DNA from: Candidatus Gastranaerophilales bacterium
Lineage (GTDB): Bacteria > Cyanobacteriota > Vampirovibrionia > Gastranaerophilales > Gastranaerophilaceae
Length of the DNA: 64,000 nucleotides
Direction of reading: 5' to 3'
NCBI GenBank assembly: GCA_947589425.1
Contig: CANQAV010000001.1
Span: forward strand, 62,001-126,000
Shown here: positions 1-64,000 of the stretch, piece by piece
Numbering within the stretch: position 1 is the stretch's first letter
Layout: each line of letters opens with the position of its first letter
Program-made: the position numbers and the translations under genes
The notes under the pieces: model-generated
Told to the model about the DNA's origin: nothing
Database searches by the model: none
Seen by the model: only the letters and a program-made list of their open reading frames with translations

Positions 1-722
1 ATAGAGTGCGCATAATCAATAAGCTCTTTTAATTTATCCGGCCCGCCGAGATATTTTGAAGGCGCAAATTTATCAACGCCGTCATAGCCCCAGTTAAACG
101 AATATGTGTTTTCAACGGGCATGATTTCAATAGCATTAAAGCCCATATCAAAAGCTTTTTTGAACTGTTCTTTTGCTCCTTCAAAATCGCCTCTTTTAGA
201 AAGAGTTGCAATGTTAACTTCAAAAATTCTAAGTGCGCTCAAAGGTGTTAAACCGTTTTGGGGGTTTGCAAGGCGTGATATTCTTTTTTTATCATCTTTA
301 AACCACTTATCATCTTTCCACTTATATTTTTTGTGGTCATATATAACTGATTCACCCAGCAGTTTATCCTGTTTATATGAATAAGGGTCTTTAACTTTGT
401 CTATTGTGCCGTCATTTTTATGCAAAGAATAAAAATAGCTTGCTCCGTCATAGGCAACGGACGAAGGAACGGGTAAATCCGTCTCAAAAACACCTTCTCC
501 TTTGTTTCTTAACTCATATTGAGAAATTTTTGAACTGTCTTCTTTATCCAAAAGATGAACATATACCTGATTTACACTCGGGTATGTAAAAAGTTTAAAA
601 TCAACCCCTTCGTTATCCGGGCGCACAACCGCACCCCAACTTTTATGCTCCGCAAGAGCATTTTTAAACACGGGATATTTACGGTTAAATTTATTTGCAA
701 TACTAATACTGTTAATTTTCAA
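1..722 (-). CDS. GH13 alpha-glucan branching/trehalohydrolase-like enzyme (3' part off window)
   Basis: This reading frame is open from 722 to the left edge, so only about the first 240 residues are visible. Around residues 195-235 it has a GH13 (alpha-amylase family) hallmark: IEIMPVENTYSFNWGYDG, followed by FAPSKYLGGPDKLKELIDYAH. This is the first barrel region of 1,4-alpha-glucan branching enzymes and maltooligosyltrehalose trehalohydrolases. The N-terminal 100 residues (SWGAVVRPDNEGVDFKLF) fit a CBM48-like domain. I chose TTG at 722 because AGGTGA lies just upstream and no in-frame ATG fits. With glgA elsewhere in the window, a role in glycogen metabolism is inferred. Branching enzyme and trehalohydrolase cannot be told apart here because the catalytic residues lie outside the window. 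Confidence 0.72.
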   Translation of the reverse strand, partial: MKINSISIANKFNRKYPVFKNALAEHKSWGAVVRPDNEGVDFKLFTYPSVNQVYVHLLDKEDSSKISQYELRNKGEGVFETDLPVPSSVAYDGASYFYSLHKNDGTIDKVKDPYSYKQDKLLGESVIYDHKKYKWKDDKWFKDDKKRISRLANPQNGLTPLSALRIFEVNIATLSKRGDFEGAKEQFKKAFDMGFNAIEIMPVENTYSFNWGYDGVDKFAPSKYLGGPDKLKELIDYAHS

Positions 723-797
723 GTCATCACCTAACTCTATGCGATAACTATATTTTACAATAAATAACAGTCATGAAAAATAGTTTATGTTTCTTAA

Positions 798-1475
798 CTA
801 TTCGTCTAACACGCCAAGTATTGTAAGGAAAGATTTTGTATCGCCGTCAACAAAAATCGGAACTTTATCGCATCCGCAATCACGAAGTGCAAAATACATA
901 CATTGATTATTGTTACCCAGCGAATCATCAATTTTAACAATGGTCATTTCTTTTTTATAATCATCGCCGTACATTTTTGCAAGCTTTGCAAGCCCTTCCC
1001 TCAAAAAATAAACTTTAACCGTTGAAGGAGAAACTTTTTTGGCATATAATGCTTCGTTGTCACACTGTTCTTTAAATCGCCTTTTATAATCATCTTCACA
1101 TTTTGCTGCGTTTCCGCCGGGAAGATAAAGATATTCATCAAACTTTTCAGGCTCAACATAGACCGTTTCATAACCGTATCTTGGTTTATCAACTCTATCT
1201 TCTATGTTTTTAATATTCTTATATGCAACAGTATCACATTTATTATATTTAATTCCGTTAACCGCACAATATGATTCCAGCTTCTCATCAAAATCATCCG
1301 GAGAATAAATTGTGGTAATAACCTCTTTCCTTTTAGGATCCATTACGTCAATTGTTTCAACGCCATTGTTATAACAATAATCAACAAGCTGCGTAACATT
1401 ATCTTGTTTTGTTTCCAGTGATTGGCATGATGATTGAACTTTATAAATACTACCGAATGAAATTGGGGAAATCAT
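798..1475 (-). CDS. hypothetical protein with N-terminal ISPISFG motif
   Basis: A 225-residue protein with no family I recognise. It starts MISPISFGSIYKV, which resembles the N-termini of several other proteins in this window, including the neighbouring GH13 gene. The rest is hydrophilic and rich in Asp, Lys and Cys. There is no membrane segment or classical signal peptide. A good ribosome binding site (AGGAGCAAAT) supports the ATG at 1475. It lies between the GH13 gene and the pilus ATPase operon, which gives no clear functional hint. Confidence 0.75.
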   Translation of the reverse strand: MISPISFGSIYKVQSSCQSLETKQDNVTQLVDYCYNNGVETIDVMDPKRKEVITTIYSPDDFDEKLESYCAVNGIKYNKCDTVAYKNIKNIEDRVDKPRYGYETVYVEPEKFDEYLYLPGGNAAKCEDDYKRRFKEQCDNEALYAKKVSPSTVKVYFLREGLAKLAKMYGDDYKKEMTIVKIDDSLGNNNQCMYFALRDCGCDKVPIFVDGDTKSFLTILGVLDE

Positions 1476-1525
1476 ATTTGCTCCTTTTTTTGTTTAATAT
1501 TATAACCGTACAAAACATGTGAAGA

Positions 1526-2938
1526 TTAAAAATTGCCCGTATTAAATAAATATTTTTCCAAATCATTTTTATCAAATACTTCAATACTTTCTTTGTTATG
1601 AATAAACACAAGACAGCTTATTACCGATTTAAACGTCGTAAATTCGCTGAATTCAAATTTTCTTCTTAAATCGTCAACATTTTCAGCTAAAAATTCCGTA
1701 ATAAGAGCTTTATTCTTAAAAGTCAAAGAAGTGAAAAAGTCCAGTCCTTCTTTTGTTGTAATCCCTTCAAAATAAATAATATCAGGGGATTGAAATTCAA
1801 TAAATCTCATTGCTTTATCTAAATTAAAACCGATATTTTCATTTAATTCGCACTGTGAAATATTTTTTAATTTATATTTTGCAACAGATTCAAGAGTCAT
1901 TACATTTTTTGATTTTGAAATTAAGTTTGATAAAATTGAATATATTAAATGTGTTTTTCCCGAAAGAGAAGCTCCGCATATTAAAACCACTCCCGGTTTT
2001 TCAAGAGAATTTCTTATGAGCTCAATTTTATCCTGAGGAATATTTAATTTATCTATCGAAATTGGCGGATGATATATTTTAATTAAAATTCTCTCACCGT
2101 TAATTGTGGGGAAAGCACTCACGCTTGCCGTTAATTCACAATTATCAACGTTAAAAGTTAGCTTACCCAATTGAGGAATTTCATACACATTTGGGTCAAG
2201 CCCGCTTAATAATTTAAGAGATTGAATAAATGAATTCGTTAAAAGACTTGGAATCACACCCGTTTTTGCGATTTCAGACTGTTTTTTAAAATTAACACAA
2301 AGACCTTCTTGCGTATTTTCAAAAAACAGTTCATGGACATCTTGGCATATTGCCTGTTTTAAAATTGCCCTAAATAACGATTTAATATGTTCTTGAGATA
2401 AATTATCACTGTGAAGCTCCTCTTGCCAGCTGTAGGCTTTAGAGTTATCTATGTTGATATCATCTACCCTGCCTTTAATCTCATAGTATTCATTAATTTT
2501 TTTTAGAATGCTTTTTTCGGAAGCTATAACAGGGTCAATGTTTTTCCCTGTTAAATGCATTATTTTATCTATTGAAAATAAGTCCATAGGGTCAGCCATA
2601 GCAACCGTTAAGGTATCTTCAATTATAAAAAGGGGAAGAATTTTAAAGCGCAGGGCATCTTTATATCCGATAAAATCAAGACATTTTTTATCAATCGAAT
2701 AGTCTTCAAGGTTTACCGAAGGCGTATGGAGTTTTTCTTCCAAAAATTTCATCAATACATCTTCTTGAATCATTCTTGTATTAATTAAAATCTGCCCGAT
2801 ATTTGTATTCTGTGCAATTGCAAGTTCCTGAGCATGTTCTATATCATCATAAGTTACAAGATTATCTCTTACGAGGTCATATTTAAGCCTGTCAAGAGTT
2901 TTATTATCTAATGAAGCATTATCATTCAACAAATCCAT
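1526..2938 (-). CDS. divergent PilB/GspE-like ATPase with MshEN domain
   Basis: A 470-residue protein with the domain order of type II secretion/type IV pilus assembly ATPases. Residues about 25-150 look like a MshEN (GspE N-terminal) domain (IGQILINTRMIQEDVLMKFLEEKL, then VAMADPMDLFSID). The P-loop ATPase follows, with Walker A GASLSGKT at 322-329 and a Walker B-like QSPDIIYFEGI. It is shorter than usual PilB (about 550-650 residues), and the tetracysteine zinc motif and canonical Asp/His boxes are not evident, so it may be regulatory or a specialised motor. It is the last gene of an operon, 9 bases after a CheY-like regulator and behind a hybrid kinase. Control of pilus assembly by the two-component pair is inferred. 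Confidence 0.75.
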   Translation of the reverse strand: MDLLNDNASLDNKTLDRLKYDLVRDNLVTYDDIEHAQELAIAQNTNIGQILINTRMIQEDVLMKFLEEKLHTPSVNLEDYSIDKKCLDFIGYKDALRFKILPLFIIEDTLTVAMADPMDLFSIDKIMHLTGKNIDPVIASEKSILKKINEYYEIKGRVDDINIDNSKAYSWQEELHSDNLSQEHIKSLFRAILKQAICQDVHELFFENTQEGLCVNFKKQSEIAKTGVIPSLLTNSFIQSLKLLSGLDPNVYEIPQLGKLTFNVDNCELTASVSAFPTINGERILIKIYHPPISIDKLNIPQDKIELIRNSLEKPGVVLICGASLSGKTHLIYSILSNLISKSKNVMTLESVAKYKLKNISQCELNENIGFNLDKAMRFIEFQSPDIIYFEGITTKEGLDFFTSLTFKNKALITEFLAENVDDLRRKFEFSEFTTFKSVISCLVFIHNKESIEVFDKNDLEKYLFNTGNF

Positions 2939-2947
2939 ATTTACACC

Positions 2948-3310
2948 TTATGCCAAATATTTGTTAATTTTTTCAAGCACTTCCGAAAATTCAAAAGGTT
3001 TTGTAATATATTCATCCGCCCCCGTTTCTTCGCCGATTAATTTGTCCTCATCCTGACTGCGGGCGGTTATCATTATTATGGGAATGTTTTTATATTTGGT
3101 ATCAAACTTTAAAAGTCTGCATATTTTATAACCGTTAATTTTTGGCATCATAACATCCAATATAACCAAATCGGGATGTTCATTTTTTGCCATATTAAGC
3201 CCCATCTCGCCGTCATATGCACAGATACATTCAAATCCTTTTGCCTTTAACATAAAAGAAAGGGTTTCAACAATATCATTCTCATCATCAACTATTAAAA
3301 TCTTTTTCAT
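2948..3310 (-). CDS. CheY-like single-domain response regulator
   Basis: A 120-residue stand-alone receiver domain. The acidic pocket (IVDDENDI), the phospho-acceptor Asp in DLVILDVMMPKINGY, the Thr switch residue (IMITARS) and the Lys of ITKPFEF are all present, so it should be phosphorylatable. There is no output domain, so it presumably acts by protein-protein contact, for example on the adjacent PilB-like ATPase. Its start overlaps the end of the upstream histidine kinase by 4 bases (ATGA), so the two are translationally coupled and the kinase is the likely phosphodonor. Confidence 0.92.
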   Translation of the reverse strand: MKKILIVDDENDIVETLSFMLKAKGFECICAYDGEMGLNMAKNEHPDLVILDVMMPKINGYKICRLLKFDTKYKNIPIIMITARSQDEDKLIGEETGADEYITKPFEFSEVLEKINKYLA

Positions 3311-5349
3311 ATTGTATTTCCTTGGTCATCTAAAACAGCAATAATCTTTTCAACATCCGCACCATCTTTTGATGAATGCGCCTTAGATAATATTATATCA
3401 CACCCCCTTGGCAGTTTTGAAATATATTCATAAATCGTATTGTAAACCGCTAAAAACGATTCAAGGGTAATTTTTGGAATAAATACATAATATTGAATTT
3501 TGTCATCTGACTTAATTTCAGCTTCGCCTGAAAGTCTTGTTAAGTTCAAAAGCTTCTGCTCTTTTAAGCTGTCAATTAAATTAATGTCAGCACTATAAAC
3601 AAACTTTAAAATACCGACATCATCATTATTTATTAAAGCACGGGACAAATTCATTTTAAAAATTTTGAGATTATCCGCAAAAGGCAAAATTACGGTAAAA
3701 GTTGAGCCTTTTTGTTCAACGCTTTCAACCCATATAGCTCCCTGATGAGAATCAATTAATTGTTTTGTAATTGTAAGACCAAGCCCCACGCCGCCTTTAT
3801 TACGATTAAGCGAGCTTTCGATTTGAGAAAATTTATCAAATATTTTTGGTATATCTTCTTCTTTTATACCGATTCCGGTATCTTCAACCGCAATTTTTAT
3901 ATATTTTCCCAAAGGAACAATCTTGGGCATAATAAGCCTGTCTTTATCAATATCGGAAGCATCCGTAATATCTGCGCTGACATTAATCTTACCATCTTGA
4001 GGAGTAAATTTAAGAGCATTTGAAACAAGGTTTGAAAGTATCTGCTCTACACGTCTTAAATCGACATAAATTTCGGGAAGTTTTTGCTTAATATCAAGAT
4101 TAATTTTAATATTTTTTTCGTTTGCCACTTGTTCATAAGTCTTTTGAAGCAATTCAAGCGAAGGGGTGATATCAGCCATTTTATATTTAAGGTCAAGTTT
4201 GCCCGTTTGTATTCTTGATAAATCCAATAAATCTTCAATAATACCCGACAATCTTTGAATATTTCTTTTTGCCATTGTAATAAAATTTCGAGCATCATCC
4301 GTAATATCTCCCGCTTGTCCGCTAAGAACAATTTCAAGAGAATTGTTAACGGGTGTCAATGGTGTTCTTAGTTCGTGAGATACGATTGATACAAATTCCG
4401 ATTTTAATTTTTCCAATTTTTCAAGCTTTTTATTAGTGACGGAAATCTCTTCATAAAGTTTTGCGCTTCTTAAAGGAAGGGCAACCTGATGAGCTATGGC
4501 TTGAAAACATGTAACATCTTCAGAGTTAAAAGGCGTTTGTCGAAATAATTCAACAACGCCGAAAAAATCATCCCCAACCTTAATAGGCGCAAACATGGAG
4601 TCAAAACTTATTGCTTCGAGCCCGTACACTCTGTTTGAGCGTGCTTGTTTAACTTTTTGAACAATTTCAACCTCGTCATAGCTTTGATTATTAAATAATC
4701 CCGAATCGTCCGATATTGTTTTATAACTCAAAAAAGAGCGGATTTTAAGAGCATCAATCAAATTTTGAGAAGGTGTGTGAATTGTATTTAAATTAAATAC
4801 CGGATTTCCTATTGAATTAAATATCAAAACACAGGATATATCAAAGCTCAATGTTTTTTCCATTGCTTCGGTCATAATATCATAAAGTTTTTTGGTATTA
4901 AGTGTCCCCGCAAATTGAGAACTGGTATTGTATAAAACATTCAATTGGTAAAGGCTTCTTGATAACTCTTTATTGTTTTCATACAGTCTGTCGAGAGATT
5001 TTTTAATTTTAATATGCGAATTAATTGTTGAAACCAATACATCTGATTTAACGGGATACTCCACAAGTCCGTCAGCCAAGTTCATAAATTCACCCGTGTT
5101 GTCATTCAAAAGCAGAATAATTTGCGTATTTCTGTTTTTTGAACCTGATTTTATCTGCCTTATTATAAATTCACAATTGTTTATACCGCTGTCTATAAGG
5201 ACTATATCAGGTATGTAATTATATATTTGAGATAAAATATCTTCAAGCGTATTCTGAGCCTCAACAATTTCAAACTTGTTTAGAAGCAAAGTCGGTCTTA
5301 TTGAAGAATTTTTTTCGTTCCGGTTTAAAAGCAGAAAAATCTTAGTCAT
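3307..5349 (-). CDS. hybrid sensor histidine kinase (receiver-like, GAF, HisKA, HATPase)
   Basis: A 680-residue soluble sensor kinase. Residues 1-115 form a receiver-like domain with an Asp in DIVLIDSGI but a degenerate acidic pocket. A GAF-type sensor region follows (about 140-300: DVTCFQAIAHQVALPLRSAKL). The HisKA box FVSIVSHELRTPL has its phospho-acceptor His at residue 325. The HATPase has N box NLVSNALKF, G1 DTGIGI and G2 GGVGLGLTI. An extra C-terminal region of about 100 residues after the ATPase is not recognised. There are no membrane segments, so it senses a cytoplasmic signal. It heads the operon with the CheY-like regulator and the pilus-type ATPase. Confidence 0.9.
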   Translation of the reverse strand: MTKIFLLLNRNEKNSSIRPTLLLNKFEIVEAQNTLEDILSQIYNYIPDIVLIDSGINNCEFIIRQIKSGSKNRNTQIILLLNDNTGEFMNLADGLVEYPVKSDVLVSTINSHIKIKKSLDRLYENNKELSRSLYQLNVLYNTSSQFAGTLNTKKLYDIMTEAMEKTLSFDISCVLIFNSIGNPVFNLNTIHTPSQNLIDALKIRSFLSYKTISDDSGLFNNQSYDEVEIVQKVKQARSNRVYGLEAISFDSMFAPIKVGDDFFGVVELFRQTPFNSEDVTCFQAIAHQVALPLRSAKLYEEISVTNKKLEKLEKLKSEFVSIVSHELRTPLTPVNNSLEIVLSGQAGDITDDARNFITMAKRNIQRLSGIIEDLLDLSRIQTGKLDLKYKMADITPSLELLQKTYEQVANEKNIKINLDIKQKLPEIYVDLRRVEQILSNLVSNALKFTPQDGKINVSADITDASDIDKDRLIMPKIVPLGKYIKIAVEDTGIGIKEEDIPKIFDKFSQIESSLNRNKGGVGLGLTITKQLIDSHQGAIWVESVEQKGSTFTVILPFADNLKIFKMNLSRALINNDDVGILKFVYSADINLIDSLKEQKLLNLTRLSGEAEIKSDDKIQYYVFIPKITLESFLAVYNTIYEYISKLPRGCDIILSKAHSSKDGADVEKIIAVLDDQGNTI

Positions 5350-5416
5350 AATAAAATTTTAACAGAGCAGATATTTTTGGCAATTTGGAAGGGTTTTGTT
5401 AACAAATTGAAATAAA

Positions 5417-6784
5417 TCATTTCAAAAATTCAACAAGGTCAAAAGCGGTATTTATATTGTAGTCAATTATAATGTCAGCACTCGTTTTTCTTGTTTTTAA
5501 AATGTTTAATATCGGAGTCAGATAGCTTCTGTCTTTAGTACTTAATTTATTCTTTGCAATATTAAATAATTTTGCCGCAACGCTCCAGCCGTCAAAGCTT
5601 TTATTAACCTTAAAATCAAGACCGAAAGATATCAAAAGCTTATTATATTTTTCTATATCAGAAAGCTTTAAAAAATTGAACTTGCGGATTAGCTTTTTAA
5701 TATCACAATTTAAAAGCCCTTTATAAAACGCACACAAAGCAAGAGCCATTTGAGGGTTTGAACTGTCATGGTTTCTTATTTCAATATATTTTTTTAATCT
5801 CACATCAGGAAAACAAAGACTTTGATGAAGAATATAATCTTTCATTTGAGCTTTAAAACCCAAAAAACCTTCTTTCATAAATTCTCTGAAATTTAATTTG
5901 CCTTTAATCGGAATAATTTTATCATCCCGCTCAATATATACCATAGGGACATTCAAAATTTCATCAATATAATTTTTAAAGACATTTTTTTCTTTATTGA
6001 AATCAAAAAAAGAATTTTTAAAAATATTTTGATAAAACATATTACACCTTGAAGAGCCCGTATAGCGCCATACATTAGCCCTGTTTGTTTTATTTGATGA
6101 TAAAACATTATTTTCAAAGGGACTGTTTGCGCACAGGGCGCACATAAAAGGCATTATAAGATTAAGAAATTTAAGCTTTAAATATGCATCAACACTGTCT
6201 TTATAATCAACATTCACCTGGATACCCGCACTTTGCCGCATCATTTTTGTGCACAATTCGGAATCCTTGCAATAGGGCAGATATTCATTCATTATCCGAT
6301 ATCTTCTTTTCGGGATTATTTTTATATCATCAACAGCGCTTTTTGGAGTTAATCCGTAGCCTAAAAATATAACATCATAAAAAGATGCAATCTCATCCAA
6401 AACAGAGATAATTTTTGTCAATTCCAAATCAATTTCAAGAATATCTTTTTTAGGGCTCAAGCTTATCTCCATTTGACAGCCCGGTTCAAGCGAAATTGAA
6501 GAACAATCGTTTGATATTGCACCTATGATATTTTCCTTATCATATAACAAATCCCAATCTAAAATTTTTGCAAAATGCGAAATTATAGCCGACATTTTTT
6601 CATAAGAAGCATTCTCAAGAGTATTTTTATCAAGACTCAATCTTTCATATTCAAGTCCGAATAAAAATTCTTTTTTATTTTTAGGACAGTAGAATTTTTC
6701 AATCTCATCCAAAGTGACAGATGCACTATTATTATCTGAAACAATCCTTAAATCGGGCTTATTTTCGGTTTCTAAATTTAGCAT
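5417..6784 (-). CDS. gshA: glutamate-cysteine ligase, GCS2 type
   Basis: The 455-residue product matches the GCS2 family (plant/proteobacterial/cyanobacterial type), which makes gamma-glutamylcysteine, the first step of glutathione synthesis. Visible family landmarks are FLFGLEYERLSL near the N-terminus, SLEPGCQMEISLSP (active-site acidic residues), MMRQSAGIQVNVDY and the C-terminal YIEIRNHDSSNP. I placed the start at ATG 6784, not the TTG at 6790: a -10-like TAAGAT (6791-6796) ends 6 bases before this ATG, which suggests a leaderless transcript. It is divergent from rsmA. No gshB is in the window, so whether full glutathione is made cannot be judged. Confidence 0.88.
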   Translation of the reverse strand: MLNLETENKPDLRIVSDNNSASVTLDEIEKFYCPKNKKEFLFGLEYERLSLDKNTLENASYEKMSAIISHFAKILDWDLLYDKENIIGAISNDCSSISLEPGCQMEISLSPKKDILEIDLELTKIISVLDEIASFYDVIFLGYGLTPKSAVDDIKIIPKRRYRIMNEYLPYCKDSELCTKMMRQSAGIQVNVDYKDSVDAYLKLKFLNLIMPFMCALCANSPFENNVLSSNKTNRANVWRYTGSSRCNMFYQNIFKNSFFDFNKEKNVFKNYIDEILNVPMVYIERDDKIIPIKGKLNFREFMKEGFLGFKAQMKDYILHQSLCFPDVRLKKYIEIRNHDSSNPQMALALCAFYKGLLNCDIKKLIRKFNFLKLSDIEKYNKLLISFGLDFKVNKSFDGWSVAAKLFNIAKNKLSTKDRSYLTPILNILKTRKTSADIIIDYNINTAFDLVEFLK

Positions 6785-6854
6785 ATTCAAATCTTATCAC
6801 AAATAATAATTTTATAATCCCTAGACATGGCTAATTTTTTGTTAAAATAAATTT

Positions 6855-7700
6855 ATGGGACAAGATTTAAATTATATTTTAAGAGCAAAAAAATTCAGAG
6901 CAAAAAAATCTTTAGGGCAAAATTTTTTAACCGATGAAGATGTAATTGATTTCATTTCAAATCAAGCAAAAGAGGATGATGAAATACTTGAAATCGGAGC
7001 GGGGCTGGGCTTTGTAACAGAGCGCCTTGTAAATAAAGCAAAAAAAGTTATTGCGCTTGAAATAGATAAAGATGCAATAAAAATTTTAAAAAACAATCTC
7101 TCAAATTATAATAATTTTACCCTTGTTGAAAAAGATATATTAAAAACCGATATAGATGAACTTAATTTTGAAAAAGATAAAATAAAAATAATTGCAAATA
7201 TCCCATACTACATTACAAGTCCGATTTTGGTACATTTGTTGGGCGAAATTGACGAAATATACCATAAGAACAGAAACAGAATTGAAGAAATTATTCTTAT
7301 GGTACAATATGAAGTTGCAAAAAGAATTTGCGCAGATGAAAATTCTCAAAACAAAGAATACGGACAGCTTTCAATTTTATCTCAAATGTATTGCGACGTT
7401 GAAATCATAAAAAAAGTTTCAAAAACGTCTTTTATGCCTTCTCCTAAGGTAGATAGCGCAATAGTAAGATTTAAAATAAACGAAAAACCAAAAGTCGAAA
7501 TTACAAGACTTTTAAAAAGAACGGTTAAGGCAATTTTTTGCGCAAGAAGAAAAAATATAAAAAATTCTCTTTTAAACGCAGGATTTTTAGGTGTCGAAGA
7601 AGCACTTTTAAAGGCGGGAACAGACAAAAATGAAAGAGGAGAAAAGTTATCAATAGAAAAAATCAAAGATATATCACAAGCATTATCGGAGTTTAATTAA
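6855..7700 (+). CDS. rsmA: 16S rRNA (adenine1518/1519-N6)-dimethyltransferase
   Basis: A 281-residue KsgA/RsmA family protein that dimethylates two adjacent adenines in the 3'-terminal helix of 16S rRNA during 30S maturation. The signature KKSLGQNFLTDE is followed by the SAM-binding motif EIGAGLGFVTERL and the catalytic IANIPYYITSPIL (NIPY motif). The C-terminal helical domain contains FMPSPKVDSAIVRF and CARRKNIKNSL, both typical. The start has no Shine-Dalgarno sequence; TAAAAT at 6843-6848 sits 6 bases before the ATG, so translation is probably leaderless. It overlaps ispE by one base (TAATG), a common pairing. Confidence 0.96.
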   Translation: MGQDLNYILRAKKFRAKKSLGQNFLTDEDVIDFISNQAKEDDEILEIGAGLGFVTERLVNKAKKVIALEIDKDAIKILKNNLSNYNNFTLVEKDILKTDIDELNFEKDKIKIIANIPYYITSPILVHLLGEIDEIYHKNRNRIEEIILMVQYEVAKRICADENSQNKEYGQLSILSQMYCDVEIIKKVSKTSFMPSPKVDSAIVRFKINEKPKVEITRLLKRTVKAIFCARRKNIKNSLLNAGFLGVEEALLKAGTDKNERGEKLSIEKIKDISQALSEFN

Positions 7701-8479
7701 TGAAAAAAATAAAAATCAAATGTCCCGCAAAAATCAACCTTGATTTAATGGTATATAAAAAAGAGCACAAAGCGCCTTACCACAAAATTAAAAGCATTAT
7801 GCAGACAATAAACTTATTCGATTTTATAACAATCGAACTTGATAACGGCGAAGGGATAAGCCTCTTTGGAAACAGCAGCGAAATTCCTTATGATGATACA
7901 AATCTCTGCTATAAAAGTGCCGAATTATTTTTTGATAAAATCAAAACAAAATATAAAACAAAAATTTATATCGAAAAAAATATTCCCGTATGCGCAGGTC
8001 TTGCAGGAGGCTCAACCGATGCCGCAGGGGTACTGTGGGGGCTTAATAAGCTTCTTGATTATCCGCTTAGTCTGAAAGAACTAAATGAAACAGGTTTAAT
8101 GTTAGGCTCGGATGTAAATTTTTGTCTTATCGGCGGAACAAAACTATGCAAAGGAAGAGGCGAAATAATAATTGATATGCCCTTCTATGACTTTAAATTA
8201 TCTCTTGTTAAGCCAAAGCATCTTAAAATCTCTGCAAAAGAAGCCTACAGTGCATTTGACGAACTCAAAAAAGAATCCGAATTTAGAAATGATTTAGAAT
8301 TTGCCCTTATTGATAAATATGAAGAACTTCAATACCTGCACTCTTTAGGACTTCAAATGTCAGGCTCGGGTCCGGCTTATTTTATGAGAGATAAAAATAT
8401 TGATTTTGAAATTGACAGGGATAAATACCTTGTAATAAATAATTTAAAATCAGTGAATCACGGAGTTGTGGATATTTAA
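7700..8479 (+). CDS. ispE: 4-diphosphocytidyl-2-C-methyl-D-erythritol kinase
   Basis: A 259-residue GHMP kinase that phosphorylates CDP-methylerythritol in the MEP pathway to isoprenoids. It starts with KIKCPAKINLDLMV and has the ATP-binding glycine-rich loop PVCAGLAGGSTDAAGVLWGLN and the C-terminal LQMSGSGPAYF motif. Its length is slightly below the usual 280-300. It is translationally coupled to rsmA and ends convergently with the next gene with a 4-base overlap. IspH, the last enzyme of the same pathway, is at 56-57 kb. Confidence 0.95.
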   Translation: MKKIKIKCPAKINLDLMVYKKEHKAPYHKIKSIMQTINLFDFITIELDNGEGISLFGNSSEIPYDDTNLCYKSAELFFDKIKTKYKTKIYIEKNIPVCAGLAGGSTDAAGVLWGLNKLLDYPLSLKELNETGLMLGSDVNFCLIGGTKLCKGRGEIIIDMPFYDFKLSLVKPKHLKISAKEAYSAFDELKKESEFRNDLEFALIDKYEELQYLHSLGLQMSGSGPAYFMRDKNIDFEIDRDKYLVINNLKSVNHGVVDI

Positions 8480-9435
8480 TTTAATTCCTCTTCAATTAGA
8501 TATCTCGGACGCTTTTTAACTTCTCTGAAAATTTGACCTAAATATTCCGCAACAATACCCGTACAGAATATCTGTATACCGCCAAAAAACGAGGTAAGAG
8601 TAATTGAGGTAGCCCAGCCGTTAGGAGAATCATTCCAAACAAGCTTTGCAATTATTGCCCACATGCCCGTTGTAAACCCGAACAGCATGAGGATAAAACC
8701 TAAAACACAAATTAACTTTAACGGCACAACACTGTATGAAGTAATACCGTTAACCGCTAATGCCGTTAAAGACAAGAGATTGAATTTTGATTTGCCTACT
8801 TTCCTCGGTTTCACATCAAAATAAACCGATGTTGTTGAAAAGCCGATTTCGTGGAAAAAACCCCTTAAAAACAAGTCCGTTTCCGAATATTGAGCTAAAA
8901 CGTCAAGCACTTCTTTTGAAACAAGTCTGTAATCGGAATGATTTTTAGGCATTGAAACACCGAGAATATGCATTAGTTTATAAAAAGCTAAAGCGGTTGT
9001 TTTTTTGATTACATCGTCTGTTTTTCTGTTATTTCTTATACCAAATACGATTTTATATCCTTCACAATATTTATCGACAAATTCTTCAATTTTATTTTCA
9101 TCCTGCTGCAAATCGGCATCAATTGTAATAACTGCAGAGCAGCCGATTTTATTAGCGCCCAGCATTCCCGCCAAAAGAGCGTTTTGATTTCCGAAGTTAG
9201 TTGAAAATTTAGCTCCTTTAATTCTGTTCGGATGTCTTGCAACCGCTTTTGCAATCTCAAGCCATGTTGAATCTTTCGAGCCGTCATCAACCAAATATAT
9301 ATAGCTATATTGAGAAATTTTTTCTTTTTTTTCAAGCTCATCCATAACCTCAAGCAATCTTTGGGTAGTTGATCGGATAAGCTCCGCTTCGTTATAACAG
9401 GGTATTACAATTGCAAGCCGTGTATCTTTTGCCAT
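8476..9435 (-). CDS. family 2 glycosyltransferase, DPM1/GtrB type, with two C-terminal membrane helices
   Basis: A 319-residue GT2 enzyme. The GT-A fold starts at LAIVIPCYNEAELI and has the metal-binding VITIDADLQQDENKI and a YRLVSKEVLD acceptor-site region. Two hydrophobic segments at about 230-300 (YSVVPLKLICVLGFILMLFG and FFGGIQIFCTGIVAEYLG) anchor it in the inner membrane. This is the layout of polyprenyl-phosphate glycosyltransferases (GtrB, ArnC, YfdH). It probably loads a sugar onto undecaprenyl phosphate for a surface glycan; donor and acceptor cannot be read from sequence. The binding site AGGAGAAAATAA precedes the ATG. Confidence 0.87.
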   Translation of the reverse strand: MAKDTRLAIVIPCYNEAELIRSTTQRLLEVMDELEKKEKISQYSYIYLVDDGSKDSTWLEIAKAVARHPNRIKGAKFSTNFGNQNALLAGMLGANKIGCSAVITIDADLQQDENKIEEFVDKYCEGYKIVFGIRNNRKTDDVIKKTTALAFYKLMHILGVSMPKNHSDYRLVSKEVLDVLAQYSETDLFLRGFFHEIGFSTTSVYFDVKPRKVGKSKFNLLSLTALAVNGITSYSVVPLKLICVLGFILMLFGFTTGMWAIIAKLVWNDSPNGWATSITLTSFFGGIQIFCTGIVAEYLGQIFREVKKRPRYLIEEELN

Positions 9436-9506
9436 TTATTTTCTCCTTATATTGATACTATCAAACTAAAAACCAACATGCAAATTTTGTGATAAAATTA
9501 ATTTAT

Positions 9507-10328
9507 ATGAAAAAGTTTGTTTTAAACGCAGATGATTTAGGAAAAAGCGAATTTCATAACAATGCCGTAATTGAAGGATACAGGGAAGGCTTTTTAAAAA
9601 GTGCAAGTTTAATGGCAAACATGCCATATTTTGAAGATGCGGTAAAAAGAGTAATTAAACCTAATCCAAACCTTGCAATCGGAGTTCATTTGAATATTAT
9701 TGAAGGATATGCCCTGAATAAAAATTTAACGACTTTATGTTTTAAAAACGGCGAATTTAAAAATTCATATATAAACATCCTTTTGAAATCAAACAACAAA
9801 AGATTTTTAAAAGAAGTTGAAATGGAATTCAGAAGCCAAATTGAACTTGTATTAGAGGAAACAACACCCTCACATATAGATTCTCATGTTCATACGCACT
9901 CAATTCCAAATATTTTCAATATTGTTTCAAAATTAGCGGATGAATATAAAATTAAACAGATAAGAACTCAAAATGAAATACCTTATTTTGTAAAAGGGAA
10001 AATACTGCTCCCTCAAAATATTATAAAAAATATCCTGCTTAATTATTTTAGTTTAATTAATAAAAAAACCGCAAAAAAATACTCTTTAAATACCAATGAT
10101 TACTTAATCGGCGTGTGCTACACGGGTATGATGAACGATAAAACAATATATGAAGGCTTAAAAAAAATCAAAAAAGAAAATACCGTATCGGAAGCTTTGA
10201 TTCACCCATGCCTTTATTTTGACAACAGGCAAGACAACCACGGCGAAGAACTTAAAATTACAATCAACAGAGAACTTGAAGAAAAAATCAAAGCTCTGGG
10301 ATTTATAAATTCCAATTATATGGACTAA
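9507..10328 (+). CDS. YdjC/ChbG/HpnK-family carbohydrate deacetylase
   Basis: A 273-residue YdjC-family metal-dependent deacetylase. It begins KKFVLNADDLGKSEFHNNAV (metal-binding Asp-Asp), with IGVHLNI and the histidine motif HIDSHVHTHSIPN, then the distal ALIHPCLY. Known relatives remove acetyl groups from diacetylchitobiose (ChbG) or hopanoid sugars (HpnK). Together with the divergent GT2 enzyme it may act on a lipid-linked or surface sugar (inference). The frame opens at GTG 9489, but ATG 9507 is the better start: TAAAAT at 9493-9498 precedes it by 8 bases and there is no Shine-Dalgarno sequence, so the mRNA is probably leaderless. Confidence 0.85.
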   Translation: MKKFVLNADDLGKSEFHNNAVIEGYREGFLKSASLMANMPYFEDAVKRVIKPNPNLAIGVHLNIIEGYALNKNLTTLCFKNGEFKNSYINILLKSNNKRFLKEVEMEFRSQIELVLEETTPSHIDSHVHTHSIPNIFNIVSKLADEYKIKQIRTQNEIPYFVKGKILLPQNIIKNILLNYFSLINKKTAKKYSLNTNDYLIGVCYTGMMNDKTIYEGLKKIKKENTVSEALIHPCLYFDNRQDNHGEELKITINRELEEKIKALGFINSNYMD

Positions 10329-10384
10329 TTGTATTTGCAAAAAATATGATATAATTAATAAATTAATTTAGAGGAAATTTACAA

Positions 10385-13300
10385 ATGTTGCAATCAGTGC
10401 CGTCAGCCATAAAAAATGCCTTTCGGGGAAGTTTTATTAAAAAAATCTGTAACTACCTTCACGACTGCGTAAGAGAAGAAGTTAAATCTTCCACTTTCAG
10501 AAACCTGAAAGGGGATAAAGAAAATAAATGGGTATTTTTAACAGGAAGCGAAAAAATATTTTCTTCTTATGATGAGCCTTTGATGCTGGATGGTACCGAC
10601 AGCCGTTTGACCGAGCTTATGATACAATCCGAAATGAATCAAAAAGAAAAATATCTTATTTACGGATTTTGTTTTCTTGTGGGGAAAAACGGAAAAGCTA
10701 AGAAAAACAACGAATTCTTAACCCCTCTTCTGTATGCTCCCGCAAAGCTTGAAAGAAAAGGAGTTAACATTTGTCTTACGATACAGGAAGATGTTTTATC
10801 CTTAAACACTGGTGCAATAGCACAGCTTATTCAAAAAGAGGACGAACAGGAAACTGATGCAATGCTTACGGGCTTGTTGGATGTTGTACCTGAGTTGCCT
10901 CTTAAACAGGAAGAATTAAACATCTTTTTAACAACACTGAAATCAATAGTTCCCGAAATTCAAATTTCGCTCAATATCGGAAATATTGAAGATAACAGCC
11001 AAAATGAAGAAGATTTCTACAACAGAACAATAGAAGATATAGAAAATAACGATTTCGACTTTGATTCCATTGAAGCACTCCAAAATGCTCCCAAGGTAAA
11101 ACTTGAAAGCTTAAACCTTGAATACAGTCAGGCGGTAATTTTAACCACACGTCCGACAGTGACTGCGGGAGTTTTACATGAGCTTACTCAAATTGCGGAA
11201 AAACCTTCGGGAGTACACAGAGAAACGGTTTTAAACGTAATAAATCAAGAGTTTTTGGAATCAACGGGACAAAGTGAAATTAAAATCAACGAACAGGAAC
11301 TTAAATCTTTTTTCCCGATAACCCCTTTAAGTCTTTCGGATTCACAGGAAGATGTTATCAGAAAAATCGAAGAAAATGATTTTCTTGCCGTATACGGCCC
11401 TCCGGGAACGGGAAAGAGCCAAACAATCGTAAATGTTGCGGCACATTTAATTGCAAACGGTAAAACCGTTCTTGTCGCAAGCAGAATGGATAAAGCGGTT
11501 GATGTTGTGGCAGAAAGATTAAATGAACTTAATGCGCCCTATCTTGCCCTTCGTGCGGGAAGAGCAAATTATCAAAGACAATTAAATAACGAGCTTCAAG
11601 AACTATTGTCAAACAAAGTTGAATTAAATGCATCATTAAGCGATAATTCAAGCGCCGATATTGACGATATGAAAGAACTTCTAAAAGACATTAAAAGGCT
11701 TGAAGATACAGCATTAGAAATTTTGGCATCCGAAAAAAAATACAGCGAAATATATGATGAATTTGAATTAACAAAAGATGCGATACCGAATAACTCGGTT
11801 ATAGTTAAAAAAATAAAATATGATGAATTATTGCAGGCAAAAAAACTATACTCCGCAATAGAAGATTTAGAAAATAAATATAAAAAGTCCATATTTGATA
11901 AAATCAAACTTTTCTTTGATTACGGGAAATTAAAAAAACTTCTTGAACTCCGTAAAATTACCGCTGAGATGATGAAAAAACTCTCTTACGAGCTTAATAT
12001 CTCTCTTGAAGAAGCAAAATTATCACAAATCGAAGAGGACATAAATTCAAAAGGAAATCTTCACCAGATTTTACGCAGAATTAAGACTTTAAAATCAAAA
12101 CAAAAGAAGCTGGCATGCGACATCTTAAAAAACAAAAGAAGAACCGCACTAAAAAATATACTTCAAGATGCGCAAAAAAGAAGAAGATTAATGATACATT
12201 CAAAATCCCTTGTATCAAGAAAAGCATATCTTCAAAACAGAGTTCTTGAAAAAGAAGATTTTAAACCCCTGTTAAGCGCTTTTCCCTGCTGGTGTACAAC
12301 GACATACGCAATATCAAACACCCTTCCTCTAAAACCTGCGATGTTTGATGTTGCTATAATAGATGAAGCTTCTCAATGCGATATAGCATCCTGTATTCCG
12401 ATATTGTTCAGATGTAAAAAAGCTATCATAGTAGGAGATGACAAACAGCTTCCTCATCTTTCTTTTCTTGAAAAAGCAAAAGAACAAAGTTTTCTTGCTC
12501 AATATAACATTGACGACAAATACCAGTTGATGTGGCGCTATCGGGATAATTCAATGTTTGACCTTGCAAATTATTATTCAACAACGCCTGTTCTGCTTGA
12601 TGAGCACTTCCGCTCAAGCGCCCCGATAATAGAATTTTCAAGCAGGGAATTTTACGGCGGAAAAATTAAAATAATGAGCCCCTCAATAAATTTATCAAAT
12701 ATCGTTGAATTAAAAACAGTTAAAGAAGGCAGAGTTGACCACGATGCAACAAGAAATGTGCCCGAGTGTGAAGAAGTCATAAAAACAATTCAAGAAATAA
12801 TAACGGAAGATAAAAATTCGGATAATCCCGTTTCAATCGGTGTTATATCGCCGTTTCGAGCACAGGTTGATTTAATTAAAAAAGCAATGCTTAAAGTATT
12901 TGATACCGATACGATTTTAAGACACAAAATGGATGTTGGTACGGCGCATACTTTTCAGGGTGATGAAAGAGATGTAATGCTTTTATCATGGACTTTTGCA
13001 GTTAATTCACATCCTCAAAGCCTTATGTTTGCCCAAAAACCAAATCTTTTTAACGTTGCAATCACACGTGCAAAAAGTAAATTGATTAATTTCATCTCAA
13101 GAGAAGTAAACGAACTTCCCGAAGGATTATTGAGAGATTATCTTGAATATGTTCAAAAAATTAATTCAAGACCTCAAAAAAACACATTTAAAAACGATTT
13201 TGAAAAAATTGTGTTTGATGAAATCAAAGAAGAATTCCCTTCTCTTGCATCCGAAGGTAAAATTATGGCAGGGGTTGAAATGGGCTCCGTTAATGCGGAT

Positions 13301-13486
13301 ATTTTAGCGGACAAAACGGTAATTGAAATAGACGGCGTTAACGACAATATAGAATCAAAATATAATGATATGAAAAAACAAGCCATAATAGAGCGCTGCG
13401 GTTACAATGTAATAAGAATTACAAAAAGAGAGTGGCTGATATCCAAAAATGCATGCCTTGACAGAATAAGACAGGCTTTAAACTAA
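10385..13486 (+). CDS. SF1 DNA2/NAM7-like helicase with C-terminal Vsr/DUF559-like nuclease domain
   Basis: A 1033-residue fusion protein. The N-terminal ~300 residues are a divergent domain often seen ahead of such helicases. The UvrD/Upf1-like core has Walker A (VYGPPGTGKSQTIV, about residue 340), Walker B (VAIIDEASQCD), motif III (IVGDDKQLPHLS), motif IV (LDEHFRSSAPII), motif V (GTAHTFQGDERDV) and motif VI (NVAITRAKS). A coiled-coil-like insertion lies between motifs Ia and II. The last ~110 residues resemble a restriction-endonuclease-fold domain (VNADILADKTVIEIDG, then IERCGYNVIRITKREW). Helicase-nuclease fusions of this type occur both in repair and in phage defence; which applies here is open. 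A TATAAT (10350-10355) and the site AGAGGAAA precede the ATG. Confidence 0.85.
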   Translation: MLQSVPSAIKNAFRGSFIKKICNYLHDCVREEVKSSTFRNLKGDKENKWVFLTGSEKIFSSYDEPLMLDGTDSRLTELMIQSEMNQKEKYLIYGFCFLVGKNGKAKKNNEFLTPLLYAPAKLERKGVNICLTIQEDVLSLNTGAIAQLIQKEDEQETDAMLTGLLDVVPELPLKQEELNIFLTTLKSIVPEIQISLNIGNIEDNSQNEEDFYNRTIEDIENNDFDFDSIEALQNAPKVKLESLNLEYSQAVILTTRPTVTAGVLHELTQIAEKPSGVHRETVLNVINQEFLESTGQSEIKINEQELKSFFPITPLSLSDSQEDVIRKIEENDFLAVYGPPGTGKSQTIVNVAAHLIANGKTVLVASRMDKAVDVVAERLNELNAPYLALRAGRANYQRQLNNELQELLSNKVELNASLSDNSSADIDDMKELLKDIKRLEDTALEILASEKKYSEIYDEFELTKDAIPNNSVIVKKIKYDELLQAKKLYSAIEDLENKYKKSIFDKIKLFFDYGKLKKLLELRKITAEMMKKLSYELNISLEEAKLSQIEEDINSKGNLHQILRRIKTLKSKQKKLACDILKNKRRTALKNILQDAQKRRRLMIHSKSLVSRKAYLQNRVLEKEDFKPLLSAFPCWCTTTYAISNTLPLKPAMFDVAIIDEASQCDIASCIPILFRCKKAIIVGDDKQLPHLSFLEKAKEQSFLAQYNIDDKYQLMWRYRDNSMFDLANYYSTTPVLLDEHFRSSAPIIEFSSREFYGGKIKIMSPSINLSNIVELKTVKEGRVDHDATRNVPECEEVIKTIQEIITEDKNSDNPVSIGVISPFRAQVDLIKKAMLKVFDTDTILRHKMDVGTAHTFQGDERDVMLLSWTFAVNSHPQSLMFAQKPNLFNVAITRAKSKLINFISREVNELPEGLLRDYLEYVQKINSRPQKNTFKNDFEKIVFDEIKEEFPSLASEGKIMAGVEMGSVNADILADKTVIEIDGVNDNIESKYNDMKKQAIIERCGYNVIRITKREWLISKNACLDRIRQALN

Positions 13487-13514
13487 AAATTATTTTTGCG
13501 CTAAAATAATTTTA

Positions 13515-15869
13515 ATGAACGAATTATCATCACTAAACGAACACTTTCTTGCTCTTGAATTTGATAAAGTTTTATCAAATTTATCGCATTACACAAACTG
13601 CACTCTCTCAAAAACTTCCTGCCTGAATTTAGAAATATATAACACAAAAGCACAGATTGAATATGCGCTTAATCTTGTAGATGAAGCAAAACGCATAATT
13701 GATAATACCTGCCTTTATGCTCCGATAGAAGAAATTGAAGATTGCAAAAAAATATTTAAAAATCATAACTTTAGCGCAGAAGAAATATTTGAACTATATA
13801 AAAATTTAAAAATTTCAAGAAACACAAAAAATTTTATCCAAAAGACAGATTCGCCTTTTTTAGGCGAAATAACCAATAATTTTTATGTTGATAAAAACCT
13901 TGAAGATGAAGTTAACTCAATATTTGAAGCCGATTTATCAATTAAAGATGATGCTTCGGAAAAATTAAAGTCATTAAGATTATCATATAAAGATAATAAG
14001 GACAACTTAAAAAATGCCCTCAATTCGCTTCTTCAAAATCCCGCTTTCTGTGAAAATCTGCAAGATACAATCATATCGAGCCGTGACGGGCGCCCTGTTT
14101 TTCAAGTCAAAGCAAGTTCAAAAAATAAAGTTCAAGGAATTGTACACGACATATCTTCAACCGGCTTAACATATTTTATTGAGCCTGCGGTAATTGTTAC
14201 CCAATCGAACAAGCTAAGACAGATTGAACTTGAAATACAAGCCGAAATCGACAGAATTTTATTTTGCTTGAGCCAAAAATTCAGTGCAATTCAAAAAGAA
14301 CTTGAAGAAAATCAAAAAATAATAATCGAAATTGATGTTATCTTTGCAAAGGCAAGATATGCAATTCATCTGAAAGCCCAAAAACCGCAGATAAATACCG
14401 AAAAAATAACCGATATTCAAGCAATGCGCCACCCTCTGCTTATTGAAGTGAAAGATGAAATTGTGGAAAACGATTTCTATCTCGGGAAGGATTTTAACTG
14501 TCTTTTGATAACAGGCTCCAACACGGGCGGAAAAACCGTCGCCCTTAAATGTGCGGGATTATCGGTTTTAATGGCGAAAGCAGGTTTATTTGTTCCTTGT
14601 TTGGGGGCAAATATCTATCCTTATCAGGAAATTTTCTGCGATATATCCAAAGAACAAAGCCTTGAACAGGGATTTTCAACTTTTTCGGCTCACATTACAA
14701 ATGTTGCCGGCATTTTAAAAAACACAACTTCAAACTCACTTATTCTGCTTGATGAATTAGGCTCGGGTACGGACCCCGAAGAAGGAGCGGCGCTTGCTCG
14801 TGCAATTTTGGAATATATAAGAACAAAAAATGCAAGCGCAATTATTACAACTCATCTCGGCGAATTGAAAAACTTAAAATATGAAAACAACTACTTTGAA
14901 AACGCATCCGTCCTTTTTAATACACAAACTCTAAAACCCTTATATAAGCTTACTATAGGAATATCGGGAACATCAAATGCAATTGATATCTCATCCGACC
15001 TCGGGCTTGATGAACAGGTTATAAAAAATGCAAGAGAATATTTAAAAAATAATTCCTCTCAAACAGGCGCATTGTTTTCAAAAATCGAACAAACAAATTC
15101 CGAAATAATTAAAAAAGAAGAAGAAACAAAAAAATATCTTGACGAAGCAAAGAAATTAAAAGAAGAATACGAAGAAAAGCTTAAAGAATTTAAGCAAAAT
15201 AAGAAAAAATCCCTTGAAAATTTTAAAAAGAAATTTCAAATACAGCTTGAAAACGCAAGAGGGGAAATTAAACAAACGGTAGATGAAATAAGAAAAGAAA
15301 AGTCGCTTAAAGTTGCAATGCGCTCATACAGCAAAATTAACGATGCCGAAGCAAAAGTCAGAGAAAGTTTTCAAACGGAAGATGAAAAACTGAGCGAAAA
15401 ATATAAAAAACTTGATATAAATTCTCTTAAAATCGGACAAAGCGTACTTATAAAAAAACTCAATCAGGTTGTAATATTAAACTCTCTGCCCGACAAAAAG
15501 GGAAATGTCGAAATAAGAATAGGAAACATTAAATCCAAAGTTAATATAAAAGATTTGGCAAAAACTGATAAAAAATTGTCCAATCAGCTGAAAAAAATTC
15601 AAGTCAGCTTTGATAACAGCGATAATCTTCTGTCAAGGCTTGATTTAAGAGGAATGAGGGTAATTGAAGCAATTGACTATCTTGATGAAAAGCTTGATAA
15701 AGCAAGCCTTAGAGGCTTAAGCCAAATCAGCGTAATACACGGCTATGGCACGGGGGCACTTAAAGCTGCCGTGAACGAATATTTAAAAACCTCGCCTTAT
15801 GTTGCAAAATTCCGTTACGGAGATGAAAACGAGGGCAGAGACGGAATTGTAATAGTTGATTTATTGTAA
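13515..15869 (+). CDS. mutS2: endonuclease MutS2
   Basis: A 784-residue MutS2, the MutS paralogue linked to suppressing homologous recombination and rescuing collided ribosomes rather than to mismatch repair. The ATPase region has Walker A ITGSNTGGKTVALK and Walker B LILLDELGSGTDPEEG with the ABC signature-like EQSLEQGFSTFSAH. A long Lys/Glu coiled coil follows (about 510-610). The C-terminal Smr nuclease domain carries LDLRGMRVIEAI and IHGYGTGALKAAV. It lacks the mismatch-recognition domain I of MutS. TAAAAT at 13502-13507 lies 7 bases before the ATG and there is no Shine-Dalgarno sequence, again suggesting a leaderless mRNA. Confidence 0.95.
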   Translation: MNELSSLNEHFLALEFDKVLSNLSHYTNCTLSKTSCLNLEIYNTKAQIEYALNLVDEAKRIIDNTCLYAPIEEIEDCKKIFKNHNFSAEEIFELYKNLKISRNTKNFIQKTDSPFLGEITNNFYVDKNLEDEVNSIFEADLSIKDDASEKLKSLRLSYKDNKDNLKNALNSLLQNPAFCENLQDTIISSRDGRPVFQVKASSKNKVQGIVHDISSTGLTYFIEPAVIVTQSNKLRQIELEIQAEIDRILFCLSQKFSAIQKELEENQKIIIEIDVIFAKARYAIHLKAQKPQINTEKITDIQAMRHPLLIEVKDEIVENDFYLGKDFNCLLITGSNTGGKTVALKCAGLSVLMAKAGLFVPCLGANIYPYQEIFCDISKEQSLEQGFSTFSAHITNVAGILKNTTSNSLILLDELGSGTDPEEGAALARAILEYIRTKNASAIITTHLGELKNLKYENNYFENASVLFNTQTLKPLYKLTIGISGTSNAIDISSDLGLDEQVIKNAREYLKNNSSQTGALFSKIEQTNSEIIKKEEETKKYLDEAKKLKEEYEEKLKEFKQNKKKSLENFKKKFQIQLENARGEIKQTVDEIRKEKSLKVAMRSYSKINDAEAKVRESFQTEDEKLSEKYKKLDINSLKIGQSVLIKKLNQVVILNSLPDKKGNVEIRIGNIKSKVNIKDLAKTDKKLSNQLKKIQVSFDNSDNLLSRLDLRGMRVIEAIDYLDEKLDKASLRGLSQISVIHGYGTGALKAAVNEYLKTSPYVAKFRYGDENEGRDGIVIVDLL

Positions 15870-15943
15870 TTAAAAAATAAATAATTTAAAAAACATAATA
15901 AAACCAAAAAATACAAAAAACAGTGTAGATTAAAGTTAAAATT

Positions 15944-15971
15944 TTGTAAAACTAAAAGCATGAAGTATAAT
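15944..15971 (+). promoter_or_regulatory. promoter of nfeD-stomatin operon
   Basis: A TTGTAA box at 15944-15949 and a consensus TATAAT at 15966-15971 are separated by 16 bases. The start codon of nfeD follows 22 bases later, behind the site AAAGGAG. Confidence 0.6.
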
Positions 15972-15993
15972 AGAGCATGAAAAAGGAGATATT

Positions 15994-16425
15994 ATGTTTA
16001 ATTTGATTTTATTTGTATCATTGGGGCTTATTTTCTTGTTAATTGAAATGTTTTTGCCTACAATGTTCTTTTTAAATTTTGCTGTCGCATCGCTTGTATG
16101 CGCAATTTTAACATTATTTACGGATAACCTTCTGCTTTTAATCGGAATAGGTTGTGTTTTATCCGTTGCGCTTTTATTCACGCTAAGACCTTTGGTACTT
16201 AAATTGAATAAAAATTTACCGCACAACAAAACAGGTATACAAGATAAATATATCGGAAAAACAGCCATTGCAACAAGCGACATAAATAAAGACTCGGGTA
16301 CTATTTCAATTTATGACGAAAGATGGCAGGCAAGAAATATTGAAGACAGCGTTATTCCAAACGGCTCAAAAGTTGAAATAACAGGTCATGAAAGCATTGT
16401 TTTATACGTTAAAAAGATAGATTAA
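15994..16425 (+). CDS. NfeD-like membrane protein
   Basis: A 143-residue protein with two hydrophobic blocks: residues 1-50 (LILFVSLGLIFLLIEMFLPTMF) and about 52-70. A C-terminal OB-fold-like domain follows (GIQDKYIGKTAIATSDIN, then VIPNGSKVEITGHESIVLYVK). This is the short NfeD form that is almost always encoded beside a stomatin/SPFH protein, as here with an 18-base gap. The pair is thought to organise membrane microdomains. The start has a strong AAAGGAG site. Confidence 0.85.
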   Translation: MFNLILFVSLGLIFLLIEMFLPTMFFLNFAVASLVCAILTLFTDNLLLLIGIGCVLSVALLFTLRPLVLKLNKNLPHNKTGIQDKYIGKTAIATSDINKDSGTISIYDERWQARNIEDSVIPNGSKVEITGHESIVLYVKKID

Positions 16426-16443
16426 TTATAGAAGGAGAAGTAA

Positions 16444-17427
16444 ATGTTAGGAACTGTATTGTTTTTACTCACACTTTTTGCAATTTGTACATTTGTGTAT
16501 GTAACAAAAGGTGTTATCATTGTTCGACAACAACAGGTTGTAGTTATTGAACGATTTGGTAAATTCCACAAAATACTTGATTCGGGTTTAAATTGCATTA
16601 TACCGATAATAGATACCCCGAGATCAATGCTTTGGAAAGAAGTTCAAAGAGGAATAGACGGAAAAGCATATTCGTACACAAAACATCGTACGGTTATTGA
16701 TTTAAGAGAAACGGTATACGATTTTCCCCGTCAATCAGTAATTACAAAAGATAACGTTTCAATCAGCATCAACGCTCTTTTATACTTCCAAATATTTGAG
16801 CCCAAATCGGCAGTTTATGAAGTTGAAAATCTCTCGGATGCAATTGAAAAATTAACACAAACTACCTTAAGAAACCTTGTAGGTCAATTAGATTTGGATG
16901 AAACTCTTGTATCAAGAGATAAAATCAACGACGAACTTCGTTCAATTTTGGATGAAGCAACAAACAAATGGGGCGTTAAAGTTAACCGTGTAGAATTACA
17001 AGACATCGTACCGCCCCTTGACATCCAGACAGCAATGGAAAAACAAATGAAAGCGGAACGTGACAGACGTGCTGCAATCTTGGAAGCTGAAGGTCTTAAA
17101 AAATCTGCAATATTAAAAGCAGAAGGTGAAAAAGAAGCCGCAATCAACCGTGCACAAGGTACAAAACAAGCTGAAATCCTTAAGGCGGAAGGTTTTGCGC
17201 AAGCTCGTATCGTTCAAGCGGATGCCGAAAAAGAAGCAATCGGAAGAATTATTGAAGCGCTTAAAGGCACGGGTCAGCCCGATAAATACTTAATCGCAAT
17301 GAAATACTTAGAAGCTCTTCAAGATATTTCAAGAGGTCAAAACAACAAAGTTGTTTATATGCCTTATGAAGCAACGGGAATTCTGTCTTCAATTGACGGC
17401 ATAAAAGAAATGCTTGCTCATAAATAA
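16444..17427 (+). CDS. stomatin/prohibitin-like SPFH protein (QmcA-type)
   Basis: A 327-residue SPFH/Band 7 protein. An N-terminal membrane anchor (LFLLTLFAICTFVYVTKGVIIV) is followed by the SPFH core (VVVIERFGKFHKILDSGLN, then DNVSISINALLYFQIFEP). A long Ala/Glu-rich coiled coil with repeated AEGEKEAAINRAQG and AEG motifs comes next, then a C-terminal tail. It oligomerises at the membrane with NfeD partners. It follows nfeD in one operon, with an AGAAGGAGAAG binding site, and the operon ends at a strong hairpin. Confidence 0.93.
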   Translation: MLGTVLFLLTLFAICTFVYVTKGVIIVRQQQVVVIERFGKFHKILDSGLNCIIPIIDTPRSMLWKEVQRGIDGKAYSYTKHRTVIDLRETVYDFPRQSVITKDNVSISINALLYFQIFEPKSAVYEVENLSDAIEKLTQTTLRNLVGQLDLDETLVSRDKINDELRSILDEATNKWGVKVNRVELQDIVPPLDIQTAMEKQMKAERDRRAAILEAEGLKKSAILKAEGEKEAAINRAQGTKQAEILKAEGFAQARIVQADAEKEAIGRIIEALKGTGQPDKYLIAMKYLEALQDISRGQNNKVVYMPYEATGILSSIDGIKEMLAHK

Positions 17428-17442
17428 TTAAACCGTTAAATA

Positions 17443-17474
17443 AAAAAGAGCTCTTTAAACAGAGCTCTTTTTTT
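17443..17474. terminator. bidirectional terminator between stomatin gene and ilvN
   Basis: A 12-bp perfect stem (17443-17454 with 17461-17472) has a 6-base loop and ends in a T-run. It serves the plus-strand operon, and the opposing A-run lets it also serve ilvN, whose stop codon abuts it. Confidence 0.85.
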
Positions 17475-18013
17475 TAACTAAATAATTTATTAATTGCATT
17501 TTCTTCTTTCGGTTTTTTAAAGTTCTGGAACTGACCCGCTTTTGTGATTGCAACTTTACCCGAGCGGACAAATTCTTTAATACCGAACGGACGGACAAGC
17601 TCCGCAAAAGTCTGCACTGCTTTTTCATCGCCGTCTATTTTTACGGTATAAATTTTTTCATTTAAATCCATAATTTTAGCGCCCGCTTGAGTGACTATAT
17701 TTAAAAATTCCGCCCTGTTTTCATCATTTACCGAAACTTTTAAAAGACCTATTTCATATTCGATTGCTTCGCCTATAGAAAGATTTGCAACTTTAATAAC
17801 CGGTATAAGACGGTTTAATTGCTTGCATATTTGTTCAATAACATCATCGTCGCCCGGGGTCACTATTGTAACTCTTGAATAGATGCTGTCTATTGTAGGT
17901 GCAACGGTTAAGCTTTCAATGTTATAACCTCTGCCTGAAAATAAATCGACAATTCTTGATAATACCCCGACTTCGTTTGAAACCAAAACGGAAATAGTGT
18001 GATTTATTGCCAT
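17474..18013 (-). CDS. ilvN: acetolactate synthase small (regulatory) subunit
   Basis: A 179-residue regulatory subunit of acetohydroxyacid synthase, which senses valine. The N-terminal ACT domain reads HTISVLVSNEVGVLSRIVDLFSGRGYNIESL; the C-terminal half (GLLKVSVNDENRAEFLNIV onward) is the second ACT-like domain. The open frame extends further upstream into ilvB, but ATG 18013 is the start: it follows AGGAGGTG and gives the family N-terminus MAINHTISVL. Only one base separates it from the ilvB stop codon, so the subunits are coupled. Confidence 0.95.
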   Translation of the reverse strand: MAINHTISVLVSNEVGVLSRIVDLFSGRGYNIESLTVAPTIDSIYSRVTIVTPGDDDVIEQICKQLNRLIPVIKVANLSIGEAIEYEIGLLKVSVNDENRAEFLNIVTQAGAKIMDLNEKIYTVKIDGDEKAVQTFAELVRPFGIKEFVRSGKVAITKAGQFQNFKKPKEENAINKLFS

Positions 18014-18014
18014 A

Positions 18015-19724
18015 TTACACCTCCTCTCTTGAAAGAAGAACTTTATCAATCGGCTCTCCCGCCAATACCCAAGGATAAACCATTTCAAAGCTTTCGCAAA
18101 TAAAATCAATTACAACGGGGCCGTTGTATGAAAGAGCTTCTTTAAGAGCGGGAACAATTTCATCTTCGTGCTCAACCCTGATACCTAATGCGCCATAGCT
18201 TTGAGCTAATTTTACAAAATCAGGGGAAGAAATTTTTGTTTGAGAATAGTGTTCATTGTATATTTTTTCCTGCCACTGGCGAACCATACCCAAATAACCG
18301 TTATTAATAATACAGTTAATAACTTTAAATTTATAATCAACACAAGTCATTAATTCCTGTATATTCATCTGGATTGAGCCGTCGCCTGCGATATTAAGCA
18401 CATATTTATTTTTATTTGCCACGCAAGCACCCATGGCAGCGGGAAAACCAAAGCCCATTGTACCAAGACCGCCCGAGGTAATTAATTTTCTGGGTTGATT
18501 AAATTTGAAGTTTTGAGCAGTCCACATTTGATGCTGTCCGACTTCGGTACAAACAACGGGCTCATCATCTTTTGTAAAATTATAAATTTCATTCAAAACA
18601 GTGATGGCGCTTAATTTGTCCGAAGTTTTCCTTGCAATTGCAACTTTTTTCTTCCATTCCATAATTTCGCCAAACCATTTGTTTTGCTGTTGTAAGTCGG
18701 GTTTATGGTGAGTTTTTGAATAAAGTTGAAGCATTGTATTTAAAACATTTTTAATATCTCCCACAATAGGAATTGAGGCTTTAACGTTTTTTGAAATGGA
18801 GCAAGGGTCAATGTCGATATGAATAACCTGCGCATCCCTTGCAAAACGTTTCAGACAGCCCGTTATTCTGTCCGAAAATCTTGTTCCTATTGCAAAGATT
18901 AAATCCGCATTTGAAACCGTTAAATTTGCACAATAATTTCCGTGCATCCCCATCATTCCGAGGCTTGTTTCAAGGCTGTCAGGGAATGTTCCCGTGCCCA
19001 TTAAAGTGTGAACTACGGGGATATTAAGCCTTGTAGCAAGTTCGGTGAGTTCTCTGTGAGCATCAGAGGCAATAACGCCTCCGCCTGAAATAATAACGGG
19101 TCTTTTTGAATCCAATATTGCATCAAGCGCCTTTTTAATCTGAAGAGGATGACCCTTATATGTCGGGTTATAGCCGACAAGTTCAACATTTTTAGGATAA
19201 TCAAAAGTATATTTTGAATTAAAAACATCAACCGGAATATCAATAACAACAGGTCCTTTTTTACCCGTTGTTGCAATATAAAAAGCTTCTTTAATAATGC
19301 GTGCCAAGTCTCTAACATCTTTTACAAGATAATTATGCTTACAGCATGAGCGGGTTATACCGACAACATCAGCTTCCTGAAAAGCATCAGCGCCGATTAA
19401 TTTTGAATTAACCTGTCCGGTGATTAAAATAAGCGGAGTTCCGTCATAATAAGCATTAGCCAGACCCGTAACGGTATTACAAGCCCCAGGGCCCGAAGTA
19501 ACAATCGCAACGCCTGCACGTCCCGAAACTCTTGCATATCCTTCCGCAGCATGGACTGCAGCTTGTTCATGGCGCACAAGATAGTGTTTAATATCATTTT
19601 GTAAATAAAGTGCATCATACAAAGGTAAAACAACTCCGCCGGGATAGCCGAAAACCTCTTCAACACCTTCTTTTACAAGGGATTTTAATAAGATTTCAGC
19701 ACCGGAGTACATAACTTTATTCAT
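18015..19724 (-). CDS. ilvB: acetolactate synthase large (catalytic) subunit
   Basis: A 569-residue thiamine diphosphate enzyme catalysing the first common step of valine, leucine and isoleucine synthesis. The N-terminal Pyr domain has FGYPGGVVLPLYDAL and the catalytic Glu in RHEQAAVHAAEGYAR. The central domain has the GVIASDA region. The PP domain has the ThDP motif GDGSIQMNIQEL running to INNGYLGMVRQW. I prefer ATG 19724 to the TTG at 19730 because AAGGAAG sits 6 bases before that ATG. The leader downstream of the promoter is only ~30 bases, leaving no room for classical attenuation. Confidence 0.96.
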   Translation of the reverse strand: MNKVMYSGAEILLKSLVKEGVEEVFGYPGGVVLPLYDALYLQNDIKHYLVRHEQAAVHAAEGYARVSGRAGVAIVTSGPGACNTVTGLANAYYDGTPLILITGQVNSKLIGADAFQEADVVGITRSCCKHNYLVKDVRDLARIIKEAFYIATTGKKGPVVIDIPVDVFNSKYTFDYPKNVELVGYNPTYKGHPLQIKKALDAILDSKRPVIISGGGVIASDAHRELTELATRLNIPVVHTLMGTGTFPDSLETSLGMMGMHGNYCANLTVSNADLIFAIGTRFSDRITGCLKRFARDAQVIHIDIDPCSISKNVKASIPIVGDIKNVLNTMLQLYSKTHHKPDLQQQNKWFGEIMEWKKKVAIARKTSDKLSAITVLNEIYNFTKDDEPVVCTEVGQHQMWTAQNFKFNQPRKLITSGGLGTMGFGFPAAMGACVANKNKYVLNIAGDGSIQMNIQELMTCVDYKFKVINCIINNGYLGMVRQWQEKIYNEHYSQTKISSPDFVKLAQSYGALGIRVEHEDEIVPALKEALSYNGPVVIDFICESFEMVYPWVLAGEPIDKVLLSREEV

Positions 19725-19756
19725 GGTCAACTTCCTTATTCTTGACGAACAAATAT

Positions 19757-19762
19757 ATTATA
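19757..19762 (-). promoter_or_regulatory. -10 box of ilvB promoter
   Basis: A consensus TATAAT lies 32 bases upstream of the ilvB start, read on the minus strand. A convincing -35 box was not found. The predicted leader contains the AAGGAAG binding site. Confidence 0.5.
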
Positions 19763-19858
19763 ACAGTAAATTTTTTCTATACTTCCAAATGTAAAATTTT
19801 TGAAACATATAAAAAATTCGCTCGGGTTTTTAACTATAATAATTTTATGGAGTAAAAA

Positions 19859-20470
19859 ATGTTTGATTATATTAAAGGTGTACTGACAAACAAAAATTAT
19901 CCCTATTGCACCGTTGAATGCAACAATATCGGCTATAATATTTTAATTAACAACAGGACTCTGGCTAAGCTCGGCGATATTAATTCGGATATCAAAATAT
20001 ATTTAAAATTGATACATAAAGAAGATTTAATGAGCTTGTGCGGTTTTATTAAAAAAGAAGACAGAGTTATTTTTGATATTTTAACTTCCGTTTCGGGTAT
20101 CGGCACAAAAGCGGCATTTGCACTTCTTGATGAATTTGAAACAAGCGAATTAATTTCACTTGTTGTTGAAGAAAATGCGAAAGTAATTTCAAGGACAAAA
20201 GGAATAGGCGCTAAAATGGCGCAAAAAATTGTTCTTGAACTAAAAGACAAATTAACAAAAATAGATGTTAATGCACAAATTTTAACGGCAAAATCATCTT
20301 CATCAACAGTATCGAACGAAACAATTGCTCAGGCGGGTACAATTCTTCAATCTTTGGGATATAACCAAAACGAATATTCAAGTGCGCTTGAAACCGCAAT
20401 TACTCAACTAAAGAAAGATGATGCGCAGGAGCTTTTAAAAGAAACACTTAAAATCTTATCCGTATTTTAA
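19859..20470 (+). CDS. ruvA: Holliday junction DNA helicase subunit RuvA
   Basis: A 203-residue RuvA, which binds the four-way junction as a tetramer and loads the RuvB motor. The N-terminal OB domain starts MFDYIKGVLTNKNYPYCTVE. Two helix-hairpin-helix motifs follow (TSVSGIGTKAAFALL and SRTKGIGAKMAQKIVLELKDKL). The C-terminal UBA-like RuvB-binding domain is AQAGTILQSLGYNQNEYSSAL. A TATAAT precedes it by about 20 bases and a GGAG is just upstream of the ATG. RuvB is not in the window. Confidence 0.94.
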   Translation: MFDYIKGVLTNKNYPYCTVECNNIGYNILINNRTLAKLGDINSDIKIYLKLIHKEDLMSLCGFIKKEDRVIFDILTSVSGIGTKAAFALLDEFETSELISLVVEENAKVISRTKGIGAKMAQKIVLELKDKLTKIDVNAQILTAKSSSSTVSNETIAQAGTILQSLGYNQNEYSSALETAITQLKKDDAQELLKETLKILSVF

Positions 20471-20489
20471 ATTTAAGAGGGGTAGAATT

Positions 20490-21947
20490 ATGGAATTTAA
20501 AAAATTTGCAAAACAAAGAAAAGAATTAAGGGTACTTTTTGCTTCCAGTGAAGTTGCCCCTTTTTCAAAAGTAGGCGGTTTGGCAGATGTTGTCGGAGAG
20601 CTTCCTTTATATCTTGATAAGCAAAATGTTGAATGTGCAATTTTTACACCTCTTTACGGCTCAATTAATCAGGAAAAATATAACATTGAAGAACTTGAAA
20701 ATTCGCAGCTGAAAATTAATATGGGACACACTCAGCACATTTTTAAGCTTAAAATGTGCGAAATACCAAAAACTAAAATTAAAGTATTTTTCGTTGATAA
20801 CCCGAAATATTTTTCATGTTTTAATGTGGTGTACCCCAAATGGTGTGATGAAATGTACGAAATGCAGAGATATGTTGCATTTTGTTTAGCAACGCTGGAA
20901 TATGCAAAACTTTTAAATTTTAAACCCGATATAATTCACGCAAACGACTGGCATACGGCAATGCTGCCCGTGTATTTAAAATCAAACTATAAATATGATG
21001 ATTTCTATAAAGATACAAAATCAGTCTTCACAATTCACAATCTTGCATATCAGGGAAGCTGCGACAAATCAATAATAGATTTTGCAAATATGAGGTGGGA
21101 TAACGTATATAAAGATAACTGCCTTGAACATTACGGCAGGGTTAACTGGCTTAAAGGAGCACTCTATTGTGCGGATAAAATCACTACCGTATCCCCCAGA
21201 TATGCTCAAGAAATTCTCACGGGCGACTTTGGAGAAGGTATGGACTATACTCTCAGAGGACAGACATACAAGCTTTGCGGGATTTTAAACGGCACAAAAT
21301 ATGAAAGAGCAAAATTTAAAGTACAAGAAAAACCCTATTACAAAGAAGAAATTCAAAGAGCTTTCGGTTTAAAACCAAACCCCAACAGACCTCTTGTTGC
21401 AATGATATCAAGGCTTGTATATCAAAAAGGGCTTGATTTAATTGACTTTGCAAAGTTTGAACTTATGAAACTGCCTTGCGATTTCGTATTTTTAGGAACA
21501 GGAGAAGAAGGATATCAAAATATGCTTATTTGGGCATCGAATAATTCGCCTAATATGAGAGCATGGATTGATTTTAAGGCAGATTTATCCGATAAAATTT
21601 ATAAGGCTTCTGATTTATTTTTAATGCCGAGCTTATTTGAGCCCTGCGGTATATCTCAAATGATTGCCATGAAATACGCAAGTGTACCCATTGTGCGTGC
21701 GGTCGGCGGGCTGGATGATACCGTTTGTGCATATCCCAATTCAAAGGCAAACGGCTTCAAATTCTTGGGCTATGATGCACAATCCATGGTAAATGAAATC
21801 AAAAATGCAATCTGGACATATTATGACAGAAAAGACGATTTTAAAAATATCGTCAAAAACTGTATTAATTCAAAATTCTCATGGCAGGATTCCGCACAAA
21901 AATACAAATTTTTATATTTGGATGTGCTTAATAAAAAGAATTTTTAA
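20490..21947 (+). CDS. glgA: glycogen synthase (ADP-glucose type, GT5)
   Basis: A 485-residue GT5 glycogen/starch synthase. The diagnostic [13 protein letters not shown] loop (ADP-glucose binding) is near the N-terminus, followed by [26 protein letters not shown] and, in the C-terminal GT-B half, [17 protein letters not shown] and the nucleotide-sugar motif [14 protein letters not shown]. It elongates alpha-1,4-glucan from ADP-glucose. It starts 20 bases after ruvA behind GAGGGG. The GH13 gene at the left edge could act on the same polymer. Confidence 0.94.
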
Positions 21948-23578
21948 ACTTCCGCTTTTTCTATAGAATTGTTGTTTTCCCTGCGTGCAATCGCAGTGTT
22001 TATAAGCCCTAAAAACAGAGGATGCGGATTTTGAGGACGGGACTTAAATTCCGGATGGAATTGGCATGCTACAAACCAATCATTTTGAGGAATTTCAACA
22101 ATCTCGGCAAGCAAACCGTCGGGGCTTGTACCCGAAATAACAAGTCCGTTATTTGTAAGAATATCTTTATATTCGCTGTTAACTTCAAAGCGATGTCTGT
22201 GGCGCTCTAAAATTAAATCGCTTTTATAGGCTTCATGGGCTTTTGTACCTTTTTGAATACTGCAGGGATAAGAGCCTAAACGCATTGTAGCGCCGTAGCC
22301 TGCAATATTTTTTTGTTCTTCCATTAAATCAACTACTTTGTAATTTGTGCTTTTATCAAATTCCGTTGAATTAGCGTTTTCAAGCCCCGCAACATTCCTT
22401 GCAAACTCAATTACGGCACATTGCATGCCAAGGCATAAACCCAGGAAAGGAACATTATTTTCTCTTGCATATTGAACTACTTTCAATTTGCCTTCAATTC
22501 CTCTTATTCCGAAACCTCCCGGAACAACAACCGCATCAACATCCAAAAGATGTGATTTGGCATCTTCATAGGTTGCAATGTCCTCTGAAGCAATCCATTT
22601 AATATTTATTTTTGTTGAGGTTTTAAAACCCGCATGTTTAAGGCTTTCAACAACCGAAATATAAGCATCGTTTAATTCTGTGTATTTACCTGCAAGAGCA
22701 ATTGTAATTTCTCTTACGGGGTTTTTAATTCTTTTAACCAAATCTTCCCACTGGGATAAATCCGCTTTTCTTTCCTGCAAACCCAATATTTTTAAAACCT
22801 GAGAAGTTATATTTTGTCTTTCAAGATATAAAGGTACTTCATAAATTGAATTCATATCTTTGCATTCGATAACGCAATCTTTATTAACCGAGCAGAAGAG
22901 CGCCAATTTATCACGCTCCGTTTTGCCTATCGGAATTTGAGTTCTTAAAACAAGCATTTCAGGCTGTATTCCATAGCTTCTTAAAACATTGACACTGTGT
23001 TGAGAAGGTTTTGTTTTAAGCTCGCCCGATGTAGGTAAATAAGGAAGAAGCGTCACATGAATAGACATGGAATTTTGAAAGCCTATTTCGGAGCGGAATT
23101 GTCTTATTGCTTCAATATAAGGTAAACCCTCAATGTCGCCTACGGTACCTCCAATTTCTGCAATTAAAATATCGGGATTGTTTCTTTTTGAAGCAAGAAT
23201 TAATCTTGACTTTATTTCACCCGTAATATGAGGAATCATCTGTACCGTAGCACCAAGATATTCGCCTTTTCTTTCCTTGTTTATAACTGTTTGGTATACA
23301 CTTCCCGATGTTACATTGTTAATTTGAGATAAATATGTATCGATAAATCTTTCATAATGACCCAAATCAAGGTCGGTTTCCGCACCATCCTCGCACACAA
23401 AAACTTCGCCGTGCTGGAAAGGGCTCATTGTACCGGGGTCAACGTTTATGTAAGGGTCAAATTTTTGAATTGAAACACTGAAGCCTCGTGAAACAAGAAG
23501 CCTGCCCAACGAGGCGGCAACAATCCCTTTTCCTAAAGAGCTTACCACACCGCCTGTAATAAAAATATATTTTGTCAT
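21944..23578 (-). CDS. pyrG: CTP synthase
   Basis: A 544-residue two-domain enzyme that aminates UTP to CTP using glutamine. The synthetase domain opens [23 protein letters not shown] and contains [13 protein letters not shown] and the [10 protein letters not shown] motif. The class I glutamine amidotransferase domain has the nucleophile Cys in [12 protein letters not shown] and His/Glu in CQFHPEFKS. The length is normal. It lies 9 bases after gatC in one operon and ends convergently with glgA with a 4-base overlap. Confidence 0.97.
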
Positions 23579-23587
23579 CCTGCACCT

Positions 23588-23869
23588 TTAATTTATTTTC
23601 GGAACTTTAAAGAACTCACCCTCAATATCGGGAGCATTTTGCATAAGTTCCTCTCTTGTATTTTCGTATATTTTTTTATCTTCTCTTACAACATTTACAA
23701 AATCAATGGGATGATTCATGGGCTCAACATTTGTTGTATCAACCTCATTCATCTGCTCAATATAGCGCAAAACATCACCAAGTTGACCCGTAAACATTAC
23801 TTTTTCGTCCTCGGAAAGTTCCAACCTTGCAAGCTTTGCAACATGTTCTACGTCTTTAATTGTAATCAT
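23588..23869 (-). CDS. gatC: Asp-tRNA(Asn)/Glu-tRNA(Gln) amidotransferase subunit C
   Basis: A 93-residue GatC, the small stabilising subunit of the GatCAB complex that converts misacylated Glu-tRNA(Gln) or Asp-tRNA(Asn). The family pattern is clear: VEHVAKLARLELSEDE, then VDTTNVEPMNHPI and a C-terminal APDIEGEFFKVPKI. It begins the gatC-pyrG operon. gatA and gatB are not adjacent. Confidence 0.94.
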   Translation of the reverse strand: MITIKDVEHVAKLARLELSEDEKVMFTGQLGDVLRYIEQMNEVDTTNVEPMNHPIDFVNVVREDKKIYENTREELMQNAPDIEGEFFKVPKIN

Positions 23870-23889
23870 ATTAATTCCTTATCTGATAA

Positions 23890-23934
23890 TAACTTAACAA
23901 AAAACATAAGATATTGCAATTTATTGTTAAGTTA
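23890..23934. promoter_or_regulatory. 11-bp inverted repeat in the gatC / response-regulator divergent region
   Basis: Perfect arms TAACTTAACAA (23890-23900) and TTGTTAAGTTA (23924-23934) flank 23 bases. The right arm ends 3 bases before the TATAAT of the plus-strand regulator gene, so it covers its -35 region. It looks like an operator for a dimeric protein, possibly the LuxR-type regulator encoded next to it. Confidence 0.5.
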
Positions 23935-23950
23935 ATTTATAATTCAATAT

Positions 23951-24616
23951 ATGGATATGAATAGTAGTATTTTAATTGTAGAAGACCATGCGCTAACTTC
24001 CTTTGCGCTTAAGACTTCGCTTTCAAGCTTAAATTTTGTAAGCTCAATATTTGAAGCACAAAGCGCAAAAGAAGCTTATGAAATTATAAATAATAATAAA
24101 ATAGATTTAATTCTTCTTGATTTAGGGTTGCCAGACATAAACGGTGTTGAAGCTCTATCTCAAATAAGAGCATATAATAAAGAGGTTAAAATCATAATAT
24201 TAACCTCGCATTGCGACAAAGAAGAAGTTCAGGCATGTCTTGAAGAAGGAATAAACGCATACTGTACAAAAGATATAAAGCCCGATAAGCTCTCGGAAGT
24301 TATAAAAGACGTATTTTCGGGCTCAATGTATTTTGATTCCGCAGTTTCTAAATATGTCATTCAAACAACCTCAAAAAAAGCCGTGCCGAAAGAGTTTGAC
24401 AACATATCGGTTAAAGATTGTTACAATTTGACCCAGCAGGAAAAAAGAGTATTAATATTAATATCAAGCGGTAATAATAACCAGCAGATTGCCAAAAAAC
24501 TTGATATATCAGTCAACACCACAAAAGTTCATGTTTGCTCAATTTTATCAAAAATGGGCGTGGAAGACAGAACACAGGCAGCAATTAAAGCAATAAGAGA
24601 GAATTTAATAGTATAA
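23951..24616 (+). CDS. NarL/LuxR-family response regulator
   Basis: A 221-residue regulator. The receiver domain has the acidic pair (IVEDHALTS), phospho-acceptor Asp in DLILLDLGLPDINGVEAL and the Thr/Lys switch residues (ILTSHC, CTKDIKP). The C-terminal LuxR helix-turn-helix is LTQQEKRVLILISSGNNNQQIAKKLDISVNTTKVHV. TATAAT at 23938-23943 lies 7 bases before the ATG and there is no Shine-Dalgarno sequence, so it is probably leaderless. It is followed without a gap by a second LuxR-type regulator. Confidence 0.92.
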   Translation: MDMNSSILIVEDHALTSFALKTSLSSLNFVSSIFEAQSAKEAYEIINNNKIDLILLDLGLPDINGVEALSQIRAYNKEVKIIILTSHCDKEEVQACLEEGINAYCTKDIKPDKLSEVIKDVFSGSMYFDSAVSKYVIQTTSKKAVPKEFDNISVKDCYNLTQQEKRVLILISSGNNNQQIAKKLDISVNTTKVHVCSILSKMGVEDRTQAAIKAIRENLIV

Positions 24617-25237
24617 ATGAGCTCACTGGGAAGAATTTTAATAATTGATGACAATCCGAAACTTATGGAAGATGTGCTTCCAATGTACGGATATGAAGTA
24701 AAATGCGCTAATGACGGACTTCTCGGACTTAAAATTCTTGACGAAGACCAAAATTTTGATTTAATTCTGCTTGATGTTGTAATGCCCAATTTTGACGGCT
24801 GGGAAACGCTAAAAGCCATAAGACAAAATATTAAAACGGAAAAAATTCCCGTGATTATGCTTACATCCGTTACCGAAATAAACAAACAAGTTTCCGGACT
24901 TAAAATAGGGGCGGATGATTATGTGACAAAACCTTTTATACTTCCAAATCTTCTTGCAAGGATTGAAGCACTTCTAAGGCGTTCAAATTGGAACAAAAAC
25001 GCAAAACAGGCAAAAGCGCTTTCTTTTGTAAAAGGGGAAGAAATTTCACCTTTAACGGAAAGAGAAAAAGAAATATTAACACTCGTATCCAAAGGAGAAA
25101 CAAATTCACAAATTGCCGACAAACTTTTTGTAAGAGAAGTCACCGTAAAAACACATTTAAACAGCATATACAGAAAACTAAAAGTAGAAAACAGGGTTCA
25201 GGCGGTCTTGCTCGCACAGCAAACCGAAATAATATAG
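24617..25237 (+). CDS. response regulator with LuxR-type output domain
   Basis: A 206-residue second regulator in the operon. Its receiver is of the CheY/OmpR flavour (ILIIDDNPKLMEDV; phospho-Asp in DLILLDVVMPNFDGWETL; VIMLTSVTE; DDYVTKPF), and it carries a LuxR HTH (LTEREKEILTLVSKGETNSQIADKLFVREVTVKTHL). The start codon directly follows the stop codon of the previous regulator. No kinase gene is adjacent, so the phosphodonor is unknown. Confidence 0.92.
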   Translation: MSSLGRILIIDDNPKLMEDVLPMYGYEVKCANDGLLGLKILDEDQNFDLILLDVVMPNFDGWETLKAIRQNIKTEKIPVIMLTSVTEINKQVSGLKIGADDYVTKPFILPNLLARIEALLRRSNWNKNAKQAKALSFVKGEEISPLTEREKEILTLVSKGETNSQIADKLFVREVTVKTHLNSIYRKLKVENRVQAVLLAQQTEII

Positions 25238-25246
25238 AAGGAAAGA

Positions 25247-25771
25247 TTGATGCTAAAAGAAGAAATAACCGAAATGATATTGAATAATACCGATGAGTTT
25301 GTAAAAATGCATGCTCAAAACAACGAAATAGAGCTGCCTGAAGCAGATTTATCACATTGCAGCTTAGATGAAATTGATTTTACAAACATTGATTTTTCGG
25401 GCACCACATTTCAGGAAGCACATCTTACGAATGTAAACTTTACTGACTGTGACCTGACCGGTGTTGATTTTTCAAGAGCGGTACTATCCGAATGTAATTT
25501 TTCGGGAGCAATTTTAAACGGCACAACGTTTAGCTATGCGCAGGTTAACTACTGCGATTTTTCCGATTCCGATGTTGCGGGGGCAAATTTCTCGGAAGCC
25601 GATTTGACGGACAGCGATTTTTCAACCTGCGAAAATATAGATTCATGCCGATTTGACGAAAGTACAATATGGCCTGATTCGGAAAAACTTCCCGAAGATT
25701 TTGACTGTACATATAACTATGACTTATCTTCCTTGAGAGAAGAGGACGAAGGTCAAAATAACGACTATTAA
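25247..25771 (+). CDS. pentapeptide-repeat protein
   Basis: A 174-residue protein. Residues ~30-125 are built of A(D/N)LXX-type pentapeptides ([40 protein letters not shown]), which fold as a right-handed beta helix. The C-terminus is acidic. Its start follows the regulator gene by 9 bases with a GAAGGA site, so it belongs to that operon. Pentapeptide proteins are common in cyanobacteria and relatives. The function is unknown; DNA mimicry or scaffolding are possibilities only. Confidence 0.88.
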
Positions 25772-26121
25772 GCCTCAATCAAACGATTTTTTTCATCAAC
25801 ATGCGCAATCTTGGGGGTAAAGTTCTTTTGTTCATCTTGAGATAAAAGAGCATAAGCCACTATTATAATTTTATCGTTAACCTGCGCTTTTCTTGCTGCA
25901 GCACCGTTAAGGCAGATTATTCCGGAATTTTCTTTTCCTTCAATAACATAAGTAGAAAATCTTTCACCGTTATTTATATTTAAAATTTCGACTTTTTGAT
26001 TTGCTTTAATATTAACGCTATCCAACAGAGTTTTATCAATAGTAATAGAGCCGACGTAATCAAGATTTGCCTCGGTTACCGTTGCTCTGTGTATTTTTGC
26101 ATATAAAAATTCATTAAACAT
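25768..26121 (-). CDS. panD: aspartate 1-decarboxylase (pro-enzyme)
   Basis: A 117-residue PanD, which makes beta-alanine for pantothenate and CoA. The self-cleavage site Gly24-Ser25 (YVGSITID) gives the pyruvoyl cofactor, and the family motifs [13 protein letters not shown] and [19 protein letters not shown] are intact. A TAAAAT box (26128-26133, minus strand) ends 6 bases before the ATG with no Shine-Dalgarno sequence, so it is likely leaderless. It converges on the pentapeptide gene with a 4-base overlap. Confidence 0.96.
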
Positions 26122-26157
26122 ACCTAAATTTTATCACGAAAAAAAATAAAAAAACGC

Positions 26158-26220
26158 ATAAAATAAATGCGGTTAATTAAAACCGCATAAGTCAAGAAAG
26201 GAATGGTTAGACTATTAACA
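26158..26220 (-). ncRNA. candidate small RNA with intrinsic terminator
   Basis: On the minus strand a TTGCAT box (26250-26255) is 17 bases from TAATAA (26227-26232), which predicts transcription from about 26220. The 222-base gap holds no protein gene. The predicted transcript passes a pyrimidine-rich stretch complementary to a Shine-Dalgarno sequence (CCUUUCUUG). It ends at an 8-bp hairpin (26167-26174 with 26181-26188) followed by T-rich sequence. The hairpin could also just shield panD from upstream transcription. Confidence 0.35.
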
Positions 26221-26295
26221 ATTTGATTATTACACATAAAAAATTAGTAATGCAATTTTGTTACTAAATTGTTACATATAGTATTCAATAAACGC

Positions 26296-26325
26296 AAAAA
26301 GACCTTCCCAACAAAGGGAAGGTCT
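26296..26325 (-). terminator. terminator after the 74-residue hypothetical gene
   Basis: A 10-bp perfect stem (26300-26309 with 26316-26325) has a 6-base loop; read on the minus strand it runs into five T residues. Confidence 0.8.
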
Positions 26326-26343
26326 AAAATTTTAAAAATCTTT

Positions 26344-26568
26344 TTATCGAATATTGAAAATTTTCATAGCATCTTCAAAATTTACATCATGCTCTTCATT
26401 TTCGGAATTTTCCAAATTTACGCTGATTAAATTCCAAATCAAGCTTGTTTCCTGATCGGAAAAATTTAATTCGTCCATTCTCTTTTCAAAGTCTCCACGA
26501 CTTATGTTTTCGGCTACATTTTTCAAAATAAATTCGTTAAGATTTTGTTCTCTTATGCCATTTTCCAT
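26344..26568 (-). CDS. small acidic hypothetical protein
   Basis: A 74-residue acidic helical protein that I do not recognise (MENGIREQNLNEFILKNVAE; IWNLISVNLENSENEEHDV). It has its own terminator and an AAGGAGCG binding site. It sits downstream of the XRE regulator on the same strand, 91 bases away, so it may belong to that regulatory locus. Codon use looks like the surrounding genes. Confidence 0.6.
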   Translation of the reverse strand: MENGIREQNLNEFILKNVAENISRGDFEKRMDELNFSDQETSLIWNLISVNLENSENEEHDVNFEDAMKIFNIR

Positions 26569-26659
26569 AAAACGCTCCTTATTTAACCTTATAGTGATTA
26601 ATACGGTTTTTTTTCGGAATGCTTTAGTTTGAAAAGGAAAATTTTTACATTTCTTAAAA

Positions 26660-26956
26660 TTATTTTATGCCGCGTGCGTCAAGAAGCTGTTCAACCTCTC
26701 TAATTAAGGATTTACGGAGATTGTTATACATTTCGTCGTTCTTTAAAAATACATCACCGGAGCCTGACAAAATATAGTTAATGTTGACACTATAGTCAAG
26801 CAATAATTTACGTAAGTACTGAATACTCGGTGCACTTTTTGCATTCTCAACATTGGATATTGCCTGTTTTGTAACGTTAAGTTCTTTTGCGATATCGTCT
26901 TGTGATTTGTTTAAAAGTTTTCTTACATTTTTAAGTCTTGTTGCTATTAAATTCAT
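26660..26956 (-). CDS. XRE-family helix-turn-helix repressor-like protein
   Basis: A protein of 98 residues from ATG 26956. The Cro/CI-type HTH is at residues ~5-60: LKNVRKLLNKSQDDIAKELNVTKQAISNVENAKSAPSIQYL. The C-terminal tail may dimerise. The open frame extends 13 codons upstream, but MNLIATRLKN is the natural family start. It is divergent from another small HTH protein, with an inverted repeat between them, which is the layout of a repressor-controlled switch. Confidence 0.85.
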   Translation of the reverse strand: MNLIATRLKNVRKLLNKSQDDIAKELNVTKQAISNVENAKSAPSIQYLRKLLLDYSVNINYILSGSGDVFLKNDEMYNNLRKSLIREVEQLLDARGIK

Positions 26957-26988
26957 AATTTGTAATCCTAATATCAATAAACCATAAC

Positions 26989-27021
26989 TTGACAAACGTA
27001 AATAGTTAGTATACTATTTAC
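26989..27021 (+). promoter_or_regulatory. promoter overlapped by 9-bp inverted-repeat operator
   Basis: A TTGACA at 26989-26994 is followed by a TATACT-like -10 at 27010-27015 (15-base spacer; TACTAT two bases on gives 17). Perfect arms GTAAATAGT (26998-27006) and ACTATTTAC (27013-27021) with a 6-base centre overlap the -10 box. A dimer of the XRE protein binding here would block the plus-strand promoter. Confidence 0.6.
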
Positions 27022-27083
27022 ATATGCGTTAATAATATTATAACACAATAAACTGTCGATTTACAATATATGGAATTAAATTT

Positions 27084-27389
27084 ATGAAAAATGCTGGAAC
27101 AAAAAAGCGGATTAAAGAACACGGAATCGTTGCAAAGCTGATATTCAAAGGCTACAAAATTGACGAAATTGCAAAAGAATTGAACTATTCGAAATCAACC
27201 GTCAGAAACAGGATTAATGACCTGTTTAAAAAATACAATGCAAAAAATATGGTGGATTTTATACTCGGTGTTATGGGAGAAATTATTGAAAACAATAAAA
27301 TATTAATTGCGGCGCAGGAGGAAAAAATAAGAAGCATGTCCCAAAAAATTGAAAAACTTGAAGGTGAACTAAAAAAGTCCAAAGCATGA
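27084..27389 (+). CDS. small HTH DNA-binding protein with coiled coil
   Basis: A 101-residue protein. The N-terminal half is a LuxR/sigma-region-4-like HTH (IVAKLIFKGYKIDEIAKELNYSKSTVRNRINDLFKKY). The C-terminal half is a Glu/Lys coiled coil (ILIAAQEEKIRSMSQKIEKLEGELKK) that should dimerise it. There is no receiver domain. It is transcribed divergently from the XRE gene under an inverted-repeat promoter and ends at a strong terminator. It probably regulates transcription; targets are unknown. Confidence 0.75.
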   Translation: MKNAGTKKRIKEHGIVAKLIFKGYKIDEIAKELNYSKSTVRNRINDLFKKYNAKNMVDFILGVMGEIIENNKILIAAQEEKIRSMSQKIEKLEGELKKSKA

Positions 27390-27422
27390 ACTCTTAACTT
27401 ATAACTCTCTGTTCTTCCGGAC

Positions 27423-27452
27423 AAGACCTTTTAACAAAAGGTCTTTTTTTTA
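27423..27452 (+). terminator. terminator of the small HTH gene
   Basis: A 10-bp perfect stem (27423-27432 with 27436-27445), a 3-base loop and a run of T. Confidence 0.85.
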
Positions 27453-27454
27453 TA

Positions 27455-28186
27455 TTAAAATCCCCCTAAAAGACTGCCTATATCAGGTCTGAGTATAAAA
27501 AAGACAATACAGCCCGCTAACAAAAAACCTACCAAAGAAAGAACAAAAAAGAGTATAATACCTTGACCTAAAGATTTTATAGCTTCCTTTTTTGACTCGG
27601 GCGATTTTTCACCATGCACCAAAAAATATTCAAGTTCTTTTCTTGTATATTCACCTTCATTTAAAAATTCAATATGGAAAAAATCAAAAACTCTAAAATA
27701 TTTTATAATATTATACAGATACTTGTGAAAAACCGGAGCATTAAATTTATCCGTAAAAAGTGAGTACCCTGATGTAAATTTTATTACTTCAGTACCTTCT
27801 TTAGGATATATTGAGCCACATAATTTGACACGATCAGATGCTATGAAATCTACTTCCAGCTTTAAATCTTTAATTTGTGATATTTTTATACTCTGCACCC
27901 AGGCGGTTTTAAATCTTTTTTTATATACAATATCAAAACCGTCGTTTTTTATTAAAATATCAGATACATAGTATTTTTTTGCTTTACAAACTTTATAAGT
28001 AAGCCAAAAGCAAGCAATTATCTGGAAAGATAACACGGACGAACAAAAAATTATAAGAAACGGTAATTGTCCGTTTATATATATAATTATTGACTGGAGC
28101 ACGGGAAATATAAGCACAGTAACCACTAAAATAATTTGGGAAGGCACATTGTTAATTGTTAATTTTTTCAAAGGTTTTTCATTCAT
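27455..28186 (-). CDS. membrane protein with PH-like middle domain (paralogue of next gene)
   Basis: A 243-residue protein. It has two N-terminal membrane helices (about 15-65), a soluble domain (about 70-205) and one or two C-terminal helices (GIILFFVLSLVGFLLAGCIVFF). The soluble part shows the pattern KKYYVSDILIKNDGFDIVYK, with a later FHKYLYNIIKYFRVFDFFHIEFLNEGE. The same pattern occurs in the adjacent gene, so the two are diverged tandem copies. The layout resembles bacterial PH-domain membrane proteins; I know no function. Start and stop overlap the upstream gene by 4 bases. Confidence 0.7.
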   Translation of the reverse strand: MNEKPLKKLTINNVPSQIILVVTVLIFPVLQSIIIYINGQLPFLIIFCSSVLSFQIIACFWLTYKVCKAKKYYVSDILIKNDGFDIVYKKRFKTAWVQSIKISQIKDLKLEVDFIASDRVKLCGSIYPKEGTEVIKFTSGYSLFTDKFNAPVFHKYLYNIIKYFRVFDFFHIEFLNEGEYTRKELEYFLVHGEKSPESKKEAIKSLGQGIILFFVLSLVGFLLAGCIVFFILRPDIGSLLGGF

Positions 28187-28773
28187 TGTTTACCAAATCT
28201 CCTTATATATTCAAGTTTTACTTCCATAGATTCATTTGCATTATTAATTTCAAGTTCAAAATTAGGAAAAGTACGCAGCATGGCAACAGTATTAAACAAC
28301 CTTTGGAGCGAATAATCCTGAGGTGTTGAATATGGCGGAATTGTACCAAATTCAAAGATTTTATCGGAATTATTCAGATAAATAAGTCCTTGAAAATTAG
28401 ATACATACATTCTCTTAAATGGGTTTTCAGGGTAGAGAGTATCAAAATAAACACACAAATAAAGCCTTTTAATATTTGTTTTATATATTTTTTCTTTTTT
28501 TACGGTTTTATTTGCGCTTTTATAAATTATCTCCAGACATTCGTCATAAATTAAAATTTCAGATGCATAAACTGTTTTATCAAAATAATAATTTCTTGAT
28601 TTTATAATGTCATAAAGGGTATAGCATATAGAAAAACTCAAAAATATAACAAGATAAAAAGAATTAAATTCGTTTCTTAAAAACCAGCATGTATAAATAC
28701 ACAAAGCAAGAAAAAGCGTAATCAATATTTCATGCCACAATGATATTCTTGAATGCAATTTTACTTTTTTCAT
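28183..28773 (-). CDS. membrane protein, paralogue of 27455-28186
   Basis: A 196-residue protein with two N-terminal membrane helices (ILITLFLALCIYTCWFL, FYLVIFLSFSICYTLYDI) and a soluble domain. YYFDKTVYASEILIYDECLEIIYK and LQRLFNTVAMLRTFPNFELEI align with the downstream gene, but the C-terminal helices are missing. It is coupled to that gene by a 4-base overlap. The function is unknown; the two may form a hetero-oligomer. Confidence 0.7.
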   Translation of the reverse strand: MKKVKLHSRISLWHEILITLFLALCIYTCWFLRNEFNSFYLVIFLSFSICYTLYDIIKSRNYYFDKTVYASEILIYDECLEIIYKSANKTVKKEKIYKTNIKRLYLCVYFDTLYPENPFKRMYVSNFQGLIYLNNSDKIFEFGTIPPYSTPQDYSLQRLFNTVAMLRTFPNFELEINNANESMEVKLEYIRRFGKQ

Positions 28774-28834
28774 TTACAGCGCCCGTATATAAAACCAAAC
28801 AGTTTAATTATACACTTTTTTAAAAAACAAAAAA

Positions 28835-29761
28835 CTATATTTTGGATGATTTTATGTAAAGCATTTTTTCAATGCATTTGCGGGCAGGGGAAGCAATTTC
28901 TTCTTTGATATCAATTTCGTTATTTTCATTTAATAAAACATTGTAAATGTCTTCAAGAGAATTATGCTTCATATTCGGGCAGACAATATTATCTTTGATT
29001 AAAATAAACTCTTTTGACCAATTTTCATTTTTTGAATCACGGTTTAATCTGTCACAGACACCTTTTTCGGTTGCAATTACAAATCTTTTTGATTTTGTTT
29101 TTTTGGAATAATCCATAATTTCTTTTGTTGAGCCGACAAAATCCGCAAGTTTTATAACCTCTCCATGGCATTCCGGATGAGCTAAAATCAAAGCGTCGGG
29201 ATATTTTTCACGGGCAGATAATACATCTTCTTTTCTTATTCTTAAATGTGTCGGGCAAAAACCGTTATAGGTAATAACTTCAACATTTTTTAATTTACTT
29301 TCAACATATTTTCCGAGATATGTATCGGGAACAAACAAAACCTTGTCAACTCCGAGGCTTTGAACAACTTCAATTGCGTTTGAACTTGTTGCGCAAATAT
29401 CAGAGTGCGCTTTTATTTCAGCCGTTGAATTAATGTAGCAAACAACGGGAATATTTGGATAATTCGCCTTAAATGCCTTAAGCTCGTCTATATTTATCAT
29501 ATCCGCCATAAGACAGCCCGAAGCCAAATTCGGAAGAAGCACTTTCTTTTGGGGAGATAACAATTTTGCGCTCTGCGCCATAAAATAAACACCTGCAAAC
29601 ACAATAATATCAGCATCCGTTTTAGATGCCATTTTGCTCAAATACAATGAATCGCCCACAAAATCGGAAACTTCATCAATCTCAATATTTTGATAACAGT
29701 GCGTTAAAATTATAGCGTTTTTTTCTTTTTTAAGTTTATTTATCTTGTTAATTATATCCAT
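28835..29761 (-). CDS. nadA: quinolinate synthase
   Basis: A 308-residue NadA that condenses iminoaspartate with dihydroxyacetone phosphate to quinolinate in de novo NAD synthesis. The three Cys ligands of the 4Fe-4S cluster are visible in NLASGCLMAD, ICATSSNAIEV or LAHPECHGEV, and IVCPNMKHNSL. The N-terminal AIILTHCYQ and the repeated triad architecture fit. nadB and nadC are not nearby. A PnuC-like transporter gene 2.8 kb away offers a salvage route. Confidence 0.95.
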   Translation of the reverse strand: MDIINKINKLKKEKNAIILTHCYQNIEIDEVSDFVGDSLYLSKMASKTDADIIVFAGVYFMAQSAKLLSPQKKVLLPNLASGCLMADMINIDELKAFKANYPNIPVVCYINSTAEIKAHSDICATSSNAIEVVQSLGVDKVLFVPDTYLGKYVESKLKNVEVITYNGFCPTHLRIRKEDVLSAREKYPDALILAHPECHGEVIKLADFVGSTKEIMDYSKKTKSKRFVIATEKGVCDRLNRDSKNENWSKEFILIKDNIVCPNMKHNSLEDIYNVLLNENNEIDIKEEIASPARKCIEKMLYIKSSKI

Positions 29762-29843
29762 TTTAGTTCCGCTTCAAGCGCTAAAATGCGCAAAATGATT
29801 ATTTTAATTAAACTACATAAATGAAAACAGTCAACAAAATTTA

Positions 29844-31199
29844 TTATTTTTGAAAATCTTTAAAAGCTTTGGGAAGATTTTTATTAAAAGAAATTAACGC
29901 CGTATCCTGATGATTTGTTTTATTTTTTTCAAGATGATTGTAGCGATATTGTGTCCAGAGCCTTGTAATTAAAGAAAGAATAAAACCCATAAAAACAAGC
30001 GAGAACAGATAAGGTACAAGGGAAGTCACCGCTTTTTGATTTAATAATTTTTTAAATTCATCCTTAGGGTTTGTATTTTTTTCGCTCGCCAATTTTTTTG
30101 CAATTGCGGAAATTTCTTCCCTTTTGGGGACAAAAAGTTTATTAGAACTGTCTTTTTTAATTAAATCGGGGAATATATTTTTCTTATTAAGAGATTTAAT
30201 GAATGCTTTTTCAAAAAGTTCGCTTCCGAATATAGTATAAAATACAACAAGAGGAACCCTTGTCCAAACTTCATAAACATCAAGCTTGCCCCTGTCTGAT
30301 GCTGCTTTTGAATATCCGAATAATCCCAAAATTGCGGTTAGACCCAATTGTCCCTTGGAAAGGGCGAGTTTGCCGTTATTGTTTGCAAAATCAAAACTTA
30401 TTGAGCTTAAAAAATTGTTCGCTTTTTCATTGATAAGCCCTTTTTTATTCAATTTTTGAGCAAGGGTTTTACCGGGCTCTAATATTGCTTTTGAAAGATT
30501 TTGAAGTTTTTGGGATTTATGACCCGAAACAGCCAATAAAGAGCCTAAGCCAACCGATACTCCCGAATATATCAAAGCACGCTTCAATTGTTTTTTTGAA
30601 CTTTTTTCAACACGCTCCTGCTGGGCTTTGTCTTCTTTTTCGTTTTTATTTTTATCTAAATTTGCAATATTATTGAAATTGCTCTTTTTAAAAGTTTTCA
30701 GGGTAAAAAGATTTTTTGCAAAACTCAGGGTATATTCCGCAATCGGAATTATTGCACAAGAAAGAACTATGCCCGCTTTTGTTGCTATTGCTCTTTTTTT
30801 AATATCGTTTGTAAGCAAAGTATTTTTTGAAATTTCCTTTAAAGACTTTGGAATTTGTTCATTGATTACATTTCTTAATTCTTTTGGCTGGAACTTTTTA
30901 AATATTGTATTTCTGAACAGTTTTTCGCCCAAAACGGGAGATGCAAAATAAAAAATAGCTGATTCTAAAAATTCAAGAAAGCTCATCTCGGCAAAATCTT
31001 CTTTACTGCGTGAAAAAACCGCTTTTGGAAACCAATTTGTTGCGGTATCTTGAATAAATCTTGTTGAAGAGAGGTTTTCCTGCGACCTGATAAAAATATC
31101 CGCAGCTTTTGAAACACCGTTTAAAGAAGAAAACAAAGGGTCATTAATGCCTTTAAAATTTTGCTTTGCCGTATTTATTTTATTGTCTGTTATTATCAT
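29844..31199 (-). CDS. hypothetical multi-helix membrane protein with FKG N-terminal motif
   Basis: A protein of about 451 residues with several hydrophobic helices (about 65-85, 140-160, 210-230, 310-330, 390-415) and Lys/Asn-rich loops. Near the N-terminus it carries KINTAKQNFKGIND, which resembles the N-termini of other proteins in the window. It is not recognised. The frame also has a TTG at 31205, but ATG 31199 sits 8 bases after GGGA. The gene follows a terminator and a tiny Met-rich ORF on the same strand. Confidence 0.65.
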   Translation of the reverse strand: MIITDNKINTAKQNFKGINDPLFSSLNGVSKAADIFIRSQENLSSTRFIQDTATNWFPKAVFSRSKEDFAEMSFLEFLESAIFYFASPVLGEKLFRNTIFKKFQPKELRNVINEQIPKSLKEISKNTLLTNDIKKRAIATKAGIVLSCAIIPIAEYTLSFAKNLFTLKTFKKSNFNNIANLDKNKNEKEDKAQQERVEKSSKKQLKRALIYSGVSVGLGSLLAVSGHKSQKLQNLSKAILEPGKTLAQKLNKKGLINEKANNFLSSISFDFANNNGKLALSKGQLGLTAILGLFGYSKAASDRGKLDVYEVWTRVPLVVFYTIFGSELFEKAFIKSLNKKNIFPDLIKKDSSNKLFVPKREEISAIAKKLASEKNTNPKDEFKKLLNQKAVTSLVPYLFSLVFMGFILSLITRLWTQYRYNHLEKNKTNHQDTALISFNKNLPKAFKDFQK

Positions 31200-31212
31200 T
31201 TCCAATTTCCCA

Positions 31213-31248
31213 AAATAAAAAAACTACCCTTTAGTTCAAGGGTAGTTT
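31213..31248 (-). terminator. terminator downstream of Met-rich peptide gene
   Basis: An 11-bp stem (31221-31231 with 31238-31248) with a 6-base loop, followed on the minus strand by TTTTATTTT. The opposite strand also has a short T-run. Confidence 0.8.
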
Positions 31249-31280
31249 TTAAGTGAATATATTAAACCGAATTAACTCAA

Positions 31281-31364
31281 TCACATATGACAACTACCCG
31301 ATAAGATGCACATCATCATATCGCTCATCATCATATTCATCATTTGTTGAGTATAAAGTGTCAT
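31281..31364 (-). CDS. 27-residue Met-rich micro-protein
   Basis: A short frame of 27 codons plus TGA. It contains 10 Met, mostly in clusters (QQMMNMMMSDMMMC), two Cys and a His at the end (GSCHM). AAGGAAG is 6 bases before the ATG. Upstream are TTGACA and TAGTGT 17 bases apart, and a strong terminator lies 33 bases downstream, so it looks like a complete one-gene unit. Dense Met with Cys/His suggests soft-metal (copper) binding or a methionine-sensitive leader, both inferences. The hydrophobic Met/Ile/Leu content could also suit a membrane peptide. Confidence 0.5.
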   Translation of the reverse strand: MTLYTQQMMNMMMSDMMMCILSGSCHM

Positions 31365-31387
31365 TAATCTTCCTTTTATGTAAAATA

Positions 31388-31416
31388 ACACTACTCTAAA
31401 ACTTAAATAATGTCAA
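31388..31416 (-). promoter_or_regulatory. promoter of the Met-rich peptide gene
   Basis: Minus-strand TTGACA (31411-31416) and TAGTGT (31388-31393) with a 17-base spacer. The predicted transcript starts about 15-20 bases before the ATG. Confidence 0.5.
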
Positions 31417-31491
31417 TATGTTAAATTCAAAACATTGTTAATATTTTTTGTTTAAACTACAATTTATATGTAATTTAATCGGGAGAAAACC

Positions 31492-32574
31492 GTGACAAAA
31501 GTACTTGTTGGACTATCCGGCGGAGTAGACAGCAGTGTCTGCGCTCTTATTTTAAAAGAACAGGGTTATGAAGTCGAAGGCGCTACAATGGCAATATGGG
31601 GCGACAGAGATATAAAAACATCTTTAAACCCCGAAAGAAAAAAAGGCTGTTTCGGACCGGATGAAAAAGAAGATATTGAAGAAGCAAGAAAAATTGCACA
31701 AAAGCTTGATATTCCATATCATGTCATAGATTGCCAAAAAGAATATGAAGAAATAGTTTTAAAATATTTTAAATCGGAATATTTAAAAGGCTCAACTCCA
31801 AACCCCTGTATAAGATGTAATTCTTTAATTAAATTCGGAGTTCTTCCAAGAATTGCAAAAAATTCAGGCATTGAATTTGATAAATTTGCAACCGGACATT
31901 ATGCAAGAATTGAAAAAGAAAATGACAGATATGTTATAAAAAGAGGTCTTGCGCATAATAAAGACCAATCTTATTTTTTATACAGACTTACTCAGGAACA
32001 ATTAAAAGATATTATCCTTCCTTTGGGAAATTATACAAAAGATGAAATAAGAGAAATTGCAAAGCGCCATGGTTTGGAAGTTGCGCAAAAGCCCGACAGT
32101 CAGGACTTCTATGGCGGAGATTATAACGAGCTTCTTGATGTTAAAGAAAAAGAAGGAAACATCGTAGATACCAAAGGAAATATTTTAGGAGTACACAAAG
32201 GAATTTGGAATTATACGATAGGACAGAGAAAAGGGCTTAAAATATCAGCAAGCGAGCCCTTGTATGTTTTATCTTTGAATAAAGAAAGAAATGAAGTTGT
32301 AGTCGGATTTTTGGATGAAACTTTCAAAAAAAGTCTTATCGCAGGTGATTTAAACTATGTTTCATATCCTGATACGGAAGATGAATTCAGGGCATTTGCA
32401 AAATTCCGCTCAACTCAGATGCCCCAAAAGGTGACCGTAAGAAAAATTAATCGGGATAAAATTGAAATAATATTTGACGAATATCAAAAATCAATCGCTC
32501 TCGGACAATCTGCGGTTGTATACGATAGCGAAGAAAGAGTTATTCTGGGAGGAATAATAGAGAGTACAAAATAA
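31492..32574 (+). CDS. mnmA: tRNA-specific 2-thiouridylase
   Basis: A 360-residue MnmA that thiolates U34 of tRNA for Lys, Glu and Gln. The PP-loop (VGLSGGVDSSVCALIL) is at the N-terminus. The catalytic Cys pair is in PNPCIRCNSLIKF and in KPDSQDFYGGDY, where most MnmA proteins have SQDICF. The position usually holding the second catalytic Cys therefore reads Phe-Tyr here, which deserves checking. The rest (ATGHYARIE, DQSYFLY, GQRKGL) is typical. The start is GTG behind GGGAG. The tRNA-Gln(TTG) gene at 60 kb encodes a likely substrate. Confidence 0.9.
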   Translation: MTKVLVGLSGGVDSSVCALILKEQGYEVEGATMAIWGDRDIKTSLNPERKKGCFGPDEKEDIEEARKIAQKLDIPYHVIDCQKEYEEIVLKYFKSEYLKGSTPNPCIRCNSLIKFGVLPRIAKNSGIEFDKFATGHYARIEKENDRYVIKRGLAHNKDQSYFLYRLTQEQLKDIILPLGNYTKDEIREIAKRHGLEVAQKPDSQDFYGGDYNELLDVKEKEGNIVDTKGNILGVHKGIWNYTIGQRKGLKISASEPLYVLSLNKERNEVVVGFLDETFKKSLIAGDLNYVSYPDTEDEFRAFAKFRSTQMPQKVTVRKINRDKIEIIFDEYQKSIALGQSAVVYDSEERVILGGIIESTK

Positions 32575-32576
32575 CA

Positions 32577-33266
32577 TCATTGTTTAGAAATCTCATTTTT
32601 CCATTTTATAAAGAAATAAACCGCCAATATTAAATAAACAAGCCACATTATGAGCGTTGAAGCATATTGCTTGTTTATCGTATATATATTAAACCACATA
32701 ATTACAGCGGCAAAATTAACCAAAAACCATACAATCCACTGTTCAATACATCTTTTAAAAGTTAAATATTGACCCAGAATTGAAAACCCGGTTACGACCG
32801 AATCCAACAAAGGAGAAGATGCTCCGCTAAGTTTAATAATGATATATATAAAAAATGTAAGTAAAATGGTTAAAAAACCAAACATTACCCTTTGAATATT
32901 ATTGAGTTTTGACTTCACAATTTCGTTTTTTTCTTTATTTAAGTTTTTTTTCCAGCTGAATATCCCTAAAATTTGCAAGGGGAGAAAATAGAGAGCATAC
33001 AACCCCAAATTACCGTACAAACCGTTTTTATAACAAATTAAACAATAAAAAAATGTGCCTGCGACACCGATATAATAACAATATACCTTTCCTTTTCCCG
33101 CAAAAAGGGTATATGTAATTCCGCACAAAGAAGAAATGACGGCAATCAAGCTGTCATTACTCATATAAGAAATAAGACAAACGCAAAAAATAATAAAAAG
33201 ATAAAAAAAACGCTCAAATTTGTTATAAAACTTAATTTCGGACTTAAAATAATTAATAAGATTCAT
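32577..33266 (-). CDS. PnuC-like nicotinamide riboside/vitamin transporter
   Basis: A 229-residue, about seven-helix membrane protein of the PnuC/SWEET-like family. The recognisable region is LDSVVTGFSILGQYLTFKRCIEQWIVWFLVN, near the substrate site, with YGLYALYFLPLQILGIFSWKK earlier. PnuC proteins facilitate uptake of nicotinamide riboside; relatives PnuT and PnuX carry thiamine and riboflavin. Proximity to nadA favours an NAD precursor, but the substrate is not proven. It ends 2 bases from mnmA on the opposite strand. Confidence 0.82.
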   Translation of the reverse strand: MNLINYFKSEIKFYNKFERFFYLFIIFCVCLISYMSNDSLIAVISSLCGITYTLFAGKGKVYCYYIGVAGTFFYCLICYKNGLYGNLGLYALYFLPLQILGIFSWKKNLNKEKNEIVKSKLNNIQRVMFGFLTILLTFFIYIIIKLSGASSPLLDSVVTGFSILGQYLTFKRCIEQWIVWFLVNFAAVIMWFNIYTINKQYASTLIMWLVYLILAVYFFIKWKNEISKQ

Positions 33267-33290
33267 GTTTTAATTATAATTGTTTTGTAA

Positions 33291-34280
33291 ATGAAAATAT
33301 CGGAAATTAATAAAAATATAAGTTTTCAAGGAGCATTAAACAACAAGTTCCTTTTGAAAAGCCTTAAGACAATAGCGGAACACCCCGCAACTTTCACTGC
33401 GGGTACAGCCCTTGTGATGTCAAGCATTATAAGACCCGCTGCGATTTCGCTGACTCCCAAAACAGATAAAGAAAATAAAAAATATGCGATATCGGATTCA
33501 ATATCATCAGGTCTTACAAAATTTTTAATAGCCGAAGCTTTTGCTCTTCCCGTTGAAAATGCCGTTAAAAATATCAATAAAAACCCGCAGGAATTTTTAA
33601 ACAAAGAAACGATAAAGAATCTTAAAGAAGAAGGCAAAGAACTTTTGAATTCAAAGAATTATAACTTTGCATCCCAGCTCATAAAAAATGCTCCGAATTT
33701 AATCAGTGCCATACCGAAATCTGTTATCGGAGTTGCCCTGATACCTTTTGTTAACAGTATTTTATTTCCTCAAAAACCCGAAAAAAAAGGAAACGACCTG
33801 ACTTTTAAGGGAATTAAAAATCCTATGAATGAGCCTGTTCAAAAGATTTTTAATTCAAGTTCATTTCAAAATTTTGTCAAAAAACACAGCGCAAAAGATA
33901 GCAATATCACAAGAGATATAACCCTTTTAACGGACGGGCTTCTTGCTTTAACATCCGTTATAAGCACAAAAAAATCAAAAAAAATTGAAGAAAAAAGGAA
34001 AAATCCTCTTATTTATAACAAGCTTTTTACAACCGCAATAAGTATGCTCTTTGGTTTTAAGGCAGATGAATTAATTCAAAAAAGCACAAAATCTTTCATT
34101 GAAAAATTTAAACAGGCAAATATAAACAACCCCGAACTTAAAAAATATATTCAAGGCATTAATATATTAAGACCGACATTAATTTTTGCTTTGATATATT
34201 ATGGATTTTTGCCCGTGATATCAACATTTGTCGCCGATAAAGCGGATAAAATAGGGTATAAATTAAACAAGAACAACTAA
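33291..34280 (+). CDS. hypothetical membrane-associated protein with ISFQG N-terminal motif
   Basis: A 329-residue protein beginning MKISEINKNISFQGALNN. It has hydrophobic stretches at about 35-55, 75-90, 140-160 and 290-315, separated by Lys/Asn-rich parts, and a second LTFKGIKNP inside. It resembles the 29844-31199 protein in style (N-terminal motif, several amphipathic helices, basic loops) but not clearly in sequence. I recognise no family. The TATAAT at 33275-33280 is 10 bases before the ATG and there is no Shine-Dalgarno sequence. Confidence 0.65.
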   Translation: MKISEINKNISFQGALNNKFLLKSLKTIAEHPATFTAGTALVMSSIIRPAAISLTPKTDKENKKYAISDSISSGLTKFLIAEAFALPVENAVKNINKNPQEFLNKETIKNLKEEGKELLNSKNYNFASQLIKNAPNLISAIPKSVIGVALIPFVNSILFPQKPEKKGNDLTFKGIKNPMNEPVQKIFNSSSFQNFVKKHSAKDSNITRDITLLTDGLLALTSVISTKKSKKIEEKRKNPLIYNKLFTTAISMLFGFKADELIQKSTKSFIEKFKQANINNPELKKYIQGINILRPTLIFALIYYGFLPVISTFVADKADKIGYKLNKNN

Positions 34281-34291
34281 AAAATGATGTA

Positions 34292-35299
34292 CTACTTATT
34301 TACCCAGCTTTTTGCAAACCTATTGCGCTCTTTTATTTTTTTATCAAAAAAATAGCTCTTTTTATCTTTTTTGGCAAAAATTTCAACCAGGGAATAAAAA
34401 ATATAGTTAAAAAAATGAAAAATTTTATTAAAATAAAAAACCGCATCATCCAATATTGTATATCTTTTTCCTTCAAGAGTGCGTGCAATTTTAGCCGATA
34501 TCAAAGATGAATATTTTATATTTTGCAAAATGGTATTGATTTCATATTTAACCCTTGCAATACAATCTTTACCCAGTAACAGCCTGCGAGGCAATTTTTC
34601 GTTTTCGGTTGTATTTATAATACATTTCATAGCTTCAGTTAAATCATTAATATAATTTCGTCTTAAATTAATAATTTGAGTATTTACAAAATTATATTCG
34701 CTATATTGGGTTTTGTACTTTTTCTTACCTTTTCCGATATTTGAAGGGTACAACCCCGGCTCAACACACATAACCCTGCAATTAAAATTTTGAGTTTCAA
34801 GCCACAAAACCGAAGTCAGACCCTCCAGCGCGTGTTTTGAAGAAGAATATGCACAGCCGAATGTGCGTGGTACAAGACCGATTACTGATGTACAGTTTAT
34901 TATTGTTCCTTTGTTATTCTCTCTGAAATAAGTAATAAGCGCTTTACAGGTATTAAATGCTCCCCAGTAATTTGTCTCCATTACTTCACGAACTTCTTCT
35001 GCGGAAGTTTCTTCAAAAGTTTCATAAGATGAAATTCCGGCAAAATTCGCAAGTACGTCAATACCGCCGAATTTTTCGATTGCTTTTTTAATCCCAAAAA
35101 CAATTTCGGCAGGTTTTGTTACATCAACGCTAAGAGCATATAGATTAGACCCCCCCCTCAAACTTTCATCAAAGGAAGGTATACTCCTTGAACACGCAAC
35201 AACATTATAGTTGCGCTTCAACAATTCTTTACATAATTCATGCCCGATACCGCTTGAAGCGCCTGTTACAAACCAGGTTTTAATCTTGTTTTTATCAAT
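34292..35299 (-). CDS. short-chain dehydrogenase/reductase, apparent ATT start
   Basis: An SDR with the Rossmann motif KTWFVTGASSGIGHELC, catalytic Ser (INCTSVIG), YxxxK (CAYSSSKHALEG) and NAG-like LANFAGISS; about 335 residues, including a C-terminal extension of ~110. The first ATG/GTG/TTG-type codon in frame (TTG 35224) lies after the NAD(P)-binding loop, so it cannot be the true start. Upstream, the frame is open only to 35323 and offers ATT (35299) or ACG (35308). ATT gives DKNKIKTWFVTG and overlaps the MenD-like stop by 5 bases. The substrate is unknown; the context suggests surface-glycan or small-molecule synthesis. Confidence 0.8.
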   Translation of the reverse strand: MDKNKIKTWFVTGASSGIGHELCKELLKRNYNVVACSRSIPSFDESLRGGSNLYALSVDVTKPAEIVFGIKKAIEKFGGIDVLANFAGISSYETFEETSAEEVREVMETNYWGAFNTCKALITYFRENNKGTIINCTSVIGLVPRTFGCAYSSSKHALEGLTSVLWLETQNFNCRVMCVEPGLYPSNIGKGKKKYKTQYSEYNFVNTQIINLRRNYINDLTEAMKCIINTTENEKLPRRLLLGKDCIARVKYEINTILQNIKYSSLISAKIARTLEGKRYTILDDAVFYFNKIFHFFNYIFYSLVEIFAKKDKKSYFFDKKIKERNRFAKSWVNK

Positions 35300-37037
35300 T
35301 TTTTTCGTTTTTAGATACCTCTTTCATTAAATTTGATGCCGTAATCTCGTCTTCGTCTTTTGTGAATACTTCAAATAAGACAGGCTTATCAAATTTTTTG
35401 GTACAAAAATCTTGAATTTTAGCAAGAAAATCTTCTTTTGTATTTGCACTCATATAATGAAATCCGCAGCTTTGAGCCCAGCCGTCCGCAGTCGTATGGT
35501 GCCCTGATGCTCCTATTAGTTTTTCTGTCTCATCAAGCATATTTTCAAAAAGCCCGTTAATTTTAAATTCAATACCTTTGTTGTTGTTTATAAGTAAAAT
35601 TCTTAAATTATTTTTAATTTCTCTGTTTTGCAGAGCATTCATGTCATAGAAAAACGTTAAATCACCCATAACACCAAATACATTTTTATCAAAAGCCGCA
35701 AGAGAATGTCCGACAAGCACTGAAACTGAACCATCAATACCGCATGTACCAACGTTTGAGCTGATTTCAATATTATCTTTAAAATTAAAGCAATTTATTG
35801 CTCTTTTTGTATTTGATACGCCATGGTGCAAAACACTGCCTTGCGGGATATATTTGGTTAAATTCTGAATTATCAAATAATTGCATAACGGAAGCTCGGG
35901 ATATATTGCCGTTTCAATTTTGTTTTTGACTTCATCATAATATTTAGATACGCTTTCGGATGTGTTTGTGCATTTTGCAAAAAATTCATTTTCAGACATC
36001 AAAAATATTTTAGATACGGCACGATCATATCTGAATTTAAAAGTTCTTTCGTTTTTTGAATTAATCCGCCATATATCACATTTTGCAAAAAGCCAAAGCG
36101 TTGAAACATCTCCTGAAACTCCGCCTATGTCAATTAATAAATCAGGCTTTTTTATATCGCAAATTTTTGCTCTTCCCGTAAGTATTTTATTCGAGCCCGT
36201 ATAGTTTGATGTATGGTCGCAGAATACAGGAACATTCCAGCTTTTAGCAAAATTGCTTATTGCATTTTCTTCTTGTGAAGTAAATTTTTTGTGCGAGCCT
36301 ATAAATATGGCAAAATTTCTATTTTTTAAACATTCTGTTTCATCGGTAATATTTTCTTTTACTTCGGAACTCCAAACATCCGAAGGAAATTTTTTGTAAG
36401 TGTTTAAATTTCCAATGCCCAAATTAGAAGGACATTCAACTATAACAGGTTTAAAATTATATTTAGCCGTTAAAAATGCAGCATTTAAATATGTTAAAAT
36501 TTGATTTCTGTCTGTGTTATCGGATATCTCGGGAAGCTTAACCTGAAGGGCTTTGATGTCTTCTTGCGTAATTTTTCTGTTTGTATATTGGGCGGCAAGG
36601 TTAAATTCATTACTTGCTCTGTTATAGAAAGGCATTGCAATAATCGGAATACTTTTGTAATATGCTTCCGTTAATGCAGGTACCCAATTCCTGCTTGCAT
36701 TTGAACCCGTGCAGGTAATTACAACAGGCTCATTTAATTCTTCCGCAATACCGATTGCCATATAAGCAGCACTTCTTTCGTCGGATACGGAATAACATTT
36801 GAAAAAATCATCCTGTTGAACAAGAAGGTTGAACAAAGAATTTTGACATCCGGGAGAAGATATTATGTTTTTGATGTTATATTGTTTCAACATTTTAATT
36901 ACATAGTTAACCGTTCTATAAACGGGAGTATCTCCTTTTTTAAGCCTTATTTTAGTACCCAGTACCCTGATGACTTTTCTTTTTCTGTTGTCAGGATATT
37001 CATTTTTAACTGAAAAAATATCTGATATTAAACTCAC
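35295..37037 (-). CDS. MenD-like thiamine-diphosphate enzyme
   Basis: A 580-residue ThDP enzyme most like MenD (SEPHCHC synthase). Evidence is IISSPGCQNSLF, the catalytic Glu in YSVSDERSAAYMAIGIAEEL, CTGSNASRNWVPALTEAYY and the PP motif GDLTFFYDMNALQNREI running to INNNKGIEF. An N-terminal addition (KRKVIRVLGTKIRLKKGD) is of the kind found in glycan-biosynthesis proteins. MenD's usual SGTAxAN reads TGSNASRN here and no other men gene is present, so it may make something other than menaquinone, for instance an unusual sugar or glycan decoration with the adjacent SDR (inference). Confidence 0.75.
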   Translation of the reverse strand: MSLISDIFSVKNEYPDNRKRKVIRVLGTKIRLKKGDTPVYRTVNYVIKMLKQYNIKNIISSPGCQNSLFNLLVQQDDFFKCYSVSDERSAAYMAIGIAEELNEPVVITCTGSNASRNWVPALTEAYYKSIPIIAMPFYNRASNEFNLAAQYTNRKITQEDIKALQVKLPEISDNTDRNQILTYLNAAFLTAKYNFKPVIVECPSNLGIGNLNTYKKFPSDVWSSEVKENITDETECLKNRNFAIFIGSHKKFTSQEENAISNFAKSWNVPVFCDHTSNYTGSNKILTGRAKICDIKKPDLLIDIGGVSGDVSTLWLFAKCDIWRINSKNERTFKFRYDRAVSKIFLMSENEFFAKCTNTSESVSKYYDEVKNKIETAIYPELPLCNYLIIQNLTKYIPQGSVLHHGVSNTKRAINCFNFKDNIEISSNVGTCGIDGSVSVLVGHSLAAFDKNVFGVMGDLTFFYDMNALQNREIKNNLRILLINNNKGIEFKINGLFENMLDETEKLIGASGHHTTADGWAQSCGFHYMSANTKEDFLAKIQDFCTKKFDKPVLFEVFTKDEDEITASNLMKEVSKNEKN

Positions 37038-37180
37038 AATACCTCTCTCCCTTTAAAAACAAAAGTTAACTCACCAAAATTCAAAAATTATCTATTTTTA
37101 ATTCTATAAATCAATTTACAATAGATATTTTCTACTGTCAATGTGTGTAACTCCAATTCTGAATATATTAAGGTTTTAAC

Positions 37181-37495
37181 ATGGATATTAAAAAAAATTT
37201 AGGCAAAAGAATTCGTGAAATAAGAATCAGTCATTCTCTTACACAGGAGGCATTAGCCGAAAAAATTAATTTATCTGCAAAAAGCTTAAGCCAAATTGAA
37301 CTGGGAAATAATTTTGTTTCCGCCGAAACTCTCTGCGATATTTGTAAAGCGCTTAATGTAAAACCAAAAGTGCTTTTTGACTTTGATTTTGTAAATATTA
37401 AGGGAGAAAGCTCACTTGAAAATATTGTTGAAAAGCTTAAAAACAATCCGAAGCTTATGAAAACAATTTATAAAATCATAACAGTGCTGGATTAG
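37181..37495 (+). CDS. XRE-family helix-turn-helix regulator
   Basis: A 104-residue protein with an N-terminal Cro/CI HTH (LGKRIREIRISHSLTQEALAEKINLSAKSLSQIELGNNFVS) and a C-terminal helical tail (LENIVEKLKNNPKLMKTIYK). It is transcribed divergently from the MenD-like/SDR operon and may control it. An AAGG is about 8 bases before the ATG. Confidence 0.88.
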   Translation: MDIKKNLGKRIREIRISHSLTQEALAEKINLSAKSLSQIELGNNFVSAETLCDICKALNVKPKVLFDFDFVNIKGESSLENIVEKLKNNPKLMKTIYKIITVLD

Positions 37496-37542
37496 CCAAA
37501 GTTTTTATAATTTTTATCAAATTTTATTTTAGGGATAAAAAA

Positions 37543-37616
37543 TCGGGATGACAAGATTTGAACTTGCGACCCCCGCGACCCGAACACGGTGCGCTACCAA
37601 ACTGCGCTACATCCCG
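37543..37616 (-). tRNA. tRNA-Pro (CGG)
   Basis: The cloverleaf is complete: acceptor CGGGATG/CATCCCG, D arm GCGC/GCGC, anticodon stem CCGTG/CGCGG with loop TTCGGGT (anticodon CGG), and T arm GCAAG-TTCAAAT-CTTGT. The discriminator base is A and CCA is not encoded. It is the last element of an array with two repeats upstream on the same strand. Confidence 0.93.
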
Positions 37617-37621
37617 AAAAT

Positions 37622-37742
37622 ATATTCAACTGTCAATTTTTATTTTTATTTAAGCTCTCGGGATTTGCGCACCCCCATCATGGTTTACCTTGTTTAACAG
37701 GATGATTGCCTTTTTTGATTGGATGGGGTCCCTGCTGTATCC
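37622..37742 (-). repeat. tandem repeat copy A with tRNA-like ends
   Basis: This 121-bp unit is repeated with a period of 128 bp and differs from copy B by one base (37702). On the minus strand, 37658-37744 is an 87-base element starting CGGGAT and ending ATCCCGA. These are the same bases as the acceptor arm of the adjacent tRNA-Pro. Inside, ACCCCATC can pair with GATGGGGGT (one bulged G). The 3' flank holds TTGACAGTTGAATAT, also found just before the tRNA. A structured non-coding RNA is the best guess. Confidence 0.6.
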
Positions 37743-37749
37743 CGATTAA

Positions 37750-37870
37750 ATATTCAACTGTCAATTTTTATTTTTATTTAAGCTCTCGGGATTTGCGCAC
37801 CCCCATCATGGTTTACCTTGTTTAACAGGGTGATTGCCTTTTTTGATTGGATGGGGTCCCTGCTGTATCC
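37750..37870 (-). repeat. tandem repeat copy B with tRNA-like ends
   Basis: This copy is 120/121 identical to copy A. Its 5' terminal bases (minus strand) read TTAGGAT instead of TCGGGAT, weakening the terminal stem. A TATAAT (37885-37890) lies just upstream, so this copy, copy A and tRNA-Pro could be one transcript. A 33-codon frame begins at ATG 37879, but copy A lacks a matching start, so coding is doubtful. Confidence 0.6.
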
Positions 37871-37927
37871 TAATAGCATATTCAATTATACTTACAATAA
37901 ACCAATCGGAAAAAAAATTCAACAATT

Positions 37928-39112
37928 CTATTTTCCGTTAAAATTTTCCTCAAGCGACCAACACTGTCTTGTTAAATAAAAATCATCCGCCATTAGCAAA
38001 AATTTTTCAATAAAGTTTTTAAAATCACTTTCTTCAATTAAAATATTTCCCATTGCGCTTAACTCATCTTTAACCGTCATATTATTTAAAAGCGTAATTT
38101 TTTCAACTATATCCGCTTCATCAAGAGGATTAAAATATAAAGCCGATTTTTTAAGCTGACAGTTATACCCGAGCAAATCCGATATTAAAACCGGACACTT
38201 GAAATAAATTGCCTCAAGTGCCGCAATGCTGTCTACTCCCGCAAGCGAAGGATATACAACCGCAAATGCATTTTTGTATAATGCCGCAAGCTCACTTTGA
38301 TTTACATAATCCAAAAAAATTATATCATCGTTTAAATCAAGTTCTTTTACTTTATTAAGCAAATATTGTTTATTTCCCCTGTCAAGACCTGTGAACACAA
38401 CTTTTAAATTCATATTTTGTTCTTGCATAATTTGTGCCGCAAGGATTAATCTTATATGATTTTTATGAGTCCAAAACTGCGCAGGGTATAAAACATAACT
38501 GTTTTTTTGCAGATAGTTTGAAATTAAAATTCTATCATCATCTTTAATATTTTTTACCCAATTAGGACAAGGCAATTTCATTGTCGCAATATTTTCATCA
38601 ATAACGGAATAAATTGTCTTAATGTCATTTTTTGCAATATCGTTACACGTAATAATTTTAGAAGCACTTATTAAAAAGAGGTTGAATTTCTTTTCCATTT
38701 TTTCAACGATTTGGTTTGCGGAAAACTCGGGAAAATGAGGCAAAACCCTGTGTGCGACATCTCTTATCACGGCATAATACGGAATTTCAATATGTTCGTG
38801 AATATAGGGGAATAAAAAACACGCAACATTGATATTATCTTTTTTCATTCTGTAATTAAGGGAAAAAACAGGTTTTTTATATGTTTTAAAAGAAAAAGGA
38901 CGAAGAGCAAAAACAGGTTTATAAAAATACTTAAGGCAGACAAATTGTGCATTTTTATACTCTTTAAAAAGGTTTTCCTTACCGAAATAATAAAAAACAA
39001 ATTCGTGTTTTGTTTTCTGTGATAATAATTCATCAACAAAACTTAATTCAAAAGTCAAATCTCCGACCGAAGCCGGTTTTTTAACATCTCCAAGATATAT
39101 ACCGATTTTCAA
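37928..39112 (-). CDS. GT4-family glycosyltransferase (glycosyltransferase group 1)
   Basis: A GT-B glycosyltransferase of 394 residues. The C-terminal donor domain has VLYPAQFWTHKNHIRLILAA, LKVVFTGLDRG, IIFLDYVNQSELAALYKNAFAVVYPS and LEAIYFKCPVLISDL (EX7E-type region). It starts KLKIGIYLGDVKKPASVGDL. The frame begins at TTG 39133 inside a terminator stem; TTG 39112 is better placed, 7 bases after GGGG. It probably adds a sugar to a surface polysaccharide or lipid carrier; specificity is unknown. It lies downstream of rpmB. Confidence 0.82.
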   Translation of the reverse strand: MKIGIYLGDVKKPASVGDLTFELSFVDELLSQKTKHEFVFYYFGKENLFKEYKNAQFVCLKYFYKPVFALRPFSFKTYKKPVFSLNYRMKKDNINVACFLFPYIHEHIEIPYYAVIRDVAHRVLPHFPEFSANQIVEKMEKKFNLFLISASKIITCNDIAKNDIKTIYSVIDENIATMKLPCPNWVKNIKDDDRILISNYLQKNSYVLYPAQFWTHKNHIRLILAAQIMQEQNMNLKVVFTGLDRGNKQYLLNKVKELDLNDDIIFLDYVNQSELAALYKNAFAVVYPSLAGVDSIAALEAIYFKCPVLISDLLGYNCQLKKSALYFNPLDEADIVEKITLLNNMTVKDELSAMGNILIEESDFKNFIEKFLLMADDFYLTRQCWSLEENFNGK

Positions 39113-39131
39113 CTTCAAACCCCGATTATTC

Positions 39132-39174
39132 AAAAAGACGGAAAGAAATACATAATAAGTCTAACCGTCTTTTT
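39132..39174. terminator. terminator after rpmB
   Basis: A 10-bp stem AAAAAGACGG/CCGTCTTTTT (39132-39141 with 39165-39174) has a 23-base loop. The T-run belongs to the stem on the minus strand and is extended on the plus strand. Confidence 0.55.
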
Positions 39175-39195
39175 CTATTTTTTTATAAAAATCAC

Positions 39196-39387
39196 TTAAG
39201 CCTTTGTAAATTTTCCTGCTCTGATGCAAGATGTGCAAACAGACATTTTTTTAACCGTGCCGTTAGGCAATTTAACTTTCACGGATTGAAGATTAGGTAA
39301 TTGTCTGTGAACGTTCTGTTTATGAGAGAACGAAATCTTAGCTGCTTTTAATGATTTTTTTCCGCAGATTTCGCAATATACTGACAT
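39196..39387 (-). CDS. rpmB: 50S ribosomal protein L28
   Basis: A 63-residue L28 with four cysteines in two CxxC pairs (VYCEICGKK and SVCTSCIRAGK), the zinc-binding form, around the family core KQNVHRQLPNLQSVKV. An AAAGGATG site precedes the ATG. It is monocistronic, with a hairpin downstream. Confidence 0.95.
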   Translation of the reverse strand: MSVYCEICGKKSLKAAKISFSHKQNVHRQLPNLQSVKVKLPNGTVKKMSVCTSCIRAGKFTKA

Positions 39388-39482
39388 TTCTACATCCTTT
39401 CATAAGTATTGTTAATAAAATAATATTAAATAAATAAAAAAAATCAATACTAATGATAAGAAACGTTAATTTTTAACACAAA

Positions 39483-40184
39483 TTAATTTGATTTAACCAC
39501 TTTTTTATTCGTTCTTGAAATAAATTCAACCGCATAATTTGACGGAAGAGCAAACCCTATCCCGATATTAGAACGGTTATTGTCGGGGTTATATATTGAT
39601 TGGTTAATTCCTATTATTTCTCCTTTAAGGTTAAGAAGCGGACCGCCGGAACATCCCGGGTTAATTGCGGCATCTGTTTGAATTTTATTTCTTTCATAAT
39701 CTATTCTTGAAATAATGCCCGTTGTAAGCGTATCCCTAAAACCAAAAGGACATCCTATTGTTAAAACCCTCTGCCCCACTTTGACATCATCGGAATTGCC
39801 GAATTTCGCAAGGGCTAAATCCTCGGAAGCATCAATTTTTAACAATGCCAGGTCATTCTTGTTTTTTAAAACCGCCATTATTTTTGCGCTGTAACTTTTT
39901 CCGCTGTGGGTTGTAACCGTTATATTTTTTGAATGTTCAACAACATGCGAACTTGTTAAAATAATACCGCTTTTCGATATAATGCATCCCGTTCCGCCCG
40001 ATGTACCATGGTCAATATCGGCTTCAATCGAAACAATTGAAGGAAGAGTTTTTTCATATACTTCTATAAAACTTCTTTCTTCTTGCGAAGTATATTCAAA
40101 AGAATAAACCGGTATTGTTGACAAAAATAAAAAGAACATTAAAGAAATAGTACATAATATATTTAATCTTACAAATTTTAGCAT
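39483..40184 (-). CDS. exported trypsin-like serine protease (HtrA/Deg type without PDZ)
   Basis: A 233-residue protein. The signal peptide spans residues ~1-28 (LNILCTISLMFFLFLSTIPVYS). The protease domain has catalytic His (LTSSHVVEHS), Asp (NKNDLALLKID) and Ser (NPGCSGGPLLNLKGEIIGIN). The usual GNSGGP is GCSGGP here, with a free Cys beside the nucleophile. There is no PDZ domain, so substrate recognition and oligomer control differ from DegP. It probably acts in the periplasm on damaged proteins. Confidence 0.88.
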   Translation of the reverse strand: MLKFVRLNILCTISLMFFLFLSTIPVYSFEYTSQEERSFIEVYEKTLPSIVSIEADIDHGTSGGTGCIISKSGIILTSSHVVEHSKNITVTTHSGKSYSAKIMAVLKNKNDLALLKIDASEDLALAKFGNSDDVKVGQRVLTIGCPFGFRDTLTTGIISRIDYERNKIQTDAAINPGCSGGPLLNLKGEIIGINQSIYNPDNNRSNIGIGFALPSNYAVEFISRTNKKVVKSN

Positions 40185-40293
40185 ATAACACCTTTAATTG
40201 TTCAATAATGTTAACATGCGAAAGTTTTAAGTACATTGCACATAAAGTTTAGTTGTGATAAAATTCAAGAGTACAAGAAAAAAGGAAATTAAA

Positions 40294-41076
40294 ATGGGAA
40301 TAGAAATCTTCAAAAAACATTTAAGAGAACAAAGAGCGGTTAAAATTATAGCCGGTATTGACAATTACAATGCCGAAAATGTTGCCAAAGTTTGCCGTGC
40401 AGCTCAAAAAGGACGTGCAAGCGCAGTTGATATAGCATGCGACAAAAACATCTATGATATAGCAAGAAAAAATACAAAACTGCCCATATTTGTATCTTCA
40501 ATACATCCTTTTGAATTGAGAGATGCTCTTACTTGGGGGGCTGATGCAATTGAAATAGGAAACTTTGATGCCCTTTATAAAAAAGGTATACAATTTTCCG
40601 CAAAAGAAGTATATGATATCGTTCTCGAAACAATGGGTTTGATTGACGGTTTTGACACGTTTGTTTGCGTTACAATTCCCGGTAATATTGATGTATCGGA
40701 ACAAATTGAACTTGTAAAAAAACTTGAAATCATAGGAGTTGACTTAATTCAAACCGAAGGTTTAAAACAGATTTCAAATTCTACCAATCCTTCCGCTCAC
40801 TTAGTAAGCTATGCTCAGGCAACAATTGCCAACACAATTGAATTAGCTCAACATACAATGCTGCCAATAATGTCAGCTTCAGGAATCAGCGAAAAAACCG
40901 CACCTTTGGCATTTGCTTCAGGCGCAAGCGCAGTAGGCGTAGGCTCTGCCGTTAATAAACTTGATACCGAAGTTGCCATGGCTGCTACGGTTATGGCAAT
41001 CGTAAGCTCAATTTCATACAGAGACAGAGTAGCTTGGAGTGCAGTAAACGATGTTGATGAATTAGCTTCAATCTAA
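40294..41076 (+). CDS. ycf23: Ycf23/DUF561 family protein
   Basis: A 260-residue TIM-barrel-like protein of the Ycf23 family (DUF561), known from cyanobacteria and red-algal plastids: REQRAVKIIAGIDNYN, KGRASAVDIACDK, LPIFVSSIHPFEL, WGADAIEIGNFDALYK, GVDLIQTEGL, PIMSASGISEKTAPLAFASGASAVGVGSA. Its function is unknown. I set the start at ATG 40294 behind AAGGAA; the GTG at 40255 overlaps the likely -10 (TAAAAT, 40259-40264). The gene has its own terminator. It is a useful marker for a cyanobacterial-clade genome. Confidence 0.88.
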   Translation: MGIEIFKKHLREQRAVKIIAGIDNYNAENVAKVCRAAQKGRASAVDIACDKNIYDIARKNTKLPIFVSSIHPFELRDALTWGADAIEIGNFDALYKKGIQFSAKEVYDIVLETMGLIDGFDTFVCVTIPGNIDVSEQIELVKKLEIIGVDLIQTEGLKQISNSTNPSAHLVSYAQATIANTIELAQHTMLPIMSASGISEKTAPLAFASGASAVGVGSAVNKLDTEVAMAATVMAIVSSISYRDRVAWSAVNDVDELASI

Positions 41077-41110
41077 ATTAAACAAAATTTCAAAATCTTT
41101 AAAAATTACC

Positions 41111-41141
41111 AAAAACCCAAAGAATTTCTTTGGGTTTTTTT
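41111..41141 (+). terminator. terminator of ycf23
   Basis: A 13-bp perfect stem (41111-41123 with 41127-41139) has a 3-base loop, and the T-run continues to 41141. Confidence 0.9.
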
Positions 41142-41253
41142 ACAATATATTTAAAGAACAAAAACATTTATATAAAACTCTTTTTTCATCTTTGTTTTTT
41201 AATTTTTTCGTGATATACTTCTTTTCACAGAGTATTATATTTAAGGGTAATAT

Positions 41254-42039
41254 ATGATTAAAACAGGAATAGTCGGAGCAAACGGCAAAATGGGTAAGCA
41301 GGTGCTTAATATGGTATTAAACGAACCCGAATTTGCTCTTGTTTGCGCAATTGATAAATTTGGCGCAGGTCAAAAAGTTTTTGAAAACATTATTATTGAA
41401 GACGACATTGAAAAATCTCTTCAAAAACATACTCCCGATGTGGTTGTTGATTTTACACAGCCAAGCACAATATTTGACAATATCAAAACATATATGAAAT
41501 TAAATATTAAATCAGTAATCGGCACAACGGGTCTTAAAAACGAACAGATTGAAGAAATCAAAAAAATGTCTTTGGAAAATTCCACGGGAATTATTATTGC
41601 CCCGAATTTTTCAATCGGCGCAATACTTATGATGCAGTTTGCAAAAACAGCTTCAAAATATTTTTCAAATGCCGAAATAATTGAATTTCATCATAACCAG
41701 AAAAAAGATGCTCCTTCGGGTACATCAATTAAAACGGCACAGCTTATGATGGAAGCAAATTCCAATTTCAAATTAAATAACTGCCCCGAAACGGAAACCA
41801 TAAAAGGTGCAAGAGGGGGAGAATATCAGGAAAACGGGAAAGGAAATATCCAAATTCATGCTGTCAGAATGCCCGGATTTGTTGCTTCACAGGAAGTAAT
41901 TTTCGGCTCAGACGGACAGACTCTTAAAATTCATCACGACACAATTAATCGTGAATGCTATATGTCAGGCGTTAATATGGCAATTAAATACGTTTATCAA
42001 AACAATAACTTTATATACGGATTGGAGAATATACTATGA
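41254..42039 (+). CDS. dapB: 4-hydroxy-tetrahydrodipicolinate reductase
   Basis: A 261-residue DapB. The NAD(P)H loop IVGANGKMGKQVLNMV, the VVDFTQPSTI segment, TTGLKNEQI, and the catalytic EFHHNQKKDAPSGTSIKTA are all present. It reduces the DapA product toward diaminopimelate, needed for lysine and peptidoglycan. It leads the dapB-asd-dapA operon; an extended -10 (TGATATACT) and AAGGG precede the ATG. Confidence 0.96.
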   Translation: MIKTGIVGANGKMGKQVLNMVLNEPEFALVCAIDKFGAGQKVFENIIIEDDIEKSLQKHTPDVVVDFTQPSTIFDNIKTYMKLNIKSVIGTTGLKNEQIEEIKKMSLENSTGIIIAPNFSIGAILMMQFAKTASKYFSNAEIIEFHHNQKKDAPSGTSIKTAQLMMEANSNFKLNNCPETETIKGARGGEYQENGKGNIQIHAVRMPGFVASQEVIFGSDGQTLKIHHDTINRECYMSGVNMAIKYVYQNNNFIYGLENIL

Positions 42040-43058
42040 AACAATCTCTTCCAAATTTAGCGGTACTCGGCGCAACAGGAGTTGTGGGCAGAGAAATCCT
42101 CAAAATTCTTGAAGAAAACAAAGTTGAATATAATTCAATTAAATTTCTTGCTTCATCACGCTCCGCAGGCTCAAAAATAGATTTTAAAGGAAAAAGCTAT
42201 ACCGTAGTTGAAGCAAAGCCCGAAGAATTTGACGGCGTAAACATTTGTCTTGCTTCGGCAGGCGGTGAAACAAGCAAACATTTTGCACCGATTTCGGCAG
42301 AAAAAGGATGCGTATTCATAGATAATTCAAGCGCATTTCGTATGGATGAAAATGTACCTCTTGTTATTGCGGGGGTTAATGATGAAGATTTAAAAACACA
42401 TAAAGGAATAATTTCAAACCCCAACTGCTCAACAAGCCAATTAATGCTTCCGCTTAAGGCGCTTAACGATAAATATAAAATTAAAAGACTAATCGTTTCA
42501 ACATATCAGGCTGTTTCGGGAGCAGGCCTTAAAGCGATTAACGAATTAACGGATAATATCAAAACAAATCTTGTCGGAATGCCCTATGAGCCTAAGGCTT
42601 TTAAATATGAAATCGCTTTTAATGTTATTCCGCAAATTGACGTATTCTGTGAAAACGGCTATACCAAAGAAGAAATGAAGGTGACAAACGAAACAAGAAA
42701 AATTCTTCATTTGGGACAAGATGTTAAAATATCCTGCAGCGCAGTAAGAGTACCCGTATATATAGGGCACTCGGAAGCCGTTAGTGTTGAATTTGTTGAA
42801 AAAGTTGATGCAAAAGAAGCAAGAGAACTTTTGAAAAATACCTGGGGCATAGAAGTAAGAGATGATATTTCAACATACACATACCCGACCCCGAAAGATG
42901 CTGCGGGCAAAAACCCTGTATACGTAGGCAGAATAAGAAATTCAATAGCGTTTGACAGCGGGCTTGATTTCTTCTGTGTAGCAGACAACCTTAGAATAGG
43001 TGCGGCTCTCAACACCGTAAGGCTTGCACAAAAAGTAATTGAAATGGGATTATATTAA
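42036..43058 (+). CDS. asd: aspartate-semialdehyde dehydrogenase
   Basis: A 340-residue Asd, the branch-point enzyme for lysine/DAP, threonine and methionine. Landmarks are LAVLGATGVVGREIL (NADP loop), the catalytic Cys in ISNPNCSTSQLMLPL, TYQAVSGAGLKAINEL and the His of RVPVYIGHSEAVSVEF. It overlaps dapB by 4 bases (ATGA) and is followed by dapA after 18 bases. Confidence 0.96.
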   Translation: MKQSLPNLAVLGATGVVGREILKILEENKVEYNSIKFLASSRSAGSKIDFKGKSYTVVEAKPEEFDGVNICLASAGGETSKHFAPISAEKGCVFIDNSSAFRMDENVPLVIAGVNDEDLKTHKGIISNPNCSTSQLMLPLKALNDKYKIKRLIVSTYQAVSGAGLKAINELTDNIKTNLVGMPYEPKAFKYEIAFNVIPQIDVFCENGYTKEEMKVTNETRKILHLGQDVKISCSAVRVPVYIGHSEAVSVEFVEKVDAKEARELLKNTWGIEVRDDISTYTYPTPKDAAGKNPVYVGRIRNSIAFDSGLDFFCVADNLRIGAALNTVRLAQKVIEMGLY

Positions 43059-43076
43059 AAATAAGGAGAAACTTAT

Positions 43077-43979
43077 ATGAAACTAAGATATGATTTAGGT
43101 GAAGTAATTACCGCAATGATTACTCCCATGACAAAAGACAGAGAAGTTGATTATAAATCTCTTGAAAAAGTTTCAAATTATTTAATTGAGCAAAAAACTG
43201 ACGGAATTGTTGTTTCGGGCACAACGGGAGAAAATCCCACATTAACCCACGAAGAAGAAGAGGAAGTTTTATACTGCGTAAAATCGGCTGTTTCGGGTCA
43301 ATGTAAAATAATTATGGGAGCAGGCTCAAATTCAACCCAAACCGCCGTTCAATCTTCAAAAAAAGCACAAGATTTAGGCGCTGATGCAATTTTAACCGTC
43401 GTACCTTATTATAATAAACCCTCACAGCAAGGCTTAATCGAACACTTTGGCGCAATCGCAAAAAGCGTTGATTTACCTATAATTTTATACAATATCCCCG
43501 GACGCACGGGAATTGATATGGCGCCGTCTACAATAGCATTTCTTGCAAAGGAATATTCAAATATTGTTGCGGTTAAACAATCTAATTCAAATCTTGATTT
43601 GGTTTCGGAAATAAGAATGTTATGTCCGGATGATTTTGCAATATACTCCGGAGACGACAGCTTAACCCTTCCAATGCTTTCTATCGGGGCTCACGGCGTT
43701 GTTTCGGTAGCTTCGCATGTTGTAGGTGCTCAAATAAAATCAATGATACATAATTATAAAGCAGGACAGGTTTCAGCCGCATCCAATATGCACAAAATTT
43801 TATACCCGCTGTTTAGAAAAATCTTTATGGCTCCTAATCCTACCCCTATTAAAGCACTTCTTTCAAAACTCGGAATTATTGAAAATTATGTAAGAAGACC
43901 ATTGGTAGAGCTTGATGAAAAAGACAGATTAGAGCTTCTTGAATGCTTGAATATGACATTAAGCAAACTTGAAAATTAA
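43077..43979 (+). CDS. dapA: 4-hydroxy-tetrahydrodipicolinate synthase
   Basis: A 300-residue Schiff-base aldolase that condenses pyruvate with aspartate semialdehyde. Motifs are GTTGENPTLTHEEE, YYNKPSQQGLIEHF (Tyr pair), ILYNIPGRTGID and the lysine nucleophile in NIVAVKQSNSN. It completes the operon behind AAGGAG. Together with dapF (51.7 kb), four DAP genes are in this window; the route between DapB and DapF is not shown. Confidence 0.96.
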   Translation: MKLRYDLGEVITAMITPMTKDREVDYKSLEKVSNYLIEQKTDGIVVSGTTGENPTLTHEEEEEVLYCVKSAVSGQCKIIMGAGSNSTQTAVQSSKKAQDLGADAILTVVPYYNKPSQQGLIEHFGAIAKSVDLPIILYNIPGRTGIDMAPSTIAFLAKEYSNIVAVKQSNSNLDLVSEIRMLCPDDFAIYSGDDSLTLPMLSIGAHGVVSVASHVVGAQIKSMIHNYKAGQVSAASNMHKILYPLFRKIFMAPNPTPIKALLSKLGIIENYVRRPLVELDEKDRLELLECLNMTLSKLEN

Positions 43980-44001
43980 TTTCATTATTATAAGTTTTTG
44001 T

Positions 44002-44030
44002 TTGTAATAAAAACATGTTCTTGATACTAT
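44002..44030 (+). promoter_or_regulatory. promoter of ppdK
   Basis: TTGTAA (44002-44007) and TACTAT (44025-44030) with a 17-base spacer lie in the gap after dapA. The ATG follows 41 bases later behind GGAGG. Confidence 0.5.
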
Positions 44031-44071
44031 TTTTCTAAATCGTTATGAAATATAGAAAATTGGAGGAATAA

Positions 44072-46714
44072 ATGCAAAAACGAGTATGGCTGTTTAGAGA
44101 AGGTAATGCTGATATGAGAGCTCTTCTCGGAGGCAAAGGTGCAAATCTTGCCGAAATGACTAATTTGGGTTTACCCGTGCCCCCCGGTTTAACAATTACA
44201 ACAGAAGTTTGTATGGAATATATTAATGCCGGCAACAAAATGCCTCAGGGTTTGATGGATGAAGTAAAAACCGCTTTAGCAGATGTTGAAAAACAAACAG
44301 GCAAAAAATTCGGCGATAAAAACAACCCTCTTTTGGTTTCCGTACGTTCAGGCGCAAGAGTTTCAATGCCCGGTATGATGGAAACAATTTTAAACCTCGG
44401 TTTAAATGATGAAACAGTTGAAGCAATGATTAAATTAACAAACAACCCCCGTTTTTGCTATGACAGCTACAGAAGATTTTTAACAATGTTCGGCTCTGTT
44501 GCTTGGGATATGGACAGACAAAAATATTTTGAATCAGAAGTTGAACGAGTTAAAGAAAGAGAAGGAGTTAAAGAAGATACTCAAATTTCGGCTGACGGCT
44601 GGAAATCTTTAATCCCTGTTTATAAAAAAGTAATTAAAGAAGTAACGGGCAAAGATTTTCCTCAAGATCCTTTTGTACAGCTTCAAGAAGCTATTGAAGC
44701 TGTATTTAGAAGCTGGAACATCCCCCGTGCCGTTGCATACAGGACAATGAACAAAATCGACCACAACTATGGTACCGCTGTTAACGTTCAAACAATGGTA
44801 TTCGGAAATATGGGCGACGACTGTGCAACAGGTGTTTCGTTTACAAGAAACCCCGCAACGGGCGAAAATAAGTTCTATGGAGAATATTTAACAAACGCTC
44901 AAGGTGAAGATGTTGTTGCAGGTATAAGAACTCCAAAACCGATTGCCGAATTGGAACATGAAATGCCCGATTTATATCGTCAATACGTTGATATCGCAAA
45001 AAAACTCGAAAACGGATACAAAGATGTTCAAGATATGGAATTTACAATCGAAAGAGGTAAATTATACATTCTTCAAACAAGAAACGGAAAAAGAACGGCA
45101 GCTGCGGCAGTTAGAATTGCGGTTGAAATGGAGAGTGAAGGTATAATTACAAAAGAAAGAGCAATCCAATTGGTTGACCCTTATACCGTTAATCAAATCT
45201 TACTTCCCTGCTTTGATAACAATGCTCTAAAAACCGCTCATATTATTGCACACGGTGTTAATGCTTCTCCGGGTGCTGCTGTAGGTAAAATTGTGTTTGA
45301 TACCGAAGAAGCAGCGCAAAGAGGTGAAGCGGGCGAAAAAGTTATATTGGTAAGAATTGAAACCTGTCCTGATGATATTCACGGCATGGCAGTTGCACAA
45401 GGTGTTTTAACCCTAAGAGGCGGAGCAACTTCCCACGCAGCCGTTGTTGCAAAAGGTATGGGAAAACCCTGTGTTGCAGGCTGCGAAGACATGAAAATCG
45501 ACCTTGAAAATGAAACGTTAACAGGTTTAGACGGCACTATATATCATAAAAATGACATCATCTCTTTAGACGGCGGAAAAGGTCTTGTTATGGATGGTGC
45601 GGTTAAATTAGCGGATGCTAATATTGACGATAATTTCAAAAAATTCTTCAAGTGGGTTGATGAAATTAAAACAATGACAATTGAAGCAAATGCCGATACC
45701 GTTAAAGATGTTGAAAACGCTCTTAAATTCAATGCTCAAGGAGTAGGTTTGTGCAGAACGGAACACATGTTTATGGATCCTGACAGACTTCCCTGGGTAC
45801 AAAAAATGATTATTGCGGGAACTCCCGAAGCAAGAAAAGAAGCTCTGAACAAACTGCTTCCGATGCAATATGAAGATTTCTTCGGAATGTTTAAAGCTTT
45901 AGGTGAAAGACCTTTAACAATTCGTCTTTTAGACCCGCCTTTACATGAATTTTTACCTTCAAAAGAAGAATTAATTGCTGAAGTTGCGGCTAAAAAAGTT
46001 CTGAAACAAGATTACAAAGAAGAACAAGCGCTTCTTACGGTTGTTGAAGGTTTATCGGAATCTAACCCGATGATGGGTTTAAGAGGATGCAGACTTGGCT
46101 TAACCTATCCCGAAATCAATGAAATGCAGGTAAGGGCTATATTTGAAGCTGCATGTGACGTTAAAAAACTCGGCATCAACGTTATGCCCTATGTTATGAT
46201 ACCTCTAATCGGACACGTAAATGAATTAAAAACAGCAAAAGAAACTCTTGTTAAAGTTGCAAAAGACGTTATGAAAGAAAAAGGTGTTGAAGTTGAATAT
46301 AAATTCGGCACAATGATTGAAATTCCGCGTGCCGCATTAACAGCAGATGAAATTGCACCTTATGCCGAATTCTTCTCCTTCGGAACAAACGATTTAACTC
46401 AAATGACGTTTGGTTTCTCAAGAGATGATGCCGAAGGCAAATTCTTAAAACGTTATGTGGAACAAAAAATCCTTCCTTATAACCCCTTTGATACCCTTGA
46501 TTTCAAAGGTGTCGGACAATTAATCCAAATGTCAATGGAAAAAGGAAAAGGTGTTAATCCGAAATTAATAGGCGGTATATGCGGTGAACACGGCGGAGAC
46601 CCCGACAGCGTTAAATTTGCTTATAAAATCGGCTTGAATTATGTTTCATGCTCACCTTTCAGAATTCCGCAGGCATCTTTAGCTGCTGCACAAGCGGTTA
46701 TCGAAAATAAGTAA
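44072..46714 (+). CDS. ppdK: pyruvate, phosphate dikinase
   Basis: An 880-residue PPDK interconverting pyruvate, ATP and phosphate with PEP, AMP and PPi. The N-terminal ATP-grasp domain starts WLFREGNADMRALLGGKGANLAEMT. The swivelling phosphohistidine domain has LTLRGGATSHAAVVAKGMGKPCVAG. The C-terminal PEP/pyruvate barrel has GLCRTEHMF and the catalytic Cys in IGGICGEHGGDP. The length is standard. It is monocistronic with a strong GGAGG site and its own terminator. In anaerobes it runs either way between glycolysis and gluconeogenesis. Confidence 0.97.
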   Translation: MQKRVWLFREGNADMRALLGGKGANLAEMTNLGLPVPPGLTITTEVCMEYINAGNKMPQGLMDEVKTALADVEKQTGKKFGDKNNPLLVSVRSGARVSMPGMMETILNLGLNDETVEAMIKLTNNPRFCYDSYRRFLTMFGSVAWDMDRQKYFESEVERVKEREGVKEDTQISADGWKSLIPVYKKVIKEVTGKDFPQDPFVQLQEAIEAVFRSWNIPRAVAYRTMNKIDHNYGTAVNVQTMVFGNMGDDCATGVSFTRNPATGENKFYGEYLTNAQGEDVVAGIRTPKPIAELEHEMPDLYRQYVDIAKKLENGYKDVQDMEFTIERGKLYILQTRNGKRTAAAAVRIAVEMESEGIITKERAIQLVDPYTVNQILLPCFDNNALKTAHIIAHGVNASPGAAVGKIVFDTEEAAQRGEAGEKVILVRIETCPDDIHGMAVAQGVLTLRGGATSHAAVVAKGMGKPCVAGCEDMKIDLENETLTGLDGTIYHKNDIISLDGGKGLVMDGAVKLADANIDDNFKKFFKWVDEIKTMTIEANADTVKDVENALKFNAQGVGLCRTEHMFMDPDRLPWVQKMIIAGTPEARKEALNKLLPMQYEDFFGMFKALGERPLTIRLLDPPLHEFLPSKEELIAEVAAKKVLKQDYKEEQALLTVVEGLSESNPMMGLRGCRLGLTYPEINEMQVRAIFEAACDVKKLGINVMPYVMIPLIGHVNELKTAKETLVKVAKDVMKEKGVEVEYKFGTMIEIPRAALTADEIAPYAEFFSFGTNDLTQMTFGFSRDDAEGKFLKRYVEQKILPYNPFDTLDFKGVGQLIQMSMEKGKGVNPKLIGGICGEHGGDPDSVKFAYKIGLNYVSCSPFRIPQASLAAAQAVIENK

Positions 46715-46730
46715 TATAAATTATAAATAT

Positions 46731-46764
46731 AAAATACACTCTTTAAAAAAGAGTGTATTTTTTT
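46731..46764 (+). terminator. terminator of ppdK
   Basis: A 14-bp perfect stem (46731-46744 with 46748-46761) has a 3-base loop and a T-run. Confidence 0.9.
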
Positions 46765-46800
46765 GCAAAAAATATTTTTGACAAGTTTTATAAAATCATT

Positions 46801-47610
46801 ATGAAAATTTCACCTGTTAATTACTCCCCATTGTGTTTTAAATCAAAAGTAAGATCCGTATATTCCGACGGACAAGCCCAATGGCAGGAAAACTATATCT
46901 CAAACGGCGCAACAAAACTCTATTCAAATTATACAATTTTTTTTAGAGAAGATTTAAACGACGTTTCATTAAGAAAAAGAGGAAAAGTACGCTATACCTG
47001 GGATAATTTTTTAAAAACGGCAATTGAACATTTTAAAGATGCGCCTATGGTGAATACATTTGATTTTGGCTGCTCGGACGGCTCCGAAGCATATTCACTA
47101 ATTTCGGGTTTAATTAAAAATTCAAATTCTAATGAAGCGAAAAAATTTTTCCCGGTTATGGCTTATGACATTGATGAATACATCATATCTTGCGCAAAAA
47201 ACGGAGAAATTGAAGCAACTTACAATGATATAGACACTATTCAGGATAATCTTGAAAACTACAGATTGTATTTTCAAAAAGCCAGGAACAAAGAAAAAAG
47301 TTTAAATATTTTCCCCTATGTTATAATGCCAAACGACACAATTAAAAGATATGTAAGATTTAATGTTGGGGACTTTTGTGAGAAATTAGACAATGTGCCA
47401 AAGTCAAATTCGCTTGTTTTATGCAGAAATTTTTGGCCTTATATGAAAATGGAAGATAGAGAAATTGCATTAAACAAGCTGCAAAATCTTGACAGCAGCT
47501 CTCTTGTCGTAATCGGCGGATATGACGACAAAGCCATGATTGAAGAAAAACTCATTGCAAGAGGTTTTATAAAAGTTGCACCATGTACTTTTAAAAAACA
47601 AGATGTCTGA
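46801..47610 (+). CDS. CheR-like SAM-dependent methyltransferase with N-terminal motif
   Basis: A 269-residue protein. The SAM-binding motif is NTFDFGCSDGSEAYSLISGL (CheR-like GCSxGxE), followed by VMAYDIDEYIISCAKNGEI and LVLCRNFWPYMKMEDREIAL, which parallels the CheR LCRNV..YF motif. The typical CheR N-terminal helical domain is absent. Instead it begins MKISPVNYSPLCFKSK, akin to other N-termini in the window. The frame is open from 46753, but that lies in the ppdK terminator; ATG 46801 follows TATAAA (46789-46794) by 6 bases, so it is probably leaderless. No chemotaxis genes are nearby, so the target is unknown. Confidence 0.78.
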   Translation: MKISPVNYSPLCFKSKVRSVYSDGQAQWQENYISNGATKLYSNYTIFFREDLNDVSLRKRGKVRYTWDNFLKTAIEHFKDAPMVNTFDFGCSDGSEAYSLISGLIKNSNSNEAKKFFPVMAYDIDEYIISCAKNGEIEATYNDIDTIQDNLENYRLYFQKARNKEKSLNIFPYVIMPNDTIKRYVRFNVGDFCEKLDNVPKSNSLVLCRNFWPYMKMEDREIALNKLQNLDSSSLVVIGGYDDKAMIEEKLIARGFIKVAPCTFKKQDV

Positions 47611-47680
47611 TATTTTGGCAATCTTGCGCTAAAATATAAGTCTTTTTGTATAATATTATTTTTAGCATATAATTATAGTC

Positions 47681-49465
47681 ATGGAAAAAGCTCAAGAATT
47701 ATTAAATCAAGCTCTTACTTTAATCAATGAGCAGGATTTTACTCAAGCACAAAGCATTTTAGAACAATGCATAAAACTTGATGAAAACAATATTGAAATA
47801 TACAAAAATTTGGGACTTTGCGAAATTAATCTTGATAATCCGCAAGGGGCAGCGGATGCGTTTTCAAAAGCAGTTGAAATAAATCCTCTTGATGCATCCA
47901 GCCTTTTTTATCTTGCAAGCGCAAAAGCACGTTTAGGACAAAAAGAAGATGCGGTAAAATATTTTGAAAAAGTTGTCACGCTAAGACCCGACTACATTGA
48001 TGCATATAAAAATCTTGCAATGATATACATTGAATTCACTCAAATCGACAACGCTATTGAATTAATTAAAAAAGCAATAAATAACCCCAACATTGAATCG
48101 GACTACTCGCTGTATTATATGATTGCAACTTGTTATATGCTGAAAAAAGATTATCAAAATTCCCTTGAAAATCTAAAAAAAGCGCTTGAATTCAACCCCG
48201 AACACATTCCCGTTATCAACAGCATAGGCTCATGTTATATGAACATGAAACAGTTTGACAAAGCCCTTGAAGCTTTAAATAAAGCATACGAGCTTGATGA
48301 AAAAAATTCTTTAACTTCTTATAATATTGGGGTCTGCTACCAATCTTTGGGCGATTTTCAAACGGCGCTTAAATATTTTCAAAACTCATATCAGCTTGAG
48401 CCCTCTATTACAATGCTCTCAAGTCTTGCAAACTGTGCTTTAAAGGCAAAAGAATATGAGCTTGCTTTAAATTTATATAAAAATCTTGTTATGACATACC
48501 CAAACAATACGCAATACAGGTTATGTTATATTGAAACACTTGAAAACACGCAAAATTACCAAGAAGCACTTGAAAACACAAGAATGCTCCTTTCGGTTGA
48601 CGAAAAAAATGTTTTTCTGCAAAAGAAAAAAGGAACATATCTAAGAAAACTGGGACTTTATGAGGAATCAATCGCAACATTTAACACTCTTATAAACAGA
48701 GGCAAAATTGACGTTGAAGTATATTATAACCTTGCTTTTTGCTATACCGAACAAGGTGATTTTGATAACGCCAAAGAAATGTTTAAAAAATGTATTATAC
48801 TTGAGCCGAACAATCCTTATGCACACAAAGATTTGGGTGTATTATATCTGAAAATGAACTGCTACGAATGGGCAGTAGATGAAATGGAAGAAGCAATAAA
48901 ACTTGACAATACGGTAGGAGAATTTCATTATTCTTTAGGTGTAGCATATATGATGTTAAGCAAAATTGATGAAGCCGAAACCTCACTTAAAAAAGCCATT
49001 GAATGCGAGCCTGATAACGCCGATGCTCTTGCATATCTGGGTTATTTATACATGATTAAAAAAGACTCAAATAAAGCATTTGAATTATTGCAAAAAGCAA
49101 TTGAAATTGACCCGCAGAATTTTCTTGCAAAAGTACACCTTGCAAAATATTACTTCGTTTCAAAAAAATATGATATTGCAAAAGAATTTTTGCTTGATGT
49201 AACTCAAAAAACAAAAGATGATGAAACCCTTAATATGCTTGGCATCACCTATCTTGAAACAAATGAATATGAAAATGCAATGGGAATTTTTTATAAACTT
49301 GCTCAAAAATACCCGCAAAACCACATACTGCTTACAAATTTAGCAAAATGCGAAGCAAAATGTTCTAAAACAAAAGAAGCTCTTGAACACTTAAGGCAAG
49401 CGCTTATGGTATTTGATGATTACAAAGAAGCCCTTGATTTATTGGAGGAATTGAATGGAAAATAG
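47681..49465 (+). CDS. TPR-repeat protein
   Basis: A 594-residue protein made almost wholly of tetratricopeptide repeats (about 15), for example IEIYKNLGLCEINLDNPQGA, AYKNLAMIYIEFTQIDNAIE, VYYNLAFCYTEQGDFDNAKE and ALAYLGYLYMIKKDSNKAFE. There is no signal peptide or membrane helix and no catalytic domain, so it is a scaffold. TATAAT at 47668-47673 lies 7 bases before the ATG, pointing to a leaderless mRNA. It overlaps trpS by 11 bases, hence co-transcription. Confidence 0.9.
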   Translation: MEKAQELLNQALTLINEQDFTQAQSILEQCIKLDENNIEIYKNLGLCEINLDNPQGAADAFSKAVEINPLDASSLFYLASAKARLGQKEDAVKYFEKVVTLRPDYIDAYKNLAMIYIEFTQIDNAIELIKKAINNPNIESDYSLYYMIATCYMLKKDYQNSLENLKKALEFNPEHIPVINSIGSCYMNMKQFDKALEALNKAYELDEKNSLTSYNIGVCYQSLGDFQTALKYFQNSYQLEPSITMLSSLANCALKAKEYELALNLYKNLVMTYPNNTQYRLCYIETLENTQNYQEALENTRMLLSVDEKNVFLQKKKGTYLRKLGLYEESIATFNTLINRGKIDVEVYYNLAFCYTEQGDFDNAKEMFKKCIILEPNNPYAHKDLGVLYLKMNCYEWAVDEMEEAIKLDNTVGEFHYSLGVAYMMLSKIDEAETSLKKAIECEPDNADALAYLGYLYMIKKDSNKAFELLQKAIEIDPQNFLAKVHLAKYYFVSKKYDIAKEFLLDVTQKTKDDETLNMLGITYLETNEYENAMGIFYKLAQKYPQNHILLTNLAKCEAKCSKTKEALEHLRQALMVFDDYKEALDLLEELNGK

Positions 49466-50471
49466 CACAAAAAAACGCATTATGTCAGGTATGCGCCCGA
49501 CAGGAAAGCTTCATCTGGGTCATTATCTCGGTGTTCTTAAAAACTGGGTATCTCTTCAAGATGAATATGAATGCTATTTTTCAATAGCCGATTGGCATGC
49601 GCTTACAACAAAATATAATCAAACATCTTCAATGAAAGAAGATGTTCAAAACGTTATTTTGGATTGGCTTTCATCCGGTATTGACCCAAAAAAATCAACA
49701 CTTTATCTGCAATCTTTAGTTCCTCAAACCGCTCAGCTTCATATATATCTTTCTATGATTACCCCTCAAAACTGGGTTGAGCGTGACCCGACTTTAAAAG
49801 ATTTGGCTAAAATAATGAAAGATAAACAGGAAAATGTTTCCAATCTTTCCTACGGATTATTTGGCTATCCTGTTTTAATGACGGCAGATATATTGACATT
49901 TAATGCCCATCTTGTTCCCGTCGGAATTGATCAGGTGGCGCATGTTGAATTATCCAGAGATATCGCAAGAAGATTTAACAATATTTACGGTTTTGACTAT
50001 TTTAACGAACCCGAGCCGAAATTAACACAAATCCCCTTGCTTAAAGGGCTTGACGGTAATAAAATGGGTAAATCTTTTAACAATGACATAAAGCTGTCTG
50101 ATGACGAAAAAACAACCGAAAATAAAATCAGAACAGGTATTACGGACAGAAACAGAATAAGAAAAGATGACAAAGGCAACCCCGATAATTGCGAAGTTAT
50201 TTTTGATTATTGGAAAATTTTCGGCTCTGATGATGATAAAAATGAAATCTGCTCGGCATGTAAATCTGCCTCGATCGGCTGTGCGGAATGTAAAAAAAGA
50301 TTAGCCCAAAAAATAAATGAACAGCTTGCCCCCCTGAGGGAAAAAAGAGCCTCTCTTGAAAAAACACCTGATATTGTAAAAGAAATTCTTTATGAAGGCT
50401 CAAACAAAGCACAAACAAAAGCTCAATATGTGCTGGACGGTGCGGTTGATATAATAAAAATGTACAAATAG
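49455..50471 (+). CDS. trpS: tryptophanyl-tRNA synthetase
   Basis: A 338-residue class I synthetase. MSGMRPTGKLHLGHYLGVL contains the HIGH signature and LDGNKMGKSFNN the KMSKS signature; GIDQVAHVELSRDIARRFN lies between. EICSACKSASIGCAECKKRLA is a Cys-rich C-terminal segment seen in a subset of TrpRS. A GGAGG near the end of the TPR gene gives its ribosome binding site. Confidence 0.96.
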   Translation: MENSTKKRIMSGMRPTGKLHLGHYLGVLKNWVSLQDEYECYFSIADWHALTTKYNQTSSMKEDVQNVILDWLSSGIDPKKSTLYLQSLVPQTAQLHIYLSMITPQNWVERDPTLKDLAKIMKDKQENVSNLSYGLFGYPVLMTADILTFNAHLVPVGIDQVAHVELSRDIARRFNNIYGFDYFNEPEPKLTQIPLLKGLDGNKMGKSFNNDIKLSDDEKTTENKIRTGITDRNRIRKDDKGNPDNCEVIFDYWKIFGSDDDKNEICSACKSASIGCAECKKRLAQKINEQLAPLREKRASLEKTPDIVKEILYEGSNKAQTKAQYVLDGAVDIIKMYK

Positions 50472-50482
50472 GAGATAAAAAG

Positions 50483-51721
50483 ATGGATAGTATTAATGTT
50501 ATTGAATTATTCAAAGAATTAGCAAGCATTCCTTCCCCGAGTCTTAAAGAAAAAAAATTATCCGAAAAAATTAAAGAATATACTTATATAAACGGAATTA
50601 ACGCATATTATGACGAATATGAAAATTTAATGGTAAAAATTCCAAAAAACGACGATACGAAATATCCGCTCCTTTTTTCGGCGCACATGGATGTTGTCGG
50701 AAATTCATCTCCTGTATATATAAGAAAAAGCGAGGACGGGTTATATTTTGAAACCGATAAAACAAGAACGCTTGGTGCCGACGATAAAGCGGGAGTTGCA
50801 TCTGCCCTTGCTTTAGCAATATATCTTGCAAGAAACCCCGAAATTAAACACGGAGGGCTTGAAATTGTTTTCACACGTGATGAAGAAACAAATATGACAG
50901 GTATTAACCACGTTAATTTTAAAGACATTGAAAGCGAAAATGTTCTTGTATTAGATTCTGATATGCTCGGAAATTTTGAAATCGCAGGAGCAGGCTATAC
51001 AAAGCTTGATATCGAAGTAACAACAAAATTGGGCGGACACAGCGGAAACGATATACAGGATAAAAAACGCTATAATGCCGCAAAATTAATTGCAGATTTG
51101 GTAAGTGAGCTTCCAAACGGAGCATATAAAATTGAAGACGGTTTTACAATAACATCCTGCAATCTTGGCTCAATTATAGCAGGGGCATCCGATATCGGAA
51201 TTGAAAGAATAATTGATAAAATAAAAAATTCCGAAGAAATTCAAAAACCATATTCAAAAACTCTTGTCGAACTCTGTGCGGATAATGTTATCAACACCAA
51301 AGCCTATGCACATTATTCCCTCAGAAGTTCAAACCGAAAATATGAAGACGAGCTAATTAAAAAATTCCAAAAGGAAATTGATAAATTTAACAAAAAATAT
51401 AAAGAACTCGCTCACGCTCAACTCAATATCAAAATTCATATGCCTCCTTTCGAAAAAAGCGAAAATCAGCAAATGTCAAAAATAGCTAAAAAGGCGGGCG
51501 AAAAGCTTAATATTGATGTAAAAGTTCAATCTTTCCACGCAGGCGCAGAAACTCATATTTATGCAAATAAAACAAATAAATACGGCAAAAAATTCAGACC
51601 CGCACTGGTTGGTGTTGCAAACATATACTCAATGCACAGCGAAAACGAAAGAATGGAAATCGAAAGTCTTAAAAAAGGCTATGAATTTATAAAAGAAATA
51701 TTTTTAGAATATAACAAATAA
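50483..51721 (+). CDS. M20-family peptidase, PepT-like
   Basis: A 412-residue metallopeptidase. Metal-binding motifs are FSAHMDVVG, LGADDKAGVASAL, FTRDEETNMTG and LDSDMLGNFEIAGAGY. The lid-domain KLGGHSGNDIQDKKRYNAAKLI and a late FHAGAETHIYANK are as in peptidase T. It probably trims di- or tripeptides in the cytoplasm. It follows trpS by 11 bases and precedes dapF by 9, so the three are likely one operon. Exact substrate preference cannot be assigned. Confidence 0.85.
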   Translation: MDSINVIELFKELASIPSPSLKEKKLSEKIKEYTYINGINAYYDEYENLMVKIPKNDDTKYPLLFSAHMDVVGNSSPVYIRKSEDGLYFETDKTRTLGADDKAGVASALALAIYLARNPEIKHGGLEIVFTRDEETNMTGINHVNFKDIESENVLVLDSDMLGNFEIAGAGYTKLDIEVTTKLGGHSGNDIQDKKRYNAAKLIADLVSELPNGAYKIEDGFTITSCNLGSIIAGASDIGIERIIDKIKNSEEIQKPYSKTLVELCADNVINTKAYAHYSLRSSNRKYEDELIKKFQKEIDKFNKKYKELAHAQLNIKIHMPPFEKSENQQMSKIAKKAGEKLNIDVKVQSFHAGAETHIYANKTNKYGKKFRPALVGVANIYSMHSENERMEIESLKKGYEFIKEIFLEYNK

Positions 51722-51730
51722 AGAGGTTTT

Positions 51731-52522
51731 ATGGGAATAAAATTTGAAAAATGGCAAGGTTTAGGAAATGATTTTATAATTTTGTTTGATGATATTGCAA
51801 CATCAGACTTGGCAATCAAAATGTGCGACAGAAACTTTGGAATAGGTGCAGACGGGCTTTTTTGCCCCACGGAAAGCGCTTGCGCCGATATCGGCTGGAA
51901 ATTTTTTAATTCCGACGGCTCAATCGCACAGATGTGCGGAAACGGAATCAGATGTTTTGCAAAATTTGCAAGAAAACACAATATCATAAACAAAGATAAA
52001 TTTTCGGTTGAAACCCTTGCCGGTATCATAACCCCTGAAATCCTTGATAACGGCAATGTTTTAGTTGATATGGGTGCTCCCGTTTTAGACTCTCATTTAA
52101 TTCCCGTTAATACAGAAAATCCGCTCGACTTTGAAATTCAAGGTTACAGAGCAACTGCCGTATCAATGGGCAACCCGCATTGCGTAATTTATACCGACGA
52201 AGACAGCGAAACATTAGCTAAAACAAAAGGTAAGGATATCGAAATTGACCCTATGTTCCCGCAGAAAACAAACGTTGAATTTGTCAACGTGATATCCCCG
52301 CAAAGAATAAAAATGAACGTATGGGAAAGAGGATGCGGAATAACACTTGCCTGTGGCACGGGAGCTTGTGCAAGCGTTGTTGCGGGAGTTAAAAAAGGAC
52401 TTATAAACAGCACTTGTGACGTTGTTTTGCCCGGGGGAATTTTAAATATTGATTTTCGCCCCGATAATCACGTCTATATGCAAGGCAGCGCAAAATGTGT
52501 TTTCAGCGGAGATTTTGAATAG
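51731..52522 (+). CDS. dapF: diaminopimelate epimerase
   Basis: A 263-residue DapF converting LL- to meso-diaminopimelate. The two catalytic Cys are in IAQMCGNGIRCFAKFA and ITLACGTGACASVVAG. The N-terminal EKWQGLGNDFIILFD is typical. It ends a trpS-peptidase-dapF group. meso-DAP is the cross-linking residue of Gram-negative-type peptidoglycan. Confidence 0.96.
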   Translation: MGIKFEKWQGLGNDFIILFDDIATSDLAIKMCDRNFGIGADGLFCPTESACADIGWKFFNSDGSIAQMCGNGIRCFAKFARKHNIINKDKFSVETLAGIITPEILDNGNVLVDMGAPVLDSHLIPVNTENPLDFEIQGYRATAVSMGNPHCVIYTDEDSETLAKTKGKDIEIDPMFPQKTNVEFVNVISPQRIKMNVWERGCGITLACGTGACASVVAGVKKGLINSTCDVVLPGGILNIDFRPDNHVYMQGSAKCVFSGDFE

Positions 52523-52620
52523 AATATATTAAGCATTCTTATTAAAATTTAATTTTTTCTTGTTTTAATAGTGTGTTTATGCTACTGTTTCGCTATATAC
52601 CATTCACTAAAGGAGAAGCA

Positions 52621-52911
52621 ATGAAAAAATACGAATTATTTACAATAATTAAGCCAAATCTTGATAATGATGAAGCTGATAAAATTGTTGCAAAAGTTGA
52701 AGAAACCGTTAAAACATTAGGCGGAAACGTTGAAAACAGCGAAAGAATGGGCAGAAAAAAACTTGCTTATGAAATCGGCGGTTTTACCGACGGATTTATG
52801 GTTAATCAAACAATGACACTGCCGCAGGACAAAGTTGCGGATTTAAAAAGACAGCTAAGATTAAACGAAGCTATAATAAGGGTTATGTTTACTACAAAGG
52901 AAATTGCATAA
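52621..52911 (+). CDS. rpsF: 30S ribosomal protein S6
   Basis: A 96-residue S6: KKYELFTIIKPNLDNDEADKI, SERMGRKKLAYEI, GFMVNQTMTL, LRLNEAIIRVMFT. The open frame begins at 52573, but ATG 52621 has AAAGGAG and the family N-terminus. The normal order rpsF-ssb-rpsR follows, although a repeat island separates ssb from rpsR here. Confidence 0.96.
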   Translation: MKKYELFTIIKPNLDNDEADKIVAKVEETVKTLGGNVENSERMGRKKLAYEIGGFTDGFMVNQTMTLPQDKVADLKRQLRLNEAIIRVMFTTKEIA

Positions 52912-52912
52912 A

Positions 52913-53314
52913 ATGACAATAGCAAAAGCATTTGTAACGGGTATTGTTACCAAAGCTCCCGAAAAACGTTTTACACAAAACGATATGGCAATAGCGGGTT
53001 TTACAATTAATATTGACACAAATAACGAAACCCTGTTAAGAGTTATTGCCTTTGGTCAGCTGGCAGACACGATTTCAAACACAATCGGCGCAGGCGACAG
53101 TGTTGCAGTTGAAGGAAAACTTCAGGTTAATACCTATAAACTGCCAAACGGCAAAGACAAAAAAGTGTATGAAATTTCCGCAAATGCTGTTGAAAAAATG
53201 AATGCAAATACATCCAACCCGATTGCACATTCTCAAAATAATGAAAATCTTGTCACCTTCAATCAGGACGAAATTGCTCAAGATTTAATAGATGAAGACG
53301 AAATCCCGTTTTAG
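52913..53314 (+). CDS. ssb: single-stranded DNA-binding protein
   Basis: A 133-residue SSB with an OB fold (KAFVTGIVTKAPEKRFTQND, LLRVIAFGQLADTISNTI, GDSVAVEGKLQVNTYKLPNG) and the acidic C-terminal tip DEDEIPF used to recruit partner proteins. The start is ATG 52913, one base after the rpsF stop. The stop codon is the last normal-composition sequence before the repeat island. Confidence 0.94.
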   Translation: MTIAKAFVTGIVTKAPEKRFTQNDMAIAGFTINIDTNNETLLRVIAFGQLADTISNTIGAGDSVAVEGKLQVNTYKLPNGKDKKVYEISANAVEKMNANTSNPIAHSQNNENLVTFNQDEIAQDLIDEDEIPF

Positions 53315-54030
53315 AAAACCCGAGCAGGGTGAGTCTTAGTTCGCAGGGCGAACTTGACGAACGAATGCGAGGGCAAAGGTGTGTGGAGCACACGCACGGC
53401 AAGCGTGGAGCTTGACGGGCTTGTGCGTAATCCGTACCATGGCGACGTGGAAATCTCCGATTTCCTCAGGAGCAAACCCGAATGAAGCGAGCTTTAGTGC
53501 GACTGCACTTAGCGAGCAAAATGAGGGCACAAGAGTGCGAAGCCCGTGACGGCAGACCGTTGAGGTCTGGCGGACAGGGCGCAGACATTTCTATGCCGCC
53601 GTAGGATAATTGAGCAATGCGAAGCGACTTAGCGAAGCACTTGCGAGATACCCACAGGCGGAAAGCATGAGCCAAGTGAGTTTTAGTTCGCAGGGCAAAC
53701 TTAGCGAACGACGGCGAGGGCATAAGAGTGCGAAGCCCGTGACGGCAGACCGTTGAGGTCTGGCGGACAGGGCGCAGACATTTCTATGGCGACGTAGGAT
53801 GTTGAGCGTTTGAGCATCCAAGGGGTATAAAACACATGTTTTGTACCGGCAGCAGTCAGACCCTGAAACAAGTTCAGGGTGACAATGTAAGACAATGTAG
53901 GACAATTGAGGCTGGTGCGAATACAGGCGAAGCCGAGGTGAAGCAAACGGCTTGCGATGAATAAGACTATTGCGAAACCGAGCGAATACGAGGGCACAAC
54001 CCACACCTCACACAAACCATAAAAACATTA
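53315..54030. repeat. GC-rich composite repeat island within the rpsF-ssb-rpsR operon
   Basis: About 0.7 kb, visibly richer in G and C than its surroundings, with no credible gene. It contains direct repeats: an 84-bp block at 53523-53606 and 53716-53799, differing at a few bases; and GAGT.TTAGTTCGCAGGGC.AAC at 53331 and again at 53678. Inside each 84-bp block AGACC pairs with GGTCT. It looks like a cluster of dispersed intergenic repeats of the kind known from other bacteria. All six frames give Ser/Cys/Arg-rich nonsense typical of such DNA. Confidence 0.75.
53860..53880. repeat. REP-like palindrome
   Basis: ACCCTGAA (53860-53867) and TTCAGGGT (53873-53880) form a perfect 8-bp stem with the loop ACAAG. 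This CACCCTGAACTTGTTTCAGGGT-type palindrome recurs in intergenic regions of many unrelated bacteria and gives the familiar spurious translation HPELVSGS. Confidence 0.75.
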
Positions 54031-54079
54031 CTTAAAATAAACCAAGGTCGAAAAACTAGAAAAGGAAACAAAAAGCAAA

Positions 54080-54313
54080 ATGGCTAAAGATTTAAAAGAC
54101 ATAAAAAAGAAGAAAAATTGCTCATTCTGTAACGATAAAACAGAATCTTTAGATTTCAAAGACGTATCTAAATTGAAAAGATTTTTATCGGAATCAGGAA
54201 AAATTCTTCCCAGAAGAATAACGGGCACATGCGCAAAACATCAAAGAATGCTCTCTAATGCCGTTAAAAAAGCAAGAGAAGCAGGCTTAATGGGCTATGT
54301 ATTCGAAAACTAA
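54080..54313 (+). CDS. rpsR: 30S ribosomal protein S18
   Basis: A 77-residue S18: [61 protein letters not shown]. The CxxC at the N-terminus and later Cys match zinc-binding S18. It is cut off from ssb by ~0.77 kb, but an AAAGGAAA site near 54060 gives a normal start. It ends at a terminator. Confidence 0.95.
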
Positions 54314-54327
54314 AAAACTTTAAAAAT

Positions 54328-54366
54328 AAAAAACACCTTTTTGATTAAGTTCAAAAGGTGTTTTTT
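54328..54366 (+). terminator. terminator of rpsR
   Basis: An A-rich stem around CACCTTTT/AAAAGGTG (54328-54341 with 54353-54366) followed by T residues. Confidence 0.8.
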
Positions 54367-54385
54367 GTGCTAATATAATTTTATT

Positions 54386-54727
54386 ATGTTAGCAATTGGC
54401 GTAGATATTGAAGATATTTCAAGGTTTAAAAACAAAAAGCCCGAGTTTTTGGAGCGAATTTTTACAAAACAGGAGCTTGACTATTGTTTTAAAAATAAAT
54501 ACCCCGAAAGACACTTGGCGGCAAGATTTTGCGCAAAAGAAGCGGTTATCAAAGCGCTGAGCGGTTTATATCAAAAAACTCTCCCGCTTAAGCAAATCGA
54601 AATATTAAAAAACAAAAATTCGGCACCCTATGTTAATATTCAAATTGAAGAGCTTCAAAAATATAAAATACATCTTTCAATATCTCACGAAAAAGAAAAA
54701 GCAATCGCATTTGTTACAGTGGAATAA
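54386..54727 (+). CDS. acpS: holo-[acyl-carrier-protein] synthase
   Basis: A 113-residue AcpS that transfers phosphopantetheine to ACP. The N-terminal GVDIEDISRFKNK, the FTKQELDYC segment, LAARFCAKEAVIKAL and LSISHEKEKAIAFV are the family motifs. TATAAT at 54374-54379 ends 6 bases before the ATG and there is no Shine-Dalgarno sequence, so it is likely leaderless. It is followed after 11 bases by a small hypothetical gene. Confidence 0.95.
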   Translation: MLAIGVDIEDISRFKNKKPEFLERIFTKQELDYCFKNKYPERHLAARFCAKEAVIKALSGLYQKTLPLKQIEILKNKNSAPYVNIQIEELQKYKIHLSISHEKEKAIAFVTVE

Positions 54728-54738
54728 AGGAGAAATAT

Positions 54739-54936
54739 ATGTTTAACGTATTTGTTAAGAAAAAAGGCGCATATAACGCAGATTTAATGGGCGAATATTC
54801 AAACATTAACGATGCGGTTAAGTTTGCAAACGACTTAAAAGAAAAAGATGAAACAATCTCATACACAATCGAAGAAACATCCGGTCATTTCGACAGTTAT
54901 GGCGAGCCTATTTCAACGGTTGTTAAAAGAGGTTAG
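54739..54936 (+). CDS. small conserved-looking hypothetical protein
   Basis: A 65-residue protein (MFNVFVKKKGAYNADLMGEY; SGHFDSYGEPISTVVKRG), unrecognised, probably a compact alpha/beta fold. A good AAAGGAG site and a downstream perfect palindromic terminator support it as a real gene co-transcribed with acpS. Confidence 0.65.
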   Translation: MFNVFVKKKGAYNADLMGEYSNINDAVKFANDLKEKDETISYTIEETSGHFDSYGEPISTVVKRG

Positions 54937-54950
54937 TCTTGAAGATATAA

Positions 54951-54980
54951 AAAACTGCGGTATTTAAATACCGCAGTTTT
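54951..54980. terminator. bidirectional terminator between the 65-residue gene and rpsA
   Basis: A perfect 30-bp palindrome starting AAAACTGCGGTATTT has T-rich ends on both strands and lies between convergent genes. Confidence 0.9.
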
Positions 54981-54995
54981 ATTATGCTTATTTTT

Positions 54996-56075
54996 TTATT
55001 CAGCGGCTTTTTCTTCTTTTATATCTTTCATTGAAAGACCGATTCTGTGTTCTTGAGGAGTGAATTTTTTGATTAAAACTTCAATTTCATCACCAAGAGC
55101 AAACATTGAATTTAAATTAACCTGACCGTCTGCAATTTCAGATGAAGGCAAAAGTGCTTCAACGCCCGGATAAATATTGATAAATGCGCCGAAAGAAGTA
55201 ATTTTATTAATTGTACCTTTAATAACATCTCCTTCTTTAAACTTGTCAACAATTTCATCCCAAGGATTTGCACCCATTCTTTTTAAAGATAATGAAATTC
55301 TCTTTAAATCTTCATCAATTTTAATAATTTTAACTTCAATTTTTTGACCGAGTTGAATAACATCGCTCGGATGTTTAATTCTTTCCCAGCTGATTTCAGA
55401 AATAGGAAGAAGTCCGTCGATACCGTTGATATCAACAAATGCACCAAAGTCAGCAATTCTTACAACTTCACCTTCAACAATCTGGTCAACCGCAAGACGT
55501 GAAATAATTTCGTCAGCAACCATTTCTCTCTGTTGAGTATAAACCTGTCTTTGAGAAAGAATAAGTTTATTTCTCTTTGGATCAGCTTCTAAAATTTTAA
55601 CTTCAATTTCCTGACCAACCTGCATTTCGGAAGGCGCACCCGTTCTTAATTGGCTGGAAGGAATGAAGCCTCTTAAACCTTCAATTTCGGCAATTAAACC
55701 GCCTTTAACGGATGAAACAACTTTTGCCATGCAATTTTCATTATTTGCCTTGATTTCGGTAAGCTTTTGCCAAGCTTGAGCGCAGGAAACTTTCTTCAAA
55801 GATAAAATTGCAACTTCATCATCTTCTTCATCTTTTACAATATAAAATTCTTTTTCATCCCAAAGTTTAATAATTTCATCATTATCCTTGTCGGGAAAAT
55901 TTGAAATTTCTCTGTTAGGTAAAAATGCTTCTGTTTTAGCACCGATATCAACAAGATATCCGTCCTTTTCTTTTTTTACCACAACGCCTTTTACAACGTC
56001 TGCAACATTGATTTTGTAAGTGTAAGAATTGAGCAATAAATCTTCAAATTCTTGATTTGTCATTGTTTCTGTCAT
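54996..56075 (-). CDS. rpsA: 30S ribosomal protein S1 (short form)
   Basis: A 359-residue S1 with four S1/OB repeats: VADVVKGVVVKKEKDGYLVD, ENCMAKVVSSVKGGLIAEIE, VDQIVEGEVVRIADFGAFVD and EGDVIKGTINKITSFGAFIN. Cyanobacterial-type S1 proteins are short like this, against the six repeats of Escherichia coli. In this genome, where several mRNAs seem to lack Shine-Dalgarno sites, S1 could matter for initiation (inference). It follows ispH by 13 bases, behind AAAGGAT. Confidence 0.93.
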   Translation of the reverse strand: MTETMTNQEFEDLLLNSYTYKINVADVVKGVVVKKEKDGYLVDIGAKTEAFLPNREISNFPDKDNDEIIKLWDEKEFYIVKDEEDDEVAILSLKKVSCAQAWQKLTEIKANNENCMAKVVSSVKGGLIAEIEGLRGFIPSSQLRTGAPSEMQVGQEIEVKILEADPKRNKLILSQRQVYTQQREMVADEIISRLAVDQIVEGEVVRIADFGAFVDINGIDGLLPISEISWERIKHPSDVIQLGQKIEVKIIKIDEDLKRISLSLKRMGANPWDEIVDKFKEGDVIKGTINKITSFGAFINIYPGVEALLPSSEIADGQVNLNSMFALGDEIEVLIKKFTPQEHRIGLSMKDIKEEKAAE

Positions 56076-56088
56076 TAATTTATCCTTT

Positions 56089-56964
56089 CTAATTTATATT
56101 TTCTATTTTTTTAATTACTTCATCAATAATTGAATCGGGAGTGGAAGCCCCCGCCGTTATTGAAATATTATTTGAACTTTTAATTAATTGTGAAAAATCA
56201 TCAAGCTCTCCCTGACCTTCAATATGAATTGTTTTTGTAATATTGCTTAAAAGCTGGGCAAGATGAGTTGTATTTGCGCTTTTTTTAGACCCAACAACAA
56301 CCATTAAATCCGAACTTTTGGCAAGCTCTTTTGCTTCATTTTGCCTAAGCGTTGTCGAAGGGCAAATCGTGTTTTCAACCCTTAAAATTTTTGTTATTGA
56401 AGAAAGATAATCAATTACATCAAAAAGATATTCTTTTGTTTGAGTTGTCTGCAATACAAGCCCCACTTTGGAAGCAGACTTAATTTTATCCTCAATTTCA
56501 TAAAGAACGTCCAAATTTTGTGCAACAAACACACAATCAGAATTCTTGGCATATTTTTGTGCGTTTGATGAAATTGCAATTACTTCAGGATGAGAGCTTT
56601 TTCCTAAAATTATAAGGAAATATCCTTCCTTTACAAGCTCAACCGCCTTATTTTGAGCCTTTTTCACGTCAAAACAGGTAAGGTCTGCAATTTCAAAACC
56701 TCTTTTTTTAATCTCTTCAAATACATCAATGCTTTCGCCGTGACTCCTGATTATACAAATACCTTCGCCATAAGAAGGCAGCTCGGTAATTGTTTCAATA
56801 CCCATCTGTTCAAGCTCGTGAATAACATGCGAATTATGAATTAATTCGCCTAAAACCGAAATTTTTGTTGACGGATTTTCTTTTTTTAATTTTTTTATGG
56901 TGTCAACTGCTCGCTTCACACCGTAGCAAAAGCCTGCATTTCTGGCTAAACGTATATTTTTAAT
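56089..56964 (-). CDS. ispH: 4-hydroxy-3-methylbut-2-enyl diphosphate reductase, apparent ATT start
   Basis: The last MEP-pathway enzyme, a 4Fe-4S protein making IPP and DMAPP. The Cys ligands are in NAGFCYGVKRAV, IADLTCFDVKKAQ and ENTICPSTTLRQ; the late ITAGASTPDSIID is diagnostic. The first GTG in frame (56919) would remove the first Cys ligand. Further upstream the frame contains no ATG, GTG or TTG before a TGA, but ATT at 56964 gives KNIRLARNAGFCYGV, the normal IspH N-terminus and length (291). AAAGGA is about 12 bases upstream. It is coupled to rpsA, a common neighbour. Confidence 0.93.
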   Translation of the reverse strand: MKNIRLARNAGFCYGVKRAVDTIKKLKKENPSTKISVLGELIHNSHVIHELEQMGIETITELPSYGEGICIIRSHGESIDVFEEIKKRGFEIADLTCFDVKKAQNKAVELVKEGYFLIILGKSSHPEVIAISSNAQKYAKNSDCVFVAQNLDVLYEIEDKIKSASKVGLVLQTTQTKEYLFDVIDYLSSITKILRVENTICPSTTLRQNEAKELAKSSDLMVVVGSKKSANTTHLAQLLSNITKTIHIEGQGELDDFSQLIKSSNNISITAGASTPDSIIDEVIKKIENIN

Positions 56965-57074
56965 GGTATTGGACCATCCTTTGCAATAAAGTCAATATTT
57001 CTGTATGAAATATTGCTAAATATATTTAAACATAAACATTTTTTTAGTACAATAGAAATATAACAAGGAGATTT

Positions 57075-57716
57075 ATGGATTATACAAACAAATCTTTAAA
57101 AGAGGAAATTCTATACTGGTCAAAAAGGCTTTACCAAAAAGACCTCTCACCCGCTCTAAGCGGAAATATTTCAATAAGAACGCCCGACGGAATTTTGATT
57201 TCCGCTTCAGGCACATGTTTGAACGATATGGATGAAAACGACATAGTTTTGATTGATTTAAACGGAAATTTAATTGAAGGTAATAAAAAACCTTCAAGCG
57301 AAAAAATAATGCACTGTGAAATATATTCAAAAAGAGATGACATAAAAGCAATAATCCACTCCCATTGCCCTTCAATTACCGCATTTGCGGTTGCTGACAC
57401 TGCGATTAACAAAGCAATATTACCCGATTTTATTGCAAACTATGATGAAATCCCCGTAGTTCCATACTATTGCCCTTCAAGCATTGAACTTGCAACTTCA
57501 ACGGGCGAATATTTTGAAAAATATGATGCCGTACTCTTAAAAAACCACGGCATTGTCTTGGGCGACAATTCTCTGCAAAACGCTTACTACAAGCTTGAAA
57601 TGCTAAAAGCATACACCGAAACCTACTTTGGCGCACAGGTCATAGGAAGCCTAAAAACTCTTAATAAAAAACAATCATTGGAAATAAAACAGCTGTATTC
57701 AAAAAATAGGAGATAA
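57075..57716 (+). CDS. class II aldolase/adducin-family protein
   Basis: A 213-residue zinc aldolase-like enzyme (FucA/AraD/MtnB superfamily). It has the N-terminal DLSPALSGNISIRTPDG, the acid Glu in KPSSEKIMHCEIY, the zinc His pair in AIIHSHCPSITAF and the third His in AVLLKNHGIVLGDN. The substrate may be a phosphorylated ketose or 5-methylthioribulose-1-phosphate (MtnB-like); it cannot be fixed from sequence. It is directly upstream of thiC (2-base gap). Confidence 0.85.
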   Translation: MDYTNKSLKEEILYWSKRLYQKDLSPALSGNISIRTPDGILISASGTCLNDMDENDIVLIDLNGNLIEGNKKPSSEKIMHCEIYSKRDDIKAIIHSHCPSITAFAVADTAINKAILPDFIANYDEIPVVPYYCPSSIELATSTGEYFEKYDAVLLKNHGIVLGDNSLQNAYYKLEMLKAYTETYFGAQVIGSLKTLNKKQSLEIKQLYSKNRR

Positions 57717-57718
57717 CA

Positions 57719-58993
57719 ATGAACACAACCCAAATCATTGAAGCACGCTCAGGTGCGGTAACGGACGAAATGTATGTTATAGCCCGCATGGAAGGCAAAG
57801 ACATTGAATATATAAGAGAAAAAGTTGCATCAGGCAGGGTTGTAATTCTAAAAAACAATCTGAGAACAAATTCAACACCAATTGCAATCGGCGAAGGTTT
57901 AAAAGTTAAAGTTAACGTAAATATCGGTACAACCAACAAAAAATCAACAATTGACGAAGAAATTGATAAAGTAAGAATATCGGAACAAGCAGGCGCAGAT
58001 GCTTTAATGGATTTATCCACCGGAAGCTATATAGATGACACGAGAACATCAATAATACAAACTTCACATCTTCCGGTAGGCACATGCCCAATTTACCAAA
58101 CAGGCAAAAATACTCTTGATAAACACAAAAATATTGCAAAATTGTCAAAAGAAAAAATGTTTTCAGATATTGAAAAACACTGTAAAGACGGCGTTGATTT
58201 TATAACGGTACACTGCGCACTCACAAGATTTGCACTTATGCAATTACAGCAGCAAAAAAGACTTATGGGAATTGTTTCAAAAGGCGGGGCAATGCTTGCC
58301 TGCTGGATGGAAGCAACAAGAAAAGAAAACCCCTTATATGAAAATTTTGATGAACTTTTGGATTTATTAAGGTCTTATGATGTTGTTCTTTCAATAGGAA
58401 GCGCATTAAGACCCGGCTGCACGCAAGATTCTTTTGACAGAGCACAAAGCGCCGAAACAATCGTTATGGGCGAACTCGTTAAAAGAGCAAGAGAAACAGG
58501 CGTCCAAGTTATGGTAGAAGGCGGAGGTCATATACCTCTGGACAAAATTATACCGACAGTAAAAACAATCAAAGAATATACCGATTTTGCTCCGTTATTT
58601 ATCCACGGCCCCATAGTATGCGACTGTGCAATCGGCTATGATCATATAACGGGTGCAATAGGCTCCTCTTTGGCGGCATACAGCGGAGCAAACTTTATAT
58701 GCTCATCAAGGCCCATGGAATGCCTTGAAAGCGCTACTACGGTACATATTAAAAACGGTATAACCGCCGCAAAAATTTCGGCACAAAGTGCAGATTTGGC
58801 ACAAGAAGAAGAAAACGCCGTAAAAAGAAACAAAGAAATTGCTATCGCAAAAACCGAATACGATTGGAAAAAACAAACCGAAAATTCAATTGACGCAACG
58901 GTTTTTGACGGCATCAGCCCCGCAAAAAAGAAAAAACCCTGCACAATGTGCGGTGCTTATTGCTCAATGAAATCCTTTAAAAAGGTTAATTAA
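57719..58993 (+). CDS. thiC: phosphomethylpyrimidine synthase
   Basis: A 424-residue radical-SAM ThiC that rearranges AIR to HMP-P, the pyrimidine of thiamine. ADALMDLSTGSYIDDTR, THLPVGTCPIYQ-type text, DFITVHCALT, GLRPGC-like IGSALRPGC, VMVEGGGHIPLDKI and GPIVCDCAIGYDHITGAIG are all family motifs. The cluster-binding CTMCGAYCSMK is at the C-terminus. It is the short form lacking the long N-terminal region of many ThiC. No TPP riboswitch was found upstream of the aldolase-thiC operon. Confidence 0.96.
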   Translation: MNTTQIIEARSGAVTDEMYVIARMEGKDIEYIREKVASGRVVILKNNLRTNSTPIAIGEGLKVKVNVNIGTTNKKSTIDEEIDKVRISEQAGADALMDLSTGSYIDDTRTSIIQTSHLPVGTCPIYQTGKNTLDKHKNIAKLSKEKMFSDIEKHCKDGVDFITVHCALTRFALMQLQQQKRLMGIVSKGGAMLACWMEATRKENPLYENFDELLDLLRSYDVVLSIGSALRPGCTQDSFDRAQSAETIVMGELVKRARETGVQVMVEGGGHIPLDKIIPTVKTIKEYTDFAPLFIHGPIVCDCAIGYDHITGAIGSSLAAYSGANFICSSRPMECLESATTVHIKNGITAAKISAQSADLAQEEENAVKRNKEIAIAKTEYDWKKQTENSIDATVFDGISPAKKKKPCTMCGAYCSMKSFKKVN

Positions 58994-58994
58994 A

Positions 58995-59023
58995 TTGACT
59001 GCAAAAATCTATTTTAATATAAT
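58995..59023 (+). promoter_or_regulatory. strong promoter with leaderless start
   Basis: TTGACT (58995-59000), a 17-base spacer and consensus TATAAT (59018-59023), followed by only 6 bases before ATG 59030. Transcription should begin at or next to the A of the ATG. Confidence 0.7.
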
Positions 59024-59029
59024 TATTTT

Positions 59030-59287
59030 ATGCAGCCACTTATTAGTACCGAAAATGTAGAAAAAGTTACCGAAGAAATCCTCTCCGACCTTTCAGGCTG
59101 GAGAAAAAAAATGATACACTACATTAAGGACGAAAACCCCGAATTAAATACCGCAATCATTGAGCTTACACAAAAAACACAACTTGACCCAAAAGCTCTT
59201 GCAACAGGGGCATATATGGCATATAAACTTCTTGAAAATGAAAACGGCGATTCGGACGAAGCCTCGTTTTATGATGAAGAAGAATAG
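59030..59287 (+). CDS. small acidic hypothetical protein
   Basis: An 85-residue, mostly helical protein with a very acidic C-terminus (GDSDEASFYDEEE). I recognise no family (STENVEKVTEEILSDLSGWR; LTQKTQLDPKALATGAYMAY). It has the clearest leaderless promoter in the window and is followed by the uridine kinase-like gene 37 bases on. Confidence 0.65.
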   Translation: MQPLISTENVEKVTEEILSDLSGWRKKMIHYIKDENPELNTAIIELTQKTQLDPKALATGAYMAYKLLENENGDSDEASFYDEEE

Positions 59288-59324
59288 TTTGGAAATTTAT
59301 AAAATCAGGTGTTAATATTAAATC

Positions 59325-60176
59325 ATGACTAATCTTAGTGAAAGCGAAATAGAACAAGCAAAACGGCTTGTTTCAATGTCTAAAATATCACAAATTTTAG
59401 AAAACATACGCGGTGTCATAGCTCGTGACAGAAAGCAAAAACAACCGCTTGTTCTAAGGGTTAACGAAGCTTTTATTTTCAATATAGCAAGAAAAGCAAT
59501 ACAAGAAAAAAACTCAACTTTTATAATGTCGATTGCGGGAGAATCGGCATCAGGCAAAACAACGCTAGTAAAAAACGCTTCAAAAGCCTGTTTAAAATCA
59601 GAAACAAACAATGTATACACCGTCATTTGCTGTGATGATTACTACAAAGATGCTTCCGATGAACTTAAAAAAGCGGGAAATTATGAAAATCTTTTTGAAT
59701 CGGGTTTTAGTTTTGATACTCCTGATGCAATCGACCTTAATTTAATGAAAGAACATTTAATTCAACTAAAATCGGGACACAAGATATATTCTCCCCAATA
59801 TAACTTTATAACTTGCGAAAGTCGAAAAAACTCCGTTTTAAAGACACCCGCAAAGTTAATTTTAAACGAAGGTTTATACGTATTAAACGAATCGCTGCGG
59901 GATATAATTGATGTAAAAATATATGTCTACACTCCGTTTGAAGTAATTAAAGAACGCTGGTTTGCAAGGGCTGCAAGCAGGGGAAAAACAGGTCTTGCCG
60001 CACAAATGCAATTCCATGACGTCAACCAAACGGCATTTCGCCACATTCGCCCGAGTATGGATACGGCGGATGTTGTAATTAACGGTATGACAACCCAAGA
60101 ATATATTGAAGACTTTATTCAAGAACTTATTGAAGCCATAACCTCGGTCACAAAAAACAACAATAATACGTTGTAA
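59325..60176 (+). CDS. uridine kinase/phosphoribulokinase-family P-loop kinase
   Basis: A 283-residue kinase. An N-terminal helical region of ~65 residues is followed by Walker A SIAGESASGKTTLVKNASK, then VICCDDYYKDASDELKKAG, FDTPDAIDLNLMKEHL, YSPQYNFITCES, LILNEGLYVLNESLRDIIDVKIYV and RWFARAASRGKTG, the order seen in uridine kinase and PRK proteins. It may phosphorylate uridine/cytidine or another small sugar compound; phosphoribulokinase in the Calvin cycle is less likely without RuBisCO evidence. Confidence 0.82.
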   Translation: MTNLSESEIEQAKRLVSMSKISQILENIRGVIARDRKQKQPLVLRVNEAFIFNIARKAIQEKNSTFIMSIAGESASGKTTLVKNASKACLKSETNNVYTVICCDDYYKDASDELKKAGNYENLFESGFSFDTPDAIDLNLMKEHLIQLKSGHKIYSPQYNFITCESRKNSVLKTPAKLILNEGLYVLNESLRDIIDVKIYVYTPFEVIKERWFARAASRGKTGLAAQMQFHDVNQTAFRHIRPSMDTADVVINGMTTQEYIEDFIQELIEAITSVTKNNNNTL

Positions 60177-60190
60177 TATATAAGCTTTTC

Positions 60191-60218
60191 TTGACAAAAG
60201 CTATTTATATATTATGAT
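60191..60218 (+). promoter_or_regulatory. promoter of tRNA-Gln
   Basis: Consensus TTGACA (60191-60196), a 16-base spacer and TATGAT (60213-60218), 13 bases upstream of the mature tRNA 5' end. Confidence 0.75.
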
Positions 60219-60231
60219 TATATTTGTCCAA

Positions 60232-60304
60232 TGGGGCGTCGCCAAGTGGTAAGGCACCTGGTTTTGGTCCAGGCATTTCGGAGGTTCGAGTCCTTCCGCC
60301 CCAG
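60232..60304 (+). tRNA. tRNA-Gln (TTG)
   Basis: A 73-base cloverleaf: acceptor TGGGGCG/CGCCCCA, D arm GCC..GGC, anticodon stem CCTGG/CCAGG with loop TTTTGGT (anticodon TTG), and T arm GGAGG..TCCTTC-type with TTCGAGT. CCA follows the discriminator G, so it is encoded, unlike in tRNA-Pro. It has its own promoter and terminator. It is a substrate for MnmA and, once charged with Glu, for GatCAB. Confidence 0.95.
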
Positions 60305-60307
60305 CCA

Positions 60308-60342
60308 AAAACGCATTTAAGTTTTTTGAATGCGTTTTTTTT
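60308..60342 (+). terminator. terminator of tRNA-Gln
   Basis: A 10-bp stem AAAACGCATT/AATGCGTTTT (60308-60317 with 60329-60338) followed by T residues. Confidence 0.85.
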
Positions 60343-60360
60343 GTTTAAATAATTTAAATA

Positions 60361-60402
60361 AAAAAATACACCCGCTGTTAAAAGTTAATAACGGGTGTAT
60401 TT
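60361..60402 (-). terminator. terminator of the Cys-repeat prepilin gene
   Basis: An 11-bp stem AAATACACCCG/CGGGTGTATTT (60364-60374 with 60392-60402), read on the minus strand into T-rich sequence. Confidence 0.75.
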
Positions 60403-60452
60403 ATTTGTTATGTCTTTATGTTACAAGCCGTTTTGCGACCTGTTTATTAGCT

Positions 60453-62132
60453 CTAGTGGCATCTGTCTTCCCAGTAGCGACCCTCGTAATGTTTGCAGAA
60501 TTCCTCATTTGAGAGGGAATTTGAGCCGGAGCCTGAAGGAGATACGGGATCGCTCCATGTAGAATTGCCGTTTGAGCCGGAGCCGCCGCCAGTACCGCTT
60601 GAGCCGCCGCCAGTACCGCTTGAGCCGCCACCGGTACCGCTTGAGCCGCCACCGGTACCGATTGAGCCGCCGGTATTTGAGCCTGAAGGAAGTGCAGGAT
60701 CGCTCCATGTAGAGTTACAATTTGAGCCTGTGCAAACCGAGCCTGAATTTGTATTTGATTTGCAGTCGGGATCATGTTTTGGATTGCATCCTGAGCCCGT
60801 GCAAACAGAGCTTGATGTTGAAGTTGATTTGCTGTCAGGATCAGGTTTTGGATTGCATCCTGAGCCCGTGCAAACAGAGCTTGATGTTGAAGTTGATTTG
60901 CTGTCAGGATCAGGTTTTGGATTGCATCCTGAGCCCGTGCAAACTGAGCTTGATGTTGAAGTTGATATGCTGTCAGGATTTGGTTTTGGATTGCATCCTG
61001 AGCCCGTGCAAGGAGGATTGCATCCTGAGCCCGTGCAAACAGAGCCTGAGTTCGGATTAGGATCCGGTTTTGGTGTAGGACCGGGGTTGCAATTAGAGCC
61101 CGTGCAAGGAGGATTGCATCCGGAGCCTGTGCAAACAGAGCCGTTATCTGTACAGCCTTGGCAATTTGAGCCGGAGCATGGTTTTGGTGTAGGAGTGTCA
61201 CCCGTTGACTTACACCAAGGCCAGAAACAGCGATTATCTCCGCCTTCATCTCCGCCGCCACCCGTGCCGATATCGGGTACACCGACATCATCATAGTCAT
61301 CACCGGCACTTGGAGTTGTTGTTTTACTTGTGTCACCCGTTGAGCCATCGCTATTTTTATCAAATTCAGATCCCGAGGTATCATCTTTACTTAATTTTGA
61401 AGAACGTAAGTACGCTCTTTCAACATCACCGCCAACGGAAACTTTACCGTCAACATCAAAAACTATTGCAAATCTGTCTCTGTTAGGTGCATTAAGTGCT
61501 TGCTGGCTAAGATTACTCAAACCTTCAAAACCGTTTATGATGCCGTCAGCAGAAGAATAGCAGAAACCCGTATAATCCGAAGAGCTTCCGCATGCGCTTG
61601 CTATCGTGCCGTAATCAGGGCTGTTTGGTCCTTTTTTAAGTCCGTCTACGTCAACAATTATAGCTCTTTTACCCAGACCGCAAGTTGCTGCATTAGCAGG
61701 GTTGCTAAAATCACAGCCCGTATAATCATCTTTTCCGACTACCGGAACAAACCAGGCAACTCCGTCCGTTGTTTCAAAATAACAACCGCTTGAATCGGTT
61801 TTAATATCACTGGCAAGGTTTAATCTGTCCGCAAAAAGTCTGCAGAATTTATGATCGCCGCCAAATGACTTATCTCCAACGGTTACTGTATCCGTATTTA
61901 ACAAACCGACTCTATCCTCTTTATAAGGATACAACGATTCGTCATTAACAATTTCTCCGATTGTACGCTCAGCAACCGAGAAAGATTTTTTAAACATTGC
62001 TTTATACTTATCAGGTGTTGCACGATGCATATTGAGCAACATAATAAGTGCCAAAAAGCCGATAACACAAAGTACTATCAGAATTTCAGCAAGCGTAAAG
62101 CCATGTGTTTTTGTAATCTCACAAACTTTCAT
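60453..62132 (-). CDS. type IV prepilin-like protein with Cys/Pro/Ser/Gly-rich repeat tail
   Basis: A 559-residue pseudopilin. The leader is cut at G/F in KTHGFTLAEILIVLCVIGFLALIM, with Glu at mature position 5. A globular domain (about 45-260) contains CRLFADRLNLAS, CYFETTDGVAWFVPV, VDVDGLKKGPN and APNRDRFAIVFDVDG. The last ~280 residues are low-complexity: eight CTGS(G/N)C motifs, several in near-identical 23-residue units ending in PKPDPDSKSTSTSS, then SGTGGGS 7-residue repeats and two STWSDP..PSGS blocks, ending WEDRCH. Sec export, peptidase cleavage and assembly into a pilus or secretion pseudopilus follow from the leader. A surface-exposed, disulphide-capable tail is inferred. Confidence 0.88.
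   Translation of the reverse strand: MKVCEITKTHGFTLAEILIVLCVIGFLALIMLLNMHRATPDKYKAMFKKSFSVAERTIGEIVNDESLYPYKEDRVGLLNTDTVTVGDKSFGGDHKFCRLFADRLNLASDIKTDSSGCYFETTDGVAWFVPVVGKDDYTGCDFSNPANAATCGLGKRAIIVDVDGLKKGPNSPDYGTIASACGSSSDYTGFCYSSADGIINGFEGLSNLSQQALNAPNRDRFAIVFDVDGKVSVGGDVERAYLRSSKLSKDDTSGSEFDKNSDGSTGDTSKTTTPSAGDDYDDVGVPDIGTGGGGDEGGDNRCFWPWCKSTGDTPTPKPCSGSNCQGCTDNGSVCTGSGCNPPCTGSNCNPGPTPKPDPNPNSGSVCTGSGCNPPCTGSGCNPKPNPDSISTSTSSSVCTGSGCNPKPDPDSKSTSTSSSVCTGSGCNPKPDPDSKSTSTSSSVCTGSGCNPKHDPDCKSNTNSGSVCTGSNCNSTWSDPALPSGSNTGGSIGTGGGSSGTGGGSSGTGGGSSGTGGGSGSNGNSTWSDPVSPSGSGSNSLSNEEFCKHYEGRYWEDRCH
60580..60663 (-). repeat. 21-bp coding repeat (SGTGGGS units)
   Basis: Four consecutive units of 21 bp encode the 7-residue SGTGGGS/SIGTGGG motif near the C-terminus of the prepilin. 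They are nearly identical at DNA level, so they can expand or contract by slippage in frame. Confidence 0.75.
60781..61026 (-). repeat. 69-bp coding minisatellite in the prepilin tail
   Basis: Units begin at 60781, 60850, 60919 and 60988 (the last partial) with a period of exactly 69 bp, or 23 codons, and only a few base differences. Each encodes VCTGSGCNPKPDPDSKSTST. The exact codon-multiple period keeps any copy-number change in frame. Confidence 0.85.
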
Positions 62133-62167
62133 ACTTTAATCCTTAAATTATGTAATCCGACAATATA

Positions 62168-62196
62168 ATTTTATTTTTTAGAGCTGTGTTTGTCAA
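62168..62196 (-). promoter_or_regulatory. promoter of the Cys-repeat prepilin gene
   Basis: Minus-strand TTGACA (62191-62196), a 17-base spacer and TAAAAT (62168-62173). The start codon is 35 bases further on, behind AAGGA. Confidence 0.7.
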
Positions 62197-62345
62197 GTGA
62201 AAGCAAGCTTAAATTCCTCATATTAGATGAAAAACAGATATACCCAAGTCCGATATACTCGAAATACCGGTGTTTTGCAGAAATGTATTCCATATTGGTA
62301 TAAATGCCCGAAAATAAGAAAATATAACGTATTAAGACATATTTC

Positions 62346-63122
62346 TTAATTATTGTTATCTTTATTCAGTTTGTCTGCACGCAGGTATTCGTCTTCAAGT
62401 TCACCCTGTCGAACGCTTACATTTCCGTCAACATTAATTATTATTGCAAATCTGTCTCTGTTGGGTAAATTTTTCTCATTCGAATTTAGACTTGTAAGCT
62501 TATTTGGATTGTTTATACCGCTCGAACTATAACAAAAACCGGAATAATCCGAAGGACTTGAACTGCAGGCGCCAAGACTGCCGTAATTCGGTTTGTTGGG
62601 ACCTCTTTTAAGCCCGTCAACATCAACAACAATAACTGCTTTTTGACCGACACCGCAGGTATGATAAGCATCAATTGTGCAAGACGCTTCATCCCCAAGC
62701 ACGGGAACAAACCAGGCAACTCCGTCCGTTGTTTCAAAATAACAGCCGTCATCAGTATAAAAAAGCTTGCTTGCAAGATTTAATCTGTCTGCAAAAAGAG
62801 TGCAGAGTTTTAATTTTCCGCCGATTTTTGTAATTTCGCCTCTGCTTGTCACAATTGAAGTAGAGGGAATACCGACTTCTTCCGTATTTACGAGTTTGAT
62901 TTTTTTAGGGTCAAACGGATATAGCGATTCGTCGGCTGCAATGTCGTTAATTGCACGCTGAGCAACAGAGAATGCTTTTTTGAACATAGCTTTATTTTTG
63001 TCAGGAGTTGCACGCTGTACGTTAACCAATAAAAGTACGGCTAAAACACCCAGTATACACATAACTATAAGAGTTTCCGCAAGGGTGAAGCCATATTTTT
63101 TTTCAATATCGTAAAATTTCAT
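62346..63122 (-). CDS. type IV prepilin-like protein (short paralogue)
   Basis: A 258-residue pseudopilin, paralogous to the upstream-numbered gene over the whole globular domain (LCTLFADRLNLAS, CYFETTDGVAWFVPV, VDVDGLKRGPN, NLPNRDRFAIIINVDG) but without the repeat tail. The leader is KKYGFTLAETLIVMCILGVLAVLLLVN with G/F cleavage and Glu5. Its own promoter is followed by AAGGA about 14 bases before ATG 63122. It is probably a pilus or pseudopilus subunit. Confidence 0.9.
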   Translation of the reverse strand: MKFYDIEKKYGFTLAETLIVMCILGVLAVLLLVNVQRATPDKNKAMFKKAFSVAQRAINDIAADESLYPFDPKKIKLVNTEEVGIPSTSIVTSRGEITKIGGKLKLCTLFADRLNLASKLFYTDDGCYFETTDGVAWFVPVLGDEASCTIDAYHTCGVGQKAVIVVDVDGLKRGPNKPNYGSLGACSSSPSDYSGFCYSSSGINNPNKLTSLNSNEKNLPNRDRFAIIINVDGNVSVRQGELEDEYLRADKLNKDNNN

Positions 63123-63161
63123 TATAATCGTAAAATCCTTATTTAATAAACTTCTATCGTA

Positions 63162-63190
63162 ATTCTATTTTTTATATTTGAATTTGTCAA
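63162..63190 (-). promoter_or_regulatory. promoter of the short prepilin gene
   Basis: Minus-strand TTGACA (63185-63190), a 17-base spacer and TAGAAT (63162-63167): the same design as the promoter of the neighbouring prepilin gene. Confidence 0.7.
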
Positions 63191-63272
63191 GCATAACAAT
63201 GAAGAACAGATTTGCACCCAAATTTTGTTATGACTTTTAAAAATAATCTTTTAAAAACAACGCCAAGCGCTT

Positions 63273-64000
63273 TTACCAAAGTATAAGCACGGCTCCATAC
63301 CTGTTATTGCGAGGATTAGTAATTGCTTCAAATAATTTTGCCGCAGGCTCAACATCTTTCATACAGCCGGCATCATCCGTACCCTTCTTAAGACAAGTTT
63401 GCGAAGAACTGCGTTTTGAAGAAATTGAGCCGACTATCATACTCATCTTGTCCCATGTTATATCGGAACGATAAGAGGAGTCTTTAAATAACAAATTAAC
63501 ACCAATCTGAGGGTTTGCAGAGCCGAGGATGCCGTAATTTGTTCTTCTGTTTGTCAGAGTAGATACATCCGAAAAATGACCTATTTCAAAAATCCCGTTA
63601 TCGGTATGATTACCGTCCTCGCCTGTTTTTACACAGCCGTTTAATTTAATTGCCATATAATGATCGCTCGGAGCACCGGAAGAATCATAAGCAGTAACTT
63701 CAACGGGAGAACAGCTTGTTTGCCTTAATGCCGCATCATCAACACAAGGTCTTCCCGCCGTAGTTAATCTGCATTCCGAAACATTAGATGCAATAATTGT
63801 ATGATTGTTTAAAATACCGTTTGTGGTTGTTGTTTGTTGATATCCTTTTGCATCTAAAATTTCAGCACCTAAATTATAATCGCCGTCTTCAATAATTAAA
63901 GGGGCAATTCTTGTAACACCGGACTCGTGGTTATTTTCATCATATACGCCGGGTCTTATTCCGATATCATTTCCCAGCTCGTCCGAATATGCGGTAATGA
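63273..64000 (-). CDS. pilin-associated or exported Cys-containing protein (5' end off window)
   Basis: The frame is open without interruption from the right edge to the stop at 63273, about 242 C-terminal residues. An ATG at 63656 is internal (PSDHYMAIKLNGCVKTG), not a start. Paired cysteines (SECRLTTAGRPC, QTSCSPVEV, NGCVKTG, QTCLKKGTDDAGC), a run of Asn/Asp/Gly turns and its place upstream of two prepilin genes suggest an exported minor pilin, but the N-terminus that would prove it is outside. The C-terminus is RNNRYGAVLILW. Confidence 0.6.
   Translation of the reverse strand, partial: ITAYSDELGNDIGIRPGVYDENNHESGVTRIAPLIIEDGDYNLGAEILDAKGYQQTTTTNGILNNHTIIASNVSECRLTTAGRPCVDDAALRQTSCSPVEVTAYDSSGAPSDHYMAIKLNGCVKTGEDGNHTDNGIFEIGHFSDVSTLTNRRTNYGILGSANPQIGVNLLFKDSSYRSDITWDKMSMIVGSISSKRSSSQTCLKKGTDDAGCMKDVEPAAKLFEAITNPRNNRYGAVLILW

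Follow-up and report, generated by a model that had tools for sequence, protein, structure and literature searches.

Structured, gene-less repeats at the ends of tRNA and tmRNA genes in Gastranaerophilaceae: a probable family of insertion elements with complementarity to their targets

Background

tRNA genes are classic landing sites for mobile DNA, and the elements known to use them are large, insert mostly at the 3' end and bring an integrase. Among them are tRNA-integrating islands and prophages (e.g. the tycheposons of Prochlorococcus, found in the related cyanobacteria), which make good the lost end of the tRNA gene that they enter, often together with its terminator. Integron integrase accepts its attC site as a folded single strand, and the REP transposase recognises its hairpins. 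Rickettsia palindromic elements (RPE) are palindromic selfish DNA of ~100–150 bp inserted within genes; to our knowledge they are not tRNA-specific, and we know of neither target reconstitution nor a target-complementary segment in them.

Here we analyze a pair of repeats next to a proline tRNA gene in a stretch of 64,000 nucleotides (the window) from a Candidatus Gastranaerophilales bacterium, a member of a family that is related to cyanobacteria and common in animal guts. At the level of sequence, comparison with other genomes demonstrates a family-wide group of structured insertions at the ends of tRNA and tmRNA genes, with complementarity specific to the target.

Repeat units at tRNA-Pro genes

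Read on the minus strand, the window has TATAAT, unit A, unit B and tRNA-Pro(CGG) in this order, and the two units have 121 bp in common, with one mismatch and a period of 128 (Table 1). The same order and figures had been given in an earlier, sequence-only reading of this DNA and were reproduced here. Core A (37872–37786) begins with TAGGATACAGC and core B (37744–37658) with CGGGATACAGC, and both end in ATCCCGA. The earlier reading had compared these ends to the acceptor ends of the tRNA; the starts and the ATCCCGA ends were correctly described, but the comparison of the 3' ATCCCGA with an acceptor strand is not the better one. In the window units it extends upstream as TGCGC, complementary to nt 10–14 of the tRNA, and the units found at tRNA-Pro(GGG) mostly end in GTCCCGA, the exact complement of their own 5' strand, the 3' strand of that tRNA being GTTCCGA. 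A reading of ATCCCGA as the tRNA 5' end in reverse complement thus fits better. The segment TTGACAGTTGAATAT had been placed before copy A; it is located instead between A and B (37764–37750) and before the tRNA (37636–37622), copy A having only TTGAATATGC. The ACCCC...GGGGGT pairing of the proposed internal hairpin (P2 in Table 1) was reproduced. Folded singly, copy B is only moderately more stable than shuffled sequences (z -1.7), and copy A shows no such excess in stability (z 0.2). The case for structure therefore rests on comparison. The variable loop of the window copies corresponds to the loop of P2, and the P2 helix (C17-G72) has one compensatory change, from C-G to U-A.

Table 1. Features of the two repeat units and the adjacent tRNA gene in the window
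Feature	Position	Strand	Basis
TATAAT, probable -10, single promoter upstream of both units	37885..37890	-	sequence; conserved promoter in other occupied/empty alleles
Unit A: decayed copy of tRNA-Pro nt 1-11 (TAGGATACAGC)	37862..37872	-	compared with tRNA CGGGATGTAGC
Unit A: hairpin P2 (ACCCC...GGGGGT) and long loop	37799..37857	-	folding, pair comparison
Unit A: complement of intact tRNA 5' end (GTGCGCAAATCCCGA vs TCGGGATGTAGC^GCA)	37786..37800	-	sequence; family rule
Duplicated leader between A and B, includes TTGACAGTTGAATAT	37745..37785	-	sequence
Unit B: copy of tRNA-Pro nt 1-11 (CGGGATACAGC)	37734..37744	-	sequence
Unit B: hairpin P2	37671..37729	-	folding, pair comparison
Unit B: complement of intact tRNA 5' end	37658..37672	-	sequence; family rule
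Functional tRNA leader, a copy of which accompanies each unit, includes TTGACAGTTGAATAT	37618..37657	-	sequence
Complete tRNA-Pro(CGG), reconstituted target	37542..37617	-	ARAGORN; Rfam RF00005 60 bits

The insertion point of the units in tRNA-Pro(CGG) falls between nt 11 and 12 (TCGGGATGTAGC^GCAG). The copies of the tRNA end are most decayed in the outermost unit (TAGGATACAGC), less so in the next (CGGGATACAGC) and intact in the tRNA, a gradient that is expected if the gene is rebuilt on the inner side each time, or if the innermost copy is kept by selection. Searches against Rfam 15, in gathering and permissive modes, gave no match of the units above the gathering score, and in the window region and at related loci only real tRNA genes matched; a few weak matches in other places are due to chance or to tRNAs read on the reverse strand. 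A simple consensus promoter scan gave no strong match at the window locus. The motif TGAAAATTRAATA, related to the window leader, occurs in 17 copies in the window genome (G000), against 2 for the reversed pattern. Of the 17, 14 lie just before tRNA genes or units (e.g. C3:149140, C2:18; L201, L198), as a shared leader motif.

The tRNA-Pro(TGG) gene of this genome has a single unit in front of it, which shares the ends and the spacer of the window units and differs in its loop; no unit was found there at tRNA-Pro(GGG). Within the genus, units of the form TCGGGAYGTAGC-AGGGACCCC-loop-GGGGGTGCGCAARTCCCGA occur immediately 5' of tRNA-Pro genes, whichever of the three anticodons these have, each unit followed by a lineage-specific spacer that also occurs 5' of the tRNA, and the same units are present in named Gastranaerophilales MAGs. 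The exact Pro pattern has 24 loci in MAGs of the Gastranaerophilales type, 16 at tRNA-Pro and 8 at a contig end, and no match in IMG/VR. Together with the second unit at tRNA-Pro(TGG), these loci take the observation well beyond chance. Across the tRNA-Pro units the 12 pairs are 98% formed, with 5 double-change cells compared to 1.4 in shuffled data, and sliding the partner by one column reduces the pairing to about half.

A second, longer, G+C-rich repeat (ACCCGAG...TTAGTTCGCAGGGCGAACTT...GAGGGCAAAGGTGTG...CGTAGACCGTACC) was also detected (window 53316–53850; L005, L011, L017, L026, L066, L298). In the window it follows a gene ending near 53314, and it is also found inside several tRNA-Pro units, as if it inserted into hairpin loops.

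Element anatomy and target complementarity

The units are not specific to proline: tRNA genes of many isotypes, as well as tmRNA, carry them. We inspected the flanks of all 38 tRNA genes found in the window genome, 36 in G008 and 40 in G033; in each a different subset of tRNAs is preceded by a copy of the tRNA's own 5' end and by a stretch that can pair with the 5' half of the same tRNA. In the window genome the complements at Arg(ACG) (CACTCTATCCAACTGA), Phe (ACCAACTGAGCT), Met (CCAGACTGCTCCA) and Leu(TAG) (TTCGCCACAG) were reached in none of 60 shuffles. Other tRNAs have downstream copies of their 3' end and terminator (Ile 25 nt, Glu 20 nt, Met 20 nt). The 3' end of tRNA-Phe in G008 mirrors the 5' arrangement, CGGCAGAGT being the reverse complement of the ACTCTGCCG seen in the 5' units of Leu and Met.

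The element comprises ~90–145 bp of non-coding DNA. Read in the ACTCTGCC direction, an outer flank with the tRNA end is followed, after the junction (^), by the hairpin P2 (ACTCTGCCGA-arm-loop-arm-GAGAGG), often but not always by a hairpin P3, and by the target complement, after which come a second outer flank and tRNA end, joined (^) to the remainder of the tRNA. The second flank is the leader at 5' sites and the terminator at 3' sites, and a complete tRNA gene with its flank always remains. Insertions at the 5' end usually follow nt 11 (Leu, Met, Pro) and in some cases nt 8, 13 or 17–21; those at the 3' end fall where the T-stem meets the acceptor (Phe, Lys, His, Arg, Leu, Gln, tmRNA). The 3'-type elements, including those at tmRNA, have mirror orientation and lie beyond the tRNA terminator.

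In the 47 elements inspected the junction has the form X^ACTCTGCC, where X is tRNA sequence. An exact complement to the intact target of at least 7 nt is present in 30 of the 47, compared to 5/47 with shuffled spacers and 4/47 with the targets of other elements. It spans the insertion point, often reaching exactly 3 nt past it (Leu, Phe, Lys, Pro) into sequence absent from the left-over copy, and the segment fits the intact target better than the left-over copy does. Pairing of the left-over tRNA end with the complementary segment of the element makes the stem P1. P3 is either generic (GCAAAAGCGAAGCGGTTGC) or consists of the right side of the target in sense and antisense, as in GTAGAGC-AG-GCTCTAC at tRNA-Phe of G020 and GAACCCC-TT-GGGGTTC at tmRNA. 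In P2, 84% of cells are paired, against 61% (maximum 66%) when the 3' arms are shuffled among elements, and each of the seven positions has 2–4 pair types. The Leu-caa element folds as a three-way junction with z about -4, both as RNA and as DNA; folded as RNA, ACTCTGCC elements were clearly better than shuffles in only one of four cases. The element strand can fold as a three-way junction with covarying stems. A kink-turn was considered for P2, in which UGCCGA/GA resembles one, and was rejected because the loop length and the Pro variant fit poorly.

The tRNA-Pro units lack ACTCTGCCGA, and their P2 is the ACCCC...GGGGG variant; their putative link to the main family rests on the shared architecture and on an intermediate, L083. 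This locus (JAISCP010000003.1, labelled Heliobacteriaceae) carries tRNA-Pro units of the Gastranaerophilaceae element family despite the Firmicutes name of its MAG, and is probably part of a mislabelled or mixed bin.

Distribution

These genomes show a strong excess of ACTCTGCCGA (50 of 58 relatives). The commonest version of the element, ACTCTGCCGA-N16-40-GAGAGG, was detected in 165 genomes out of 386 drawn from the phylum (about seven matches in total for the reversed-pattern control), that is in nearly all sampled genomes of the family and in G039 from a sister family of the same order, with none in other classes among the 386. Among 75 genuine elements read in context, 40 lie at most 700 bp from a tRNA or tmRNA gene and 10 more at contig ends; with G032 left out, the figures are 29 of 36 and 5, with 2 elsewhere. 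Where the ten-base word occurs without the hairpin, a tRNA is nearby for just 4 of 26 matches. Targeting of tRNA genes is not absolute, since G032 has 23 modules away from tRNAs.

In that genome (L241–L282) dozens of ACTCTGCC modules off tRNA genes follow repeats such as GTCATTCTGAAC and AGAAGTGGTACAC, which suggests that the P2 module also enters other dispersed repeats. Scanning IMG/VR for the ACTCTGCC module gave 120 matches, 117 of them without paired arms; two of the other three look like chance in G+C-rich DNA, and one is genuine. The latter (L324 3448–3493, IMGVR_UViG_3300011008_000426) is a hairpin module between two genes of a viral contig, without a tRNA; by eye, the neighbouring genes are baseplate-like. 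Such a contig is a possible vehicle for the element.

Evidence for insertion

The gene upstream of the window units (37928–39133) was tried as a marker of synteny; in several relatives it is near tRNA-Pro(TGG), not CGG. The CGG locus is thus rearranged and unusable as an empty site, so tRNA-Pro(TGG) was taken instead. This gene has no unit in G001, G025 and G026 and has one in G000, G002, G012 and G021, with a recognisably shared upstream promoter region in empty and occupied alleles. At tRNA-Phe, G022 is empty, with promoter, leader and tRNA in line, and G020 is occupied: the same promoter and leader are followed by a copy of the tRNA 5' end, ~97 extra bp and the complete tRNA. Empty and occupied alleles at the same tRNA genes indicate that the elements are insertions, and that they are insertions at tRNA ends at all we regard as highly probable. 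As at island insertions, occupied genes have a partial tRNA copy at the far junction and an intact tRNA at the near one.

The element was also compared with MITE-like non-autonomous transposons, which have a short target-site duplication and terminal inverted repeats. P1 is an inverted repeat that includes target sequence. In tandem arrays the duplicated flank is ~30–50 bp long, varies in length and is non-identical at several outermost junctions (L217, L261). At the 3' sites of Lys in G012 and Gln in G032 the terminator proximal to the tRNA is unlike that of the outer copy. The element may therefore bring its own flank, and not just duplicate that of the host, although the cases are few and decay of the outer copy is an alternative. 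As to present movement, there was no direct sign of it, neither a circle nor an excision event being seen. Two contigs of G000 end in the same tRNA-Met unit, which indicates that the units break assemblies.

These observations also bear on the earlier view of a structured, tRNA-tied and recently duplicated family, which was borne out, compensatory changes included. Copy number varies between strains, and in the window genus the units sit nearly always beside a tRNA gene; scattering without compensatory changes, which had been named as evidence against the idea, is not seen in that genus, and in one other genus, that of G032, ACTCTGCC modules are also dispersed away from tRNAs. Retro-like duplication, one of the origins offered, comes nearest in spirit, as regards insertion and duplication, but nothing points to reverse transcription.

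Proposed mechanism and rival explanations

We infer the following mechanism of movement. The window repeats would be tandem copies of a Gastranaerophilaceae insertion element with the anatomy described above that spreads as folded DNA, a proposition that we consider evenly balanced. As the comparison shows, the element enters a tRNA gene near either end and re-supplies the piece that is cut off, i.e. the leader with nt 1–11, or the 3' strand of the acceptor with the terminator. A recombinase or transposase, predicted to act in trans, would recognise the folded single-stranded DNA of the element. Since its complementary strand runs unbroken past the insertion point, the P1/P3 duplex may imitate the uncut target, P2 protruding from the opposite strand where the cut lies. 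Such a structure would suit a recombinase able to use folded single-stranded DNA instead of a duplex. To assume that a single folded strand is recognised at the level of DNA would also be more economical, since the 3'-type elements are reversed and lie beyond the terminator, with the motif outside the tRNA transcript. Tandem copies could result from repeated insertion or from unequal exchange. Units of the 5' type would be transcribed in a long pre-tRNA leader, fold before the tRNA is made and be removed by the RNase P cut; such a unit would sequester its own copy of the tRNA end, which may explain why insertion is tolerated and does little harm. More generally, one could envisage a class of gene-less mobile DNA aimed by base pairing, in which each unit bears the complement of its own tRNA target, with a three-way junction that imitates the target, an enzyme acting in trans and a re-supplied tRNA end, at the 5' and the 3' ends of tRNA and tmRNA genes alike; we offer this only as a tentative idea that may well be wrong.

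Searches for a candidate enzyme found integron integrase (TIGR02249) above the cut-off in none of 174 genomes of the family. The Y1/REP transposase (PF01797) is present in 58 of the 174, and in none of eight sampled genomes of the window genus, all of which carry elements. An autonomous long form was sought in 20–40 kb around two element ends beside a Hachiman and a type IIG system, and no closed island was found. In G006 (C4:82698; L218, L300) the Hachiman genes HamA and HamB start ~75 bp past an element end that bears the 3' end of tRNA-Lys, and that tRNA-Lys flank recurs at the real tRNA-Lys, at a distance of 21.8 kb; core genes (dapF, an aminotransferase) lie between the two copies, so this arrangement is probably a rearrangement or a misassembly. 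In G017:C4 (L302 2405–5946) a type IIG restriction-methylation enzyme and a specificity subunit lie between tRNA-Phe and a decayed ACTCTGCC element.

The strongest rival and main competitor of this explanation is template switching during replication or repair at tRNA hairpins, without a dedicated recombinase: a sense copy is made, a fold-back gives the antisense copy and synthesis restarts upstream. Inverted and direct duplication would then arise in one event, and P2 would be a separate mobile hairpin or be kept as a folding aid. The order of the segments (left sense, P2, right sense, antisense from right to left, leader, left, right) fits a fold-back with a return upstream, many P3 hairpins are the right side of the target in sense and antisense, and no enzyme of the element was found in the above searches. 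On the other hand, ACTCTGCCGA...GAGAGG is a conserved feature of many tRNA sites and of almost every genome in the family and also occurs between two genes of the viral contig, generic P3 hairpins that are not made from the target are common, and chance template switching should not be confined to one bacterial family. On balance, we consider this origin rather unlikely.

If the units acted in the transcript instead, as a regulatory leader, the complement would pair either with the upstream copy, leaving the tRNA free, or with the tRNA, blocking it, in an attenuator-like switch of tRNA supply. Such a role agrees with the position of the 5'-type units downstream of the promoter, where they are transcribed with the tRNA, and with the better fit of the complement to the real tRNA than to the copy. 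It is nevertheless improbable, given that 3'-type elements lie past the terminator in the opposite orientation, their strand-specific P2 motif outside the tRNA transcript, that presence at the same tRNA differs between close relatives, and that targets of many isotypes share no logic. The sequence-only reading had offered, among other origins, small RNAs derived from tRNA and excised by RNase P and RNase Z from a precursor. The tRNA-Pro units gave some reason for it, since their ends repeat the 5' end of the tRNA and can form a stem like that of an acceptor; yet the units have no T-arm and no match to the tRNA covariance model (RF00005), and away from tRNA-Pro the 3' side does not correspond to an acceptor strand: the 3' segment at Leu, Met, Phe, Thr, Arg and others reverse-complements the target around the insertion point, D-arm or T-arm included. 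Nor does processing account for the 3'-end copies, which are mirrored past the terminator, outside any precursor. This origin now seems highly improbable, and insertion of an element that spreads as folded DNA is the explanation that we prefer.

Comparison with known systems

A literature search, which covered few subscription journals, returned nothing on such elements, and the kind does not seem to have been described before: across a whole bacterial family, gene-less hairpins of ~100 bp stand at the 5' as well as the 3' ends of tRNA and tmRNA genes, and each includes a segment complementary to its own target. If recognition of the target by pairing proves true, it would be a new way to aim the insertion of DNA; if not, the elements would still be striking selfish DNA that repairs the gene broken by its insertion, and a clean natural system for the study of template switching and hairpin recombination at tRNA genes. 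They also explain assembly breaks at tRNA genes in these genomes.

As with the internal guide sequence of group I introns, one segment of the element is complementary to the sequence on either side of the insertion point. The analogy is functional only: no catalytic core was found, so that group I identity was rejected, no exon is split, and a complete tRNA follows the unit. Rickettsia palindromic elements are of similar size, palindromic and located in genes, and the present element differs from them by tRNA targeting, reconstitution of the target and the complement. With the REP/BIME and REPIN sequences and their RAYT transposases it shares the character of small, dispersed, strand-specific hairpins and, as predicted here, mobilisation in trans, but it is found inside tRNA genes, no REP consensus was recognised in it, and the sampled genomes of the genus have no Y1 transposase.

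The tRNA-integrating islands resemble the element in insertion into a tRNA gene and restoration of its end. They extend over kilobases, whereas the element has ~100 bp; no island-type integrase gene or cargo was found, a minimal unit of ~100 bp being too short to hold a gene. Defence genes are seen beside two element ends. Moreover, the element also restores the 5' end together with the leader, and it carries a segment complementary to the target. The attC cassettes of integrons are alike in their variable terminal structure, tandem arrays and direct junctions and, as predicted here, in a strand-specific recombination site folded from a single strand. In the 174 Gastranaerophilaceae genomes, however, no integron integrase was found, and ACTCTGCCGA/GAGAGG is not the attC core (GTTRRRY / RYYYAAC); the unit carries no gene, its target is a tRNA gene, and its stem copies that target.
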